A stretch of DNA of 64,000 nt from positions 124,001 to 188,000 of the forward strand of contig JAWBKZ010000004.1 in assembly GCA_038831005.1 (NCBI GenBank), given 5' to 3'. This document shows positions 1 to 64,000 of the stretch, in pieces. The stretch comes from Ignisphaera sp. (GTDB lineage: Archaea; Thermoproteota; Thermoprotei_A; Sulfolobales; Ignisphaeraceae). Numbering within the stretch: position 1 is the stretch's first letter; every line of letters starts with the position of its first letter. A program made the translations under genes and the position numbers. The notes below the pieces were generated by a model. The model saw nothing but the letters and a program-made list of their open reading frames with translations. It searched no databases and was not told where the DNA came from.

Positions 1-158
1 TAATTCTTCATGTAATATTTACATAACTCTCTGCTTACAGCTTCTGCTATACCGTCAGCTATATAGTCTGGGTGTCCAAGTCCCTTTCGTTCAACCATTT
101 CTATTGTTAGGTTCTCTACCCCTTGCCATGGATATTCGTATACATATATATTCTTCAT
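1..158 (-). CDS. mat: S-adenosylmethionine synthetase (archaeal type), 5' part only
   Basis: Reading the minus strand from ATG at 158 gives about 52 codons before the window edge. The peptide contains MVERKGLGHPDYIADGIAE, which matches the N-terminal signature of the archaeal methionine adenosyltransferase family (the KGxGHPDxxxDxIAE segment involved in substrate binding). The enzyme makes AdoMet from ATP and methionine in the cytoplasm. The rest of the gene lies left of position 1, so the truncation is an edge effect and not a mutation. The identification rests on this short but characteristic segment. Confidence 0.85.
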   Translation of the reverse strand, partial: MKNIYVYEYPWQGVENLTIEMVERKGLGHPDYIADGIAEAVSRELCKYYMKN

Positions 159-256
159 ATTACTGACCTCATCTGGGGTTATCAATATTCGTAGAGATTA
201 TGTATAATGTATATTGACAGCGTTTTTATTTTATCTTGATCTATCACTATACTTCT

Positions 257-421
257 TTAGCTAACTTCTTTAGCTAGTTTGTATGCCTTCATGAATATGT
301 TTAAACATGATTCAAATTGGCTGCATATTTTGCATTCTATTCTATCAATTGAGAATTCAAAATTTATTGGACAGTTACTGAATTTTCTTGGCTGATTTTT
401 ATTTTTACGTTTTTGAATCAA
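257..421 (-). CDS. 54-aa Cys-rich small protein, TTG start
   Basis: A short reading frame follows directly behind the Sm-like gene on the same strand. It begins with TTG at 421, two bases after that gene's stop. A strong Shine-Dalgarno-like GGAGGT lies inside the end of the Sm-like gene just upstream, which supports translation. The product is basic at the N-terminus and has four cysteines in the pattern CP-x11-C-x2-C-x5-C (residues 17, 30, 33 and 39), suggesting a small zinc or metal-binding knuckle. It ends at TAA (257-259). I do not recognise the family. The operon position suggests a link to RNA metabolism, which is inference. Confidence 0.6.
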   Translation of the reverse strand: MIQKRKNKNQPRKFSNCPINFEFSIDRIECKICSQFESCLNIFMKAYKLAKEVS

Positions 422-422
422 C

Positions 423-734
423 CTATACCTCCTTAGCTAATACTTGTCTTAATTTCGCTTCTGTAAAGTCTACTGAAATATAGAGTATTTGACTGCCCCT
501 TATAAATATCCTTCCATATTTTGCAACAGTTTCCCTACCCCCATCATTGTATTCTGTAGCCTCTTCTAGTACTACATTCATTGTAGGATCTGTAAGCACT
601 AACCTTCCCACGAACTCTGAACCTTCTTTTACTTTAACCATTACAGTTCTGTTCATAGAGCCTCTAAGCACGCGTAGAGGTGTTATAGATGGTCTCGTCT
701 GTGGTTGCGATGCCAAAATTTCTCTCCCTAACAA
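423..734 (-). CDS. Sm-like (LSm/SmAP) RNA-binding protein
   Basis: The protein has the Sm fold pattern: Sm1 around residues 25-60 (TVMVKVKEGSEFVGRL, then the MNVVLEEA strand) and Sm2 around 75-90 (GRIFIRGSQILYIS, with the conserved RG). Archaeal SmAPs form homoheptameric rings that bind U-rich RNA. At 103 residues it carries an N-terminal extension of about 20 residues and a short C-terminal tail (DFTEAKLRQVLAKEV) beyond the usual ~75-residue core. The first possible start is TTG at 734; the true start could lie slightly downstream. It is followed with no spacing by the 54-aa Cys-rich gene. Confidence 0.85.
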   Translation of the reverse strand: MLGREILASQPQTRPSITPLRVLRGSMNRTVMVKVKEGSEFVGRLVLTDPTMNVVLEEATEYNDGGRETVAKYGRIFIRGSQILYISVDFTEAKLRQVLAKEV

Positions 735-782
735 TGAACTACGTATTTTTGGCGGTATTAAAAGTTTAGTGGGAAATAGATA

Positions 783-1502
783 ATGAATAGTTTAATAGCT
801 CATTCAATTATCAAAATCGGTAAGGATCTAAAGAATGTGATACTAATTGGTGTACCAATAATGTCAGGTTTCCTGGTAGTTGTAGAACATTTAGAGCCAT
901 GCTTAAATAGATGGATATTAGCAGAATACGAGTTTGTAGCAAAAATTTATGGATCTAGAGTCATTTTTACAAATATCAAAAACAAAGAACATTACAGAAT
1001 ATTGTCGCGCTATGCTAAAGTATATAACATATCTATAACAGATATGCTGAAGGATTGTGATCATGTAATCGTTCTGGACCCTGAAGCTGATAAAGAACTA
1101 GAGCCTGAAGAACTAGCAAGCATAGAATATGTTATTCTAGGAGGTATAATGGGCAATCATCCACCTAGAAAAAGAACCAAGCTCTATATAACTAATAGAT
1201 TACCTCATTCTAGAGCTCGTAATCTTGGAAAACTCCAGTACACCATTTCTGGAGCTACATATGTTTTAAGGCAAATTGAATTAGGAAAGAAAGTACGCGA
1301 TATAAAGTTTATTTATGGATTAAACGTGAAAAAGATTTTAGGAAATAACGTAGAAGTGGATATTCATCTTCCTTACGCTTTTCCTTTAGATGAGTATGGA
1401 AATATAGTTTTACCTGATGATTATCTTGAGATAGTTACGAACCATCTCATAGTTCATGAGAGTCGCATCTTAACCACAACAGTTAAGGACAACATATGTT
1501 AA
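783..1502 (+). CDS. SFM1/DUF431-like SPOUT methyltransferase
   Basis: This 239-residue protein contains ILGGIMGNHPPRKRT near residue 117, a hallmark of the SPOUT-class AdoMet-dependent methyltransferases of the SFM1-like family (formerly DUF431). The eukaryotic member Sfm1 methylates an arginine of ribosomal protein uS3; archaeal members are unassigned between protein and RNA targets. The downstream segment (NRLPHSRARNLGKLQYT...GATYVLRQI) fits the knotted C-terminal half. It is divergent from the Sm-like gene, with 48 bases between the two starts. Its 3' end overlaps the next minus-strand gene by about 30 bases. Confidence 0.75.
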   Translation: MNSLIAHSIIKIGKDLKNVILIGVPIMSGFLVVVEHLEPCLNRWILAEYEFVAKIYGSRVIFTNIKNKEHYRILSRYAKVYNISITDMLKDCDHVIVLDPEADKELEPEELASIEYVILGGIMGNHPPRKRTKLYITNRLPHSRARNLGKLQYTISGATYVLRQIELGKKVRDIKFIYGLNVKKILGNNVEVDIHLPYAFPLDEYGNIVLPDDYLEIVTNHLIVHESRILTTTVKDNIC

Positions 1503-1769
1503 AATTGATATAGCAAAATAAACAGAGCTCCCACGAAAGAGCAGATCAAATTTTGTATCTACTTTTACAAGTAATTTAATAATAATTATACTAGGTATGT
1601 ATAAGAGAGGCAAATATATCCATGTAAAATACGGAGCCAAATCATTAAAAATATTGTAAAGTACTGAAAGAAATAATCCTGTGTTGACTAAAATAGATAT
1701 TATGATTCCGCATAAAACTCCATATATCCCTCTAAGAAGTATTATAATAAACTGAATACTTAGCTTCAT
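1470..1769 (-). CDS. small multi-pass membrane protein
   Basis: A hydrophobic protein of about 99 residues from the ATG at 1769; a longer form from 1796 is possible but would overlap the divergent RqcH gene more. About three membrane spans are visible: near residues 4-30, 35-57 and 80-98. No catalytic motif is recognisable. The 3' end overlaps the tail of the SFM1-like gene by 33 bases. It could be a lineage-specific membrane protein; a non-coding shadow is unlikely because of its consistent membrane-protein composition. Confidence 0.5.
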   Translation of the reverse strand: MKLSIQFIIILLRGIYGVLCGIIISILVNTGLFLSVLYNIFNDLAPYFTWIYLPLLYIPSIIIIKLLVKVDTKFDLLFRGSSVYFAISILTYVVLNCCG

Positions 1770-1819
1770 TGAAGTGCTGCTATATGGATTCAGCATATAC
1801 TCACCGAAAAAAATTAAGT

Positions 1820-3772
1820 ATGAGCTGGCTAGATTTAAAATTATGGTTAAAAGAGCAAGGCGGTATCGTGACTCATTCGTATATAGATAAATTGTACTAT
1901 ATTCCAGAGGGACCTATACTTCTAATGAAACTATACAACAGTGGTAAATCTTTATCGTTCTGGTTGATCGTAGAGCCATCAAAAAGGGTAAGTGTATCTT
2001 TTAGTGATCTAGCACCTGAAACCTACCCTGAACCTCCCCAGAAGATATGGAGATCTCTGCTTAAGGACTGCTACATTAGTGATCTTTCCCAAATCACTTG
2101 TGAGAGAATATTCTATATAAATCTAAACTGTAGATCTACAACCAGAAAAATTGTTGTAGAGCTTCTACCTAGAGGAAGTATATGCGTACTAAATGAGGAT
2201 AACAGAATACTTTTATGTAACGAATACAAACATATGAAGGATAGAGAATTAAAACCAGGTCTAATATATGTGCCTCCTCCTTTGCAACATTTTTGTATGA
2301 ATCTTTCTGAGATATTTTATAAGGTTGGTAGAACAACCAATCTAGATGTTACCCGAATTCTTGTTAGAGAATCTGGAGTGCCACCAGAGATTGCTGAAAC
2401 TATATCAATTCAATGCTACGTAAAAGGTAAAAAATTGGGGGAGCTATCGGATTCAGAAATCCAATGCTTAGCCACAACATACAAAAATATTATTGATGCT
2501 ATAGAGAATAGCTATAAAGCATGTATAGTTTATGATGAAAATGGTGTACCTATAGGTTTCTACCCATATATTCCGTTGCAGTTTACTAATCATAAAATCG
2601 AATATTATTCTACACTTAATGATGCAATAAACAGGTATTATGAAAACGAATTCAAGGAGATACTATTAACAGTATATTCACATAATCTAAAGAAAGAAAT
2701 TGATAGTATGAAGAAAACCATAGATAGAATTGATTATATGGTACAAGAGTTGAGGAAGAAATCTGTAGAACTAGAAAAGAGATTAAAAATAATAGAGGAA
2801 AACTATGACTATTTCGAGCAGCTTCACAAATGTATTCTTGATAAAATAAAGTCTAACGGTTGGAATGAAATTCTATTGTGTGGTTCTATACACGATTTTT
2901 CTCCATCGTCAGGAACGTATAGAGTAAAACAAGGAGAAATTATTTTGGAACTCGACGTCAGAAAAAGCTTTATTGAGAATTACAATAATTTACGTAAGTC
3001 TCTGGCATCAATTTATAAATCTATCAATCGAGCAGAAAAGGAAAAAAATGATATTCTAAACAGACTTCAGGAGCTATATAAACAGATAGAGTATAAAGAA
3101 AAAAGGATTAGCTATAGAATGAAAAAAGCAAAAGAATGGTACGAGTCGTATATATGGTATATTACATCATCTGGATTCTTAGTAATTGGTGGAAAAAATG
3201 CTTCACAAAATATGAAAATTATAAGAAGATTGGTTGATTCAGATGATATAGTGCTTCATGCTGATGTTCATGGTGCAAGTACCGTAGTTATAAAAACCTA
3301 TGGAAAGAGTGTCGATTATGATAGCATTAAGGAGGCATCTCTAATAGCAGCTTGTTATAGTAAAGCATGGAAGAATAAGTTATTTAGTGTTGATGTTTTT
3401 TGGGTAAAAGGATCTCAAATATCGTTATCTCCACCCTCAGGAGAATATCTTCAGAAAGGTTCGTATATGATTTATGGAGAGAGAAACTATTTAAGAAACA
3501 TTGAACTTAAGTTAGCTATAGGTATTGAGATAGTAAATGAAAATTTGATTAGAATATTGATAGGTCCTGAAGATGTGATAAGTAAGAGGACTATAGCATA
3601 CTTTGTCATAATTCCGGGAGATGATGATCCTCAGAGCATTGCAAACAATTTCATTGAATTCTTAAAATCAAAAAAACTTGATGAGATAGCAATAACAGTA
3701 AATATTAATGAAGTCGTTGATAAGACGCCTGGTAGAAGTAAAGTAGTTAAACTGGTAGTAAATTATAAGTAA
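1820..3772 (+). CDS. rqcH: RqcH/Rqc2/NEMF homologue (NFACT family)
   Basis: From ATG 1820 the protein begins MSWLDLKLWLKEQGG, the usual start of archaeal NFACT-N. Residues up to about 300 form the NFACT-N/HhH region. A charged coiled coil follows, and an NFACT-R (DUF814) domain around 460-560 contains GFLVIGGKNASQN and VLHADVHGAS. RqcH/Rqc2 proteins bind stalled large ribosomal subunits with peptidyl-tRNA and add C-terminal tails that mark the nascent chain for degradation. In-frame ATG codons also exist at 1769 and 1784, but 1820 leaves room for a promoter shared with the divergent small membrane protein. The rescue factors Pelota and aRF1 lie elsewhere in the window. Confidence 0.85.
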   Translation: MSWLDLKLWLKEQGGIVTHSYIDKLYYIPEGPILLMKLYNSGKSLSFWLIVEPSKRVSVSFSDLAPETYPEPPQKIWRSLLKDCYISDLSQITCERIFYINLNCRSTTRKIVVELLPRGSICVLNEDNRILLCNEYKHMKDRELKPGLIYVPPPLQHFCMNLSEIFYKVGRTTNLDVTRILVRESGVPPEIAETISIQCYVKGKKLGELSDSEIQCLATTYKNIIDAIENSYKACIVYDENGVPIGFYPYIPLQFTNHKIEYYSTLNDAINRYYENEFKEILLTVYSHNLKKEIDSMKKTIDRIDYMVQELRKKSVELEKRLKIIEENYDYFEQLHKCILDKIKSNGWNEILLCGSIHDFSPSSGTYRVKQGEIILELDVRKSFIENYNNLRKSLASIYKSINRAEKEKNDILNRLQELYKQIEYKEKRISYRMKKAKEWYESYIWYITSSGFLVIGGKNASQNMKIIRRLVDSDDIVLHADVHGASTVVIKTYGKSVDYDSIKEASLIAACYSKAWKNKLFSVDVFWVKGSQISLSPPSGEYLQKGSYMIYGERNYLRNIELKLAIGIEIVNENLIRILIGPEDVISKRTIAYFVIIPGDDDPQSIANNFIEFLKSKKLDEIAITVNINEVVDKTPGRSKVVKLVVNYK

Positions 3773-3779
3773 GATTTAG

Positions 3780-4196
3780 GTGACTAATGTGCTAAAAGCT
3801 TCAGATATAATGGTTCCGAATCCCATTCAAATCAGGGGTGGAGCTACGGTATATGAAGGTATAAAACTTATGGAGCAGTACAATATAGCTTCATTAATAG
3901 TAATAGATGATAACGGTGTAGTTCTGGGTATTGTTACAGCTAAAGACTTGATAATAAAGGTTATAGCTAAGAATCTCGATACAAAAGCTGTGAAAATGAT
4001 AGACATAGTCTCAAGACCTGTAACAGTAGTTGAACCGGATACCCTCCTCAAAGACGTCATAATGTTAATGATAGGGACGGGACATGGACATATCCCAGTA
4101 ATAAATAGATCTGGAAAAGCATTAGGAATAGTTACCATAGATGATGTCCTCAAGTTTGTCCCGGAACTTCTTGAACTAGTAGAATTGCGAAGATAA
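3780..4196 (+). CDS. tandem CBS-domain protein
   Basis: A 138-residue protein of two CBS repeats (about 8-65 and 73-135), each with the typical pattern DIMVPNPIQIRGGATVYEG / VVLGIVTAKDL and IVSRPVTVVEPDTLL / ALGIVTIDDVL. CBS pairs (Bateman modules) bind adenosine nucleotides and act as energy sensors, alone or with a partner. The start is GTG at 3780, eight bases after the RqcH stop, so it is probably cotranscribed with rqcH. No fused catalytic domain is present, so its client is unknown. Confidence 0.9.
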   Translation: MTNVLKASDIMVPNPIQIRGGATVYEGIKLMEQYNIASLIVIDDNGVVLGIVTAKDLIIKVIAKNLDTKAVKMIDIVSRPVTVVEPDTLLKDVIMLMIGTGHGHIPVINRSGKALGIVTIDDVLKFVPELLELVELRR

Positions 4197-4375
4197 ACAA
4201 TAATGTGATGTATGATAATACAGAACTATAATAATCTATGTACCTTATGTGCCACTAACTATACTAAAGGTGGATTACTAGATTATTAGAAGAGTTTTAC
4301 TTAAGTATTTCTAACTAGAATTGGTGAGGATAATGTTTGTTTTGTAGTTCATATAATAGACAATATAATACAAAA

Positions 4376-5509
4376 TCATGTTCCATACTTCTTTGACCAT
4401 TCTTCATATTTTTTCAATAGCTCTAGAGAAATACTGGGTTTTCTATTTTTCAAAACCTCTGTAAAATCGTTCATGGCAATAGGTCTTGGATTTCCATCTA
4501 TTTTTCCAGATCGGAATAATTCCCTTATAGTTCTAAGATACGATTCTAAAACTATGTCTCTTATATCACTAGCAGAATAGCCTTCCGTAAGTACAGCTAA
4601 TGTTTCAAAATCAACATCATTTGACACATTTAAAGATTTCGTATAGTATTCAAATAGATGTTTTCGTGTCTTTGTATCTGGAGGAGGTATGTATATTCTT
4701 TTTTGAAATCTACGTAGAAATCCTATGTCTAGCTTCCATGGTTTATTTGTGGCTGCAATAGCATATATGAAGTATTTTTCCCCTTTTTCAGTAAGCCCAT
4801 CTAGTTCTTGAAGGAACTGATTTCTGACTCTCACTTCCCCGCCAATTTCATGCTCATACATACCAAGCAGATCATCAGCTTCGTCAAGAAATACTATAAC
4901 AGGTTTTTCTCTTCCTACTTTACGAGCATAATCAAAAATAGCTGACACCTTTCGCTCTGATTCACCAAGCCATTTAGATAACAAGTTCGATGACTTAATA
5001 TACATGAAAATCCCTTCAATTTCATTGACTATGGCTGCAACCAGTAGTGTTTTACCACATCCTGGAGGTCCATATAAGAGTATTCCTTTGTGCCATCCAA
5101 AAGGAAATAGATCTGGTCTTTTATATGGATATATTACTGATTCTATTATTGTCTGCTTTACTTCATCAAGCCCCACTACGTCTTCAAATCTTATGCTAGG
5201 TTTTTTATTTACAATGAACTCCTTGATTGATTCTTCTATATCGGCTTTGGATTCGTTATCTCCTCCTAATGGTATAGAGATTTGCGATTCTTTTTCTAGT
5301 TCTTGAGCCTTTCTGATATAGGATTCAGCAATATTTCTATACATATTGCTAATAGTATCATTCCTGTAATTGTTTGCTAGCATGAATAGAATCTCTGCCG
5401 CTTTTCTATAGTTTTTTGCAGCATCTAGTTTATTACCCATTTTTTCATTAATTAATGCCTCATTTAAGTGTTTCCTTGCCAGACTTTCAAGGTATTCCCT
5501 ACTACTCAT
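4376..5509 (-). CDS. cdvC: CdvC, Vps4-like AAA ATPase of the archaeal ESCRT division machinery
   Basis: Residues 1-75 form an MIT-type three-helix bundle, followed by an AAA+ module with Walker A GPPGCGKT at 147-154, Walker B VIVFLDE ending at 210, and an arginine-rich sensor region (LRRFQKRIYIPPPD). CdvC/Vps4 disassembles and remodels CdvB (ESCRT-III) polymers during cytokinesis in crenarchaea. The length (377 aa) is normal. It is the last gene of the cdvA-cdvB-cdvC series, 72 bases after cdvB. The MIT domain would bind a proline-rich MIM2-like segment visible in CdvB. Confidence 0.95.
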   Translation of the reverse strand: MSSREYLESLARKHLNEALINEKMGNKLDAAKNYRKAAEILFMLANNYRNDTISNMYRNIAESYIRKAQELEKESQISIPLGGDNESKADIEESIKEFIVNKKPSIRFEDVVGLDEVKQTIIESVIYPYKRPDLFPFGWHKGILLYGPPGCGKTLLVAAIVNEIEGIFMYIKSSNLLSKWLGESERKVSAIFDYARKVGREKPVIVFLDEADDLLGMYEHEIGGEVRVRNQFLQELDGLTEKGEKYFIYAIAATNKPWKLDIGFLRRFQKRIYIPPPDTKTRKHLFEYYTKSLNVSNDVDFETLAVLTEGYSASDIRDIVLESYLRTIRELFRSGKIDGNPRPIAMNDFTEVLKNRKPSISLELLKKYEEWSKKYGT

Positions 5510-5581
5510 ATACTCACCAAGTGGTACTCTTCCACCCCAGAACTATATATACTGCCTAACTCTAAGAGTAAATAATAAAAA

Positions 5582-6448
5582 TCATGTAATTCTTATAAAT
5601 CCTTTTTCCTCTAATCTTTTGAGAATTTTTATTACTTCATCCTTCGTTATACCAAAAGTCTTTGCACATTCATTTATATCTAACATTCCATTCTTATTCA
5701 ATATATAATGGTATATCCTTATTTCTAAATTGTTACTAGCATTATGATTATAATAAGATGTGGGTACAGCCGTAGGAATAGAACTTCTATTACTTATGAA
5801 TCTCTCTTCTCTTTGTATTCTATTAACTACTTCTCTGTTTACTGAATCAATCATATTCTTTAGCTGTATAGGTAAAGGCTGTAGACTCGATCTCATATTT
5901 TCTTCAGCTTTAGACTCCGCCTCTTTCATTATTTCTTCTACTTCTTTTGTTTTAATGAATATATTCACACTTGGTTCAGGAGCTTGTGTAGACGATACTA
6001 ATGAGTTTGTATTACTAACTATAGTATCGAGCATTGATGCTAATTCTGGCATAGTGGGTGTAAACATATTCTTCAATTCATTAAGTATGCCGAGAGCTGT
6101 AGAGAGAGTCTTCATGTCACTAACTATATCCATTGTTCTTAATCGCTCTAATACCCTTTCTATAGCTAGCAAGGCTATATTGACAAATTTTACTAATTTC
6201 CTAACCTCAACAATTTCTGATGCATATATAGCTGCTCTTTCTCTATCGTTATAACTTAAAGCTTTCACAGCATTAGCTAATAGCTCATCATCTCTTTCCT
6301 TCAACCTTCTCTTGACTTCCTCGAGCCTTAGTTTAAGCTCATTAATAGATGATGATAGATATATAAGTACCCCCTTCTGTTTATCTCTGGATGATGATAT
6401 CTTTATTAGTTTAGCAAAAGAGTCAAAAATTCCTGCGGGTGTTGACAT
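5582..6448 (-). CDS. cdvB: CdvB, ESCRT-III-like division protein
   Basis: A 288-residue protein whose first ~160 residues are a long-helix Snf7-like ESCRT-III core (KGVLIYLSSSINELKLRLEE onward). A MIM2-like proline motif (LQPLPIQLKNM) follows near residue 193. The C-terminus (about 245-288) is a winged helix (DINECAKTFGITKDEVIKIL). In Sulfolobus this winged helix binds the E3B peptide of CdvA, recruiting CdvB to the mid-cell membrane, while MIM2 recruits CdvC. It starts at ATG 6448, 38 bases after cdvA. All expected functional parts are present. Confidence 0.93.
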   Translation of the reverse strand: MSTPAGIFDSFAKLIKISSSRDKQKGVLIYLSSSINELKLRLEEVKRRLKERDDELLANAVKALSYNDRERAAIYASEIVEVRKLVKFVNIALLAIERVLERLRTMDIVSDMKTLSTALGILNELKNMFTPTMPELASMLDTIVSNTNSLVSSTQAPEPSVNIFIKTKEVEEIMKEAESKAEENMRSSLQPLPIQLKNMIDSVNREVVNRIQREERFISNRSSIPTAVPTSYYNHNASNNLEIRIYHYILNKNGMLDINECAKTFGITKDEVIKILKRLEEKGFIRIT

Positions 6449-6486
6449 AAATTCCTGCCTCGTAATATTGTATTCGTTTATGTTCT

Positions 6487-7185
6487 CTAGCTCGTAACCT
6501 TAACAGCTATTGGTCCACTTTGTATGTTTACATTCACTATTTCATCAGCTTTTTCAGGTTCGAAAGATTGGAGTACCGAAGTAAGTTCTTCTTCGAGTTT
6601 GGAAAGTAAAGATGTGTGCTTCTCGATATCCTTTTTCTCATCTAATGCTGTTTGTTTTGCATATCTCATAAAGTCTGCAGAAACTTTGAAGCCATTTTCG
6701 GGTAACTCGCCTGAAGTATAGCTTATCATCAAGTTTGTCATAGCCTTCTCTATGTGTATAATGAAGTTCTCTATATCGTATTGTCTTTTCCTTATGACAT
6801 CTTTAAGTGATTTTGTTTCGATCTTTACTTTATTTATTTCCTTATCGAATTTCTCCTTAAGCTCTTTATATGCATGTTGGGGAACCTGGTTCTTTTTATA
6901 GAGTTCCTCGAGAGCTTTTATTCTCTTTCTCAAGATATCAAGCTTTCGCTCAAGCTTTTGAGCTTCTACGAGCCATTCAGGCAAAACCTTTATTCCGTCA
7001 TCTTTGTTTTCTAATCTTTCTGCAGGTATAGTTTCATATGTGGAATCATTTATCATAATCTCTACTCCTGTAACTTTGCCATCAATTTCGCTGTATACAC
7101 CTACAACTACACCAATCTTTCTACCATAGACATCGGATATTGATTGACCCAAGCATGTAGCAATTTTTTCTATCGTTATACTCAT
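6487..7185 (-). CDS. cdvA: CdvA, crenarchaeal division scaffold
   Basis: The N-terminal ~65 residues form a PRC-barrel-like beta domain (GQSISDVYGRKIGVVVGVYS). A long charged coiled coil spans about 75-205, and a short C-terminal peptide ends in GPIAVKVTS, matching the E3B motif that contacts the CdvB winged helix. CdvA polymerises on membrane and recruits ESCRT-III. I chose ATG 7185, which has a GGGTGAT ribosome-binding sequence upstream, over the in-frame GTG at 7194. A TATA-like element lies at 7221-7230. First gene of the cdv series. Confidence 0.93.
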   Translation of the reverse strand: MSITIEKIATCLGQSISDVYGRKIGVVVGVYSEIDGKVTGVEIMINDSTYETIPAERLENKDDGIKVLPEWLVEAQKLERKLDILRKRIKALEELYKKNQVPQHAYKELKEKFDKEINKVKIETKSLKDVIRKRQYDIENFIIHIEKAMTNLMISYTSGELPENGFKVSADFMRYAKQTALDEKKDIEKHTSLLSKLEEELTSVLQSFEPEKADEIVNVNIQSGPIAVKVTS

Positions 7186-7220
7186 GAATATCACCCTGAT
7201 TTATTTGCTTACAGCATAAT

Positions 7221-7230
7221 ATTTATAAAA
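7221..7230 (-). promoter_or_regulatory. TATA box for the cdvA-cdvB-cdvC genes
   Basis: On the minus strand TTTTATAAAT lies about 36-45 bases before the cdvA ATG at 7185. That is the usual distance for a crenarchaeal promoter with a short 5' leader carrying the GGGTGAT ribosome-binding sequence. Position and sequence are seen; promoter activity is inferred. Confidence 0.5.
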
Positions 7231-7281
7231 AGTGTGACATACATAGATCATTCAACTATATGTATATACATATAATATAAT

Positions 7282-8991
7282 TTAGTGAAATAATACTGAT
7301 GTAAGACATAATATTAATGTTAATATATATACAAGAGAAAATGATGCTAGCAGATACCTAATGATCTTTTGGCTTACAAGTTTAGCCAATTCAAGAAGCT
7401 CGAATATTTTTTGACCTACAATTTTACTTTTAACTGCGATTTTAGATGAATATATTGTAGCATCCTCAATAGAGCTTAGACTCATCTTTAATGCTAATTC
7501 GACAGCCTTAACTAGATGGAAATTCAGTTCTATTGCTTGATATGGTTCTTTAAATGTAATACCTGAACATGTATGATCATCAGCCGTAAATATCTCTGCA
7601 TCAGTATATCCCATATCCATTGCTAGTTTTCTCAATGTTTCTCTAACACCAATTAGGGCATTATTGCCATACAAATATATGATAGCGTACATGGAGTTGT
7701 TACACTTGATTGTCAAAACCTTAACTTTGTTACTACATAATCCACCTACATATCCTTTAACATATGCTTCACCATAACCTGCGCCAAGTCCTTTACAGAC
7801 TCCCGTACTTCTTGATAACGATGACAATATTATGTTTTCATATGCATTTGAATCCTCTATAGGTGTTCCTTTAACATTATGACAATCTATTATGGCTACA
7901 TCTCTTAATCCATACATTTTTCCAAGCTCTAAAGCCCTTAGCTGAACTTCAAATGGGATATCATCATTACCTACTATTGGTGTTGAAATAGCTATAAAGG
8001 ATGCATTATTTGTTTGAAATACAAACGCCTCGAAATGATTATCATGAACCCTAAAGGGTCTATACAGTATGTCTTCTGTAAATTCGTCCATTGAATTCAA
8101 TCTATCAACAACTTCCTTAACATATCGCTGACTTTCATTAACGCTAACTATGTTTCTTTCATGAGATCCCGCACCATGGAAAACTAGGGGAACTATGGTG
8201 GTATCTCTTGTTAGTTGATCAAACATATGTGGTATTGCTGAGCTACCAACATTCCTAAAGGGTCCAAAATGAATCTCTGGTACTAGATATGCAATTGTTT
8301 TTGATTTTGTTCTAAATAATATTATATGTGTAACAATGTTTGATTCCTGACTTATAGAATTGAGTGCTAATGAGAAGTCTTCATCAGTATTTAAAAGCAT
8401 TGACTTTATCCAAGCATTTGCTATCTTAAATATATCTAGCTCTCTATGGCTACTAGATATGATTTTCACAAAATACAGTGATATAGCTATTGGCAGAGAC
8501 GATATGATTAACCTAACAACAATTCTATATAACATAAACCTATCCGTAAATATCATGAACAGAAATTCCGCGGTTAATGTGTATACAATTACCGTATATG
8601 ATTTGTACCGCGATCCTGTAAAACTCCTTAATACAATAACACCTAACAATGGTATGACAATGTAGGCCAACCCATAGATCCCTGCTAAAGCTCCCAGCAA
8701 TTCAAGAGGTATTCCCGGAACCAGAAGAAAAAAAGCCATATTTATAGCCTGTCTAGCTCTTGTGTAAGGTATTAATAACTTTATGTAAAGTGGTAAGAAT
8801 ACAATAAACATTGTATGAATTATAGATGTTGATGCTGTCTCCTTTAGATCTATTCTATTGCTATACCACATTAGTACATAGATTAGAATTAATACTGTCA
8901 GAATGAATGTATAGAGGTATTTTGAAGGACTAGAAAGACCCGACGGTATCCTTAATGTTCTATAGTACTTTAAGGCTCTCTCGTCTAACAT
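7282..8991 (-). CDS. DUF2070 membrane protein, predicted membrane-associated hydrolase
   Basis: A 569-residue protein with about six membrane spans in the first ~185 residues, a large non-membrane domain (about 190-535) and a final C-terminal span. The soluble part carries His/Asp-rich signatures in order: FHGAGSHERN, VHDNHFE, IDCHN and ADDHTCSG. This fits the archaeal DUF2070 family, which I recall being linked at low similarity to the neutral ceramidase/lipid hydrolase superfamily; that link is from memory. It lies upstream of cdvA on the same strand, with about 97 bases between. A role in membrane lipid turnover is speculative. Confidence 0.7.
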   Translation of the reverse strand: MLDERALKYYRTLRIPSGLSSPSKYLYTFILTVLILIYVLMWYSNRIDLKETASTSIIHTMFIVFLPLYIKLLIPYTRARQAINMAFFLLVPGIPLELLGALAGIYGLAYIVIPLLGVIVLRSFTGSRYKSYTVIVYTLTAEFLFMIFTDRFMLYRIVVRLIISSLPIAISLYFVKIISSSHRELDIFKIANAWIKSMLLNTDEDFSLALNSISQESNIVTHIILFRTKSKTIAYLVPEIHFGPFRNVGSSAIPHMFDQLTRDTTIVPLVFHGAGSHERNIVSVNESQRYVKEVVDRLNSMDEFTEDILYRPFRVHDNHFEAFVFQTNNASFIAISTPIVGNDDIPFEVQLRALELGKMYGLRDVAIIDCHNVKGTPIEDSNAYENIILSSLSRSTGVCKGLGAGYGEAYVKGYVGGLCSNKVKVLTIKCNNSMYAIIYLYGNNALIGVRETLRKLAMDMGYTDAEIFTADDHTCSGITFKEPYQAIELNFHLVKAVELALKMSLSSIEDATIYSSKIAVKSKIVGQKIFELLELAKLVSQKIIRYLLASFSLVYILTLILCLTSVLFH

Positions 8992-9137
8992 TGATCCCTA
9001 CCTGTACATTAAATGTATATCAATAGCTTACAGTTATTACTGATTACTAAAAAGACGTCCTTAGATTAAGTTTTTAAGTATTAAAACTGTACTGAGTTCT
9101 ATCAGAACCCAGAAAACTTCGATATTGGTATAATAAC

Positions 9138-9485
9138 ATGAACTATAATTCGGTCTATATAAGAACACTACTAGAAAAAAGCTTTAAGAAGGTTTACGTA
9201 ATTGAAGAAGGGGCTAGGTGTATTCTCTTCTTAGCTTTGCATAACAATGCACAATACCTGATAACCGTAATTAATGGTGATTACTCTATATATTCTAAGG
9301 TTGTTCCAGCAGACCTCTTGATCGAAACTTACTGGAATTGTAATTACGTACTATACACTCCACAAGGTCTTTACGCTTTTGCTAAAAATGTCGAGGAACT
9401 CATAAACAAAATTATTGCTATAGTAATGAAGTATGATAAAGCATACCATCATAGCACTTCTCTACATTCTGAACAAACCGGCTAA
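9138..9485 (+). CDS. hypothetical protein, 115 aa
   Basis: A free-standing small gene between two minus-strand genes. A TTTTTAAG-like TATA element lies at about 9068-9076. The protein is mixed alpha/beta, without membrane spans, signal peptide or cysteine motif; a hydrophobic helix lies near residues 87-98 (VEELINKIIAIVMKY). The start ATG at 9138 is the only sensible one. I do not recognise the family. Confidence 0.6.
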   Translation: MNYNSVYIRTLLEKSFKKVYVIEEGARCILFLALHNNAQYLITVINGDYSIYSKVVPADLLIETYWNCNYVLYTPQGLYAFAKNVEELINKIIAIVMKYDKAYHHSTSLHSEQTG

Positions 9486-9512
9486 AACAACTTCTAATAT
9501 TAACCTAATAGT

Positions 9513-10454
9513 CTATAGAGGTGAAAGTACAACACCTTTATCTGGCACTATATCCAATTTAAATGCGTGCCTCTCATGATTTGTCATCCTCATTTTCTTG
9601 ATTATCATATATCTCCTAACCTCCTTGCTACTTTCTACATCGTCCATCCATAGGTGTAGTACTCCATCGGCTATGTGCTCTAACCCAAACCCAAATGTTG
9701 ATCTCGTAGTCATTGCGTACTGACTAACTAGATATGCTGTTACGTTTTCTCTATGTGTAGATACTTTTAGATCATAGCTATATCTTCTAGCCATAGCAGG
9801 TTTATCGGCCCAAAAGGCAGACATCGAATCTATAATCAATCTGATATGTCTTATAGGTGATCTTCCACCTTCTTTCAGAACGCCAAGGATTCTGTAGGCC
9901 TTCCTTATGGATGCTATAAGTGTCTTTACATATAGTGCTGCAAATCTTCTCTTTCTAACAAACTCAGCATCTACCGATGTAGTCTCGCTAATCTGTTTAG
10001 CTACCCTAAGTAGACCAAAAATATCTATAACAACTATGTTTGGAGTTTCTTGAGGTTCTTTAGAGCTCGATATATCGTATATATTGTACTGCTCAAAATC
10101 CATACCGAATTGTTTAGCCTGCCTAATAACGTCTCTAAATTCTGCTTCTGTTGTAATATAGACGGCAGGATCTCCCGTCTTTAAACCAGCCCAAGCGAAA
10201 TGCATACACAAAATAGATTTACCTGTACCAGGTTCACCGGTTATAGCAACCCAAGACCCTTTGGGAATGCCACCTTCAAGAGCTTGATCAAGTTCAAGAA
10301 TACCTGTAGAAACCCGTGTTATACCTGTAGACTTTGAGGTCTGTTTTAACGATTTATCAACTTTATGTTCTTGATGCTGGGTTTTTGTTTCGTATTCTCT
10401 TAATTCTTCTTCGATACGTTCTAGTTCTTCCTCGAACTCGAGTCCATTAAACAT
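9513..10454 (-). CDS. KaiC-like RecA-superfamily ATPase (single domain)
   Basis: After a charged coiled-coil N-terminus (residues 1-40), the RecA/KaiC core has the substrate-gating segment STGILELDQALEGGIPKGS and Walker A GEPGTGKS at 73-80. Hydrophobic Walker B strands follow (NIVVIDIFGLL; HIRLIIDSMSAFWA) and a C-terminal region ends KMRMTNHERHAFKLDI, typical of archaeal KaiC-like proteins. These ATPases act in signalling and regulation; the partner is unknown here. It starts at ATG 10454 behind a GGAGAAAT ribosome-binding sequence. A second, two-domain KaiC-like protein is encoded at 27.0 kb. Confidence 0.85.
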   Translation of the reverse strand: MFNGLEFEEELERIEEELREYETKTQHQEHKVDKSLKQTSKSTGITRVSTGILELDQALEGGIPKGSWVAITGEPGTGKSILCMHFAWAGLKTGDPAVYITTEAEFRDVIRQAKQFGMDFEQYNIYDISSSKEPQETPNIVVIDIFGLLRVAKQISETTSVDAEFVRKRRFAALYVKTLIASIRKAYRILGVLKEGGRSPIRHIRLIIDSMSAFWADKPAMARRYSYDLKVSTHRENVTAYLVSQYAMTTRSTFGFGLEHIADGVLHLWMDDVESSKEVRRYMIIKKMRMTNHERHAFKLDIVPDKGVVLSPL

Positions 10455-10642
10455 GATTTCTCCTCTTTGTACATAGCTTAGTTTAGTGATGCTTACAAGA
10501 CTGAAAAACTTATTGTTGTAATACCTTTATGTGACGACTTAATGATTCTTGATACTATTTTTTACAGAGCTACAACATTAAACACCTAGTGCTAAAATTT
10601 TTGAGAAAAGTAGAATGAGTTCCCAATGGTGAGGTTTATATA

Positions 10643-11389
10643 ATGGAAACTCCATCTAAGTTTGATAAAGAAATATACGAAGCTGCCTATGACTATAGAT
10701 ACCTACTAACAAAGCGCTACCCTGTTAAAGCATCATTAAATATTGTTACAGCTAGATATACATTGAGTAGCAAAGATAGATTGCTTCTCTACCGATGTGT
10801 ACATTCTGAACATTATGTAGCTGAAATTAATAAGAAGTTTTTCTGCAAAAAATTGAATGGATTTAAACTAATCGTAGATTTTTACAATGTTTTGATCTCA
10901 TCTATAAATATGCTTCAGAAAGGAGAAGTATATTTGTGTGATGATTGTGTTCCTAGAGATTTAAGGGGATCAAAATTACGTGTAGAAGATTCTAAGTATA
11001 TCGAGAAAGCTATGAAGATCATTGCAAACATTATTCTAGACCTTAAACCCAATGCCATAATCCTTGTTGCAGATAAAAATATCAGTTTTAGTCTTAATCA
11101 CGTACTAAGATTCATCGAAATTCTAGGCTATGGTAATATACCATCTTCATATGAATTGACTTCAACACCAGATAAGAGAATAATAGAGTATTCGAGAGAA
11201 GAAAGATCTGTAATAGCTACAACAGATTCTGTTATAATGATGCAGAGTTCATTGATTTTTCCTCTAACCTACATTATTATGTATATTTTGAAAATCTCTC
11301 CCGCCTATAATTTCGCTAGTTTGTTCAATAGTGCGTGTTCTGTATGTTACAAAGATCTCGTACACGATATAGATGAATATTGTGAATGA
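10643..11389 (+). CDS. DUF434/DUF5616 protein (COG2454-like)
   Basis: The N-terminus (YEAAYDYRYLLTKRYPVKASLNIV) matches DUF434. The remainder, with LIVDFYNVLISS and AIILVADKNISFS, fits the DUF5616 PIN-like domain found behind it in archaea. Acidic residues in those strands (VDFYNV, VADKN) could be a nuclease-like active site, which is inference. Its 3' end overlaps the convergent membrane-protein gene by about 126 bases, so the last ~40 residues should be treated with caution. Confidence 0.7.
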   Translation: METPSKFDKEIYEAAYDYRYLLTKRYPVKASLNIVTARYTLSSKDRLLLYRCVHSEHYVAEINKKFFCKKLNGFKLIVDFYNVLISSINMLQKGEVYLCDDCVPRDLRGSKLRVEDSKYIEKAMKIIANIILDLKPNAIILVADKNISFSLNHVLRFIEILGYGNIPSSYELTSTPDKRIIEYSREERSVIATTDSVIMMQSSLIFPLTYIIMYILKISPAYNFASLFNSACSVCYKDLVHDIDEYCE

Positions 11390-11806
11390 AATTCCGAGAG
11401 GTATGCTTATAGTTAATGCACCAAATGTACCACAGCTAGGTTTTACACTACATTCAATTAATATAAACGCTGGTGGAATATATATAAAGCTTTGTGGCAT
11501 AAGTCGAGATATGTCTATCAAAGAACCCAAGAATGAATACAGTGATGATACTATGAATAATATAATGGATACAACCTCTCTATAAAGAGCCTTTATCGAA
11601 ACTATATCACGAATAATAAGTAGAGCAATTGAAAAAAATAGAAGGATGTTCGTTATTGGCATTAACTCTACAGTCATCCTTCCTCTTAGTAATTGAATAT
11701 CACTAAAGTATCGTAACGTTAGCAAATAAAAAGTAGATAATGTCAAAGTTAGTGAAACAATAATTCTCACAAACTTAATCTTACTTAATGATACTATGCT
11801 GGTCAC
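11264..11806 (-). CDS. multi-pass membrane protein, 180 aa
   Basis: A hydrophobic protein with about five membrane spans (near residues 10-30, 48-65, 76-95, 103-118 and 130-150) followed by a polar C-terminal tail of 25-30 residues. No recognised motif. It starts at ATG 11806 and runs convergently into the DUF434 gene with an unusually large 126-base tail-to-tail overlap. The hydrophobic core lies outside the overlap, which supports the gene being real. Confidence 0.55.
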   Translation of the reverse strand: MTSIVSLSKIKFVRIIVSLTLTLSTFYLLTLRYFSDIQLLRGRMTVELMPITNILLFFSIALLIIRDIVSIKALYREVVSIILFIVSSLYSFLGSLIDISRLMPQSFIYIPPAFILIECSVKPSCGTFGALTISIPLGISFTIFIYIVYEIFVTYRTRTIEQTSEIIGGRDFQNIHNNVG

Positions 11807-11951
11807 CTATGGTTTACAAATAGAGTTGAGCTTAAATTTTTGTAGCAACATTACATAGATGTTGCTCTCAATTAACATAAAGAATCTTTGTGTTCTATAT
11901 TTACATACTAATGCTACTAATGACCTTAGAACACATATTAAATAAAAGTTA

Positions 11952-12025
<74 letters not shown>

Positions 12026-12054
12026 ATATCCAAAACACTACTCTATATGCCAGA

Positions 12055-12064
12055 GGTTTTATAC
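12055..12064 (-). promoter_or_regulatory. TATA box of the tRNA(CAT) gene
   Basis: GTATAAAACC on the minus strand lies about 30-40 bases before the mature 5' end at 12025. This leaves a short leader for RNase P. The other two tRNA genes in the window have similar elements at similar distances. Confidence 0.5.
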
Positions 12065-12243
12065 CTTACGTTCTGATTAAATTACGATCAGTTTACACTG
12101 TATTGATCAGCTGTGCATACTTAGGTGAATTGCATATCATTTCCACTAATAATATTGTAAATCATTACACTACTATAAATTTTACTATCACTGATTCGTC
12201 TTATTTCGTGATAGAGTCTTTAGTATGGTAAATTACTTTATCT

Positions 12244-13050
12244 ATGTTTTTAAATTCTGAAAGAACAGCTCTATACAGTGTATATGTTATGTGGGTGCTA
12301 GAGAAGCTTAAAAATACACCTCAGAATAATAATACAGTAGCTATAGCTGGTTTTCCGGGTATGGGATTTGTTGGCAAGACTGTAGCCGAACATATTAAGA
12401 ATTACTTAAATACTGAAGTAATTGCCCGTATATACGGTTACAGCTTTCCAGCACATCTAATTTCAAATGATAAAGGAGAGGCTGATGTTCTTAATATAGA
12501 GATTAGTTTTGCGGAAATTAACAACCTAGGGATATTGGTGATAACAAGTGAAATGCAGCCTATAAGCGATCAAGGTCAGCATAGCTTAGGCAGATTCATA
12601 GCATCTAAATTAAGTAGCTTTGGTGTTAAAGAACTTATAACAGCTGCTGCTTTCGTTTCAGAAGCTATAACACATCTAAGAAGAGTATACATTGTAGGAA
12701 ACGATATAGAAACCATTAAGAAGTATATAGCTAAAGGAGCTGTACCACTAACTGGAGGTGTTATAAGCGGATTAAATGGAATAATGGTTGGATGGGCTAG
12801 ACAATTCAATATAAAAGCTGTCTGTCTATTGGGTGAGACTTGGAGAAGTATTGTTGAAATGAATTATATTGATTATACTGCAGCCAAAATGATTATAGAA
12901 TTGTTAAATAGCGTCTGGCAGTTAGGCATAGATACAAATGAGCTTGTAGAGAAAGGAACAACAATAGAGAACAAAATTCAAGATATAATAAATCGATATG
13001 TACAGAGACAGGAACAAACACAAGATAAAAGGCCTTACTACATAACGTAA
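12244..13050 (+). CDS. PAC2-family protein (proteasome assembly chaperone-like)
   Basis: The 268-residue protein has the COG1938/PAC2 core: VAIAGFPGMGFVGKTVAEHI at about 37-56, a central VITSEMQPIS strand and GAVPLTGGVISGLNGIM near 160-175. Archaeal PAC2 proteins (PbaB type) act as ATP-independent proteasome-related chaperones; the exact role of this paralogue is not known. The start could be ATG 12244 or ATG 12292; the shorter form removes a non-conserved N-terminus. A coiled, Gln/Glu-rich C-terminal tail ends the protein. Confidence 0.85.
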   Translation: MFLNSERTALYSVYVMWVLEKLKNTPQNNNTVAIAGFPGMGFVGKTVAEHIKNYLNTEVIARIYGYSFPAHLISNDKGEADVLNIEISFAEINNLGILVITSEMQPISDQGQHSLGRFIASKLSSFGVKELITAAAFVSEAITHLRRVYIVGNDIETIKKYIAKGAVPLTGGVISGLNGIMVGWARQFNIKAVCLLGETWRSIVEMNYIDYTAAKMIIELLNSVWQLGIDTNELVEKGTTIENKIQDIINRYVQRQEQTQDKRPYYIT

Positions 13051-13094
13051 CCATTGATGATCAATTATCATGAATAAACAGTTTTTATTCTACA

Positions 13095-13436
13095 TCAAGA
13101 CACAGCTTCAGCAATATTAGCATTATTTTGTTCTACTTCTAGTATCTCTACATTGTTTCCTCCATCAGTAGACTTTACCTCAATACTACACCTTTCACCT
13201 TTTTCTAGAACCTTAATCAGCTTCTCTCCTTCACTAGATAGCTTGTAAAGCTTATAATTTCCTCTGATATAGACTAGTTCAACAATATTTAATGCTTCAA
13301 GTATATGGAATGCCGCTAACACTTCATACCTTGGCAAACCTGTTGCAGCTATTATATCACTAGGAGATGCTATCCTGTCTTTCAATGAGATAAGTATCTT
13401 GAGTAGCTTCTCACGAGCATCCAAGGATTTCACCAA
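13095..13436 (-). CDS. winged-helix DNA-binding protein
   Basis: Residues 5-75 form a winged helix (LLKILISLKDRIASPSDIIA, recognition helix PRYEVLAAFHILEAL, wing YIRGNYKLYKLSSEG). An acidic/Asn-rich tail follows. It looks like a small archaeal transcription regulator. Start codons available are TTG 13436 or GTG 13433. The gene is divergent from the large beta-rich protein gene beginning near 13.5 kb, so it could control that operon; this is inference from position. Confidence 0.75.
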   Translation of the reverse strand: MVKSLDAREKLLKILISLKDRIASPSDIIAATGLPRYEVLAAFHILEALNIVELVYIRGNYKLYKLSSEGEKLIKVLEKGERCSIEVKSTDGGNNVEILEVEQNNANIAEAVS

Positions 13437-13497
13437 TGTTTTCTCACACCTTTGAGAACTATTTTAGATAAACTACAAATAAAAGAATTGATTTAAC

Positions 13498-13506
13498 ATT
13501 ATATAA
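13498..13506 (+). promoter_or_regulatory. TATA-like element before the beta-rich protein gene
   Basis: ATTATATAAA directly abuts the first possible ATG at 13507. Transcription would therefore begin some 25 bases later, past that ATG. This is why the ATG at 13537 is preferred as the start of the downstream gene. Confidence 0.45.
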
Positions 13507-13536
13507 ATGAACATCTATCTCGGATTGCACACTATG

Positions 13537-15948
13537 CCTACATTGCCTACAATTATAGAATTCAAGAAAAAACTGATAGACCCTCAGAACTTAGATATCA
13601 AGCTATATAAGACTAGCCGATACGTGCTTTTAGAACTAAAGAGCACTACATTGCATCTTCATCCTCCGATATTATACGACAAATATAGCGAGGAAATAGA
13701 TATTGCATTAACCCCCTTTATTGTTGCAGAACCACACGGTTATATAACGTTATACTCTATAGCATCAGATCACTTTTCCAATCCTTATTACAAGATACCG
13801 TGTAACAACTGTAAAGCGATAGTATTAGACAAGTCATCAGCTTTAATAACGGACATAACTACGAACAAATCCATAAAAGTCGTTAGAGGATCCATCGATA
13901 AAGGAATACATGTCTTTGATGTAGATAGTATAGACATAGATATACGCTACATGCATCCTCTGATTAATCATGCTATTTATGTCTCGAATGATAGAACGTT
14001 GTACAAACTTAACGTAACTGAAGAAGGTATCTATTTCGAGCCACGTAACCAATGCAACAAACTCTACCACAGTAATAATTACCATAGAATTTCTTTATGT
14101 GTCTGTGATTCTTCTCTATCAGAAATATTCATTAGTAATAAAATTTACGGAATGAATTTAAGATCAAATGCCTTCCGTGATTATGAAAATACCAAATATA
14201 TTCGCGGATACATGATCAATAACGTTGGATCTATAGAAATAGATAATGAAAGAAATTATGTGTATGATCTAAAATCAATGTCGTTAGTGGATGTTGTACA
14301 TGGGTTTAAGCCTCTATCATTATTAGAGAACAACATTATCTTAGGTATATCGAATGGAAATATCATGGCTTTATACGATATCGAGAAGAAGATTTTAAGA
14401 AAAGTAGCACGAATAGATGTTAATAAGCTAAAGGATTTTGATGTAAACGAAAACATGAACAGTATTTTAGTGGTTTATGAAGGTTTTGTCTACGTATTTA
14501 ATCTCATGAATAATCTTGTATACCTGAGGCTAAAAGCTGAAAATGTTTATTCTGCTACTCTAGTGGACACCTTTTTGTTTATATTTAAAAAGAATTGTAT
14601 AGATGTATATAGTGTCGATCTAAACCATAACGGTATATATCTAGAAAAACTATCATCCATACCTAGATACCTTGTTAAGTGCAGACCTCTTACTGATAAA
14701 AGTGTCGTATGTATTGATATACTAGGAAGGATTATTATTGACAAAGCTGAAAACATAGCCTCAAAATACAATATAAAGAGTACAGTCTTGCGCAAAAACT
14801 ATGGTAAGTCTATATACATGCGGGGATACATTACATCAATTCTACTCAATAGAAATTTTGCCTCTCTTACCAGATTCCATAAAGTAGATGCATTTAGCGT
14901 AATAGCTGATGGTGAGAGCATTGAAAACTACATTCCTACACCATGCAAACCTTATACCAGTGATTACATAGATAATTCTAGACAAAATACTTCATTATAC
15001 TTTCAATCTATTCCTAAAGTGTATAAACTCTTGGTTATTGACGAATATGTGATACCCATAGAAGCTAGTAATGTAGATAATAACCTAAATTTTTTGACTA
15101 TACTGTGGAAAACAGAACATATAGAAAGGAGGATAGGTTACGATGCAACTAACTTTAGGAAGTTTATTAGACTTTTAAAGGAGGGGTATACCGTTTTTCT
15201 ATCTAGTAAAGGTAGAGATATAGATTTTGGGTTTGCAATAGACAGATCGAATATAGAGAACATTAATTTAGCTAACTTTCTAGAAATCGAAAACAACCTC
15301 CTATGCGTACTCGAGAACTTCAGCGAGTTCAAAGACGTACTAGATCCTGTAAATCTTTTAGTAGTATGCACTAATACTTTATTAGAACAAAAAGGGAATA
15401 TGTGTGTTGATCTTACTCCCTGTGAAAAAGTACTATATTTTGATATAGAGTTCAAGATCAATGACGCACGAAAACACATTATCATACCTCCATATAAAAT
15501 ACTTGAGTTTAGAACCAGTATAGAAGAACATAGCAATAGGATTCACGTAAAGTATGCCTATGGTGTACCCCACATATCGATACCTAAAAAATGTATTGAT
15601 CTAATAAACCCTAGACTTACTCTGAATAACAAACTTTGTCTAGAATTAGGCATTGTTAACCATTGCGAGAACGTAGGGACAACCATTGTCACCAGTAGAG
15701 GTACAGTGGAATATATACAACCGAGCACACAGAAGAACCTAAAAATAGATGTAGATCTATACGACCTTGTGGGATCCAATCTTCAACTGGTAGCATATGA
15801 ATCAACCGGCAGAATAAGTAACTACATGATTCCTATCAATCTGCGTGAAATATTCAGAAGAGCTTACGCTAACGCTTTAAAACTTTCTAAGGTACTAGGG
15901 ATTAGAAACGATTACAAATTACGTTACAATGTACTTCATCATGATTAA
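13537..15948 (+). CDS. large beta-rich protein of unknown function (about 803 aa), operon with VirB4-like ATPase
   Basis: From ATG 13537 the protein begins MPTLPTIIEFKKKL. It is dominated by short beta-strand segments with repeated hydrophobic/aromatic patterns and internal turns (for example NNIILGISNGNIMALYDIE and GFVYVFNLMNNLVYLRLK), reminiscent of a beta-propeller over roughly residues 60-480. There is no signal peptide or membrane span. I recognise no family. Its end overlaps the VirB4-like ATPase N-terminal frame by 20 bases, so the genes are translationally coupled. Role: possibly a structural or substrate-recognition partner of the ATPase, which is inference. Confidence 0.75.
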   Translation, partial: PTLPTIIEFKKKLIDPQNLDIKLYKTSRYVLLELKSTTLHLHPPILYDKYSEEIDIALTPFIVAEPHGYITLYSIASDHFSNPYYKIPCNNCKAIVLDKSSALITDITTNKSIKVVRGSIDKGIHVFDVDSIDIDIRYMHPLINHAIYVSNDRTLYKLNVTEEGIYFEPRNQCNKLYHSNNYHRISLCVCDSSLSEIFISNKIYGMNLRSNAFRDYENTKYIRGYMINNVGSIEIDNERNYVYDLKSMSLVDVVHGFKPLSLLENNIILGISNGNIMALYDIEKKILRKVARIDVNKLKDFDVNENMNSILVVYEGFVYVFNLMNNLVYLRLKAENVYSATLVDTFLFIFKKNCIDVYSVDLNHNGIYLEKLSSIPRYLVKCRPLTDKSVVCIDILGRIIIDKAENIASKYNIKSTVLRKNYGKSIYMRGYITSILLNRNFASLTRFHKVDAFSVIADGESIENYIPTPCKPYTSDYIDNSRQNTSLYFQSIPKVYKLLVIDEYVIPIEASNVDNNLNFLTILWKTEHIERRIGYDATNFRKFIRLLKEGYTVFLSSKGRDIDFGFAIDRSNIENINLANFLEIENNLLCVLENFSEFKDVLDPVNLLVVCTNTLLEQKGNMCVDLTPCEKVLYFDIEFKINDARKHIIIPPYKILEFRTSIEEHSNRIHVKYAYGVPHISIPKKCIDLINPRLTLNNKLCLELGIVNHCENVGTTIVTSRGTVEYIQPSTQKNLKIDVDLYDLVGSNLQLVAYESTGRISNYMIPINLREIFRRAYANALKLSKVLGIRNDYKLRYNVLHHD

Positions 15949-16504
15949 AGATATGCTAAAAAAAGGATTAAATCTAATTACAGGTTGTCGAAGTGGTAGA
16001 ACAAGTTGTAGAGGCATCAAGCCCGGAGTCTTCAAATGTAATGAGTATCTTGTCGCATTGTATAGGATTAAGGACTGGTCTATCAATATACATGAACTAA
16101 CTTATCTAGACTATGTATACAATCTAAAGAAGTTTCTTGATGTATTTAACACAGAATTCTGTCAAACAATCTTCTATACAGATATTCAACCTGTAGATGT
16201 CAATAAATACCTCTCTAAACTAAATCACATGATGCAAATGAAGCTTGTAGAACTTGAACTTGATAAAGCTAATACTAGATTGCGTAGCTACATCGAGAAG
16301 TTGCTTGATATTAGGAAGCGAGTGTTAATGGGTATAAAACCTGTAAAGAGCTCAAACATTATTGCTATGATATGTAGTAATAGAGTTGATTCAGACAATA
16401 TCAACAATGTGGCTTACAAAGCAAAAAATGTTCTCGATATAGATCTAGAACCCTTACTTGAAACTCATTATGCTGAAATTTTCCTCAATTTTCGTTCACC
16501 ATAG
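15929..16504 (+). pseudogene. VirB4/HerA-type ATPase, N-terminal part (frame broken)
   Basis: The 191-residue frame has the layout of a VirB4/TraC-type N-terminal domain: EYLVALYRIKDWSINIHELT, then QTIFYTDIQPVDVNKYLSKL and a long helix (MMQMKLVELELDKANTRLRS). It ends at TAG 16502-16504, exactly where such proteins continue into the ATPase. The adjoining frame resumes with the ATPase core in a 47-base overlap. Removing one T from the TTTT run at about 16491-16494 would join them as ...EIFLNFVHHRLRR.... Options are a real one-base frameshift, programmed +1 shifting, a sequencing error, or two coupled genes. Confidence 0.6.
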
Positions 16505-17600
16505 ATTGCGTAGAAAAATCGCTCTTCTCGATACTATCTCTATACCTTTAACGCTATTCATGAGCAATAAAAATGATTATAATGGAATATACGTAGGTAT
16601 AGATATTGTATCAGGTAGCAATATATACTGGGATATATCTAGATCTTTTTCACCTCATATCCTTGTTATAGGGCCTACAGGTAGTGGAAAAACATTGACT
16701 CTAGCAGCTATAGCTAACAGGTTTAAGAACCGTTATGCAGGATGCGCAATATTTATGGATGTAAAAAATGAGTATTCAGATATTTTAACCTTATATAACT
16801 ATAAAGATATCTTTGTAATAGATCCTGTTAAAACATCCTTACCTCTCTGTTTTTGTCATGACGATAAACATCAGAAGCTAGAGTCTGTGAATACTGTTGT
16901 TGATGTACTTGCTAAGGTGTTTTCTCTACACCCAACAAAACAGAGAATTCTCCAAAAAATTCTTCTAGAAACATGTATTAAGTGTAGTGATATTAATGAT
17001 AGTTTAACGATTAGTGAGGAAATATTGTTGGATAGAGATATCGAGGAGGCTTTGGAAACGGCTATGAAACTGTTTAACGTATATCTTGATGTTAATGAGC
17101 ATCCACTGGCTATACAAAATAGTAAGAAAACTTATGTAGTTAACTTAAAGTCTCTCTTCCTTAGAAATAAAGTCGATAGCGCTGCAGTCATTCTATACAC
17201 GACGAGATTTATTCTGGAGGAACTCGGTTACAGCTTGATTACAACTCCTAAAATCATTATGGTTATTGATGAGCTCTGGCATGCTTTACCATATTTAGCT
17301 GAAGATTTTATCACAGTATTGACGAGATATAGTAGAAGTTTTGGTTTGTCCATACTTATGGCTACACAAGGAATTGATGATCTTTATCCTTATTCTGATA
17401 CTATAGTTAATAGTTGTGGAGGTCTTATATCTATGGCATCAAGTTCGATAGCGTATTGGCAAAGACTTAGACGATATCTTAATCTTTCTAATAAATCTAT
17501 CGAAAAGGCCCTCACACTATGTAATCAAGGTGAAGCTGTAGCTCGTTTCTCACCACAAAATGTGCCACTATTTCTGTACATAGACCCATTAGAGCAATGA
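16458..17600 (+). CDS. VirB4/HerA-type DNA-translocase ATPase core
   Basis: The 380-residue frame carries HILVIGPTGSGKTLTLAAIA (Walker A GPTGSGKT), the FMDVKNEYSD strand typical of HerA/DUF87 proteins, Walker B IIMVIDELWHALP and the sensor-like MATQGIDDLYP. It lacks an N-terminal domain of its own, which the upstream frame provides. Relatives pump DNA or proteins through conjugation-type channels (VirB4, crenarchaeal CedB) or process DNA ends (HerA). No NurA nuclease or recognisable CedA membrane subunit is adjacent. The first in-frame start is TTG 16458; ATG 16470 is also possible. Confidence 0.8.
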   Translation: MKLIMLKFSSIFVHHRLRRKIALLDTISIPLTLFMSNKNDYNGIYVGIDIVSGSNIYWDISRSFSPHILVIGPTGSGKTLTLAAIANRFKNRYAGCAIFMDVKNEYSDILTLYNYKDIFVIDPVKTSLPLCFCHDDKHQKLESVNTVVDVLAKVFSLHPTKQRILQKILLETCIKCSDINDSLTISEEILLDRDIEEALETAMKLFNVYLDVNEHPLAIQNSKKTYVVNLKSLFLRNKVDSAAVILYTTRFILEELGYSLITTPKIIMVIDELWHALPYLAEDFITVLTRYSRSFGLSILMATQGIDDLYPYSDTIVNSCGGLISMASSSIAYWQRLRRYLNLSNKSIEKALTLCNQGEAVARFSPQNVPLFLYIDPLEQ

Positions 17601-17628
17601 GGTGTAGTAAAGTCAGTTAAAATAAAAG

Positions 17629-18306
17629 TTATTTCTTTATTCCTAACTCTTTATATACCTCTTTAGGAGCAACAAGACTTGCACCACGTCTGGCTTCATG
17701 TCTTTTCTTGAGTATCCTCTCTTTCTGCTTCTTTCTCCATTTGTGTCTATGGGTTTCTCTAATACCTCTGGCTCTTATTAAGCCTCTAATCTTTCTACCA
17801 GCTGATGTTTTTCCTCTAAACACTCTACCTCTTTGACTTGGATTAGCTATCCAGTTTATATCTGGATCATTAAGTATCGCGGGATGATGCGGATCCACTA
17901 ATATTACTTCATAATACTTATATAGACCATCTTCACCCACATAGTAACTATTCAAAACCTCAAGATTTCTGTATCTACGGGCAGCCCTTTCTTCGGCAAT
18001 AAGTCTTAGACTCTTTTTAGGCGAATGACCATATACACCCATTCTCTTAGGTCTTCTACCAGATCTAGGTCTAGGTTTTCTAAGACCACCTTTTCTTACT
18101 CTCACCCTCACTACTATGAATCCAGGCTTAGCTTTATAGCCTAGTTTTCTAGCTCTCTCTAGTCTCGTGGGTTTCTCGATTCTCACTATTGACGGTTCTC
18201 TACGCCATTCAATAAGTCTACTTTTAATCAGTTTTTCATGTTCTTCGCCATGTTCCCTCCACAGTACAGCTATGTAGTGATACATGGATTTTGTCACTAG
18301 CTTCAC
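17629..18306 (-). CDS. rpl15e: 50S ribosomal protein eL15
   Basis: Highly basic 225-residue protein beginning [20 protein letters not shown] with the eL15 blocks [39 protein letters not shown] and a basic C-terminal segment ([14 protein letters not shown]). The ATG at 18306 agrees with the family N-terminus. It is divergent from the YchF-type gene. In archaea eL15 is commonly linked to the COG1325/RNase P protein genes, as here across the YchF gene. Confidence 0.97.
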
Positions 18307-18371
18307 CCTACAGATGCTTAGACTGAACTAAGCATGTAATAAGTTTTAAGCTGTGATGAAACTGTAGATAT

Positions 18372-19604
18372 GTGGTGCTAGACATATTGATACCGAAAAT
18401 CTCGATAGGGCTACTGGGAAAAACAAATGTTGGTAAATCTACATTCTTTTCCGCAGCTACACTTATACCTGTTGCTATAGAAAATAGACCATTTGTTACA
18501 TTAGATCCCCGTAGTGGTGTAGCATACATTAGAAAGAAATGTGTTCATCAAGAACTGGGTTTACCTAAATGCGTACCAGTATCGTCTTTATGCATAAAGG
18601 GAGAAAGATTCATACCTGTAACCCTAGTCGATATACCTGGTCTTGTCAAAGATGCTTCAAAAGGGCGTGGATTAGGCAATAAGTTTCTTGATGTTATTAG
18701 ACAGGCCGACTCATTAATACATGTCATTGATATCTCTGGTTCTACAGATGAAGATGGAAAACCTGTTAAACCTGGTTATAGAGATCCCTATGAAGATATA
18801 ATCTCGATAGAACTTGAGTATGATGAATGGATGTACAGCATAATTTCGAGAGATTGGTCTAGATTTGCAAGATCTCTAGACAACATGAATATAGGACAAG
18901 TTATAGATGCATTAACACAAAGGCTTACAGGCCTATCCATAAAGAGAGATCATGTAGCAAAAACATTAACGAAAACAAAATTGGATTCTGTTAAACCTTC
19001 TAGCTGGAGAGAAGAAGAGCTAAGAATGTTCGTATATGAGCTACGTCTAGAGGCCAAACCCATAGTTATAGCCGCAAATAAGATAGATATACCTGAGGCA
19101 AGAGATATGCTTAAGAGCGTTATTAGGCGATTACCTAATAGATTGATAATACCTGTAACCGCCTTAGGTGAACTCATATTAAGAAAAGCGGTAACTAAAG
19201 GTTCTATAGACTACTTACCAGGGGATCGTGAATTCAGGATCGTTGATAAGAATAGTCTCACTCAACACGAGATAAAGGCTCTAGAAATAATTAAGGAGAT
19301 AATGGATTTCTATGGAAGTACAGGTGTGCAAAGAACTTTAAACGAGACTGTATTCACAGCTTTGAACATGATTGTTGTGTATCCAGTTGAAGATCATAAC
19401 AAATTTACTGATAGTAAGGGCAACATATTACCAGACGCATACCTAGTACCACGTGGTACAACAACACTAGATCTAGCCTACATGGTTCATAGCGACCTAG
19501 GGAAACACTTTATATACGCTATAGATGCTCGAACAAAACAAAAATTAGGAAAAGACTACATACTGCAAGATGATTCTATAATAAAGATCGTTGCCTCTGT
19601 ATAG
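18372..19604 (+). CDS. ychF: YchF/Obg-family GTP-binding protein with TGS domain
   Basis: G1 motif GKTNVGKST at residues 16-24, G3 LVDIPGLVKDASKGRGLGN near 83-100, G4 AANKIDIPEA near 235 and a C-terminal TGS domain (about 320-410). The size (410 aa) is usual for archaeal YchF-like proteins. These associate with ribosomes; YchF members often prefer ATP, but which nucleotide is used here is not visible. Start is GTG 18372. The stop TAG abuts the ATG of the next gene, indicating an operon with COG1325, Rpp30 and Pop5. Confidence 0.92.
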   Translation: MVLDILIPKISIGLLGKTNVGKSTFFSAATLIPVAIENRPFVTLDPRSGVAYIRKKCVHQELGLPKCVPVSSLCIKGERFIPVTLVDIPGLVKDASKGRGLGNKFLDVIRQADSLIHVIDISGSTDEDGKPVKPGYRDPYEDIISIELEYDEWMYSIISRDWSRFARSLDNMNIGQVIDALTQRLTGLSIKRDHVAKTLTKTKLDSVKPSSWREEELRMFVYELRLEAKPIVIAANKIDIPEARDMLKSVIRRLPNRLIIPVTALGELILRKAVTKGSIDYLPGDREFRIVDKNSLTQHEIKALEIIKEIMDFYGSTGVQRTLNETVFTALNMIVVYPVEDHNKFTDSKGNILPDAYLVPRGTTTLDLAYMVHSDLGKHFIYAIDARTKQKLGKDYILQDDSIIKIVASV

Positions 19605-20081
19605 ATGATCAACATGCGCAAAGCAACTCTATCTAGAATTATTATAACGACACATTGCCACGCAACAGAAGATGTGGAGAAAGTTAAGCAAGCGTTACTC
19701 AATGTATTTCCTCCAAACTTGAGAGATAGTATTAATATAGAGCAGGAAACGCTATACGGATATCATGGTAATCCCATAATTAGGTTCAAGATAGTTCTAG
19801 AAGGAGATGAAGCTGTAGAGATGCTAAAATATCTATTGAAAATGTTGAAAGAAACAGATAGGAATCTGATCATTAACACGATTGATGTACGTTACAACAA
19901 AAAGTCCAATGAGTTTTTCATGAGGTTAAGCAAGCAGGAAGCATATATGGGTAATATAGCTGTATACGATGGCGATGATGCTATTAGAGTCTCTATCTCA
20001 TTTTCAGTTGAAAAATCGTTGGAGGCTGCTCGAAATCTTCTAGAGAATCTGATTAAAGATGGTGTATATAGAAGTGTTTAA
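19605..20081 (+). CDS. COG1325-type RNA-binding protein (exosome/RNase P-linked)
   Basis: A 158-residue protein with RIIITTHCHATEDVEKVKQA near the N-terminus and ETLYGYHGNPIIRFKIVLEG, characteristic of COG1325 (predicted RNA-binding, exosome-associated by gene context). It starts directly after the YchF stop and overlaps the Rpp30 gene by 23 bases. This arrangement (COG1325 before RNase P protein 3) recurs in archaeal genomes. Molecular function is not established; RNA binding is the family prediction. Confidence 0.85.
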   Translation: MINMRKATLSRIIITTHCHATEDVEKVKQALLNVFPPNLRDSINIEQETLYGYHGNPIIRFKIVLEGDEAVEMLKYLLKMLKETDRNLIINTIDVRYNKKSNEFFMRLSKQEAYMGNIAVYDGDDAIRVSISFSVEKSLEAARNLLENLIKDGVYRSV

Positions 20082-20715
20082 CTTGTATTTAGCCTACAGC
20101 GAATGTCTAGACATGATTAAGCATTTAGAGATAGATAGTGCAATAATTTTTGGATTCAATTCAGAACTTCTAAAGAAATGCATAGATACACTAAATAGCA
20201 CAAGGGTAACCATAGCCATAGTTCCACGAGCTATACATCAAGTATCTGAAGATACTATAGATACTTGTTTAAAAAAATCGAGATATTTATTGAATGGTTG
20301 TATACCTAGTGATACTGTATCAGCTAGGAGATTAGCTAAACTGGGTACAACAGTAACGATAGTTTTAACTCCAAACAGTCTTAAATTTATTGATGAGTCT
20401 CAGATAAATGTTATGGCTCAAACTCCTACGCCTAGATACATAGAGATACATCTATATCAATTCCTTACACATCTAATAAATCATCCAAATATTGATGTAG
20501 AGAAGGAGTTCTACTATTTAGGCACAGTAATCGAAAAAGCATTAAAAAACGATGTGGCTGTAATTCCTTCAGCCTCTAGCCCAAACGTTAGGAAAGCCAT
20601 TCTAGTTAATCACATAGATCTTGTTCTATATTCTATGGGTTTCTCTAGAAGAGAACGTAGGTTAATGCTAGAGCTCTACCCAATGGATCTCATACAGAGA
20701 TGGTTAAAGACTTAG
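20059..20715 (+). CDS. rnp3: RNase P protein component 3 (Rpp30)
   Basis: A 218-residue TIM-barrel protein of the Rpp30/PHP family: SAIIFGFNSELLKK, CIPSDTVSARRLAKLGTTVT, EIHLYQFLTHL and DVAVIPSASSPNVRKA. It forms a subcomplex with Pop5 that supports catalysis by RNase P RNA during tRNA 5' maturation. It overlaps the COG1325 gene by 23 bases. The first residues of the frame come from the overlap; the start is GTG or ATG near 20059. Confidence 0.9.
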   Translation: MVYIEVFNLYLAYSECLDMIKHLEIDSAIIFGFNSELLKKCIDTLNSTRVTIAIVPRAIHQVSEDTIDTCLKKSRYLLNGCIPSDTVSARRLAKLGTTVTIVLTPNSLKFIDESQINVMAQTPTPRYIEIHLYQFLTHLINHPNIDVEKEFYYLGTVIEKALKNDVAVIPSASSPNVRKAILVNHIDLVLYSMGFSRRERRLMLELYPMDLIQRWLKT

Positions 20716-20730
20716 TGGTGTTGATACACC

Positions 20731-21210
20731 ATGGACATAGACATGAATAGTACAACAGTTGCATATCTAGCGTTAACTTTATCATTGATATCAATCGTAT
20801 TAACTGTTATAATGAATGCTAAATTCTACAGATACACTAAGGTTTTGCTAGATGAAATAGGATTCCATATAGTTCTACATAAAAAGTATAGAAGGATTAA
20901 ACGTTATGTCCTTGTTAAGTTCGTTTGCTTAGATAGTGGTTTTGAGACGTTATCGGAACACGTAAAACAATCCATAGATAAGTTGTTAGGACCTATACTT
21001 AGGTATAGGTGTAACGTAGATATAGTTTCATATAGACCTGAGAAAAAACGTGCAATAATTAGAGTTCGAGGCGAAGCTATCTGTGTTATATATACACTTC
21101 TAGCTTTAACGATAGGACATCTAGAGAAGGACAGTGATTCATGTATTGCTATACCTATAAGGACGAGTGGACTCATATCAAGACTTAAATACAGATATTT
21201 AAAGAGCTAG
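20731..21210 (+). CDS. rnp2: RNase P protein component 2 (Pop5) with an N-terminal membrane segment
   Basis: Residues ~55-155 match Pop5: RRIKRYVLVKFVC, DIVSYRPEKKRAIIRVRGE and the C-terminal RTSGLISRLKYRYLK. The N-terminus differs from the usual ~110-residue protein. It adds about 45 residues with a strongly hydrophobic stretch (residues ~9-28, VAYLALTLSLISIVLTVIMN) that looks like a membrane anchor. Start ATG 20731 follows Rpp30 by 15 bases; there is an ATG at 20743 that would keep the same segment. Pop5 pairs with Rpp30, encoded upstream. Confidence 0.85.
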   Translation: MDIDMNSTTVAYLALTLSLISIVLTVIMNAKFYRYTKVLLDEIGFHIVLHKKYRRIKRYVLVKFVCLDSGFETLSEHVKQSIDKLLGPILRYRCNVDIVSYRPEKKRAIIRVRGEAICVIYTLLALTIGHLEKDSDSCIAIPIRTSGLISRLKYRYLKS

Positions 21211-21240
21211 TGATGCTGATTGTGCTTTCAGATCATCGAT

Positions 21241-21558
21241 CTAGATCTTTAATTTATCTACAAGTTTTTCAAGAAACTCTAGAGCTTCGTAGAACTCTTT
21301 TCTTCCTCTATCCGATAACTTGTAGAGTACCTCACCACCAATTCTAATGGTGTCTAGAAGACCCTCCTTATTCATTCTGTAAACTACTGTGTAGACGGTT
21401 ATTGTTGGAGGATTGATATTGAAAACTTCCTGCAACTTCTTCTTAACATCGTAAGCTTTCATAGGCTCAGAATCATGTAGTATACGAGCTATGTAAAGCC
21501 AAAGAGTCTCTATTGTTACCTTTCTAATGAGTCTCTTTAAAGCTTTAGATTGAACCAT
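21241..21558 (-). CDS. PadR-like winged-helix transcription regulator
   Basis: About 105 residues from ATG 21558. The layout is PadR-like: WLYIARILHDSEPMKAYDVK, recognition helix PPTITVYTVVYRMNKEG, wing DTIRIGGEVLYKLSDRG, and a C-terminal dimerisation helix. It is divergent from inositol-1-phosphate synthase across about 85 bases holding a TATATAT stretch usable in both directions. Regulation of itself or of ino1 is a reasonable guess from position. Confidence 0.8.
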   Translation of the reverse strand: MVQSKALKRLIRKVTIETLWLYIARILHDSEPMKAYDVKKKLQEVFNINPPTITVYTVVYRMNKEGLLDTIRIGGEVLYKLSDRGRKEFYEALEFLEKLVDKLKI

Positions 21559-21643
21559 TACGCTCAACAAGATTAATACTCAAGAAAGCTTTATATATCT
21601 TTTGATACAGTATTTATCGCAGAAAATATTTGTGGGTAAAAAT

Positions 21644-22765
21644 ATGGTTAGAGTAGGAATAGTAGGTGTAGGAAATATAGCATCTATGTTTATCCAAGCA
21701 ATAGAATATGCTAAAACCCGTGAGGAAGTTTTCGGTACCATACATGAAACCATAGGTGGCTACAGACCCAACGATATAGATGTTGTATATGCCATCGATA
21801 TATCTAAAGAGAAGGTAGGAAAAGACCTAGGGGAAGCGATATTATCATACCCAAATATGGTTCCAAAGCTGGTCGATATACCTAGAAAGAACGTTATTGT
21901 TAGAATGGGTAAAATACTAGATGGTGTGGCAGAGCATATGGTAAACGACTTTAAACCTGCTGAATATCCAGAACCCACATCTGATGAATTAGTAGATGAG
22001 CTCAAGAGCTATAGAGTAGATGTACTTGTAAATCTACTACCAGTAGGGAGCGCAAAAGCTTCTAGATTCTATGCTGAAGTAGCAGCAAGAGCTGGCACAT
22101 CTTATGTAAACTGTATACCGGAGTTTATAGCAAGTGATCCTGTATACCAGAAATTATTCGAGCAACATAGAGCTGTTGTACTTGGAGATGATATAAAGGG
22201 GCAGCTAGGTTCTACAATTATCCATAGAGCTCTTGCAAGCCTTATAGCTATGAGAGGAGCTGAAATAGTAGAATCTTACCAACTTAACGTAGGAGGGAAC
22301 ACCGACTTCAAGAACATGCTTGCCCATGAGAGATTGAAAAGCAAAAAGGTATCAAAGACTATGGCTGTAGCTTCAACACAAAATAATCCTGAAGCAGTTC
22401 TAGACAATCTATTTGCAGGACCTAGCGGATATATACCTTTTCTAGGGAACACTAAGGTATCCTATATATACATTAAGGCTAGAACATTCATGGGAATGCC
22501 TATAACAGTGGACCTGAAGCTTGTTGTAGACGATAAAGCTATGGCTACATCAATACTTATAGATACTGTAAGACTGGCTAAAGCCTTAATGGACAAGGAT
22601 GTGTATGGATCACCAGAGTGGGCTTCTATGTTCTACTTCAAGTATCCACCAAAACAAGCTAAAAGCGATGAAGAAGCCTTGCTTAATCTCTACATGAATT
22701 TAGAGAGACTGGGAATAGATGTAGAGCCAAAGAGGCTCTACTTATGGAGATACATCAATAGATGA
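21644..22765 (+). CDS. ino1: myo-inositol-1-phosphate synthase
   Basis: From ATG 21644 the protein begins MVRVGIVGVGNIASMF (Rossmann dinucleotide fold). It continues with VLVNLLPVGSAKASRFYAEV, NCIPEFIASDP, LGDDIKGQLGSTIIHRAL and NVGGNTDFKNML, the archaeal Ino1 signatures. The enzyme converts glucose-6-phosphate to inositol-1-phosphate with NAD, feeding archaeal phosphatidylinositol lipids and, in some hyperthermophiles, di-myo-inositol phosphate. An upstream in-frame start at 21602 would add a non-conserved leader. Confidence 0.93.
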   Translation: MVRVGIVGVGNIASMFIQAIEYAKTREEVFGTIHETIGGYRPNDIDVVYAIDISKEKVGKDLGEAILSYPNMVPKLVDIPRKNVIVRMGKILDGVAEHMVNDFKPAEYPEPTSDELVDELKSYRVDVLVNLLPVGSAKASRFYAEVAARAGTSYVNCIPEFIASDPVYQKLFEQHRAVVLGDDIKGQLGSTIIHRALASLIAMRGAEIVESYQLNVGGNTDFKNMLAHERLKSKKVSKTMAVASTQNNPEAVLDNLFAGPSGYIPFLGNTKVSYIYIKARTFMGMPITVDLKLVVDDKAMATSILIDTVRLAKALMDKDVYGSPEWASMFYFKYPPKQAKSDEEALLNLYMNLERLGIDVEPKRLYLWRYINR

Positions 22766-23235
22766 TGAATTCACTATGTATCAACCCTTTAACACCAATA
22801 TTACACCCTATCTATAGCTTAATATCCTTGTAACCAGTAGTTAACGTGATGATGAAGCCGCTCCAAACCTAGACAAAGAGATGAGGATCCCGTGACGAAC
22901 TGAATCTTTATGTAGATCCAAGGACTATTAGACATACATCATTTATAGGCAGTTGAACTTGATGTACCAATAATTGGGTTCTTACATCTTGAACATTGCT
23001 TAGAGTGCTCCGTAATTAATAAGGTACCTAGGTCGGATATCTTCTGATTCAATTTTCTCTAAATGGATAATGATTACTCATAAACTAAATTAATCATTTT
23101 ACAGTATTTCTGGCAATAATGCAAGAATTTGATTTTCTTTCACCCAGAATGATGATGATTTCGATTGACACATATAGTTATTTAGTGTTACAGATTTTAA
23201 GCTTTCGGTACGGAAGCTTATTCTGGTGCGAAAGA
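22766..23235 (+). other. intergenic region with a candidate C/D box sRNA
   Basis: About 470 bases between ino1 and the archaeal ATPase gene. No supported protein gene; the only recognisable structure is the C/D box-like element near 22842-22907, listed separately. TATA-like AT tracts occur near 23070-23100. Confidence 0.4.
22842..22907 (+). ncRNA. candidate C/D box sRNA
   Basis: A perfect C box GTGATGA lies at 22846-22852 and a D box CTGA at 22900-22903. In between are a C'-like GAGATGA (22878-22884) and a weak D'-like CTAGA just before it. The C' to D guide interval is 15 bases (22885-22899). The overall span of about 58 bases is normal for archaeal 2'-O-methylation guide RNAs. Boxes are seen; function and target are not established. 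Confidence 0.42.
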
Positions 23236-24312
23236 ATGTTATTTGACCCAAAACCTAAGAGGAGAAAAGAAGATCTCTTCGATTTTGATGAAGAGTTCAA
23301 TATGTTGAAGAAGTTTCTGGGGCATCCTCTACTTGTTGTTACTGGCCTTAGGAGAACAGGTAAAACATCTCTGATACTGACTGTTCTTGAGGAGTCCAGT
23401 ATCCCTTACGTATTTGTTGATCTAAGGGGATTTGTTAGATCTTGGAGAGATCTCTACGAAACCCTTTCTGTAAGTATATCGGAATTTGTTTCAAGGATAT
23501 CTAGGTTTAGAGGTTTCTATGAATCGTTGGTAAAGATCTTGAGTATTGTGAAGGGCGTCTCTATTTCTGGGATAAGTATAGAGTTTAGCTGGGGTCGAGA
23601 TAGACCCCTTCTTACACAACTGTTTACAGCTCTAGATAGAGTTGCTGAAGAACATGGAGTGAAGGTGGTGATGGTTTTTGATGAACTTCAGAGAGCTGTT
23701 GGAGGTATAGGGATGGCTCTTCAAAACGCTTTAGCATATTCTTACGATCACCTAAAGAATATCTCGTTCATTATTAGTGGTTCAGAGATGGGTATTATAT
23801 ACCGTTTCTTAAAAGATCCTGAAGCACCTTTATATGGTAGAGCTTATCTAGAGGTTAAGACTAGGAGACTTAGAAGAGAAGAAGCTGTAGAATTCTTAGT
23901 GAAGGGCTTTAATGAAGTAAACTATGATGTAAGTATAGACAGAATCAATGAAGCAGTGGATAAATTGGATGGTATAATTGGTTGGCTTACATACTATGGT
24001 TATTCAACTGTATTTCAAGGTAAGAATATGGATGATATATGGAGAGATGCTGTAGAAATGGCTAAGAAAGAGCTTGAGAATTTTATCAACTATAGAGTAA
24101 GTAGAGAAAGGTATAGGATGGTTTTAAGGTTGCTTTCGTTAGGTGTAAGAGAATGGGGAAAATTGAAGAAGAAGCTCGAGGAATCTGAGGGCAAGTCTAT
24201 AAGTGATAGAGTTATATATGAGATTCTATATACACTAAGAAATCACTCTATAATAGACAATGAAAATAGATTCCTTGATCCATTACTAGAAGAAGCTGCA
24301 AAAGTTTTGTAG
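23236..24312 (+). CDS. archaeal ATPase family protein (P-loop STAND-like)
   Basis: From ATG 23236 the protein starts MLFDPKPKRRKEDLFDFDEE, the classic N-terminus of the archaeal ATPase family (PF01637). Walker A GLRRTGKTS and Walker B VVMVFDELQRAVGG follow, with a C-terminal winged-helix part (RMVLRLLSLGVREWGKLKKK). The in-frame ATG at 23119 would add 39 unconserved residues. These abundant crenarchaeal ATPases are of mostly unknown function. It is monocistronic, with two hairpins downstream. Confidence 0.88.
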   Translation: MLFDPKPKRRKEDLFDFDEEFNMLKKFLGHPLLVVTGLRRTGKTSLILTVLEESSIPYVFVDLRGFVRSWRDLYETLSVSISEFVSRISRFRGFYESLVKILSIVKGVSISGISIEFSWGRDRPLLTQLFTALDRVAEEHGVKVVMVFDELQRAVGGIGMALQNALAYSYDHLKNISFIISGSEMGIIYRFLKDPEAPLYGRAYLEVKTRRLRREEAVEFLVKGFNEVNYDVSIDRINEAVDKLDGIIGWLTYYGYSTVFQGKNMDDIWRDAVEMAKKELENFINYRVSRERYRMVLRLLSLGVREWGKLKKKLEESEGKSISDRVIYEILYTLRNHSIIDNENRFLDPLLEEAAKVL

Positions 24313-24397
24313 ACATATCCTAAACTACATCATTATATTCAGAAAACTAGACACATATTTTATATAGATAGCATTAATGTAATTCTGTGTTCTCAAC

Positions 24398-24426
24398 AAA
24401 TCTATTGAATCAATCTCAATAGATTT
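24398..24426 (+). repeat. 11-bp-stem inverted repeat downstream of the ATPase gene
   Basis: AAATCTATTGA at 24398-24408 and its exact reverse complement at 24416-24426 enclose a 7-base loop. It lies about 85 bases after the ATPase stop. It could be an RNA 3'-end structure or a protein-binding site. Confidence 0.4.
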
Positions 24427-24449
24427 GTGAGATCTATTGTTTGCTCTCT

Positions 24450-24478
24450 AAACATTACCAAAGCTTTTAGTAATGTTT
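24450..24478 (+). repeat. 9-bp-stem inverted repeat followed by T-run
   Basis: AAACATTAC at 24450-24458 pairs exactly with GTAATGTTT at 24470-24478, and T residues continue to 24480. The loop itself contains AAAGCTTT. Possible transcript end of the ATPase gene. Confidence 0.35.
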
Positions 24479-24535
24479 TTAGATGGAATGGTTAGCCACT
24501 ATTCATGACTTCTAGACATGGTATCAATAAACGTT

Positions 24536-24594
24536 TCGTCAGCCAGCCACCGCAACCTCATCTTATCGGGAGCGGTCGGGATTAACATCATCCA
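24536..24594 (-). ncRNA. candidate C/D box sRNA (weaker)
   Basis: On the minus strand: C-like ATGATGT (24585-24591), D'-like CCGA (24566-24569), C'-like AAGATGA (24558-24564) and an exact D box CTGA (24539-24542). The two guide intervals are both 15 bases and the block is GC-richer than its surroundings. C and D' each deviate by one base from consensus, so confidence is low. Confidence 0.3.
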
Positions 24595-24694
24595 GTATGG
24601 ATCTAGCAACTGTACAGCATATAGAGTTTTCGTGATTCATTAGATACTGAACATATTTATAGTTCTCAATACTCTCCACAGTCTGGGGCTGGGA

Positions 24695-25372
24695 TTGACT
24701 AAAAAGATCTTGGTAAAAATATCTGGCAAACTCTTGAATCCTGAAGCTCCATCTATAGTCAAAGACTATGCAAATATAATGAATAAACTATATGGTGAAG
24801 GCTATCGTATAGCTGTTGTTGTTGGTGGTGGAAGATATGCTAGAAACTACATAACTTGTGCTAAAGCTCTAGGACTTAACGATGCTCAAGCCGATATAGT
24901 TGGTATAGAGATTGCGAGAGTCAATGCACTTCTACTAGCTCTAGCTATAGGAGACAATGCCTATACACCTATACCGAGAAATATAGATGAAATCCAGAGA
25001 GCTTGGAACACAAATAAGATAGTTGTTGTAGGAGGTCTTCAGCCAGGACAATCGACAGCAGGAGTAGCTGCTGTTGTAGCAGAATCTCTTGGGATAAAGA
25101 GGTTACTTTATGCAACAGATGTAGAAGGTGTATACGATAAAGATCCCAGAAAGTATAATGATGCAAGAAAACTTGATGTAGTAACTGTTGATAAGCTTGT
25201 AGAAGTGCTTAGTCAGAGATATGAAGCAGGAGGATATGAATTATTAGATCCAATAGCTATACAGATTATAAAGAGAAGCTGTATAGAGGTAACAGTATAT
25301 AATGGAATAGATCCTACCAATATATACAGAGCTTTAGAAGGTAGTATAGGAACAAAGATACAGTCCTGTTAA
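24695..25372 (+). CDS. pyrH: uridylate (UMP) kinase
   Basis: 225 residues in the amino-acid-kinase fold of archaeal UMP kinase: ILVKISGKLLNPEAP at the N-terminus, VVVGGGRYARNYI near 45-57, GGLQPGQSTAGVAAVVAE near 113-130 and YATDVEGVYDKDPRKY near 139-154. It phosphorylates UMP to UDP in pyrimidine nucleotide synthesis. Start is TTG at 24695. Monocistronic. Confidence 0.93.
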   Translation: MTKKILVKISGKLLNPEAPSIVKDYANIMNKLYGEGYRIAVVVGGGRYARNYITCAKALGLNDAQADIVGIEIARVNALLLALAIGDNAYTPIPRNIDEIQRAWNTNKIVVVGGLQPGQSTAGVAAVVAESLGIKRLLYATDVEGVYDKDPRKYNDARKLDVVTVDKLVEVLSQRYEAGGYELLDPIAIQIIKRSCIEVTVYNGIDPTNIYRALEGSIGTKIQSC

Positions 25373-25378
25373 CGCGTC

Positions 25379-25645
25379 TTATTTTAATTTAGACCCCCTA
25401 TACATATTTCCACGAAATTCTCGAGAACTTTGTAGATCATATATCAAGAGATACGTGTTGTGTATAAGGTTCATCACCATACAGGCTACCAATATATCAA
25501 GCAGTACACCAACAATATACTGAACCAGTAGAAGAACAGATGAGATGCTCTTTCTATCCTGATTACTCAATTCAAAATAGTTGTACACATTCAACTGTAT
25601 ACATAGTAACACAGTAAATGAGCTCCAGAGTTGTAGATCTAGCAC
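25379..25645 (-). CDS. possible small membrane protein, 88 aa
   Basis: A frame directly convergent with UMP kinase, with two hydrophobic stretches (about residues 6-22 and 36-62) and a basic C-terminus (YRGSKLK). It might be a real two-span protein or a chance frame at the edge of a decayed region. I know no family for it. Confidence 0.3.
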   Translation of the reverse strand: MLDLQLWSSFTVLLCIQLNVYNYFELSNQDRKSISSVLLLVQYIVGVLLDILVACMVMNLIHNTYLLIYDLQSSREFRGNMYRGSKLK

Positions 25646-26093
25646 AACTACAAGATAGATAAAGTACTTAGAGTTTCTAACCAGATCAAGAATTGTGGAT
25701 ATGGAGATCTACAGAAATTAGCTAGCGAATAGCTTAAGTATACTCCATAGCTACTACTGTAATCTTTTTCTATACATTCTATGTATCAATTGATATACCC
25801 ACTAGTATATTGATTAGTGTACAAATATATGAAGTATTTAACAAGATACTTCTGCTAGAAATCGATAATAAGTAGCCTCTGTGTATAGACATAGTTCGAT
25901 ATCCAAACAGATTAAATTTAGAGACTGCAGATCTAGTTCTAAACAATTAGTAGCTAAATAGAATCTGATTATAGATAGAATTCAATTTTCTGTAGTATAG
26001 ATTTTGTATCACAAACTATATAGATTCTGAGACCAATAGTTTAAATTGAGCTCCATCACTGTCATTAGGATCAGTGAAGCTCCATAAACTTAT

Positions 26094-26109
26094 GGTGTGT
26101 ATTGAGAGT
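26094..26109 (+). repeat. 16-base direct repeat, copy 1
   Basis: GGTGTGTATTGAGAGT; an identical copy lies 807 bases downstream at 26901-26916. Chance is possible at the scale of the whole window but less so within 1 kb. Confidence 0.5.
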
Positions 26110-26900
26110 CAATGACTTCTGCTTAAATTTACTGAAGTAAGGTTAAGCACCACTTAACTACACCATCAAGCTACGAACCCCCGAAAGGCGTCCAAAAACT
26201 CCATTAGATACACTATTAAGTGATGTACCTCCATGAGATGATGAATCTGCATAGAGCCTAAAGTAACTATATCGAGTCTCATATCTGTCCAGATTGGTTG
26301 ATGTTGATGAAAACACTTGTAGATACCTTACACATGGTGATGAAGGTGGTTTCGATGAGAAGGTTGAGAGTTCATTGAGGGTTCTCCCTGAGTTACTCAA
26401 GATATGGAATGTCTGGAGTCATACCCTCAACACCTCTAAGCCCAATGAAAGACCAAGTAGAATGTAGAGAAAGAGAGATGAGGTGATGAACTCAACCAAT
26501 ATAGACCTATATCAGAGCTGGGCCTTTCAATAAGTTTAGAGAGTTGTTGAAGTTGTGCTCTAGATGACATCATCTTTTTAATCCTAATTATATGGTATGT
26601 TGAACTATATTATTTCGTTTAGATGTGTTTCCACAAATCATTAAAGCTTGCATACATAAGGCTTCAGATTAATCTGTATCTAAGATAAGCTTGGATATTA
26701 AGTGTATCGAGTAGTTGATCTACTAGTTTGCTAACAGTCGTAAGTACTAATAGCACATATATAGCTCTATTCAATCTAGTTGATAGGTATAGAATTTATC
26801 ACCAATATCGCCATGTTATGTAGTCTCTATAAGTATACATTAGTTAAGTATAATAGGCATTATCTTCATTATCTTGGTTGGAGCTGTGTAGTTAGCTATA

Positions 26901-26916
26901 GGTGTGTATTGAGAGT
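26901..26916 (+). repeat. 16-base direct repeat, copy 2
   Basis: Exact second copy of GGTGTGTATTGAGAGT, about 120 bases before the KaiC-like gene. Confidence 0.5.
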
Positions 26917-26944
26917 TTTGTGTATCTAAAAACTTATATATTTC

Positions 26945-27006
26945 TAACAAAGTACAATTACTTGTTATCGGAGATGTAAAAATATAATGATAGGTAACAA
27001 TTGTTA
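26945..27006 (+). promoter_or_regulatory. promoter and candidate operator of the KaiC-like/GH5 operon
   Basis: TAACAA (26945-26950) and TTGTTA (26962-26967) form one inverted pair. TAACAATTGTTA (26995-27006) is a perfect 12-base palindrome of the same half-sites. A TATA-like TAAAAATATAAT lies between them at 26977-26988. The second palindrome thus sits between TATA box and the expected transcript start, the standard place for a repressor. A GGGAGGAG ribosome-binding sequence follows at about 27020-27027. Confidence 0.45.
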
Positions 27007-27034
27007 GTAACAGTATAGTGGGAGGAGAATTGAG

Positions 27035-28414
27035 ATGGAGTTTGAGAAGAGTGGTGCTACAGGTTTTGTATTTAAGGATGAGGTAATAGCTGATTTGCTT
27101 GGAGATATCGAACCTGGTTCTGTTCTACTAGTTCTTGGTCATCCTGGTGCAGGTAAATCAACTTTTGCAGCTGGTATACTTTTTGAGAATTGTTTAAGAT
27201 TCAATGTTAAGGGTGTATACATAAGTCTTGCAGAAACAAGAGAAAAATTCTATAACTACATGAAGAAATTCTCCATGGATTTCGAATATGGCGAAAAAAA
27301 GAATCTCGTGGAATTCATACACATGCCTACTCTAGCAGGTAAAGAATTGCTAGAGGCTATAACTTCTACATTAAGCACCAAGATCTTTACCGAAGGCTAC
27401 TCTATAGCTGTTGTAGACTCGATAACACCTATACTAAACGTGCTTACAACAGATGAAGCTAGATCATACCTACATTCAACACTATACAACTTATCATCAG
27501 TAGCTAAAGCTCTTCTAATATTGATATCCGATCTACCTTTTGCTACAGAGACTGTTGATCTAAAGGGGCTAGAATTTATTGCTGATGCTGTTTTTGTATT
27601 CAAGACAAGAATAGAGAAGAGAATGATAAGCAGATTTATGGAGGTTAGAAAGTTTAGAGGAAAATCAATACCTATGGCAGAAATGCCGTTCGTAATAGAA
27701 GAAGGTAAAGGTATTAGATGCTTATTACCTCCAACAACAGCTGAAGTACCTTACTCTATGGCTATGACAAGCTATAGAGATGAATGCACCAATTCTGTTT
27801 GGGGCTCAATACTCTCAGGTACATATGTAGGTATAGTATCTAGATGCAATATCATACCCTTCTCTATATGGCTTCTCTTAACAAAGCTCATAATGAACTA
27901 TGGCTTAAACTATGGAATTCTAAGCTTTAGAGAATCCAAAGAAGTTACCAAAGAAGTGATAAGTAAATCAGCTCAAGTCCTAGGCATTCCTCCACACTAT
28001 ATTCTACAGAAATCCGTATTTATCGAAAGCCTTAACCCATCAATATTCTCTTCTCAACAGCTGGAGGCTATGCTTTATCGATTTGCTGAACAAAATATAA
28101 ACTTCTTTATAATTGATGGAGCTGAAGCTCTATATCTACACCATGATCCGCTATATGTTGATCAAATGCTTAGATCTCTTTCTACATATATTAAGAATGG
28201 ATTGATAACGGTATTCGAGCTAATCAATGGTGTATATACTCAGACCCAGACATCTAGATACGATATAGTTCATGAAATCATATGTAGAGAAAATACTGTA
28301 GAACACAACGTAGTTAGGGGACGTATCGCTGCTATCGATATAGCTTCATATAATCTTGTAACAAGAATTAGTGAAGAATCTATACTCAAATGCCTAAATA
28401 TTGTTCAGAGATGA
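27035..28414 (+). CDS. KaiC-like RecA-superfamily ATPase, two-domain, second domain degenerate
   Basis: Domain 1 (about 1-235) has Walker A GHPGAGKST at 35-43, the SLAETREKFYNYMKKF segment typical of KaiC-like proteins, and SIAVVDSITPIL as Walker B. Domain 2 (about 245-459) has the length and strand pattern of a second RecA fold (FFIIDGAEALYL resembles Walker B) but no visible Walker A. Start ATG 27035 sits behind GGGAGGAG. The GH5-like gene follows after 21 bases. Function unknown; KaiC-like ATPases usually act in signalling. Confidence 0.85.
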   Translation: MEFEKSGATGFVFKDEVIADLLGDIEPGSVLLVLGHPGAGKSTFAAGILFENCLRFNVKGVYISLAETREKFYNYMKKFSMDFEYGEKKNLVEFIHMPTLAGKELLEAITSTLSTKIFTEGYSIAVVDSITPILNVLTTDEARSYLHSTLYNLSSVAKALLILISDLPFATETVDLKGLEFIADAVFVFKTRIEKRMISRFMEVRKFRGKSIPMAEMPFVIEEGKGIRCLLPPTTAEVPYSMAMTSYRDECTNSVWGSILSGTYVGIVSRCNIIPFSIWLLLTKLIMNYGLNYGILSFRESKEVTKEVISKSAQVLGIPPHYILQKSVFIESLNPSIFSSQQLEAMLYRFAEQNINFFIIDGAEALYLHHDPLYVDQMLRSLSTYIKNGLITVFELINGVYTQTQTSRYDIVHEIICRENTVEHNVVRGRIAAIDIASYNLVTRISEESILKCLNIVQR

Positions 28415-28435
28415 TGAAGAGAGGTTCAAAACAGT

Positions 28436-29584
28436 ATGGATATTTACTACAGAGTTCGAGATTCAGAAATATATGTTGTTAGAGATGAAAAAGAAGACCC
28501 TCTATACATACTAGGTGTAACATGGGTTGGTTTTGAGTATCGTAGTTATGTAGTTCATGGGCTCCACATCAGAAATTGGGTTGAGATACTCCAGACAATT
28601 AAAAGTTTAGGTTTTAATGCAATAAGGCTACCCTTCTGTGCTAATTCTGTGAGACCTGGTGTTAAGCCTGCTCCTAGAGCTATAAGTTATGCCTATAATC
28701 GAGATCTCTATGGACTAGACTCTATATCTATAATGGAGAAGATTATAGCTAAAGCTGCTGAACTAGGTATATACGTACTTCTATGTTTTCATAACATAAG
28801 CTGTATAATTATGGAGCCTCTATGGTATACACAAACATTTAGTGAACAAAATACAATAGATACATGGATAGCCATTGCTAAAAGATTTGGAAAATACTGG
28901 AATGTTATAGGAGCAGAATTGTTTAATAATCCCCATGGTATTGGACCTAGACAAGCATACTATACAAGAGGTGATAGCGCTACCTGGGGTATGGGTAACC
29001 CGAAAACTGATTGGAATCTAGCTGCTGAAAGAATAGGTAAAGCTATACTAGAGGTGGCACCTCATTGGCTAATAATAGTTAAAGGAACACAGTACACCAA
29101 TACACAATCAGATAATGTACCACTGTATCCTGATTCAACGTTCTGGGGCGAGGATCTGAGAGCAGTGAAAGATTATCCTGTGAACTTACCTAGAGATAAA
29201 CTAGTCTATGGTGTTAATACCTATGGACCTGACATGTTTGTTCAATCCTATATCGATGATCCTAGCGTATTTCCTGATAATCTGTACCTTATATGGGATC
29301 AGAACTGGGGATATGTGAAGAAGCAGCTAGGATATCCAATAGTTATAGCTGAATTTGGTGGTAAATGTGGTGAAAGTGATCCTAGAGATGCTGTATGGCA
29401 TACCAAGTTTATTGAGTATCTTATCGATAATGATATGTGTTACTGGTTCTATCTTGCTCTAAATCCTGAGCATCCTGAAACAGGTGGGCTACTTAATAAT
29501 GATTGGGTTACAGTAAAACAGTATAAGTATGTTCTATTAAAGAAACTCATGGATTATTGCATAAATAGGTATAGCAGGAGGTAG
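28436..29584 (+). CDS. GH5-like cellulase-fold protein lacking the catalytic acid/base glutamate
   Basis: 382 residues with clear GH5 (endoglucanase-type) features: LGVTWVGFEYRS at the N-terminus, GFNAIRLPFC near 59-68, FHN near 118 and the nucleophile strand PIVIAEFGGKCG (E306). The family's acid/base motif NEP is replaced: AELFNNPHG, with Asn at position 165. The usual His of the HxY motif is also Asn (N261, in YGVNTYGPD). There is no signal peptide or membrane segment, so the protein should be cytoplasmic. Second gene of the KaiC-like operon. It may be a carbohydrate-binding or transferase relative. Confidence 0.85.
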   Translation: MDIYYRVRDSEIYVVRDEKEDPLYILGVTWVGFEYRSYVVHGLHIRNWVEILQTIKSLGFNAIRLPFCANSVRPGVKPAPRAISYAYNRDLYGLDSISIMEKIIAKAAELGIYVLLCFHNISCIIMEPLWYTQTFSEQNTIDTWIAIAKRFGKYWNVIGAELFNNPHGIGPRQAYYTRGDSATWGMGNPKTDWNLAAERIGKAILEVAPHWLIIVKGTQYTNTQSDNVPLYPDSTFWGEDLRAVKDYPVNLPRDKLVYGVNTYGPDMFVQSYIDDPSVFPDNLYLIWDQNWGYVKKQLGYPIVIAEFGGKCGESDPRDAVWHTKFIEYLIDNDMCYWFYLALNPEHPETGGLLNNDWVTVKQYKYVLLKKLMDYCINRYSRR

Positions 29585-29644
29585 TTAGCAGGTTTTGTGA
29601 ATAAAGTATCACATGTACATGTAGTTGTCTATATCCTATCTCTA

Positions 29645-30718
29645 TCAGTTATAGTCTTTGCTATTCTTGAGCCACTCTGTATCTAGAGCATATCGAAGTA
29701 TTGCCATAACTCCTCCCAACATCTTCACTCTCTCACCAGGAGGTGATTTGCTTGGAACTATCACTATATTACCATTTTTCTCAACCACATTCCTTAAAAT
29801 CTTATCAATTTTTTCTCGTATCTCGCTAAATCCGCTGAGCAGCTCATCTATTATTAGAAGCTTTTCTACAGCACCTACCTCTGCAGCAATCTCTACATGA
29901 TCTATACCATATGCAACTCTACCTATATCTTTAACTATAAGCATATCGAAGTATTCTAGAATTTCACTAGCTTTCGCTATAGCTGTATCCTTTATAACAG
30001 ATCTGACTATATCTCTATGGAGAAGTTCTTGAAGACCTGCATAACCACCATTTGCAACGCTATCAGTATAGATCCTAAGTTCTCTATCGAGAGACTCTAT
30101 AACCTTCTTAATACGATTCTTCAGATCCCCAGGAGAACCTATTACAACAGCTTCAACTCTATATCTACGAGCAGTTTCAACAATCCTTCTAGCCAGTTCA
30201 TCAACAAGATCTTCTACAGCTTCCTCAAAACCTTCATCACTTACAGGAAGAGACACATTCTTTTCATCAACAATCCTAAGCCCCTGCATCTGGAGTAAAG
30301 CTATAGAATATTCATCAAAATCTACAGAAACCAGAAGAAGATTCATAGGTTTCAAGAATTTGAGCATATCCTCCACAGTCCTTCTATTCCAAATACTTTT
30401 AAATATTACCACCTCAGAACCAATACCAACAGAAACAGTATGATGAGAACCCAAAACACCAAAACGATCAGGACCTTCAACAACAATACCATGAATCCTC
30501 AACCTATTTGTAAAAGGCTGAAACTCAAGCCTCAACACCTTTACCGTTAAAACCATAGGAAGCCTTCTCTTCTCATCCCCAATACTAACATCTCTTGTGG
30601 TTAAAGCCTTAACAAGATCACCAGAAGAAATAAATAAGCTAAGAAGCCATAGATCATCCTCAGAATCAACTCTAACCCTAATCACACCATGTTTATCATC
30701 TAAAACATCTAAACGCAA
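29645..30718 (-). CDS. pelA: Pelota (Dom34), ribosome rescue factor
   Basis: From TTG 30718 the protein reads LRLDVLDDKHGVIRVRVDSE, then the Lsm-like N domain (DLWLLSLFISSGDLVKALTT), the central eRF1-like domain (LLLVSVDFDEYSIALLQMQG, VIGSPGDLKNRIKK) and the C-domain (HVEIAAEVGAVEKLLIIDEL; ending near GGVMAILRY). aPelota with aEF1A or ABCE1 recognises stalled ribosomes. A longer frame to 30793 would run into the SRP RNA gene. The TTG start keeps the usual ~357-residue length. It lies only about 20 bases after the SRP RNA 3' end. Confidence 0.9.
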   Translation of the reverse strand: MRLDVLDDKHGVIRVRVDSEDDLWLLSLFISSGDLVKALTTRDVSIGDEKRRLPMVLTVKVLRLEFQPFTNRLRIHGIVVEGPDRFGVLGSHHTVSVGIGSEVVIFKSIWNRRTVEDMLKFLKPMNLLLVSVDFDEYSIALLQMQGLRIVDEKNVSLPVSDEGFEEAVEDLVDELARRIVETARRYRVEAVVIGSPGDLKNRIKKVIESLDRELRIYTDSVANGGYAGLQELLHRDIVRSVIKDTAIAKASEILEYFDMLIVKDIGRVAYGIDHVEIAAEVGAVEKLLIIDELLSGFSEIREKIDKILRNVVEKNGNIVIVPSKSPPGERVKMLGGVMAILRYALDTEWLKNSKDYN

Positions 30719-30740
30719 CAAACAACACCACAACACAAGC

Positions 30741-31054
30741 GGTGCACAGCCCTCAATACTGGTGTATATAGGTGTATATAGCCTACTACACAATCGAACC
30801 TCGACCCCGTAGACCCATGAACGCTGGTGTCAGAGGTTAGGTTGCTCCCTTCCGGACCTGGCCGCTTTCCCCCTGTAAAGATGGTGGCTACCTCCCTCCA
30901 GAGATAGCCCCACCACCACCAGCCCCATGGGGCGGGGGTCATCGCGATTGTGTAGTAGGCTATATACACCTATATACACCAGTATTGAGTTACTGGCCCC
31001 CGTAACCCGCCGGGTTTCAGAGGGTGGGAGACCCTCTAGCCCTACCTGTGCACC
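30741..31054 (-). ncRNA. signal recognition particle RNA (archaeal 7S RNA)
   Basis: On the minus strand the 314-base segment starts and ends with complementary GGTGCACAG/CTGTGCACC (helix 1). It contains the SRP54-binding helix 8 core (CAGGTCCGG AAGGGAGCAACC) and a GC-rich helix 6 region. Helix 5 is formed by a perfect 45-base inverted repeat (30752-30796 with 30945-30989), unusually AT-rich. The RNA joins SRP19 and SRP54 for co-translational targeting. The promoter is upstream at 31081-31088; the Pelota gene follows directly. Confidence 0.95.
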
Positions 31055-31080
31055 GCAAGATATAGTGTTGGACATGACGG

Positions 31081-31088
31081 TTTAAAAG
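31081..31088 (-). promoter_or_regulatory. TATA box of the SRP RNA gene
   Basis: CTTTTAAA on the minus strand lies about 27-34 bases before the RNA 5' end at 31054, preceded by a purine-rich BRE-like GAA. Spacing is as expected for a strong archaeal promoter. Confidence 0.65.
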
Positions 31089-31280
31089 TTCTGTTCGTCT
31101 ATAGATCAACACATTAGTATTACTTTATTCTCTATTCAGTTTATTCTTTATGCATACATGATGATCAATACCTTTTCTCTTGGAGCATTATTTGTACAAC
31201 GACCTACGCATTGGTTTCTATGATCCTTAACGTCATGTTTATATATTTTGTTTGCTCTATTTCTGATTTGGGTATATGTT

Positions 31281-31469
31281 ATGGCTGCATGTAGTAAATC
31301 TGTAAGTGTTAAAACACCTGAAGGAGCTGAAAAAAGTCTTGTGCCTAAGAAGGTTTGGAGTTTAGCACCTAGAGGTAGAAAAGGAGTAAAAATAGGTTTG
31401 TTCCAAGATCCAGCATCAGGAAAATACTTTAGAGCAAAAGTACCAGACGACTATCCAGAATGCGGATAA
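31281..31469 (+). CDS. cren7: chromatin protein Cren7
   Basis: From ATG 31281, about 62 residues: [37 protein letters not shown] and [13 protein letters not shown]. These are near-identical to Cren7 of other crenarchaea, an SH3-like protein that binds and bends DNA in the minor groove. The upstream in-frame start (31248) would add an unrelated hydrophobic leader. A seven-T run at 31488-31494 follows the stop. Confidence 0.96.
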
Positions 31470-31487
31470 CCAAACACAAATAAAACA

Positions 31488-31494
31488 TTTTTTT
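31488..31494 (+). terminator. T-tract terminator after cren7
   Basis: Seven consecutive T residues on the coding strand 19 bases after the cren7 stop, the common form of intrinsic terminator in archaea. Confidence 0.5.
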
Positions 31495-31585
31495 AAGGAT
31501 TGTCCCTACCTTTACATCTTCTATGTATATATAGACTTATATACCCGACTATTGCTATACGCATATACGGTGATAACAATCGGTA

Positions 31586-32869
31586 TTGCCTCTGAATGTT
31601 AAATCTGTGGTTGAGTTAGTCCTAAGGCATAACAGTTGGAGAAGATTTGAAACAATAAATCTTATCGCTTCTGAAAATGTTATGTCTCCTCTTGCTGAGG
31701 CTGTCTATGTTAGCGATATGATGCATAGATATGCTGAAGGAAAGCCGAAAAAACGATACTATCAAGGAAGTCTATATGTGGATGAAGTCGAGCTTCTAGT
31801 TCAGAGATATATGTCTGAGTTGCTTTGTGTAAAATTTGTTGAGCCTAGAGCTATAAGTGGAACTATAGCTAATGCTATTGCATTTACTTCAGTTGCTAAA
31901 GCTGGAGATAAGGCAACTATTTCTACTATCCAGGCTGGAGCACACATATCCCATACGAGGGAAGGAGTTTTAGGAGCTCTAGGTATAGAGCATATCGAGA
32001 TGCCATTTGATTTAGAGACATGGAACATCGATATCGATTCTTCTAGAAAGATAATCGAGAATATTAGACCTAAGCTTGTTGTTCTAGGAGCTTCAGCATA
32101 TCTATTCCCACATCCAACAAAAGCTATAGCTGAAATAGCTCATAGTGTTGGAGCAGTAGTTATCCATGATGTTGCTCATGTGCTAGGACTTATAGCGGGT
32201 AAGAAATGGCCTAACCCGGTACATGAAGGAGCTGATATCGTTACCTCTTCTACCCATAAAACATTCCCAGGACCGCAGGGAGGTCTACTCTATACAGATG
32301 ATCCACAACTCTATAAACTGATCTCAAAGAACGTACTGAAATTCGTAAGCAACCACCATCTACACAGATTGCCAGCTCTAGCTGTAACAGCTCTAGAGAT
32401 GATGTACTTCGGGGAAGCTTATGCAGAACAGATTGTACGGAATGCAAAACGATTTGCAGAAAGTCTAGCAGAAGAAGGATTCAACGTTGTTGCAGAACAC
32501 CTAGGGTATACTAGCTCCCATATAGTTCTAGTCGATATACGTAAACACTATCCTGCAGCAAAAGCAGCTAAACTTCTTGAAGAAGCAAACATCATAGCAA
32601 ATAAGAACTTACTACCATGGGACTCTCTAGATCCTGAAAACCCAAGCGGGCTACGTTTCGGTGTCCAAGAGATGACTAGGCTCGGAATGAAGGAAGAAGA
32701 CTTTGCCGAGGTAGCTAAACTCATTAGAGAGATACTTATAGATAGAAAAGATGTTGACGAAATCAGGAAGAAGGTTATAGACTTCCGCAAACAGTTTACA
32801 TCAGTACACTACGGCTTCAAGTTACCTGAAGAACTATACAGTGATCTACTCATATCATTCAGATTATAA
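31586..32869 (+). CDS. glyA: serine hydroxymethyltransferase
   Basis: 427 residues with the SHMT signatures: [17 protein letters not shown] at 25-40, [13 protein letters not shown] at 57-69, [14 protein letters not shown] at 192-205 and the PLP-binding [14 protein letters not shown] with lysine at about 225. It interconverts serine and glycine using a folate or tetrahydromethanopterin-type C1 carrier. Start is TTG at 31586, giving [11 protein letters not shown]. The gene runs convergent to the tRNA-Ser(CGA) gene. Confidence 0.95.
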
Positions 32870-32890
32870 GCACCAGAACTTAATGGTATT

Positions 32891-32977
32891 TGGCGCCGGG
32901 GGCGGGATTCGAACCCGCGCGGGGAAACCCCCAGTGGGTCTCGAGCCCACCGCCTTGAACCACTCGGCCACCCCGGC
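32891..32977 (-). tRNA. tRNA-Ser (CGA)
   Basis: Class II cloverleaf on the minus strand: acceptor GCCGGGG/CCCCGGC, D arm GCCGAGTGGTTCAAGGC, anticodon stem GTGGG/CCCAC with loop CTCGAGA (anticodon CGA), long variable arm and T arm GCGGG TTCGAAT CCCGC. The discriminator is G, and CCA is encoded at 32891-32893. No intron. A TATA-like TTTATAAAACC lies upstream around 33022-33033. Confidence 0.95.
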
Positions 32978-33074
32978 ACATATCTTTTTACACTAATAAC
33001 CTAAGCTAGAATCTAGACTATAGGTTTTATAAAGGTTTTATTAGGTCTATAGAATCTAGTTGTAAAGGATTCAC

Positions 33075-34238
33075 ATGCTACTATATGATGAATTGCTTAT
33101 TGGGGCGCTCTCTAAGGTATTTAAGGATAGACTTGAAGAGTTTCTGAACTCTTTAACGAGTCCTGGTAAAAGGTATTATGTACGTGTAAATACTTTGAAG
33201 ACTTCTCCTGAACATATTGTGGAATCCCTTAGATCTAGAGGCGTAGAGATATACAGAGATGAAGATCTCTACGAAGCTATATACTTTCCTATTAAAGGTC
33301 CATACAAAGTAGATCCTAGGGATAAGGTCGTGGTGGTAGATAAATATACTGCTGAATCAGTCTACATAGGCTCTCATCTATATGGTCCTGGTGTTATCAC
33401 TTGCTCAAGAGATATAGAGCGTGGAGATACCGTAGCTATTGTATCTGAGAACAGCGTTGTTGTGGGTGAAGGTACAGCCATGATGAGTTGTAGAGAAATG
33501 CTTATGAAAAGAAAAGGTGTAGCAGTACAGGTTACTGCTTCTGTTTATAGAGTTCCATCCATAAGAAGCTTCCCAGAGTATGAGAAGGGTATGATTTATC
33601 CACAAAGTCTTGCGGCTATGTATGTAGCCCATATTGTTGATCCTAGACCTAGAGAGCTTATACTTGATGTTTGTGCTGCACCAGGAGGTAAAACAAGCCA
33701 TATAGTTGAACTCTCTAGAGGTAGGACACATGTTATTGCATTAGATCATTCAGCGAAAAGGTTAGAGAATATGAGGCTAGAGATGGATAGACTAGGGTGT
33801 ACCCCTTTCATAGAGATATGGAGATCTGATTCACGATATGTACATGTAGATTTCGGTGGAATGAAGGTAGATAAAATTGTTGTTGATCCTCCTTGTAGTG
33901 CTTTAGGTGTAAGACCAAAGATCTACGATATTAAAAGCTATAGAGATGTGGTTACAGCTGCAAAATACCAGATACAGTTTCTAAGATCTGCTACAAAACT
34001 ACTTAAGAGAGGTGGCGTAGTGGTGTATTCCACTTGTACAGTTACATTAGAGGAGAATGAAGAAATAATTGAGAAGATTCTTTCTGAAGATAGATGTCTA
34101 GAACCTGTACCTATAGATGTTAAGAGAGGTTCAAGAGGATATAGAGGCTCTGTCTATGGTGATGCTTTTCTTAGGTTCTATCCACATGAACATGACACTA
34201 CTGGTTACTTTATAGCTAAACTCGTTAAGAAATGCTAG
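33075..34238 (+). CDS. RsmB/NOP2/NSUN-family RNA m5C methyltransferase with PUA domain (NSUN6-like)
   Basis: A PUA domain (about 85-165, with DKYTAESVYIGSHLYGPGV) sits between the N-terminal RNA-binding part and the Rossmann methyltransferase. The latter has LILDVCAAPGGKTSHI (AdoMet motif I), VVDPPCSALG (first catalytic-region Cys) and VVYSTCTVTLEENE (catalytic TC motif). The domain order resembles NSUN6, which makes m5C72 in tRNA acceptor stems. Start ATG 33075. The convergent PIN gene's stop overlaps this gene by 4 bases. Confidence 0.9.
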   Translation: MLLYDELLIGALSKVFKDRLEEFLNSLTSPGKRYYVRVNTLKTSPEHIVESLRSRGVEIYRDEDLYEAIYFPIKGPYKVDPRDKVVVVDKYTAESVYIGSHLYGPGVITCSRDIERGDTVAIVSENSVVVGEGTAMMSCREMLMKRKGVAVQVTASVYRVPSIRSFPEYEKGMIYPQSLAAMYVAHIVDPRPRELILDVCAAPGGKTSHIVELSRGRTHVIALDHSAKRLENMRLEMDRLGCTPFIEIWRSDSRYVHVDFGGMKVDKIVVDPPCSALGVRPKIYDIKSYRDVVTAAKYQIQFLRSATKLLKRGGVVVYSTCTVTLEENEEIIEKILSEDRCLEPVPIDVKRGSRGYRGSVYGDAFLRFYPHEHDTTGYFIAKLVKKC

Positions 34239-34642
34239 ATCCTCTTTCCACTGTGTATACCTAGGTTCTTGATAGATCTAAATTCTATACCAATGGTTTT
34301 TAGTATCTTCTGCATATCGTAATCATCTGTAAAGACTATGGGTCTACGGCCTCTAGATCTATACTCTATAGCTAGTGCTAGAACTTCTATATCTGTTTCA
34401 GACAGTTCTCCATAGAGATTCATTCTCTTAGCAATAGATTTTGCTTCCTCAATGTATCTAGCTGAAGGCTCCTCTACATGGAATCTATCTACAGCAGCTG
34501 CTACATCAAGTCTAGCAATGCTTTCGCTATCCTTAACCTCCTTAACTACACTAGGTGTTGTAACTATCTCTCCTCTGTATATGTAGAGCTGAAGAGCTGA
34601 GAGAAACGCAGCTGTATCGAATATATATACCTCAGAATTCAC
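34235..34642 (-). CDS. PIN-domain protein, Nob1-like
   Basis: A PIN nuclease fold is visible: EVYIFDTAAFLSAL (first Asp), SVVKEVKDSES (Glu), ELSETDIEVLALA (Asp) and IVFTDDYDMQKIL (last Asp). The pattern fits archaeal Nob1-type PIN domains that cut the 3' end of 16S rRNA, but the usual C-terminal zinc ribbon is missing. GTG at 34642 is preferred; the frame can be extended to 34699 but would overlap NAD kinase by 68 bases instead of 11. Cotranscribed with NAD kinase. Confidence 0.8.
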   Translation of the reverse strand: MNSEVYIFDTAAFLSALQLYIYRGEIVTTPSVVKEVKDSESIARLDVAAAVDRFHVEEPSARYIEEAKSIAKRMNLYGELSETDIEVLALAIEYRSRGRRPIVFTDDYDMQKILKTIGIEFRSIKNLGIHSGKRI

Positions 34643-35468
34643 AACTCTGCACCCTTCTATATGTTTCAAATCTCTTAAATCTGACAAACCTAACCCCAAA
34701 CTCAGCTCTAGATATAGTGACTCTTCCTCTAGGCAGTAGTTCGGCTACAGTATCGCCATCAACTATACATGTAGCTGTATCACCTTCACTAACATTCTCT
34801 ATTTCTAGAACTCTGTTAGCTGATAAGACTACAGGTCTAGCATTAGGTTGAAGTGGAGCCAGAGGAGTGATAGTTATTGCCTCAACATTAACATCTACAA
34901 CAGGACCTCCAGCAGAAAATGTGTATGCTGAAGAACCGAGCGGTGTTGCAACTATAGCACCATCACCATCAAATCTGTAAAGAATATCCCCATCAACTCT
35001 AACCTCAAGCGATATAACTCTAGACCCAAGGTATCTAGAAACAGCTACAACAACATCATTTACAGCATAAGGTATATGTTTCTGTTCTACACCATCTATA
35101 GCGATCTTAAGCATCATATACTCATGTATGGTGTATCTACCTTCAACAAGATCTCTAAGTCTGTTTCGTACTTCTGGGGGATCCACATCGAATAGGAACC
35201 CTCTACGTCCAGCTTTAACGGTAACTATAGGGATTCTCATTGAGCCGAGTTTATGAATAGTTCTAAGAAGAGTTCCATCTCCACCTACAACTACTAAGAA
35301 ATCTATGCTCTCGATCCCTAAAGAGAACGTTTTACTCCATTCTAGATCTTTAGCAATATCTTCATCAACAAGAACCTCAATACCAAGAGTTTCACAATAC
35401 CTGAGTATCTCTCTAGCTATTTCGTAGGGTATTCTACCACCTTTTTTAGCTGTAAGACCTATAATCAT
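34632..35468 (-). CDS. nadK: NAD kinase
   Basis: 278 residues with the diagnostic VVVGGDGTLLRTI (GGDGT at 62-66), the nucleotide-binding NDVVVAVSR region and GDGAIVATPLGSSAYTFSAGGP near 165-190. It phosphorylates NAD(H) to NADP(H) using ATP or polyphosphate. Start ATG 35468. Its stop overlaps the start of the downstream PIN gene. Confidence 0.95.
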   Translation of the reverse strand: MIIGLTAKKGGRIPYEIAREILRYCETLGIEVLVDEDIAKDLEWSKTFSLGIESIDFLVVVGGDGTLLRTIHKLGSMRIPIVTVKAGRRGFLFDVDPPEVRNRLRDLVEGRYTIHEYMMLKIAIDGVEQKHIPYAVNDVVVAVSRYLGSRVISLEVRVDGDILYRFDGDGAIVATPLGSSAYTFSAGGPVVDVNVEAITITPLAPLQPNARPVVLSANRVLEIENVSEGDTATCIVDGDTVAELLPRGRVTISRAEFGVRFVRFKRFETYRRVQSCEF

Positions 35469-35624
35469 TAGCTATCCTCCAATGCAACAAATGTTATTCT
35501 GTATCAATCTTGTTGTTCCCAACATTTATTTCTTTCTCTATAAATCAGAAAGATCCCATTGGCATATTCAATAGCGCGGATGAGTTGTTGATGAACCATA
35601 TAACCGGCTACTCATTATAATCAG

Positions 35625-36083
35625 CTACAATATGCCTATAGTTTCTAGATCTAGAACATAGATATCCACCACAAGTGTTGTATCTTGTCTCTTTAGCCTC
35701 TCTATTAGATCTCTTCTTATATGTTTCGATCCTTTATTTGCATTTATAGCTACTGTTGCAGAATCTATGTAGCTGCTCCTTCTCACCACTATTTTCCTAG
35801 GATCATTGAGAACCAGATTCTTATTCCCTTGAGCTACCACGATATCTGTGACATTATCTACATTCAAGACTATTAAAGCAATTGATGTATCTTTCTTCAA
35901 CAATTCTCTAATTCTTGGATCTAGTTCTGATGCACTTTTATCGAGGTTTATACCTATTATGCAGTCTCCTCTCTCCGTCAGATAATCATCTTTCGTGAGT
36001 TCAAATGTTGTAGGATGTAGTGCCTTAATGTTTTTGTGTCCTTTTGCTACGACTCTATCTCTGTATACAGAGATATAGTTCAT
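35625..36083 (-). CDS. DUF371 family protein
   Basis: 152 residues with the DUF371 (COG2090) pattern: VVAKGHKNIKALHPTTFELT, DYLTERGDCIIGI and ATVAINANKGSKHIRRDLIE. Function unknown; the family is broadly archaeal, beta-rich and without a signal peptide. Start ATG 36083. It is divergent from the pcm gene with 70 bases between. Confidence 0.85.
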   Translation of the reverse strand: MNYISVYRDRVVAKGHKNIKALHPTTFELTKDDYLTERGDCIIGINLDKSASELDPRIRELLKKDTSIALIVLNVDNVTDIVVAQGNKNLVLNDPRKIVVRRSSYIDSATVAINANKGSKHIRRDLIERLKRQDTTLVVDIYVLDLETIGIL

Positions 36084-36153
36084 AGATACACCATAAAGAT
36101 AATATCTTGGTGAAGCTATTAGTATATCGAGTAGTGTATCTAGGGATAATGCT

Positions 36154-36828
36154 ATGAGCGATGTATATAGCTATGAGAGGAGACAGCTTGTTGAATATCT
36201 AAAGCGTGCAGGTATAATCAGGAGTAGAAATGTTGAAGAAGCCTTCTTATCTATTCCTCGAGAACACTATGTACCTGAACACCTCAGAGAATACGCTTAC
36301 CAAGATACACCACTCCCCATAGGCTCTGGACAAACTATTAGTGCTCCACACATGGTTGCGATAATGACGGAAGAACTTATGGTAGAACCTAACCACAAGA
36401 TCCTGGAAATAGGTACAGGTTCCGGTTATCAAACATCCATACTTGCCCATATAGTCTCGAAAGGCTGTGGACATGTATATACAGTAGAACGCATACCTGA
36501 ATTAGCTCAAAACGCTTTAATAAACATATCGAGAGCTGTACCCCATCTACTAAAATACATAACCATACATGTTGGTGATGGAAGTAAAGGGCTACAAGAA
36601 TTCGCACCATATGATAGGATAATAGTGACTGCAGCTGCCCCAAGAATACCTGAACCTCTTATAAATCAGCTAGCTTTAGAAGGAGTAATGGTTATACCTG
36701 TAGGCAATAGATATGAACAACTCCTTACTATAGTAACTAAAGACAGAAGAGGTGATATATTGATTAGACAATCAATACCATGTGTGTTTGTTCCTCTCTT
36801 GGGAGAATATGGATGGAGAGAAACATAA
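36154..36828 (+). CDS. pcm: protein-L-isoaspartate O-methyltransferase
   Basis: 224 residues: PREHYVPEHLREYAYQDTPL, IGSGQTISAPHMVAIMTEEL (family signature) and ILEIGTGSGYQTSILAHI (AdoMet motif I), then DRIIVTAAAPRIPEPLINQL. It repairs isoaspartyl residues, a common need in hyperthermophiles. Start ATG 36154. Followed by a start-less reading frame of 62 codons. Confidence 0.95.
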   Translation: MSDVYSYERRQLVEYLKRAGIIRSRNVEEAFLSIPREHYVPEHLREYAYQDTPLPIGSGQTISAPHMVAIMTEELMVEPNHKILEIGTGSGYQTSILAHIVSKGCGHVYTVERIPELAQNALINISRAVPHLLKYITIHVGDGSKGLQEFAPYDRIIVTAAAPRIPEPLINQLALEGVMVIPVGNRYEQLLTIVTKDRRGDILIRQSIPCVFVPLLGEYGWRET

Positions 36829-36857
36829 ATAGATAACACAAATATCGAATTGACTAA

Positions 36858-37046
36858 CTCCATAGAATAGGTACAGGTAGCATCATTATATATACTACAA
36901 CCACAGAACCTGAAAATATATATGTATTTCATAAGGGTTTGTATAAAGTAGATCCTGGAAACAATTTCCATGGCACTGTACATACATTAGGTGAAAATAA
37001 GCAGATGTTAGAAGAGGTTGTAGATATTCTTGCTGGATATGTTTAG
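36858..37046 (+). pseudogene. start-less 62-codon frame, probable gene remnant
   Basis: An uninterrupted frame from just after TAA (36855-36857) to TAG (37044-37046) encodes a well-formed peptide: IIIYTTTEPENIYVFHKGLY, KVDPGNNFHGTVHTLGENKQ and MLEEVVDILAGYV. No ATG, GTG or TTG is in frame before the middle of it. It looks like the body of a small conserved protein that lost its beginning, or one using an unusual start. Its stop overlaps the WhiP-like gene's stop by a few bases. Confidence 0.35.
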
Positions 37047-37885
37047 ACTGTTTTAGTCATACATTGATCTAGAATGTACTTAAAGCTTTTTCCAAGCCCT
37101 ACACGAATCCCAAATCTTCTATCTGTGTATAGGTAAACAAGCTTCTTTGTTTGAAGTTTTCTAAGGATGTTCATTAGTTCGTGTGATGGGTAGTGAAGTT
37201 CGTCAGCTATTTGATCTAGGTAGAGATATGTGCTATTCCACTCTACATAGTGTTTGATTAAGTAGTTCAGTACAGCGATCTCTTCTTCGAGTAGATCTTT
37301 AGTCTCGAGAACCTTTTTCACACAATTTAACGCTTTTTCAAGTACTGATTTCGTGTCTGTGGGTGCGTTATGGGAATGTTTACCCACGTTTTTAGGTGTA
37401 TCTGAGACAATGAACTGCTGTATTTCTGTACCATATGGTGCGTTCTTTAGCTGATTCTTGTTGTTTATTGTTGTATGTATTTGTTCATTTATCAGTTTGT
37501 GGGCTAACAGAACCACATCTCGAGGAGTAGCTATAGGTACTCCTATAGATTCGAGAAGGGTCTTCACATACTCTTCTCCTAGTTTTGTAAGCATCCAGTA
37601 ACCTGTTCTATATACCACATATCTTCGTGTCTTCCAATAACTTAGATAGCTACTAATCAATTTGCTTGACTTGTTGAGTATTTTTGCTATTTCTGAGCTT
37701 TTCATTGGTTTTACATAGAGTAGAAGGAGTATAGCTTCAACTACTCTAGATCTAGGTCCTCTGTCACTAACTATAGACTCTACCGCTTCATCACCTGAGC
37801 TATGCCTCGTTATAGGTGCTACAAATTCGATGAACTCATTATCTACTTCATCTTCAGAATACCTGTTTAAATTCAAAAACTGCAC
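37043..37885 (-). CDS. double winged-helix protein, WhiP-like replication initiator candidate
   Basis: 280 residues with two winged helices: one at about 45-115 (SRVVEAILLLLYVKP, SSEIAKILNKSSKLISSYLS, VVYRTGYWMLTKLGEE) and one at about 200-270 (EEEIAVLNYLIKHY, YLDQIADELHYPSHELMNIL). A low-complexity linker joins them. The arrangement and SSYLSYWKTRRYVVY segment resemble crenarchaeal WhiP, a Cdt1-like protein described near replication origins of Sulfolobus and Aeropyrum. The link is by memory of the family and needs testing. Divergent from the aRF1 gene. Confidence 0.6.
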   Translation of the reverse strand: MQFLNLNRYSEDEVDNEFIEFVAPITRHSSGDEAVESIVSDRGPRSRVVEAILLLLYVKPMKSSEIAKILNKSSKLISSYLSYWKTRRYVVYRTGYWMLTKLGEEYVKTLLESIGVPIATPRDVVLLAHKLINEQIHTTINNKNQLKNAPYGTEIQQFIVSDTPKNVGKHSHNAPTDTKSVLEKALNCVKKVLETKDLLEEEIAVLNYLIKHYVEWNSTYLYLDQIADELHYPSHELMNILRKLQTKKLVYLYTDRRFGIRVGLGKSFKYILDQCMTKTV

Positions 37886-38038
37886 CTAAAAGAGACAACG
37901 CTAGAGTATATTTTACCTCTCAGCATAATGTTTATAAACAGAGTTTATGGATAAGCTTTTAGCTGTTCTAGGATGTTTATGTGTAATAGGTGAGGCGTAT
38001 TTAGCGAATGGGAATCAAAGCTATCTGTAGATAGAAGG

Positions 38039-39112
38039 ATGCTGAAGCAGATTATAAAGGAGTTGAAGAAGTGGCGTGCTCATGCAACAACACTACTTAG
38101 CCTATATATACCACCAGGCAGACCTATAAGCGATGTAGTGAATCTCCTTAGGCAGGAGCTAGCTATAACAGAGAACATAAAGCTTAAGAAAACACGTGAT
38201 GCTGTGCAATGGGCTCTATCTACAGCTATAGATAGACTCTCAATGATAAGACAGGTACCTAGAAATGGTTTAGTCGTGTTTAGCGGTATAAATGAGGATA
38301 CAAACGACACTATAACTCTTGTATTCTCACCACCTGATCCCATACCTGTGTTCTTCTATAGAACTGATAAAGAGTTCCATACAGAATTTCTAGAGCCTAT
38401 GATAGAGGAACAAGATATATATGGTATAGTGATAATAGAGAGAGATGAAGCTACAATAGGTCTTCTAAAACCTTCAGGAGTACAGATTCTAGATGAAATA
38501 GAGTGGTTTATTCCAGGTAAACATCATAAGGGTGGCCAAAGCCAAAGAAGATTCGATAGAATTATTGAGCAAATGGTTGAGGAATTCTATAAACATGTAG
38601 CCGAGAAAATAAATAACTACTTTGTTCCATTAATTGAAGAAAAGAAGCTCAAAGGAATCATAATCGCTGGACCTGGTTACGCAAAACTAGATTTTCTGAA
38701 GGAAGCCGATAATCTAGACTATAGAGTGCGGAAAATGATTATCGGAGAACCTATAGATGTCTCTTACCAAGGTATTGTAGGTCTTAGGGAAACTGTCTTT
38801 AAAGCAAAAGAGATACTTGCGAAACACAGGTACTTCGATATACTTAACACTATAGAGGAATTCAAATACCATATAGCTAAAGATGATGGGTATATTGTCT
38901 ACGGTGTTAAAGATGTTGAAGAAGCTTTAAACAATGGAGCTGTAGAAAAGCTCTTGGTATGTGAAGACCACCAGGATATTGATAGACTTGAGAAGATAGC
39001 TCAAGATAGAGGTGCATCAGTAGTAGTTATACCGTCTTCAGTAGATGAGTATGAATGGTTTAGAGATACCTTTGGATGTTTAGCAGCTATAACTAGGTAT
39101 CCTATAGGATAA
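38039..39112 (+). CDS. prf1: peptide chain release factor aRF1
   Basis: 357 residues: N domain with LSLYIPPGRPISDVVNLLRQ and the stop-codon-reading loop NIKLKKTR (a variant of NIKS), M domain with HKGGQSQRRFDR (the GGQ that triggers hydrolysis), and C domain with the ABCE1/EF1A-binding fold. It recognises all three stop codons at termination. It starts at ATG 38039. Related rescue factors Pelota and RqcH are also in the window but not linked. Confidence 0.95.
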   Translation: MLKQIIKELKKWRAHATTLLSLYIPPGRPISDVVNLLRQELAITENIKLKKTRDAVQWALSTAIDRLSMIRQVPRNGLVVFSGINEDTNDTITLVFSPPDPIPVFFYRTDKEFHTEFLEPMIEEQDIYGIVIIERDEATIGLLKPSGVQILDEIEWFIPGKHHKGGQSQRRFDRIIEQMVEEFYKHVAEKINNYFVPLIEEKKLKGIIIAGPGYAKLDFLKEADNLDYRVRKMIIGEPIDVSYQGIVGLRETVFKAKEILAKHRYFDILNTIEEFKYHIAKDDGYIVYGVKDVEEALNNGAVEKLLVCEDHQDIDRLEKIAQDRGASVVVIPSSVDEYEWFRDTFGCLAAITRYPIG

Positions 39113-39115
39113 TAT

Positions 39116-39511
39116 TTATGTAGAGATAGAAGAATATAGTCTGTATGGACATTCTCTCCAGTATCTACTACATAGATACACATCATATCGTGTTAAATAT
39201 CTATCGATAAGCTTGCAGTAAGCAAATCTAACACCATTCTCTGTACTACTGATATCACATTCTGGACATCCACAGTTAAGTTGAGGAGGTAGCGCATGGA
39301 TAGGTGCATATATCTTTACTCTATCTTTTTTAGTTTGATGTTCTTTTCTAAAATGTTTTACAGGTTCTTCTACATAGTATACACAGTTTATGTATATGTT
39401 CTCAGAACCACATCTATCGATAGCTACTACAGTATCTACAGGTTCAGGTAGTTTTGGAGAGGTACACATACCGTGTTGATACCATGGACAAGGCAAATAT
39501 TTACACCACAA
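39116..39511 (-). CDS. conserved-looking Cys-rich protein, 131 aa
   Basis: The protein contains ten cysteines arranged as CKYLPCPWYQHGMC at the N-terminus, CG..C in the middle, CGCPEC near 80-85, then C..C near the end (YLCSRYWRECPYR). This pattern suggests zinc or Fe-S binding. No membrane span. I cannot name the family. It is convergent with aRF1; the stops are 3 bases apart. Confidence 0.65.
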   Translation of the reverse strand: MWCKYLPCPWYQHGMCTSPKLPEPVDTVVAIDRCGSENIYINCVYYVEEPVKHFRKEHQTKKDRVKIYAPIHALPPQLNCGCPECDISSTENGVRFAYCKLIDRYLTRYDVYLCSRYWRECPYRLYSSIST

Positions 39512-39699
39512 ACAAAAGCTGTTTGTTTACTCATTATATAAAGGGTGAGTATAACTGGTATCAACTAATTAAAACAGTTAAACCAGTAAATATAAAAGCT
39601 GCTGAAGAAGCTAACCTACCACGAATCTGACCCTAATGAACTATATGCATTAGCTATGTACAACACCGCTCTATATGTTTACGAGGTGAATACATCTAT
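39512..39699 (+). other. short intergenic region with a coding-like remnant
   Basis: Around 39596-39739 a plus-strand frame without a good start reads like protein (YHESDPNELYALAMYNTALY), and an upstream frame gives VNIKAAEEANLPRI. Together they look like a frame-shifted remnant of a small gene upstream of the winged-helix gene. Confidence 0.25.
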
Positions 39700-40020
39700 A
39701 TGCAAGAAAGATATGTTGAAAGAAATGTACTTGAATTAGATAAAGACCTTAAACTCAAGGTACTCTATGAAGATCCAGAAATAGTTGTGACAATGGCTCC
39801 AAACGAAAGCGAGCTTAGAGAAATTGTTCTAGAGATGCTTAGATCAGGATCCAAATCTATTAAAGAAATACATTCAAAACTCGCAGGTATAGCAAGTGAA
39901 GATAAGATCAGGAAATGCTTAATCAAGTTGATGGATGAAGGTATAGTGGCTATGGATGAAGAAGGTAGATACAGCATAATAGGTTCAGATGGATTTGATG
40001 AAAAAGAGCTAGAGTATTAG
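39700..40020 (+). CDS. small helix-turn-helix-like protein, 106 aa
   Basis: Residues 40-100 look like a winged helix: ESELREIVLEMLRSGSKSIK, ASEDKIRKCLIKLMDEGIVA and the wing DEEGRYSIIG. It could regulate neighbouring genes. Start ATG 39700. Family not identified. Confidence 0.6.
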   Translation: MQERYVERNVLELDKDLKLKVLYEDPEIVVTMAPNESELREIVLEMLRSGSKSIKEIHSKLAGIASEDKIRKCLIKLMDEGIVAMDEEGRYSIIGSDGFDEKELEY

Positions 40021-40233
40021 AGATCTAGCAACAGACCTATCACCTGATCCTCATACACAAGCCATTAGATTAGCTGGAAGTACTGTGTATTGTAGTTGTA
40101 TGCAGTAGATATCTGTATCATGTTCTTTACTTAGATGTATCTATATGTATTAATGATACTTCTATAGTTCTCGATATCTCTAAACCATAGTGTTGTGATG
40201 AATGTAGTATAGATTTGATAAAGAAGTTAAGTA

Positions 40234-41325
40234 TTATTGTTTTGTGCCACAATATGGACAAAATCTAGCTGTATATGGTATCTGTGTACTACAGTTATGG
40301 CATATCTTTGTGGTATTGGATGTGTATGGATCTAGATTAGTGTATGGTGTTTGTTGATGTATGTAGGGTTGGAGTGGATATGGGTTTATGTTTAATGGTT
40401 GCTGTATTAATGATTGTCTTGGTTGTATATAGCTTGTTGTGCTGAAGATTCTTAGGTACTGTTCCTTTATATCGTCTCTAAGTATGTGTAGATATATCTG
40501 TGTTGTCTTTAGGTCTCTGTGTCCTAGTAGTTGCTGTAGGAATACTATGTTCAGTCCTTTCTTTAGAGCTTCTGTAGCGAATGTGTGTCTAAATATATGG
40601 GGCCTAATTCTTCTGGGATCTATACCTGCTCTTTTAGCTAGGCTTTTGAGTCTTTTGTAGAGTCCGCTATAGCTTATAGGTAGAACTCTTTCTGTTGGTG
40701 ATGGTCTTCTCAACCCTATTATGTGGGTAAGTATCTGTGTTGTTAGATCACCTATGAATACTGTTCTTTCTTCATCATATTTAGCGTTTCTAATCCTAAT
40801 TTCTCTAGCAGCTAGATCTATATCCTCGAACGTTATGCTCAACGCTTCTTCAGCTCTTAGACCTGTTTCTAGAAGAAGCGATAGGATTAGTAGATCTAGA
40901 TGATCTCTAGAGGCATTAAATAGACGCACTATTTCTTCAGGTTTGAGTATAGGTATATCTCTTCTCCTAGGTCTTTTGACAGAAGGGATAACTATATCTA
41001 TCCCCATCCAGTTGAAGAATCTTTTAATAAATAACGTGTAGTAGTAGAGTGTAGCTTCTCTAGACCTTCTATCACCATATTTAGCATTAGGAAAACCATT
41101 CCTAAGCCTCTCAACTCTCCACAAATAGAAATCATTTACAGTAACATCTCTAACAGATTTCCACCCTATAAAGCTAAAGAAATCATATAGAGCAGATCTA
41201 TAGCTCTTCACAGTCTTTTCATCAGCACCTGAAGCCTCTAAAGCCATTAAAAACCTCTCAACAGCCAACCTAGAATCAGAACCATCAACATCACTAGGAG
41301 CTCTACCAACATCAATCCTAGGCAT
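40234..41325 (-). CDS. xerA: tyrosine recombinase (XerA-like) with C-terminal zinc ribbon
   Basis: SAM-like N domain (about 20-115) and catalytic domain with the R...H-x-x-R...H...Y set: [39 protein letters not shown]. It extends about 65 residues further through a Pro/Gln/Tyr-rich linker to a zinc ribbon CHNC...CPYCG at the C-terminus. Archaeal XerA (usually ~280-290 aa) resolves chromosome dimers at dif. The extension is unusual. ATG 41325 is preferred over the 41361 start. It is divergent from tRNA-Ser(GCT). Confidence 0.88.
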
Positions 41326-41390
41326 CACAATCCCTAAAAAAGCTACCCAAAGTAACAACATATTAAAACTAAACCAAATAAAACCAAAAC

Positions 41391-41398
41391 CTTATAAC
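41391..41398 (+). promoter_or_regulatory. TATA box of tRNA-Ser(GCT)
   Basis: CTTATAAC lies about 43-50 bases before the tRNA 5' end, similar to the spacing at the other two tRNA genes in this window. Confidence 0.45.
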
Positions 41399-41440
41399 AC
41401 CCATACAACAAAAACTATACAGAACCTAAACACAATCAAA

Positions 41441-41528
41441 GCCGGGGTCGCCTAGCCTGGTAGGGCGCCGGCCTGCTAAGCCGGTGGGGGAACACCCCGC
41501 GCGGGTTCGAATCCCGCCCCCGGCGCCA
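41441..41528 (+). tRNA. tRNA-Ser (GCT)
   Basis: Class II cloverleaf: acceptor GCCGGGG/CCCCGGC, anticodon stem CCGGC/GCCGG with loop CTGCTAA (anticodon GCT), long variable arm, T arm GCGGG TTCGAAT CCCGC, discriminator G and encoded CCA at 41526-41528. No intron. Its 3' third is identical to that of tRNA-Ser(CGA) at 32891-32977, as expected for isoacceptors. Confidence 0.95.
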
Positions 41529-41581
41529 CTCCTCCACGCTCTCTATAAACGATTACCGTTTTCATGGGTTAGTGTTCTCTC

Positions 41582-41767
41582 ATGTTAAGCATCTTAATCA
41601 CTTATTCTCTCAACAGTTTCCTACATGAGCTCATCTTCGAGAATACTTCTACTAGCTACCGAGGTTCCATGGACTTTCCCTTGGAGAGACTGAAGCATTT
41701 CTGTGAAAAGCTTAAAATCTCTTCAAGTAGAACACAACTACGAGATACAAAAAAGACTATAGGCTAA
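41582..41767 (+). CDS. doubtful 61-aa frame
   Basis: A frame between tRNA-Ser and the small acidic gene, with a basic C-terminus (SSSRTQLRDTKKTIG). It has no ribosome-binding site and mixed composition. It may be the remnant of a gene that preceded the 52-aa frame; chance is equally likely. Confidence 0.2.
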   Translation: MLSILITYSLNSFLHELIFENTSTSYRGSMDFPLERLKHFCEKLKISSSRTQLRDTKKTIG

Positions 41768-41777
41768 GGGTCTTCTT

Positions 41778-41936
41778 ATGGAGAAGTTTATGGTGGATCT
41801 AGAGGCTGTGGTCAGAGAGCTCGTTAATGAGTTAGATATGGAGTTGGATTTCAAACCTGTTAAGGCGAAGACTCTTGTTAGTGAACTTGTTAGAGAGATA
41901 CGGAATGAGAGAGAAGATAGTTTACTTAGACATTAG
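41778..41936 (+). CDS. small acidic/helical protein, 52 aa, antitoxin-like
   Basis: A clean short frame from ATG 41778 to TAG 41934 encoding MEKFMVDLEAVVRELVNELD, then FKPVKAKTLVSELVREIRNE. It is strongly helical and charged, resembling the tail or dimer part of small archaeal antitoxins. It lies near, but in opposite orientation to, the VapBC pair. No toxin partner follows it directly; about 200 bases of non-coding sequence separate it from vapC. Confidence 0.45.
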   Translation: MEKFMVDLEAVVRELVNELDMELDFKPVKAKTLVSELVREIRNEREDSLLRH

Positions 41937-42145
41937 TAAGTTGTTAAGATGTATATCGAAGAATCTGGTAGCGAATATATACAAGAGCTATACATATGCA
42001 GGCTTACAATAGCTTGATCAAGATATTCTTAAGCTTCTAGAATATCGGTGAAGTATCTGGAGTTATGGAGATAAATATGCATGTAAATGCTTGAAGTTGA
42101 TCACTAGATATCACCGTATTTTAAATGTGGTTGGTGTTTATAGAG

Positions 42146-42565
42146 TTAAGTCTTCTTTGGTGTTAATATCTCTATACCTAATGTTTTTGAGATGATATCG
42201 GATTTCTTGATTATATCTGTATCTAGTGTAGCGAATTTTCTGCATTCAGTTAGTAAGCTTGCTACTAGGTGTAGTAGGTCTAGTGTTCTAAGCCTTAGAA
42301 TAGGTGCATATTTTACTGCTTGATTCAAAAGCTTATTGAAGTCTACTTGAACTATATCTGCTCTAACGCTTCTTATAGAGTAGAGTGCTAGAGCTATGGG
42401 TTCTTCTAGTCTAGCTCTCGAGAAAACAGATGCTAGTTCTACAAGTGTTAATCTGGATACAACCCTCCTACCCCCTAGTGTTTTAATTAGTTCAACAGCT
42501 TTCTCGTGATTGGGGTCGGCTTCATCAATATAGGATACAATTAGATTAGTATCTACGTAGATCAT
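42146..42565 (-). CDS. vapC: VapC-type PIN-domain toxin
   Basis: 139 residues: MIYVDTNLIVSYIDEADPNH (first Asp), VSRLTLVELASVF (Glu), LRTLDLLHLVASLL (Asp) and FATLDTDIIKKS (final Asp), the four-acid PIN active site of VapC ribonucleases. It follows the vapB-like gene by 26 bases. VapC toxins cut specific RNAs when not bound by antitoxin. Confidence 0.9.
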   Translation of the reverse strand: MIYVDTNLIVSYIDEADPNHEKAVELIKTLGGRRVVSRLTLVELASVFSRARLEEPIALALYSIRSVRADIVQVDFNKLLNQAVKYAPILRLRTLDLLHLVASLLTECRKFATLDTDIIKKSDIISKTLGIEILTPKKT

Positions 42566-42591
42566 TTAATCAATCCAGCGTAATACCGGAT

Positions 42592-42843
42592 CTACCTTGC
42601 TCTCTCTTCTTGTAAGACCTGGTTTAAGCCACCATGTCTTAGTTTGTATCCTTGCTTCTCTAGCTCCTCTACTTTTCTGTAGATGCTATCCCAGTACTCA
42701 ACCTCTCTAGTAACCTCAGCTAAACCCTTCTCTATCATTATGTTGAAAGCATGTGATCTACTTCTAGCAATACCGTATTTAACCATTTTATCAGCTAGTT
42801 CAACAAGCTCTCTACGAACCTTAATAGATACTGAGACAGCCAT
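42592..42843 (-). CDS. vapB: VapB-type antitoxin (ribbon-helix-helix)
   Basis: 83 residues beginning MAVSVSIKVRRELVELADKM, a ribbon-helix-helix with SRSHAFNIMIEKGLAEV as the second helix. The C-terminal half (YWDSIYRKVEELEKQGYKLR) would wrap the toxin. It starts at ATG 42843 and is cotranscribed with vapC. Autoregulation of its own promoter is known for the family. Confidence 0.88.
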   Translation of the reverse strand: MAVSVSIKVRRELVELADKMVKYGIARSRSHAFNIMIEKGLAEVTREVEYWDSIYRKVEELEKQGYKLRHGGLNQVLQEERAR

Positions 42844-43614
42844 ATAGTGTACCCAGTATACCTAGTAACATAGTTACTTAAAACTTTTTCGCCAAACTTA
42901 TTCGATTCACTAAGTAGAGATTTAAATTTACAGTTGTGTGTATACAACTCCTATTCCAAAACATCTCTAGCGTTTTAAACGATAGTACTGAGTCTTAATT
43001 AAAAACACGAGTGCATTCGACTAGAAGTATTCCATTAATGGTGATTAACAGAGACGATTAAGGCTTACAGTCACCAAGTATTCTCATACGTGTCCTGAGG
43101 AGTTTCGACATCGAGATTGCTAAAGCTTTTAAAGAGTTAAACAAGAAAAAGCGTAGACCTGTTTAGTCGATTGTGTGGCTCAATTATCAAGATAATATAA
43201 AGACTTGTTGTGAAGCCGTTTCCAACTAAGGTTTAGGGATAAATTGAACGAAGAATCATCCTACGAAATCTGTGATATAATCTTCTATGCAAATCCTAAT
43301 CTACGATACCTGTTCATATCTTTTCATAAACACATATAACATTATTAACAAAAATAATTATACGTTCGTTTCTGTAAGATGATGTATCCGCCCTTCGGAT
43401 AGCGCTTTCCAAGTCTTCAGCTTTTAATAAATTGGAATATCATTAGAGTTGTTAAGGTAATTCTCTGTGAAATATAGCTAAGTTTCTCATGGAAACTAGT
43501 CAAACTTAGCTATTAATGATTAACGTTGGGATAAGAAGATGTATACGCTATAAGGTAAAATGTACCTAGTGTGCTTGCGATGTTTCTGGGTATTATTCTC
43601 TCAAGTATCTAGAA
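42844..43614. other. 771-base gene-less region
   Basis: No intact gene. A plus-strand tail at about 43109-43167 reads DIEIAKAFKELNKKKRRPV then stop, like the end of a lost gene. A 6-bp-stem hairpin TATCCG-CCCTT-CGGATA lies at about 43388-43404. Otherwise AT-rich with stops in all frames. Confidence 0.4.
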
Positions 43615-44556
43615 TTAACAAAGCGACATTAGCATGAGAATGTAGGAGACTGCAATGAATATAGTTGTGTACAGGGTTATTGCAAAAGCTATTTCTCTTA
43701 TACTTCTTAGGTATCCACCTATGAGTTTTAAGGGTGTTTTTATGGCTCTAGTTAGTATTCCTGGTAGAGGGATCATGAATGGGGTTTTCCTACAGTACTC
43801 TTCGTATTTCTCTCCATACTTCTTCTTCATTTCGAGTTCCTCGGTTAGTGCTATCTCTATCACGAGTATTGTTGATATGAGCCATATGAGTGCTGGTGGT
43901 GTTGTGAATGCTCCTCTCACGTAGGCTTTGTTGCTTACGAATATTAGTAGACCGTAGCTCCAGAGTATGAATCCAAGGTATTGGGGATGTCTACTATATC
44001 TATAAATCCAGAAGTCTATGATTTCGTATCCTTTGAATCTTCCATAGAGCCATGTAGTTACACCTAGCAGGAATACAAAGAGACTGATAAACGTAATAAC
44101 CAGCCCTATGAGAGGTGCATGTGGAACAACCGAGAAGGGTAGATACACTATACACCCTAGTTTTAAAGTTGAGGGAGAGAGTTCGAGTAGTGGTAGCCAG
44201 AGAGTTCTTAAAACCCCTAAACCTGTTAGAAAGAACATAGCGTATGCAAAATAACCAAACGTAGGGATGTACAAAACTAGAGAGCCTAGAGAAGCTAAGA
44301 TACCTTTCTTAATCATGAAACCCAGTAGTATTAGAACAATGGTTATAGCTAGTGTTATGTAGCCAACAGGCCTCAGTATACTGGGGACTCTTTCTATAGC
44401 CTCTACATCGTAGAATACTTCGGGAAAGTACTGATGAAGCACTTTATCTAGAAATATTGGTGCTTCAAAAGTAGAGTAGAATAGAGCTACTGTGAATATA
44501 GCTGATAAAATGAGAGCAAAAGCGAATTCTTTTCCACGAAGACTATTCGAGAGCAT
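43615..44556 (-). CDS. isoprenylcysteine carboxyl methyltransferase/phospholipid methyltransferase-like membrane protein
   Basis: 313 residues with about seven to eight membrane spans and the motif YRYSRHPQYLGFILWSYG (RHP-x-Y-x-G) followed by EEMKKKYGEKYEEYCRKTPF (E-x-x-L...Y-x-x-Y). Both are hallmarks of the ICMT/PEMT superfamily, which methylates lipid or prenyl-cysteine groups at the membrane. The substrate here is unknown. Monocistronic in an accessory region. Confidence 0.85.
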   Translation of the reverse strand: MLSNSLRGKEFAFALILSAIFTVALFYSTFEAPIFLDKVLHQYFPEVFYDVEAIERVPSILRPVGYITLAITIVLILLGFMIKKGILASLGSLVLYIPTFGYFAYAMFFLTGLGVLRTLWLPLLELSPSTLKLGCIVYLPFSVVPHAPLIGLVITFISLFVFLLGVTTWLYGRFKGYEIIDFWIYRYSRHPQYLGFILWSYGLLIFVSNKAYVRGAFTTPPALIWLISTILVIEIALTEELEMKKKYGEKYEEYCRKTPFMIPLPGILTRAIKTPLKLIGGYLRSIREIAFAITLYTTIFIAVSYILMLMSLC

Positions 44557-44990
44557 TACTAATACACCACCTCACACTACTTTAATAGCTAAGAATAGGT
44601 AATAAATATCTCAGAGTCTGTGTAGAGCTCTAAAACTAGGGATATTGGATCCCATGCTGGATCATTTGGCATAAAACGAAGGAGTGGATAGCGAATATGT
44701 TGCAGTCAACCCCAGCGAAAACCTCCTCAAGTCTACAGTAGTACACCTGATCACCGTGGTTAAAGCTGAATAGGTAACCCAGATGTGGAGCAAATAATCA
44801 TAGATCTCGCTCTTACGCCAAATTCATTATTTAAAGGGGTTTCCTACATTAGTTTAGCATGATGAAGATCTAAGTTTTACAGCAGAGTTTTAGCAGAGTG
44901 TTGAAGCATAAACCAGGGATCTTATTCTTAGATGGGTGTACAATCAGTTAGGCAGTCAACCTGATTTTCTCATAAATAAAAACATGACCT
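44557..44990. other. 434-base region with coding remnants
   Basis: No intact gene. Plus-strand fragments such as EYVAVNPSENLLKSTVVHLI (about 44690-44772) and LKHKPGILFLDG (about 44900-44945) look like pieces of decayed genes. Confidence 0.35.
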
Positions 44991-45950
44991 ATGGTTAACG
45001 AATTTAACCCTACCTCTATGATGTATAGTTTGTTCATCGTTTCCTCAGAGTTTCTACTTAAGACCTTAATAACCCCAAGGCTACTAAGATTTATTACTAT
45101 GTTTGTAGGTTATAGTTGGGGTTGTCCCTTGGGTAAGCGGTATGCGGCTTTACTTGAGGTTTGCTTAGTCTCTCTAGTTCTAGCTTTTATTGTGTGGCTT
45201 CACGAGGCTTATTTAAGTGGTATACTCCTTGGTTTTAGCTTTAAAACATTCATGGTGTTCGTAACCCTACTAGCTATTGTCTTACCCAGGAGGAGTTTTA
45301 GGGTGTACGGCTTCATACCCAGAAGCCTACATTTCACGCTGAAGTGGAGCTTAGTGTTTGTAGCGGTCTTCATCGTACCCGCGATAGTCTCGATCGCTGT
45401 ATCAGTAGCTCTAGGTGTTGCTAAGCTTGCTAAGCTGTCGCTGCTCGGCATAGCTCTAAACGTGGTTTTCTTCATGGTTTTCGTTGGGCTTGTTGAGGAG
45501 GCTTACTTTAGGGGCTATGTGTAGTCTAGGCTTAACGAAGTTTTTGAGAAGCGCTGGCATAGGCTTGTCTTTAAGACTTGGAGAATTGGTTATGGAGTAG
45601 GTCTACTTTTAGCCTCCACAATCTTTGCTCTAATACATATAGTTAATTACTGGAACCCAAGTACATCGAGATGGGAGCCGATTTAGTGGATGCCTATACA
45701 CATCCTCGGGTGCTTCGCCTTTGGATGTGTGGTCGGGGCTATAAGGGAGGCATTAGACATCTACGTTTCGGCATCACTACACGGAGGCATAATAACCGTC
45801 TACACATTCCTATCCATTTATACAAACGAATTAATACTAAACATTAGCTTATTCATTAGCTGGTTTATCTTCTTCCGTCTTCTAGACGTCTTCTTCCGCG
45901 AATCCGAGAACTTAAAGTTCAGAGACATGGAGAGCAAAGCAACGAAATGA
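44991..45950 (+). pseudogene. CPBP-family intramembrane protease interrupted by two in-frame TAG codons
   Basis: One continuous frame from 44991 to 45950 (about 319 codons) encodes a multi-span CPBP (CAAX protease/Abi) protein. It has the active-site motifs EEAYFRGY, FALIHIVNY and SASLHGGIIT in order. It is broken only by TAG at 45522-45524, right after EEAYFRGYV where a Gln is usual, and TAG at 45684-45686, before WMPIHILG. No frameshift is present. TAG is a normal stop for other genes here, so recent pseudogenisation is most likely; readthrough or pyrrolysine use is possible but unsupported. Confidence 0.75.
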
Positions 45951-46191
45951 GGACAGCACAGAGAAAAAGATACCGGGATAGGTATTTCAATTATCATAAA
46001 TTTTCCCTCTCCTCCCCATCTAAGCCTCATAGCCACAGCTACTGCTTCACCAAGATCGAAGAGAAAGCTAGAACCTAGATCAGTAGAAGCATGGATATAT
46101 TCTCTAAAAATGTGTTTATCAAAATAGGAGATTGTGTATAGACATTGTGGTTAGAGGAGTATTTATGTTGTGTACCTATCTATGAATTGAA

Positions 46192-46362
46192 TTACCTATC
46201 ACGAAAACCGTCTACAAGGTTTTCCAGCTCGATAATTATTCTTATCGGATTCTTTTCTAAGTATGATAGGATATCCTCTTTGGATGAGATAATGCGGTAT
46301 CTCTCTAACACTAATTGAAGGATCTTTATGTAAGACTTCACCCTATAATGGATTAGGAACAC
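46192..46362 (-). CDS. possible small helical protein, 56 aa
   Basis: A frame from GTG 46362 to TAA 46192 with coherent coding character: YIKILQLVLERYRIISSKED then ILSYLEKNPIRIIIELENLV. It loosely resembles the beginning of HepT/HEPN-like antitoxin partners (helix, KEDIL, Y-x-x-NP). No partner nucleotidyltransferase is seen, so it may be a truncated gene. Confidence 0.35.
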   Translation of the reverse strand: MFLIHYRVKSYIKILQLVLERYRIISSKEDILSYLEKNPIRIIIELENLVDGFRDR

Positions 46363-46392
46363 ACATTAAAACTCTCTTAACGTGGTGTATCG

Positions 46393-46554
46393 TTAACTAA
46401 GAAGATATTCTAGTGCAGAGGCTCTAAAGCATCTATTACTCTCCTTAACTGATGGTTTCTCTCCTTCAACAAACACTTTTATACCAAGAAAACAGCTTTT
46501 ACATCTCTTCCCAAACCTCAAGACAACTAGTTCTATAGTAGAACCTAGAAACAA
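46393..46554 (-). CDS. possible small Cys-containing protein, 53 aa
   Basis: A frame from TTG 46554 to TAA 46393 reads like a real protein C-terminus: IELVVLRFGKRCKSCFLGIK then VFVEGEKPSVKESNRCFRAS. It has a CKSC knuckle. A weak GATAAGG sequence precedes the TTG. Directly upstream in another frame (46560-46775) is a further coding-like stretch, so this may be the end of a frame-shifted gene. Confidence 0.35.
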   Translation of the reverse strand: MFLGSTIELVVLRFGKRCKSCFLGIKVFVEGEKPSVKESNRCFRASALEYLLS

Positions 46555-46687
46555 TAGCCTTATCTAACTAAGATAGCACAGAATAAACCCCTAGAGCTAC
46601 ACACCTCTATGAATCTCTTCACGCGACCCAAGGTATAGAAATCCTCAACTCTCCTCGTTATACCGCTCTTCTTTTCACTACAAATAG

Positions 46688-47602
46688 TTACGTAGAGGAT
46701 GCCTGCATTTCCTTCGCGTAATCGCATATCTCGTTCAATGGGCACTTTTGACACTTTGGAAATCTTCCTTTGCAATACGTTCTACCTATATTCCAGAAGA
46801 TCTCGTCAATAATCATAGGTATATCTGGAAAAGCAAGTTGAGAAAATGCTTCTATATCCTGTATCAAGTCTGGATCATTTTTTGCTTTATTCCAATTCCT
46901 TAGATTTTCCCCAAAGATTCGGCAGAACACTTTAACTACATGAACATCTATAGGCGGCATTATTACCCCCAATACTTTGAATTCCGGATTCTTTGCTTTT
47001 ATTTGATCAAACCAAGGATAGTTTTTAAGAATATCCATGCTAGTGAAAAGGAAGTACTTCGTGATCATCTTAGCTTTCTTAGAACCAATACCGTTAAATT
47101 GTCGAAGCATGAAGTAAACCTCAGCTGCCTTATATTCTCTATTTTCGAACATAGTTATCGGTGTAACTCCTCTTTTCTTAAGAAAATTCATGGCATCTAC
47201 TATGTAACCTGATATATCATTCAAGTAATCTTCTCTATCTTCTTTCTTCATTCCGCTAGGCCATTTGTTCTTGAAGTATTCCTCTAAGTATTCTCTAACC
47301 CCTTTCTCACCTAATTCAATGATTTTCTCTAAGGTTATTCCACCCAACTTACTGTTAAGCCATTCTGGAAATCTCCATGCATATTCTGTTCTCACTCTTT
47401 CATCACATATTGTTCCAATTAGTGGTGCATACTCATTTCTATAGAGAAAGGTAAATTCAGCTTCCGGAGGCCTTAACTCCTCTTTAAGTCTATTCCAGAT
47501 CTGCTTCAGGAACTCTGCTTTCTTCTTGATTTCATCAAAGCTCTTGTCCTTGATACAAGAACCCTTACAAGTACTATTCTCACATTTTCTACGAGAACTC
47601 AT
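46688..47602 (-). CDS. HhH-GPD DNA glycosylase with 4Fe-4S cluster (endonuclease III superfamily)
   Basis: 304 residues. The helix-hairpin-helix LRQFNGIGSKKAKMI (with the catalytic-type Lys) precedes PPIDVHVVKVFCRIFG (GPD region with the catalytic Asp). The C-terminal C-x6-C-x2-C-x5-C (CKGRFPKCQKCPLNEIC) matches the EndoIII Fe-S loop. The N-terminal ~120 residues are atypical, with an extra CENSTCKGSC knuckle at the very start. The exact lesion specificity cannot be read from sequence. Start ATG 47602. Confidence 0.88.
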   Translation of the reverse strand: MSSRRKCENSTCKGSCIKDKSFDEIKKKAEFLKQIWNRLKEELRPPEAEFTFLYRNEYAPLIGTICDERVRTEYAWRFPEWLNSKLGGITLEKIIELGEKGVREYLEEYFKNKWPSGMKKEDREDYLNDISGYIVDAMNFLKKRGVTPITMFENREYKAAEVYFMLRQFNGIGSKKAKMITKYFLFTSMDILKNYPWFDQIKAKNPEFKVLGVIMPPIDVHVVKVFCRIFGENLRNWNKAKNDPDLIQDIEAFSQLAFPDIPMIIDEIFWNIGRTYCKGRFPKCQKCPLNEICDYAKEMQASST

Positions 47603-47941
47603 AATTCTCCCAAATAAGATTATGATTAAGATATATATAAGCTTTCGAGATCATTAATTAAACTCTTAGTTTAATATGAATTGCAGGTTACATTGATTAA
47701 ACATTATGAATACTTCGTATTGTTTTAGGGTAGAACATTAACCAATTACTATGACTTCTCAAGAGTACCATACTACTTGTTAATAGTTTTTACCCTTTTA
47801 TTAACCTTCTAGGTATAAAGCAAAGTGGTTGTGTTGCAATGTATACATCTTATAAAAATGTATTGAGAGACTTGATGAAGGGTAACTCTATGCTAACTTT
47901 GGGATTTCGTAAAGTGTTGGGGGCTAGATCTACTTACTGAG
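47603..47941. other. 339-base region before the glycan cluster
   Basis: Contains a 33-codon frame (47839-47940, MYTSYKNVLRDLMKGNSML...) that ends two bases before the epimerase start, and a GGTATAAAG TATA-like element near 47812. No other gene is supported. Confidence 0.4.
47839..47940 (+). CDS. possible 33-aa leader peptide before the epimerase gene
   Basis: ATG 47839 to TGA 47938-47940, only one base before the GTG of the epimerase gene. It may be a translated leader coupling the epimerase, or the end of a lost gene. No family recognised. Confidence 0.3.
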   Translation: MYTSYKNVLRDLMKGNSMLTLGFRKVLGARSTY

Positions 47942-48880
47942 GTGAGGTTTGTGAGGGTCTTGATCACCGGGGGTGCGGGTTTTATTGGTCATAATGTAGC
48001 GTGCTATCTAGCTAAGAGGGGCTACGATATTGTAGTTGTTGACACTATGGAGAGATCGAGTGCTTTTGCTTTGAGGAGACTCGAAGAGCTTGGGATATCT
48101 ATCGTGAGAGCTGATGTGAGAGAATACAGTAGTTATAGCGTTGTCGATGTAGTAGTCCACGCTGCGGCTTACATAAGTGTTGAGGAATCAGTTAGAGAGC
48201 CCATCAAGTACATAGAGAACAACGTCTTGGGTACTGCTAGGGTTGGCTATGAGTGTGGGAAGAGGGGTATAAAGCTAGTGTACCTAAGTTCAGCAGCAGT
48301 CTACGGGGAGCCGCTGAAGTTACCCATAGATGAAGACCATCCAACAAGACCTCTATCTCCTTATGGGTTGAGCAAGCTTCAGGGAGAGGAAGTGCTGAAG
48401 GTCTTCGCATCTACGTACGGCTTAAAATACGTAACCCTAAGACTATTCAATGTGTACGGACCTGGTCAGAGCTCTTCATACGCCGGTGTTGTAACGGTCT
48501 TCTCGGAGAAAGCCTCGAGGGGTGAGCCACTAGTAATCTACGGCGACGGAACTCAGACTAGAGACTTTGTGTACATTGAAGACGTAGCTAAAGTGATCGA
48601 ACACATAGTTAGGGGAGATGTCTTCGACAACGAAGTCTACAACATCGGCTCTGGAAATCCTACCACTATCAAGGAACTCGCTAGAACCATCATGAAGCTA
48701 TTGGGTAGAGAGCTACCGATAGTACGTATGCCACAAAGACCTGGAGACATAACACATAGCGTAGCCAACATCAGTAAGATATCGAGGCTTACTCAATTCA
48801 AGCCAACACCACTCGAAGAAGGACTTAAGAAGACCATAAGCCAGCTAAAAACATACAGTACCCCAGAACCACAGTTCTAG
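47942..48880 (+). CDS. galE: NAD-dependent sugar epimerase (UDP-glucose 4-epimerase type)
   Basis: 312 residues of the extended SDR family: VLITGGAGFIGHNVA (GxxGxxG), VDVVVHAAAYISVEESV, YLSSAAVYGEP and the catalytic YGLSKLQGE (YxxxK). The C-terminal sugar-binding part has GDGTQTRDFVYIEDVA. It likely interconverts UDP-glucose and UDP-galactose or similar donors for the glycosyltransferases that follow. Start GTG 47942 or GTG 47951. Visibly GC-richer than its neighbours, as are the GT4 at 56.4 kb and GT2 at 62 kb. Confidence 0.9.
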   Translation: MRFVRVLITGGAGFIGHNVACYLAKRGYDIVVVDTMERSSAFALRRLEELGISIVRADVREYSSYSVVDVVVHAAAYISVEESVREPIKYIENNVLGTARVGYECGKRGIKLVYLSSAAVYGEPLKLPIDEDHPTRPLSPYGLSKLQGEEVLKVFASTYGLKYVTLRLFNVYGPGQSSSYAGVVTVFSEKASRGEPLVIYGDGTQTRDFVYIEDVAKVIEHIVRGDVFDNEVYNIGSGNPTTIKELARTIMKLLGRELPIVRMPQRPGDITHSVANISKISRLTQFKPTPLEEGLKKTISQLKTYSTPEPQF

Positions 48881-49647
48881 GTTACCCAGAGGTCGAGAGA
48901 ATACTAACGGCATCAACTTTCTCGCCTCTCGGGAGAAAACCAGTGCGGATACTAGACGAAGTTAAACTTCGCATAGAAGTATATAAAAACAGCCCAAATC
49001 TGCCGAGACTAAGCACCAGTTCAGTCTATCTATAGCCAACAGGATACAGGTTATCAAGACATATAGGGGAAACAACAGTATTGCACATGATGAGGTTGCA
49101 ACAATGAAGAGAGCCAAAGAAGATGGTGTGGAGGTATGCTTGATTGCGTTAAAAGAACCGATCAACGAGGTTATAGGATATTAGTATACTCAGTTAAGCT
49201 ATACTAAGCTGTACTCGGTAGAGACCCTCCCACACCTCTCCTAAATTCGAGGTTCAGTAACGTTAAACCAGTTATGTAATCTTTAAACCTACTTAGATAT
49301 TTCTGTGCTCTCGTACTATACAAGCCTAGTTTACAGGTGACCTGAAGGGGTTTGTAGAGGGTTTTCAGTAAGCTAGGCGTATGATCCCCCACTATGTGAG
49401 TTTATCGGCACTGATGTATTTGAGTTGTTGCTTTATTGATGTGGTTGAATTATAGTTTATTTGTGCTTGCTATATTTGTATTCTCATGGTGGAGAACGTG
49501 GTGTTATTTTCGTGTTACACCACGTGGTTATCAGTATGTTTTCTCTTGATTCTCCAGATCAGTTGCTGCATAGTTCTTTTCTTCATCGCGAGTCTTAATA
49601 TATATTTGTCTATCGTTGTTGTTCTGAACTTTTGTGATTATCTTGTA
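48881..49647. other. 767-base gene-less region with remnants and a hairpin
   Basis: No intact gene. Plus-strand pieces (HDEVATMKRAKEDGVEVCLI near 49085-49180) and a minus-strand piece (PLQVTCKLGLYSTRAQKYLS near 49260-49345) look like decayed genes, perhaps mobile-element derived. A 9-bp-stem hairpin lies at 49496-49525. Confidence 0.4.
49496..49525 (-). repeat. inverted repeat downstream of the glycan operon
   Basis: ACGTGGTGT (49496-49504) and its exact complement ACACCACGT (49517-49525) enclose a 12-base loop. It lies about 120 bases beyond the stop of the GT-C-like gene, the last gene of the minus-strand glycan run, and may end that transcript. Confidence 0.35.
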
Positions 49648-51267
49648 TTACTCATGGAATTCATACAAAGCAAACAGTTTAACATCAAAAATTCTTCCAT
49701 ATCGAAGTTCTTCAGTAAAATCTGTATAGAATATAATATCACAAGGTGGTCCATTGTAGCCTAGTACATGAGAAGCTCCATATACTCTTAACACAAAAAG
49801 GTCTATTCTCTCGGGTATAAATCCATATATAAACCCATTAAAAAGATCACTTACAGGTATTCCTGGGGCTTCTGCTGTGACACAGATTCTGAGATCGTGA
49901 CGTGGCAGAAAAGGATTTATAGCCTTAGCCGTCATGTAAGGAATGTAATAAGAAGGTTCTAACCCCTTTAAAGAAGGTGGCAAAAGATTTGGATAAGTCG
50001 CTACACTTAAAGCGATAGTTATTATCGTGAACAGTAAGAAGAACCTTTTTCTTGCATCGTAGCGTACCCTCATACTTTCCATACTCTTCGCAACCCTTAT
50101 AAAGTAAAGTAAAAGTATATACTGACTAGCCCTTAAACCTATGTTAACAACATAGAGATCTTGTAATGTTTTAAATAACAGAAGTCCGTAGTAGGAGAAA
50201 ATTAACGCTAGATTGAAGGAAAATTCTCTTAACGATGTTTTATTCCTTGAAGTCAAGATATGGGGTATGTAGATAATAAATAAAGCCAATGGTATGGATT
50301 GGTTTACAATGATACCCAGTTTGTCGTATTCAGGAAGTTTTACGCCAACTGTTGACACAGCTTCTCTTAGAGGACTTGAAATATCAGCTACCATTAACTT
50401 CTGATAAATATTCATTATCTCTTCTATATAGTTCAGGGGTTTTAGAGTAAGAGCATATGAAATTGCTATGTATAGATCGTATGTCACTATTAAGCTAAAT
50501 ATTAATAATATCAATTTGTTCAGAGCTGGCAAGAACCTTTTCTGCAACTTAACACATTTATATGAAGTATATACAAGAACATGGAAAATCAATAAAGAGA
50601 CATAGCGTAAGTAAAAGTGTGAGAAGATAAATGAAGCCGTCAAGATGATTAGTAATATTAGACCAGAAAATGAGCTGCCCTCATTTCCTGAGACCATTCT
50701 CGCTATCACCAGGATAAGAGAACAAAGAATAAGAAACGAGTAGACCTCTCTAATATATTGGGTATGAAAGATTGAGAAATAACCATTCGTAAGTAGGAGG
50801 AGTAATAAAAGAGCAACAGTTACATCTTGTTTAATGAACCGACGTAAAAATGGGAACAGAAGAACAGGCTCAATTATAGGTATGAACATGGCGGCACATA
50901 TTTTGCAACTGGTAACGATTGATATGGCTGCTCCAGTAAAATGTAGGGCTGGATAGTAGGCATACTCCGGCAATCTCGGAATAGATAACTTATGCTGAAT
51001 GTAGTTTACTGGGATAGACAACTCTTGTATACATCTAGTTAAAGCGTGATCAAAAGCTTGATCACTACCTGTTAAAACAAAGTCTTCGTTAAACGACATT
51101 GTGAGCAACACAGGTATAGCTCTAGCTAGTAATGCACTAGATAATAAAAGTACACGAAGTAGTTGCAAGGACTTTGTTGAAAAGGGTTTGAAAGTATAAT
51201 ATGCGCTAGCTAACAGACAAGTACTGCTTAATAAAAGGTAAAAAAGGTAGATATTGATAGCACTCAT
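49648..51267 (-). CDS. polytopic membrane protein, GT-C glycosyltransferase-like
   Basis: 539 residues with about twelve membrane spans and a C-terminal soluble part. The first extracytoplasmic loop carries acidic residues (FVLTGSDQAFDHALTRC), and a second loop carries HTQYIREVY, as expected for GT-C enzymes that use lipid-linked sugars. No oligosaccharyltransferase WWDYG motif is visible. Likely role: sugar transfer or flipping in surface glycan assembly; family assignment is tentative. Last gene of the minus-strand glycan run. Confidence 0.65.
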   Translation of the reverse strand: MSAINIYLFYLLLSSTCLLASAYYTFKPFSTKSLQLLRVLLLSSALLARAIPVLLTMSFNEDFVLTGSDQAFDHALTRCIQELSIPVNYIQHKLSIPRLPEYAYYPALHFTGAAISIVTSCKICAAMFIPIIEPVLLFPFLRRFIKQDVTVALLLLLLLTNGYFSIFHTQYIREVYSFLILCSLILVIARMVSGNEGSSFSGLILLIILTASFIFSHFYLRYVSLLIFHVLVYTSYKCVKLQKRFLPALNKLILLIFSLIVTYDLYIAISYALTLKPLNYIEEIMNIYQKLMVADISSPLREAVSTVGVKLPEYDKLGIIVNQSIPLALFIIYIPHILTSRNKTSLREFSFNLALIFSYYGLLLFKTLQDLYVVNIGLRASQYILLLYFIRVAKSMESMRVRYDARKRFFLLFTIITIALSVATYPNLLPPSLKGLEPSYYIPYMTAKAINPFLPRHDLRICVTAEAPGIPVSDLFNGFIYGFIPERIDLFVLRVYGASHVLGYNGPPCDIIFYTDFTEELRYGRIFDVKLFALYEFHE

Positions 51268-51277
51268 GACTTTTACT

Positions 51278-51871
51278 CTATTTCATAATTTCAGGTTCAC
51301 AAGTATATGAATAGATATTGTATTCAAGGATATATACATCTGGAAAGAAATGTATGCGACGTGTAATAAATTTGAAAATCCATATACGTAGGTGTATGAA
51401 CAGTACATATGCTGAAAAGTAGGATACAGGTACTATAGTTACATCTACGTCACGCACTTGTTGTGCGTAGCAAATACTACCAGTTACATAAACCTTATTG
51501 AGATACCTATTAACCTTAAGTAACATTTTTGCGAGAACCTTTAGCGCCTCTTCCCTTAGCACAGGCTTCAACTTATTTTTAACACCTAAAGAATTATAGA
51601 GGGCGGGAGAGAATAAGGCATACATTACATGTACTATCCCAAGTGAAAGTATGAAAGAACTTAAGCTGTCAAGCTTATTAATCATTACTAATGATATTGT
51701 AAGCAGGAGTATTACGAAAAGTTCTTCAGTTATTTTTACGACTGTATATCGAGGTACTTTTCCCGTTTGTTTGTACCCCAAAAATAAATCCTGCAAAATC
51801 AACGATCTTATGAGCGACAAGGCCCTTTCTGCAACTTCTTTAGTATTCATGTGAACACCAAAGTGTATCAA
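51278..51871 (-). CDS. membrane-associated nucleotidyltransferase-like protein
   Basis: 197 residues. Two hydrophobic spans (about 50-90) are followed by a short domain with VYVTGSICYAQQVRDVDVTI, the GS-x(n)-DxD core of the nucleotidyltransferase (pol beta) fold, and a later PDVYILEYN that could supply the third acidic residue. A further hydrophobic stretch follows the DxD. It may transfer a nucleotidyl or phosphoryl group during glycolipid synthesis. It overlaps the dTMP-kinase-like gene by 4 bases. Unusual combination; moderate confidence. Confidence 0.55.
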   Translation of the reverse strand: MIHFGVHMNTKEVAERALSLIRSLILQDLFLGYKQTGKVPRYTVVKITEELFVILLLTISLVMINKLDSLSSFILSLGIVHVMYALFSPALYNSLGVKNKLKPVLREEALKVLAKMLLKVNRYLNKVYVTGSICYAQQVRDVDVTIVPVSYFSAYVLFIHLRIWIFKFITRRIHFFPDVYILEYNIYSYTCEPEIMK

Positions 51872-52512
51872 AACCTGCGGAGTCTACTAGAAACCACACA
51901 CCACAACTTCATAAAGGTAGCAGTTATGTTGTCATCAGACGATACTACGATGGCGCCATATAGATTGGCTAGCTTTAGATAACCTTTTCTCAGGAGCCTT
52001 AGATAAGATAACGATTTCTCTCCTTTTCTACTGTAAGCGATCCCTTCATCCAGGTCAAGAACGAATAACACATCTGGCTTAGGTGCTATCATAAGAAGTA
52101 TTCTCGATAAAGTATATGAATGTGTTCTTGAGAACGCTATGTGTGAGAGTATATAGTCAAGTATATAGTCATATACATATCTATCAGCTACAGTAACTTC
52201 AAAAAGAATCCGACATATAAATATTTTAGGTAATATTAATAGAATGTAGTTTAAGAATAGCAGGAACTCTTCAAGCTTCATTAGTTTAGGATATCTCTCA
52301 TAGAAATCTTGTTTTTTCATTTTCATTATTCTATGAATAAATATGTCAAGAGGTAGAGAAAGGTAGAACGAATACTTTCTACCAAGTGCTATGCCAGTGT
52401 TTCCGGCATAGATGATCTTAACTCTATAGCCAGTTTTTTTGAGGTTTTTGTAGAGTAACTTGGCTTGAGTAGTTTTACCGGAACCATCAATACCCATAAA
52501 TACTATTAACAT
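51868..52512 (-). CDS. thymidylate-kinase-like P-loop kinase
   Basis: 214 residues: P-loop FMGIDGSGKTTQAKLL at 5-20, the DR motif VADRYVYDY near 120-128 and lid-region basic residues (SRKGEKSLSYLRL). It resembles dTMP kinase but is embedded in a glycan operon and carries an inserted hydrophobic segment. It may phosphorylate a nucleotide or lipid-linked precursor. Coupled by small overlaps to the genes on both sides. Confidence 0.75.
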   Translation of the reverse strand: MLIVFMGIDGSGKTTQAKLLYKNLKKTGYRVKIIYAGNTGIALGRKYSFYLSLPLDIFIHRIMKMKKQDFYERYPKLMKLEEFLLFLNYILLILPKIFICRILFEVTVADRYVYDYILDYILSHIAFSRTHSYTLSRILLMIAPKPDVLFVLDLDEGIAYSRKGEKSLSYLRLLRKGYLKLANLYGAIVVSSDDNITATFMKLWCVVSSRLRRF

Positions 52513-53537
52513 GGTTCTTTATTACGTAAAATCTCTAAGAATTCTAAGTATGCTTTTTCAATATTTTCGGGAGCGAATTTCTCTAGAATCTTTCTTCTGG
52601 CGTTTACAGAGATTTTATCTTTATTTATCATGGCCTGCAACATCTCTTCTATAATTATTCTTAATTCCTGAGGAGTGCTGAAAAGAAAGCCATCTCGTCC
52701 GTTCTGTATTATTTTCTCCGTGATCGGGGTTCTAAGAGCAGCTACTGGCGTTTCACAGCTCATGGCCTCTAATACTGTTAGAGGGGGTTCCACGCTTCCT
52801 TCACGCTCTACAGGATACACTACTAAGTCTAAGGCTGAAAACAAAGTTCGTACATCATTAGTCTTAACAAACTTTAATGAGATCTGAAACTTTCTACTCT
52901 CCTTTAACATAGAGACAAGGTCTTTTCTCTGAACATTTGTTAAGGCCATCACTAATACTATATCTTCGTGTTTCACATTTTTTAATGCTTCAAAGATGAT
53001 ACCAAGTTTCCTATGCTTATTAATCGTTCCCGAATACCCTACATAGATTTTATCCTCTTCGAATCCTAGCAATGCTCTTGCCTCATCTTTGTCTAATGGC
53101 TTAAAGTAGTCTATTGGTATTGGGGGAGGTAACAAGAAAGGTTGCTTACCGGTAAGTCTAGTCAGCTCTAGCCTGAGTAAGTCAGTAGTTACCACCATAA
53201 TATTCCACAGTCTTCTTCTCAACATTATCGTTTTAACCTTAGATTTGAACCCTAGGTCCAGCTCTCTTTTAGCTACCTCCTTTATTATTTTCACTTTCTT
53301 ATTTATTCTCATAAGGCTTAACAAATTATGGATCGTCTTAACAGTTTCTGGGTAATTGAAGATCCAAATCACATCATAGTCCTTTAGCTTGCTTATGCTA
53401 GCCCTATCCTTCTCCAGTACTTCGATGCTAGTATGCTTCTTTAAAATTTCGTAGATATATCTAGCTAAATTTTTATAACCCTCATTCCAAGGTTCACCCC
53501 AACTTTCTACTAGAAATGCTATTCTTAAATCCATCAT
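52506..53537 (-). CDS. glycosyltransferase family 4
   Basis: 343 residues with two Rossmann domains: N-terminal RIAFLVESWGEPWNEGYKNL, then IYVGYSGTINKHRKLGIIFE, and the donor-site EREGSVEPPLTVLEAMSCE (the E-x7-E motif) with ALRTPITEKI. It transfers a sugar from a nucleotide or lipid donor to a glycan. Overlaps the kinase-like gene by 7 bases. Confidence 0.88.
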   Translation of the reverse strand: MMDLRIAFLVESWGEPWNEGYKNLARYIYEILKKHTSIEVLEKDRASISKLKDYDVIWIFNYPETVKTIHNLLSLMRINKKVKIIKEVAKRELDLGFKSKVKTIMLRRRLWNIMVVTTDLLRLELTRLTGKQPFLLPPPIPIDYFKPLDKDEARALLGFEEDKIYVGYSGTINKHRKLGIIFEALKNVKHEDIVLVMALTNVQRKDLVSMLKESRKFQISLKFVKTNDVRTLFSALDLVVYPVEREGSVEPPLTVLEAMSCETPVAALRTPITEKIIQNGRDGFLFSTPQELRIIIEEMLQAMINKDKISVNARRKILEKFAPENIEKAYLEFLEILRNKEPC

Positions 53538-53544
53538 AGATTAC

Positions 53545-54756
53545 CTATAACATTTTTCTTTTCATTGTTTCACACAGATGTTTTAATAAGGTAAGGGTGT
53601 ATAGCCTAATATCAAATTTAGTTATTGCTCTTTCACGCGCTCTTCTCTTCAAGTTTTGATATTTTGCATAGTACTTCACCACATCCTCTATCTTATCAGC
53701 CAATGTATAACAATCGTTAGGTTTGATCAAGATGCCGGCATCACCCGCAATATCTGGTATCCCTCCCGCATAAGAGGCTATTAAGAGTGAACCTGTAGCA
53801 AGAGCTTCTAGCGCGACATTTGGGCTTCTATCACTACTCGTATTTTTGAGAAACCTCGATGGAAGAACTACTATGTCGGCTGAGCAGTATAATATAGGCA
53901 TCTCGCTGTATGCTAGTGGAGGATATAAAACAACATAACCTTCTCTAACTAATTTGGATAACTTTCGTAGATAAATGTGCTTAAGATCGTATCTATCTGG
54001 GAAAAACCTGGATCTTCTAGGCAAGAAGAATACGCAGTTATATTTGCGCAATATATTTCTTTCTTTAAGAATTTCTATTGCATCAATCAGTACATCAGCA
54101 CCCTTACAGTAGGATAGCTCTCCTATAAAGCAAATCCATAGCTTTTCAATTAAGTCCTTTGATAAACCAAGACTTCTCAACAGTAGCTCTTTTGCTTTCA
54201 CGCCATTCTTAGAGTAATTGTTTTTAGAAGAAAAATGTTTTACGTTAACTCCATGAGGATGAATATAGAAATGTTTAGTCCTTTTTACATGAAGCATCTC
54301 CTCGACATATCTTTTTGATGCCGAGGATTCTGCGATTATTATATCTGAGAACTCATAGACAAACTTGACTATCGCTCTTTTAATCTTTTGAATAAAGCTC
54401 AAGATGATGCTATTAAGCGAAGTTATGTTATTCTCCTCCACTATGACAAGCGTTTTAGCACCTATAAGTTTGGAAATAAAGAAGATGCATAGACCTGAAA
54501 TACTTTCCGCACCGTAAATTATTACTGCGCTAGGCTTCCACCGAATGAATCTAAGTATATCCAAAGGCGAGAACATTGGTTGACCTAATACTCTAATAAC
54601 AGGCTTAAAAAGTGCAGTGTATCTCAAAAATTCTTCGAAGGGATAGTTGCCATAGATTCCAAGAGTAAAGAGTTTTGTTGAAGTTATCCTTCTCAGAATC
54701 TCCAGCATATCTATTTGGAATGGATAGAGATAAGGAGTAAACACAGCAATTCGCAT
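53545..54756 (-). CDS. glycosyltransferase family 4
   Basis: 403 residues: N-terminal AVFTPYLYPFQIDMLEILRR, central HPHGVNVKHF and LWICFIGELSYCKGADVLID, and a donor-site segment SPNVALEALATGSLLIASY with GGIPDIAG. A typical GT-B fold enzyme of surface glycan synthesis. Eight bases separate it from the previous glycosyltransferase. Confidence 0.88.
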   Translation of the reverse strand: MRIAVFTPYLYPFQIDMLEILRRITSTKLFTLGIYGNYPFEEFLRYTALFKPVIRVLGQPMFSPLDILRFIRWKPSAVIIYGAESISGLCIFFISKLIGAKTLVIVEENNITSLNSIILSFIQKIKRAIVKFVYEFSDIIIAESSASKRYVEEMLHVKRTKHFYIHPHGVNVKHFSSKNNYSKNGVKAKELLLRSLGLSKDLIEKLWICFIGELSYCKGADVLIDAIEILKERNILRKYNCVFFLPRRSRFFPDRYDLKHIYLRKLSKLVREGYVVLYPPLAYSEMPILYCSADIVVLPSRFLKNTSSDRSPNVALEALATGSLLIASYAGGIPDIAGDAGILIKPNDCYTLADKIEDVVKYYAKYQNLKRRARERAITKFDIRLYTLTLLKHLCETMKRKML

Positions 54757-54789
54757 ATGAAGTTGACGGCTCAGGTAAAGCGTCTTCAG

Positions 54790-55908
54790 CTATCTCCCAC
54801 TCAAGTTGATGTATATTCTTTCAAGCGCTTGACACACAGCTTTGTAATCATGCTCTCGTGCATACTCTTGAGCTCTTCTAGCAATAATTTTAAACTCTGA
54901 ACCCATTGAGATAATTTGATGAAGATTTTTAACTGCATCTTCAGAGGACTTAAATAGGAAACCATTGTATCCATGTTTTATGTAGAGGTTTATAGGATAT
55001 ATATCGCTAGCAATGACGATCTTTCCAGCTGCCATACCTTCTAAAACAGTTATAGCACCAGTTTCGATTAATGATGGCACGACTAGAACATCAATCATTT
55101 TGTAGAACTTATGAGGAGTAGCTACTTCACCTATATAGAAAAATTTCTCTTTTAATAGTTTGCTTAGATTAGTTAGTACTTGAAAAGCGTATCTCTGATG
55201 ATCAATTCTTCCAGCTAGTAATACTCGAATTTTCTTAAATATCTCTGGTGATGAGTTTTTAACTTTTTTCATTATTGCTATTAATCTATGCAAACCTTTC
55301 TCTGGTGAGATCCGGGCAATGACGCCGATAACTATTTCATCGTTAAGTTCGGATTTGCTTAATCCCGAAAATACGTCATAATCTATCATTGGCTTTACTA
55401 TAACTATTTTTTCCTTTGGAAAGCCCAAGAGCTCTAAACTCTTTTTCTCTAATTCATTGTATACTGTGTAGTAATCGTAATATTTTTTATAGTAGTTTAT
55501 TAACCGAGAATAAATGGTACCTTTACTTCGTGCTTTAAGGAAAGTTGAACTGCCGGGGTATGATATCTCGCTTCTAATTAATTTAACCATTCCACGAAAA
55601 GCTAGGGCGTATATGGAGGAAAAAGTGAAGAATGTAAAAGTATGAATCACATCAAAGTTTTGAAGCAGAGGTTTAAACATACTTGGGTGAAAGTAGATAA
55701 GGGCTCCTTTAAAACGACCTAAAATAGGAAAACGTAATATCCTCGCTTTTGGAAGTACTAAAGGATCATGGCGTTCAAATCTCGGGTCTTTAGAGGTTAT
55801 AATAGTTACGTTATGTTTTCTTTCAATCATATACTTAATTATGTAATTCTGGTCCCTCGGATAGGTTGTCTCAAATACATCTATTAAGTAAAGAATATCA
55901 ATTGGCAT
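54790..55908 (-). CDS. glycosyltransferase family 4
   Basis: 372 residues: DILYLIDVFETTYPRDQNYI at the N-terminus, EIVIGVIARISPEKGLHRLI in the middle and the donor-site LIETGAITVLEGMAAGKIVI with ASDIYPINLYIKHGYNGFLF. GT-B fold. First of three adjacent GT4 genes in the AT-rich part of the cluster. Confidence 0.9.
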   Translation of the reverse strand: MPIDILYLIDVFETTYPRDQNYIIKYMIERKHNVTIITSKDPRFERHDPLVLPKARILRFPILGRFKGALIYFHPSMFKPLLQNFDVIHTFTFFTFSSIYALAFRGMVKLIRSEISYPGSSTFLKARSKGTIYSRLINYYKKYYDYYTVYNELEKKSLELLGFPKEKIVIVKPMIDYDVFSGLSKSELNDEIVIGVIARISPEKGLHRLIAIMKKVKNSSPEIFKKIRVLLAGRIDHQRYAFQVLTNLSKLLKEKFFYIGEVATPHKFYKMIDVLVVPSLIETGAITVLEGMAAGKIVIASDIYPINLYIKHGYNGFLFKSSEDAVKNLHQIISMGSEFKIIARRAQEYAREHDYKAVCQALERIYINLSGR

Positions 55909-56071
55909 TCAAAACTTTCCTACTACAGAATTATTCCTTACTTCTAACAGGTCCTAATCTTTCTGGTTTGCTCCTTCAAGCTAAAAGAGTGCTACTTGAA
56001 GTGCTTGTAGTCACCACTGAGTATTATCATCAAGACCTTCATAGAATCCAAGGTCCTAGAAAACCAATGTT

Positions 56072-56404
56072 CTACCATCTCACAAGTTTTCGAGGCTCAA
56101 TACAGCCGGTACTCTTAGCAACAACTACTATCAGCATTATCAAGCTGGGAACGGCTTTGACCAAGGGGCATGCTAGAGCTCTCACTATGTTTAGCTTCGT
56201 GGGTTTTCTCGCGGCAAGCTTCAGTAGGTCTAGGTACGACTTGAGCTTCACGTACTCTCCAGGTTCCGCGTCCACGTACGTCAAGTCGTTCACCTCTGAG
56301 TAACGCGCTTCTAAAACCCTAAACCCATACCTCTTGAGGAGTTCTACAACCTCCTTCTTAATACACTCACGCACGTGGAAGAAATGTTTAGAACGAGCCT
56401 TCAA
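56072..56404 (-). pseudogene. C-terminal fragment of an AdoMet-dependent methyltransferase
   Basis: About 110 residues beginning KARSKHFFHVRECIKKEVVE, then LLKRYGFRVLEARYSEVNDL: the last quarter of a class I methyltransferase of the kind common in glycan clusters. The AdoMet-binding N-terminal part is absent; no matching sequence precedes it, since the next gene begins only 40 bases away. Hence a 5'-truncated remnant. Confidence 0.55.
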
Positions 56405-56443
56405 TCGATAGGGTACCTTACAAGCTCTCTGAGGTAAGCGTGA

Positions 56444-57511
56444 TTACTGGCTGTACAGAGTTTTAACGTAGAGGTCTAATACTTGGTTCCAGCTTGGAAC
56501 CTTTGGTTTGGGTTGCTTCTTGGCTTCATCCAGGAAAGTGGCTACCTCCCTGGCTATCTTCTCATCGCTCATGCTTAGATTTACTATCAAGGTCCTGGTT
56601 CTTCCCTTGAAGTTCAATCCCCAGGGTTCAGTTACTACTACGGGTACGCCTATAGCGTTCGCTTCGTTTACCGTTTGTCCAAAGGCTTCCCTCTCTGAGA
56701 GTAGTCCGAAGAAGCTGGCTCTTGAGAGGTAGTTTATGTACTCATCGTAGCGTTGCGGGGGTTTGAGCTCATACTTGACTCCAAGTTTGTCGAGGTATCG
56801 CTTGAGCTTTTGCTTGAAGCTTCCCTCCCCGAAGACCTTCAGCTCTAGGCTTAAACCCATTTCGTTTAAGTGCTTTACGATGTTCGCTAGCCTATGGACG
56901 TTCTTGTACTTCTCGATTCTTCCACTATACATAGCGTAGCCTGAGGGGTTCCAAGGTACCTCCAGAATCCACTCTTCGACACCGTGCTCTACAACGACGG
57001 GTTTAATCCCGAAGTCCTTTGCTAGTATCTGCTTCTCGTACATCGAGACCGAGTGAACAAGATCGACGCTCGCTAATGCTCTCCTAACGTACCTTCTCCA
57101 GATCACCCACAGGGTTCTCCTGAAGAATGTGTGTCCAGTACCATGGTAATGAGGAGTTAAAACCCTATGCACACCACTCTTCCTCAAAACACTTAGAGAA
57201 TACATCGTGAACACGCTGTGAACGCTGTGGAAGTGCACTACATCGCTTCCCCTAGCTGTATTGAGAAGCCATTGCTCGAGAGCACTCCTCATTCTCGGAA
57301 AGTGGTAAGCACCACCTGGGGCCCATACAGGCCATCTAACCACGTGAACACCATTAATCCACTCCTCCCTGGGTTCACCAATGCCTGCTTCACCGCAGAG
57401 CACCGTAACCTCGTGTCCTCTCCCAGCGAGCCTCTCAGCTACGGATTTAACAACGTACTCTATGCCACCAATGTGGGGGTAGTAACTAGGCGATATAAAC
57501 AATAGCCTCAC
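56444..57511 (-). CDS. glycosyltransferase family 4
   Basis: 355 residues: RLLFISPSYYPHIGGIEYVV, DVVHFHSVHSVFTMYSLSVL, YSGRIEKYKNVHRLANIV and SEREAFGQTVNEANAIGVPV with the E-x7-E donor motif. GC-richer than the GT4 genes at 52-56 kb, so probably of different origin. Its first residues overlap the end of the GT2 gene by 4 bases. A decayed copy of its beginning occurs near 61056-61110. Confidence 0.92.
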   Translation of the reverse strand: MRLLFISPSYYPHIGGIEYVVKSVAERLAGRGHEVTVLCGEAGIGEPREEWINGVHVVRWPVWAPGGAYHFPRMRSALEQWLLNTARGSDVVHFHSVHSVFTMYSLSVLRKSGVHRVLTPHYHGTGHTFFRRTLWVIWRRYVRRALASVDLVHSVSMYEKQILAKDFGIKPVVVEHGVEEWILEVPWNPSGYAMYSGRIEKYKNVHRLANIVKHLNEMGLSLELKVFGEGSFKQKLKRYLDKLGVKYELKPPQRYDEYINYLSRASFFGLLSEREAFGQTVNEANAIGVPVVVTEPWGLNFKGRTRTLIVNLSMSDEKIAREVATFLDEAKKQPKPKVPSWNQVLDLYVKTLYSQ

Positions 57512-58794
57512 TGCTGTTTAGCTTCGACGATTACTTTTGGTTTACCGCCAAGTTTGATTAGGGATTTCCTCTGAGTGTTAGTAGTTCTCATGGATGTTGG
57601 GTGTTTGATTTTTTCTAAAGACCTTAAGATATTGAGATATTCTCTAGAGCTTCGTATGGCTTCCCATCCCTGGCGTTTCGAGGGCACAAGAGTTCTTATA
57701 AATGCTATAATAAGAACAATATTGCTAATCACATAAAGCGCTATGAAGCGTCTAGCACTTATAGAAGCCATCGTAATAGCGAGGATAAGTAAAGTAGAAA
57801 GGGTCAGTGATATTTTACTAAGCTCGATTAAGAAATAAAGAGCTAAAGGAACTAATAACATGAAGAAAATCAATGGATTTACAAAGTGCTGGTAAATATT
57901 TGCTATAAGTATGGATTTGGGAATATTCAATACTCCCTTAGCCAATAATTTGAGTCTAACAAAGAATTCTCTTTGAAGATGTGCGGCCCTTCTGATTTTA
58001 ACCCTCAGGTAGTCTATTAGGTTGCAAGGTACAGCATCATAGAAAATGGCTTCTGGTATAAATAAGCATCTCTTTCCTTTTCTGAGAATCTCAGTTACAG
58101 CACCATTATCATCAGACCTTCCAGGGTCTTCAACAAATAACTCAAGTAAGTTACGTTTGTAGGCGGCGAACTCGCCTTGAAATATTTGAGTTGAGTGCAC
58201 CTTGCTTTCCCCTAGTCTCAGCATGTAGTAGATATCTCGGTAAACGCTTTCCATTTTAGCTATGAAGCAGGCATTTGCGTTTACGATTCTTTCTCTACCG
58301 CTGATAGCTTCAACTTCCGGATCAGCTAAATAAGGAATAGCCTTTATCAATATATCGGGGGTCAGAATGGCGTCAGCATCTGTAACTACTATAATCTCCC
58401 CATTAGCATACTTTAACGCATAGTTCAAAGCGTGTGATTTAGATATCCTTATGGGCTCCGATAAAAGAATAATTTTGAACTTGAAGTTATTTCGAGTCAA
58501 CCATTGCCTGCACAAATCCAATGTACCATCAGTTGATGCACTATCTACAACAATAACTTCTAGCTTATCTTCTGGATACGCTAATGAATTAAGGTTTTGT
58601 AATTTCATTTCTATGACCTTAGCTTCATTATACGTTGGGACAATAACTGTAATCCTAGGTCTATAGTTTGGGTCTATTTTCACATTCCAAGGTCTACGCA
58701 TCGCTCTTTTCATGTACTGCAGGTAAGCGATGTTAGGTCCAACCTGTAGGGCAATTACAAATACTAACGCTATAAATGCCTCAAAGGCATCCAT
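57508..58794 (-). CDS. glycosyltransferase family 2, membrane-bound
   Basis: 428 residues: an N-terminal span, then the GT-A core with ITVIVPTYNEAKVIEMKLQN, VIVVDSASTDGTLD and IIVVTDADAIL (DxD), then IFQGEFAAYKRNL, and a C-terminal region with three spans starting HFVNPLIFFMLLV. It adds sugars to a lipid carrier at the membrane. Clearly paralogous to the broken GT2 at 61977-63101. Confidence 0.92.
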   Translation of the reverse strand: MDAFEAFIALVFVIALQVGPNIAYLQYMKRAMRRPWNVKIDPNYRPRITVIVPTYNEAKVIEMKLQNLNSLAYPEDKLEVIVVDSASTDGTLDLCRQWLTRNNFKFKIILLSEPIRISKSHALNYALKYANGEIIVVTDADAILTPDILIKAIPYLADPEVEAISGRERIVNANACFIAKMESVYRDIYYMLRLGESKVHSTQIFQGEFAAYKRNLLELFVEDPGRSDDNGAVTEILRKGKRCLFIPEAIFYDAVPCNLIDYLRVKIRRAAHLQREFFVRLKLLAKGVLNIPKSILIANIYQHFVNPLIFFMLLVPLALYFLIELSKISLTLSTLLILAITMASISARRFIALYVISNIVLIIAFIRTLVPSKRQGWEAIRSSREYLNILRSLEKIKHPTSMRTTNTQRKSLIKLGGKPKVIVEAKQQ

Positions 58795-58798
58795 ATTA

Positions 58799-59686
58799 TT
58801 AAGTGATCAAGTTACGTAGTAAAGCAAACACGGCAATTGCTCTTTGCGGTTTCGATGTACCTACGGCAACAGCGTATATGTAATCTCTAAATTGTTTTAA
58901 GTAGGATATTACTTCATCCATGGAACCAACAGCTCCAGAGGCTAAGATATTTATCGCTATGACTTTAATACCCCAAGTAGATAACTTTACTATAGCTCTT
59001 TCGGCATCCTCTTTAGATGGCGTCATCTGATATCCCAACGGATTTAGCGGGGTCATTACATAGTCGACTTTGAGGTCGTTTTCCATTAGAAATTCCATCG
59101 TACGTAGAACGTTCCTTGTCTCTAACCCAAAACCGATGTTTTTTCTTCTAAAGTGCTTAACTAAAGCTCTTACGATTTCAGGGATGTTGAATGCTACTAT
59201 AAGCTCTGTGAGAGTTTCATGTAGTAGTACTGCCTTTACATTATTCCTAGGAAGTATTTTCATATACTCTTTCAGCTCACTATCTAAGAATAGTTTTACT
59301 ATGTTAACCGGAGTTGGCATCATCATAGACAATAAACCATCCTTGCTTAAGCTAGTCGCTAACATTCTCTTTATCAGTTTCTTTATCAGGCCCGGCATTC
59401 CTGTTCTTGTTGCTTCTCTAACGTAACCTGCTACGTATGGTACGAGAATGTAAAAGCTGAGTTTATTAAGAATGTTTGATTGATACCGCTTAACGTAGTT
59501 AAGTAGCTCAAGGTTTGCTGGATGAACCGTGAAGGTAAAACCTACAGCACCTGCATCTATGGCAGCATTTAATACTTCTACTTTTCTCTCAATTAACAAC
59601 TCTCTTTGAATTTCGCGTGCTTTCTCCTGTGCAAGATGCGAGACGCCTATAAACGGGTTATCCCCTAATAGCAGTTCCTTAACCAC
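58799..59686 (-). CDS. TIM-barrel-like protein of unknown function in the glycan cluster
   Basis: 295 residues beginning VKELLLGDNPFIGVSHLAQE, with strand-helix repeats (AGAVGFTFTVHP, NVKAVLLHETLTELI, KVDYVMTPLNPLGYQMTP, IKVIAINILASGAVGS) suggestive of a (beta/alpha)8 barrel, perhaps aldo-keto-reductase-like or a sugar isomerase. It overlaps the upstream Gfo/Idh/MocA oxidoreductase by 8 bases, so the two probably act together in making a modified sugar. Confidence 0.65.
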   Translation of the reverse strand: MVKELLLGDNPFIGVSHLAQEKAREIQRELLIERKVEVLNAAIDAGAVGFTFTVHPANLELLNYVKRYQSNILNKLSFYILVPYVAGYVREATRTGMPGLIKKLIKRMLATSLSKDGLLSMMMPTPVNIVKLFLDSELKEYMKILPRNNVKAVLLHETLTELIVAFNIPEIVRALVKHFRRKNIGFGLETRNVLRTMEFLMENDLKVDYVMTPLNPLGYQMTPSKEDAERAIVKLSTWGIKVIAINILASGAVGSMDEVISYLKQFRDYIYAVAVGTSKPQRAIAVFALLRNLIT

Positions 59687-60728
59687 GGGAGGCCTTCCTG
59701 TAAAGTTCTTCTAATAGAATCATAGCACATTTACACGTTTCAAGACTCGTAATAGGCTTTATCTTATGCTCAATAACACTCAGAAAATGCATGTCCTCAA
59801 TAGTGTATTCATGGTTAGCAACCAGTACAGGCGGAAAGCCCTGATAATAGTATGGCGCGTATAGTAATGACTCACTACCGTTTACGCTCTTGCCATGTTC
59901 GTATATCCTGATCTTTAAATAGTCTTCGCTAACTTTTAGTTCGCCCCGCGAACCCTTGACTTCTATATACGTTTCTGGCATTCTATACAATGGATCGCTC
60001 CAAGTCGTTTCAAAGATTATCTTTACATTCCCTGTATTCAGCACCGCTTCAAAGTGGTCGTCTACTCCTGAGTAAATAATCCTATACCTTGCCCACTCAA
60101 CCTCTGGCTTTTCGTCTAAAAGCCAACAAAGCAGATCGAGTACGTGGACTCCCAAGTCGAGCAGTGCACCCCTACCGAGATGTTTAAATGTTTTGTTAGG
60201 CTCAACTATGTCTCCGGACTTTATAGATGCATATATGCTCCTAAGATCGCCTAAAACACCTTCACTCAGCAGTAGTTTTGCATGTCTTAATGGTAAAGCA
60301 AATCTTTTTTGGAATCCGATCATGACATTAGACCTTTTACTTAAGTCGAGAAGATCGTTGAACTGTTCCAGGTTTTGCACGGGAGGTTTTTCAATAAAGA
60401 TGTTTTCAAATCCAGCCTCTAAGAGCCTTTTTGCTATGTAGAAATGTGTCTGTGTAGGGGTTGTTACGAAGACAGCATCAACCCTTTCTCTTAAGTTAAT
60501 AAGCCTTTCAATACTATCTAAGAACCTAACGTTTTTAATGAGAAGTCTTCCACCAACTCTAATCAGTTTGCTCCTATCTATGATGTATCTTACAGATCCT
60601 CTACAAAGTAAGTTCAGTATCGTAGAATGTAACAAACCCATTTTACCTAAGCCTATCACAACTATTGAGAAATCTTTTCGTGTGAAGTCAATGCTAACAT
60701 CTTTTAAAAGCTCAAGCAAGTTAAACAA
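59679..60728 (-). CDS. Gfo/Idh/MocA family sugar oxidoreductase
   Basis: 349 residues: IVVIGLGKMGLLHSTIL (Rossmann GxGxxG), DAVFVTTPTQTHFYIAKRLL, NIFIEKPPVQNLEQF (the family EKP motif) and GRGALLDLGVHVLDLLCWLL with the conserved D and H. It oxidises or reduces a nucleotide sugar. First gene of the 49.6-60.7 kb minus-strand run. Confidence 0.9.
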   Translation of the reverse strand: MFNLLELLKDVSIDFTRKDFSIVVIGLGKMGLLHSTILNLLCRGSVRYIIDRSKLIRVGGRLLIKNVRFLDSIERLINLRERVDAVFVTTPTQTHFYIAKRLLEAGFENIFIEKPPVQNLEQFNDLLDLSKRSNVMIGFQKRFALPLRHAKLLLSEGVLGDLRSIYASIKSGDIVEPNKTFKHLGRGALLDLGVHVLDLLCWLLDEKPEVEWARYRIIYSGVDDHFEAVLNTGNVKIIFETTWSDPLYRMPETYIEVKGSRGELKVSEDYLKIRIYEHGKSVNGSESLLYAPYYYQGFPPVLVANHEYTIEDMHFLSVIEHKIKPITSLETCKCAMILLEELYRKASRG

Positions 60729-61117
60729 CTATTAATTGCCAGTTCGTACTGGAGAGTTCAAGTATTTCAACAATCCGTACTTTACATCCATCAAGTTCAT
60801 GATTAAGGCGAGTATTAGGGACGGTACGAATCACTTTAACTCAGTCTTCGCTTACCATGTTGTGTACCTCGAATAGATTTCTAGACCTCTTCCAGGCGAC
60901 TAGCGATGACAGGTTCATCGGGACTCCAGCATCCTTGAGGTCTTGGGAGATTGTTATGTACACCTAGTAGATGCCGCAGAGACATCATTAGTAACGAGTG
61001 TTTCGGCTTCATATAGGCCGAACTCTCATGATCGCTATATGAATATGGATAACCTCTTGGTGATGGATTTAACTCCACCAACGTTAGGGTAGTAACGAAA
61101 TGATATAAATGGCGGCT
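60729..61117 (-). pseudogene. decayed region with GT4 N-terminal remnant
   Basis: No intact gene. On the minus strand 61056-61110 reads FISFRYYPNVGGVKS, clearly related to FISPSYYPHIGGIEYVVKS at the start of the GT4 at 56.4 kb. A second piece (about 60860-60960) reads ISQDLKDAGVPMNLSSLVAW then RSRNLFEVHN, coding-like and of unknown origin. Stops interrupt both. Confidence 0.5.
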
Positions 61118-61971
61118 TTACCACTGATCAGCCCTAACGATAGTTATTCTTGGTTTAGCTATGGATGATGCTATAAGCCGGTAAGAGGCAATAATGCTCG
61201 TATAGAGCCTTGGTTGACACTTCAGCCATCTTAGGCAGAGTGTAGGATCTAGCAGTATATTCTGAACGCTGACCTTAAATCCTAAGTGCTCAAGCGCTTT
61301 CTTTATTTGATTGAGGTTTCCGTGGGGTTCAATAGCTATGGCTTTACACATCCCTAGGAACTTTAAGGATATTTCATCCCTCAATAAGTCATGTTCCGTG
61401 CCTTCGATGTCCATCTTTATTAGGATTTTCGGGTCTTTAAGGTGTTGAAAGATGGAAAAGAGTTCTCTTAAAGTTATTGTTTGAGCACCTAAGTCTCCAG
61501 AAGTAGATATGTATGACGTTTCGCTATGTTTCGTTAATTTAAGTTTTACGAATTTTTTGGATATGTAGACTGCCTTATTTATAGCTACGAACTTCAAGTT
61601 TTTCTTCATTATAACATGTTTTAAGAGACGAATATTTTCTAACAGAACGCTGTATGCTTTCGGATTTGGCTCAACTGAAATCGGTATGCTATGAGGCTTC
61701 ATGTTAAGAACAGCGTATGTCGTGAACGTGCCTTGATGAGCCCCTAGGTCTATAATTACGTCTGCATGGTATATTGTTTTAGGCTCAAAATATATCCGCT
61801 TGAAAATATTTCCTCAAAGCAGCCGAAGCCGTCTGGCAACATGATGTGTGTAACTTCATTACATTCTAGGCGGATCAGCCCATAGACTCCCAAAGTCTGG
61901 AAAAATAATTCTCTCAAATTAGAATAGAATCTCCCTAGCAACCCTTTATCCGTCCTCCTATAAAGGGACAT
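61118..61971 (-). pseudogene. FkbM family methyltransferase with a single-base frameshift
   Basis: The upstream frame (from ATG 61971, MSLYRRTDKGLLGRFYSNLR...GCFEEIF) and the downstream frame (KRIYFEPKTIYHADV, IIDLGAHQGTFTTYAVL, then KPHSIPISVEPNPKAYSVLL and ILIKMDIEGTEHDLLRD) together give a full FkbM methyltransferase. They join if one T is added to the TTTT run at about 61803-61806. The AdoMet motif DLGAHQGTF lies in the second frame upstream of its first ATG. Either a genuine recent mutation or a homopolymer error. Confidence 0.75.
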
Positions 61972-61976
61972 TCCAA

Positions 61977-63101
61977 TTAAGCAGGTAAACCTTCATTTGC
62001 CTTGTTTGCCCAAACAATTTCCTTGGTGTAGAGGTTTCTGAAGGCTCCTACTATTAGGCATAGCTGCATCGTTACCCACGTCCTATAGTGCTTTAAAGCT
62101 AGAAGTTGGAGCCCTAACGCCAGGATCGTCCAAGATACCAGGCTATGGTAAGCAATCGCCGATGCTGTGAGCAACACGGTTGCTGCAACCAGGATTCACG
62201 GATTCACTAGATGTAAGTAGTCTTCAACTAGTAGAACCCGCTTAAGCCTTCTATGCGCCTTCTTAGTCCTCAACGCCTTTATGAAGTGTTGTATCAGGTG
62301 CTGGGCTCTCCTAATTCTCCACGAGAAGTACTTTTCCTTTGGAACTATCTCCTCAACGCATAAATCATCTGGGATTATCGCTCTAAAGCCCATGAGAGCT
62401 ATCTTGGTGGCCGTGTGGCTGTCGTCTGCTCCTATATCTGTGGGGAACCCTCCTACTTTTTCCAGCAGGTCTTTCCTGAAGGCTGCTAGCTCCCCGTGGA
62501 ATATTGGGGTAGAGTAGGCTTTGCTCTCAGCAACTCTCAAGACGTTGTAGTACTGTCTATAGCCTACCTCGATACTGGTTATGCTTGAACCCAGTGGTTT
62601 CTTCAGGCATGAGAGAGCTCCAACTAAAGGGTTCGATAGCCACTTAACTGCCTTGGTTAGAGCTTCCCTAGGCCACAGTGCGTCAGCGTCGGCTATCACT
62701 ACTACCTCACCGCTTGCGTACCTCAGGGCGTTGTTTAACGCAAACGCCTTACCCCTCCTCTCGCTCTCGACAACTAGCTTGAGCTCAACATCCTTGTGTC
62801 TAGAAGCCCACTCCTCGACTAGCCTCGGAGTTCCGTCCGTGCTGGCTGAGTCTACCACTATTATCTCCATAAGCTCCTTGGGGTAGTCTTGTTCGTAGAT
62901 GTTGTCTAGCTTCTTCTCTATGAGTTTAGATTCGTTGTACGTAGGTATGATGACGGTGACCTTGGGCTTGTAGTTCTCGTCTATACTGAGGTTCCACGGT
63001 CTTTTAAGCCACTTTAGCTTAGCGTATGCATAGTACGCTAGTGGGACTGTGGAGTGTGCTAGTGCTAGTGTGAGTCCGAGTACCTCTAGCGCATTAAGCA
63101 T
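61977..63101 (-). pseudogene. glycosyltransferase family 2 interrupted by an in-frame TGA
   Basis: The first 301 codons (from ATG 63101) encode a GT2 like the one at 57.5 kb: VTVIIPTYNESKLIEKKLDN, IIVVDSASTDGTPR, VVVIADADALWP and IFHGELAAFRKDLL. The frame stops at TGA 62196-62198 right after LHLVNP, then continues in the same frame for another 72 codons as the C-terminal membrane part (ILVAATVLLTASAIAYHSLV) to a stop at 61977. A TGG (Trp) codon turned to TGA explains this. The truncated product could keep the GT-A domain. Confidence 0.75.
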
Positions 63102-63142
63102 AGTCCTGCGGTCTTACACGTCCCTGACGTGTAGCTGGCTAG

Positions 63143-63553
63143 CTATCCGTGTATTCTGTAGAGTAGTGGTAGGTTCATGTACTGTATTCCCATAGCGATT
63201 ATCTTAGATAGGTTCCTCGAAAGGTCTGAGAGTATCTCTCTCGCTCCTCTCATGGCCTCTAGTATCCCATAGAATATCGCCTTCCCCCTAGTAGTGTGTA
63301 GCTCTATCTCAACGAATATCCTGGTGAGTATAGACCGAAGAACTAGTGACTTCACGCTCCTCTTCCAGCTACGTAGTGCGAGTAGGAGTGCACGCGACTC
63401 AGGCTTGAGGCTCCTCCAAGCACCAGTTCGAACAGCCTTGCGGATGTAGGTCTTAACCGTGCCACCCACCGAATCGAAGCTTAGAGCTATGACCTTAGTC
63501 ATTAAGGACTTAACATGCTCTACGAGCCGATTTTCGAGACCCTTACTAGACAT
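63143..63553 (-). CDS. helical protein of unknown function in the glycan cluster
   Basis: About 136 residues from ATG 63553 (a TTG at 63592 could extend it by 13). Basic, helix-rich, no membrane span: SLMTKVIALSFDSVGGTVKT, ALLLALRSWKRSVKSLVLRS and GKAIFYGILEAMRGAREILS. GC-rich like the GT2 before which it lies. Family not recognised. Confidence 0.55.
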   Translation of the reverse strand: MSSKGLENRLVEHVKSLMTKVIALSFDSVGGTVKTYIRKAVRTGAWRSLKPESRALLLALRSWKRSVKSLVLRSILTRIFVEIELHTTRGKAIFYGILEAMRGAREILSDLSRNLSKIIAMGIQYMNLPLLYRIHG

Positions 63554-63592
63554 TTCAGCCAGCCTTGCGGTGGGCGGCACGTAGTAGATCAA

Positions 63593-64000
63593 GAAATCAC
63601 CAAGATACTAAAACTACGGGTAAGGAATATAAGCTTTACCGTAAACCATGGAACTATTCGGAGCTCTAGCTATGCTCAGCAAGTATAATTAAGAGTGTAA
63701 ATAATAACCTAGTTATCTTCTCTCCTCAGCTCGGCAATCACAGTACCGCCAGTAGTGTAGGGTCTTCCAGGATCGGCGAGAATATGTCCTCAAAGAGTGT
63801 ATTTGTCAAAGTAGGAGTGGAGAACGTCCAACCTCCTCCCAACCTTAAAATATTGGGTTCGAGGGAGGTTTAAAGCTACATTCTCAGCTCATGCTGGGTT
63901 CAGCTCTTCGCCGGTCTCAGGCGCATTATCTACCCCGCATAGAGCGGACTTGGGGTTAGGTATGTACTTTACAGGTGTTTGTCTCATCTTGAATCACTAT
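63593..64000. other. 408-base terminal region without an intact gene
   Basis: Short frames only. Plus strand 63787-63873 gives a 29-codon frame beginning MSSKSVFVKVGVENVQPPPN. Minus strand near 63890-63990 gives KYIPNPKSALCGVDNAPETG followed by a stop, which could be the tail of a gene or element. Nothing can be named. Confidence 0.35.

Follow-up and report, generated by a model that had tools for sequence, protein, structure and literature searches.

A GH5-fold protein encoded by Ignisphaera sp. lacks the glutamate that would serve as acid/base in a cellulase, and its gene lies directly downstream of a gene for a KaiC-like ATPase. This raises the question of whether the protein is still a hydrolase and, if it is not, what role it has been kept for. 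We addressed this question in the window, defined as the whole stretch of 64,000 nucleotides that was analyzed, and in related genomes; the features concerned are compiled in Table 1. We read the sequence, as the best explanation, as that of a GH5 pseudoenzyme that is cytoplasmic and does not hydrolyze glycosides.

Table 1. Features of the window discussed in the text, with positions counted from its first nucleotide.
Feature	Positions	Strand	Details	Basis
KaiC-like ATPase gene, KaiC-A	27035..28414	+	459 aa; Pfam KaiC 3.5e-34	Pfam, AlphaFold2 model, alignment
Purine-rich AAGAGAGG in the gap from KaiC-A to GH5, possibly a ribosome-binding site	28417..28424	+		Sequence; function inferred
Putative GH5 pseudoenzyme gene	28436..29584	+	382 aa, ATG start, no signal peptide	Pfam, AlphaFold2, alignment
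His44 codon	28565..28567	+	EGPh W82; Trp in all NEP homologs	Alignment
Asn165 codon (AAT)	28928..28930	+	Acid/base position, EGPh E201	Alignment
Lys216 codon	29081..29083	+	EGPh E252; Glu in all NEP homologs	Alignment
Asn261 codon (AAT)	29216..29218	+	Active-site His position, EGPh H297	Alignment
Glu306 codon	29351..29353	+	Kept nucleophile, EGPh E342	Alignment
Leu340 codon	29453..29455	+	EGPh W377 (-1 platform); Trp in all NEP homologs	Alignment

The GH5 protein matched the Pfam Cellulase (GH5) family at 1.5e-36 (126.7 bits against a cut-off of 23.5). Its best solved relative was EGPh, the GH5_1 endocellulase of Pyrococcus horikoshii (PH1171; structures 3axx, 3qhn, 3qho, and 3qhm), at 2.5e-143 for 3axx and 57% identity, with an alignment that is free of gaps around the active site. 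The AlphaFold2 model (pLDDT 88.9, pTM 0.91) superimposed on 3axx with a TM score of 0.94, and the two proteins share the same fold. In a tree confined to GH5_1-type sequences, the protein grouped with EGPh and archaeal GH5_1 cellulases; 2ZUN is the representative structure of that subfamily (PMC3526467). The absence of a signal peptide, which the first-pass annotation considered odd for a relative of cellulases, was confirmed, as the open frame comprises just 388 aa and the end of KaiC-A leaves no room for one. This is weaker evidence for an unusual function than had been stated, however, because a GH5 paralog with the NEP motif in G009 likewise lacks a signal peptide and the feature is therefore not special by itself.

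Retaining glycosidases need an acid/base for hydrolysis. EGPh is an active cellulase with E201, H297, W377, W82, and E252, whereas the GH5 protein has replaced all five. Here the Glu acid/base after strand beta4 is absent (N165, in the window and in all members of the NNP clade described below), as are the active-site His of the HxY motif (N261) and the -1 Trp (L340), whereas the Glu nucleophile on beta7 is present (E306). The gap-free alignment with EGPh bears out the earlier reading of NNP at Asn165, NTY at Asn261, and a kept Glu306, and reveals that the losses had been under-reported, since W82, E252, and W377 are replaced as well (by His44, Lys216, and Leu340). Arg64, His119 (on beta3), Asn164, Tyr263 (aligned with EGPh Y299), and Glu306 are common to EGPh and to all five NNP members. 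The column of N165 holds Ala in PDB entry 3qhn ('E201A-cellotetraose'), which according to its title is EGPh without its acid/base solved in complex with cellotetraose. No other Glu realigned to the acid/base position, where there is no gap. E161, four residues before it, corresponds to D197 in all NEP homologs, which indicates a substitution there instead of an alignment shift, and E161 is unlikely to have taken over the acid/base role.

These replacements are part of a broader change. Among 11 NEP homologs (nine archaeal and two bacterial, with EGPh characterized and the others predicted to be active from their residues), 83 positions are invariant, and 12 of these are altered in every NNP member while the other 71 are not altered clade-wide. 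In EGPh numbering, the altered positions are F69, W82 (to H), D153, R156, D197 (to E), E201 (to N), E252 (to K), H297 (to N or D), G341 (to A or T; the residue preceding the nucleophile), W377 (to L or N), S383, and D385. They are enriched at the catalytic strand ends of the barrel (9/25 versus 3/58; Fisher p = 0.0007), with a strand-window cut that was chosen after the data had been seen and other cuts giving p values from 0.006 to 1e-5. When restricted to the eight classical catalytic residues, the enrichment was not significant (3/8, p = 0.086). New residues at the active-site end (H44, S122, N165, and K216) are common to all five NNP members, and the positions of H297 and W377 vary within the clade. 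Judged from this alignment, the entire -1 region is rebuilt, well beyond removal of the acid/base. W82 and W377 serve as glucan platforms in Acidothermus E1 and EGPh, and their loss speaks against the usual mode of holding a cello-oligosaccharide. Such a ligand is therefore doubtful. The earlier suggestion that the protein binds ordinary sugars is likewise weakened, since the Trp platforms have changed along with the His and E252.

A search of 11 genomes of the genus identified five intact NNP genes in four genomes (G000, whose contig 4 holds the window; G004, with two copies; G005; and G009) and only a broken remnant in G001. All five intact genes encode NNP with AAT at N165, and N or D replaces the His. 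A close relative of the gene is present in record JAUQPB010000003.1; a scan of contigs recovered one NNP relative and two distant bacterial GH5 proteins, and a search of viral contigs yielded none. Other relatives of this type turned up in few genomes when 398 genomes from the phylum and 214 from the order were searched, and those aligned from these searches (a set that leaves out L076 and L077) all keep the E, H, and W. The NNP genes form one clade (support 100/100), with a single origin among archaeal EGPh-type (GH5_1) cellulases in Ignisphaera. Members of the clade gave a dN/dS of 0.129 where dS was 0.38; at larger distances dS is saturated, with the same excess of third-position changes. 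The NNP clade is under purifying selection.

The AlphaFold2 model of KaiC-A (pLDDT 84.5) found its best PDB matches in full-length KaiC (TM about 0.75). Of its two RecA/KaiC domains, the first has an intact Walker A (GHPGAGKS); no Walker A was found in the second in an alignment of 21-22 relatives, and in this respect KaiC-A differs from circadian KaiC. The double RecA-like architecture is common to archaeal KaiC-like ATPases, including those with inactivated iKaiC domains, and KaiC-A is a branch of a paralog family that has expanded in the genus. Orthologs of KaiC-A (56-58% identity) lie directly upstream, on the same strand, of all five intact NNP genes and form a clade of their own (support 100/99); the intact pairs are known in four genomes, two of which are nearly identical at the locus. 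The first-pass annotation had suggested checking other genomes for such a pairing. The two genes are separate and adjoining in each case, and their linkage is operon-like. Their spacing is 21 bp in the window; in both G004 and G005 it is 5 bp. In G009, the KaiC-A stop and the GH5 start overlap by 1 nt (TAATG); stop/start overlaps of this kind are a usual sign of coupled translation.

Long stretches of synteny connect the window with G004 and G005. In G009, the other neighbors of the window were not found within 48 kb around the pair, where the only matches were at about 29% identity; a gene ('c11') considered as shared synteny with G009 was rejected at that value. The pelota gene adjoins the pair in the window and lies about 714 kb away from it in G009. 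Elsewhere in the window, positions 23119-24312 encode a protein of the ATPase_2 family whose C-terminal domain is a winged helix of the MCM type. In G001, KaiC-A and GH5 are both fragments with stops (L052 on G001:C89; L053:9444-9931 on G001:C49), and the GH5 fragments still show NTY and a YLALN signature; an inversion apparently cut the GH5 gene, and the pair has decayed jointly. In the six remaining genomes of the genus, NNP genes and KaiC-A are both absent. A sister KaiC at 44-45% occurs in G003 and G009. G004 has two diverged copies of the whole pair (88% nucleotide identity), at contig ends (L002 on G004:C6 and L008 on G004:C3), and the pair on G004:C3 diverges from G005 more than its flanks do. 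The second copy may reflect tandem duplication or a mixture of strains.

About seven double-domain KaiC-like paralogs, with a second domain that lacks Walker A, are encoded per genome in the genus (L057, L058, L059, L060, L061, and L062 in G000; L046-L056 in other genomes). Genes neighboring these paralogs include those for a GH51-type protein (L060), GH20 (L047), GlmS/SIS (L058 and L048), and a family-5 solute-binding protein (SBP_bac_5; L055). This proximity of carbohydrate genes is suggestive. Other GH5 genes also occur in the genus. One in G009 (L081:382-1491; G009:C1:188381-189490) encodes all catalytic residues (NEP, HTY, and W) and, like the pseudoenzyme, has no signal peptide; by sequence, it is possibly a cytoplasmic active cellulase. 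A predicted active, secreted GH5 protein is encoded at a contig end in G000 (L023; G000:C1:1-12000), adjoining a Thr-rich secreted protein that resembles the tail of a multidomain cellulase of G005, along with two further membrane-anchored proteins and ABC transporter genes with a solute-binding protein. This is perhaps a cellulose-use locus.

Since the acid/base, the His, and the -1 Trp have all been lost, and lost in a conserved clade under selection, the GH5 protein is very probably not a hydrolase, and the non-hydrolytic role proposed in the first-pass annotation is well supported. From the strong selection and the obligate pairing, it would be a subunit of a switch built on KaiC; that the protein is a true partner of KaiC-A is likely, and the odds that it is a ligand-sensing regulator are about even. 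The sensory role proposed earlier gains from the invariable coupling to KaiC-A, with the sensing and the ligand themselves inferred. The pocket has been rebuilt and is yet conserved in the clade (H44, N165, and K216), suggesting a new or modified ligand. In the sequence of events that we favor, hydrolysis would have been lost with the acid/base Glu, the active-site His, and the -1 Trp; KaiC-A and the GH5 protein would be co-translated and bind each other; the remodeled barrel pocket would bind a small ligand, perhaps a sugar or sugar derivative; and the ligand-bound GH5 protein would tune the KaiC ring, which would relay the signal. That the ligand is a sugar is a guess from GH5 ancestry, aided by the carbohydrate genes that adjoin other KaiC paralogs. 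We give roughly equal weight for and against the view that a cytoplasmic GH5 pseudoenzyme has been kept as a dedicated partner of KaiC-A with a ligand-tuned KaiC ring. More tentatively, and with the balance somewhat against it, the two genes could form an archaeal signaling module: a dead cellulase would sense a ligand in the cytoplasm and exert allosteric control over a KaiC-type ATPase.

The barrel could instead be a structural or chaperone-like subunit that stabilizes or localizes the KaiC-like ATPase and binds no ligand. Obligate pairing with KaiC-A and loss of the sugar-binding Trps are both compatible with such a role, but the four new residues common to the five members hint that the pocket has kept a function, and we consider a purely structural role rather unlikely.

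Somewhat less probable is altered chemistry, in which the kept nucleophile serves activated donors with good leaving groups or a transglycosidase reaction. GH1 myrosinase works without an acid/base. All five members have kept the nucleophile, Arg64, His119, Asn164, and Tyr263, which could represent retained chemistry, as could the 71 invariant positions that escaped clade-wide change. However, His297 and the -1 Trp377 are lost, Lys has replaced E252, and the nucleophile is preceded by an altered residue, and the variation at the positions of H297 and W377 within the clade is unlike that of a tuned catalytic site. Moreover, the neighbors are KaiC and pelota, and none is recognizable as a gene for making an activated glycosyl donor. 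Of the earlier proposal of an activated-donor or transferase role, the kept nucleophile stands, and the altered platforms, His, and E252 make the role less likely.

We regard as improbable that a dead cellulase of unrelated function lies behind the KaiC gene by chance. The number of independent genomes is small, and synteny among the window, G004, and G005 is long; in G009, however, the pair has stayed together, with a 1-nt overlap, though all other neighbors changed, and both genes decayed jointly in G001. Nothing spoke in favor of a sequencing error or pseudogene, and its likelihood is negligible, since this Asn codon is two substitutions away from one for Glu and the codon is AAT, not GAA, in five genes, which have open frames without stops and a dN/dS of 0.13.

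The preferred reading, a non-hydrolytic partner of KaiC-A, has partial precedents. The acid/base has been lost from the GH5 module of Rsi24C from Clostridium thermocellum; this module binds cellulose and presumably signals via an anti-sigma domain (PMC3526467). The acid/base is lost in both GH5 modules, and that of Rsi24C serves signaling; as described, however, Rsi24C is an extracellular, cellulose-binding protein with a fused anti-sigma factor, whereas the Ignisphaera protein is separate, predicted to be cytoplasmic, encoded next to a KaiC ATPase, and without its Trp platforms. RsgI6-GH10 is similar in that activity is very low and binding is kept (PMC4711584). Other non-catalytic GH5 proteins comprise subfamily GH5_30 and a Xanthomonas subgroup of GH5_1 with an expansin module (PMC3526467), which have also lost catalytic residues but, by their descriptions, differ in lineage and architecture and have not been reported with KaiC. 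A literature search of partial coverage returned no report of KaiC paired with a GH pseudoenzyme. As far as we found, this pairing is new, and GH5 sensors that lack the acid/base were already known.

Archaeal KaiC-like ATPases have been proposed to be signal transduction hubs (Makarova 2017, as cited in PMC5847659). Few of their inputs are known, and the conserved pseudoenzyme described here is a concrete candidate for an input protein. It is also a further, independent instance in which a cellulase has become a non-catalytic protein. If the proposed function is correct, the pair would be an archaeal, KaiC-based counterpart of the bacterial GH5/anti-sigma biosensors, and would exemplify a KaiC family of Ignisphaera with a possible role in reading the state of carbohydrates.
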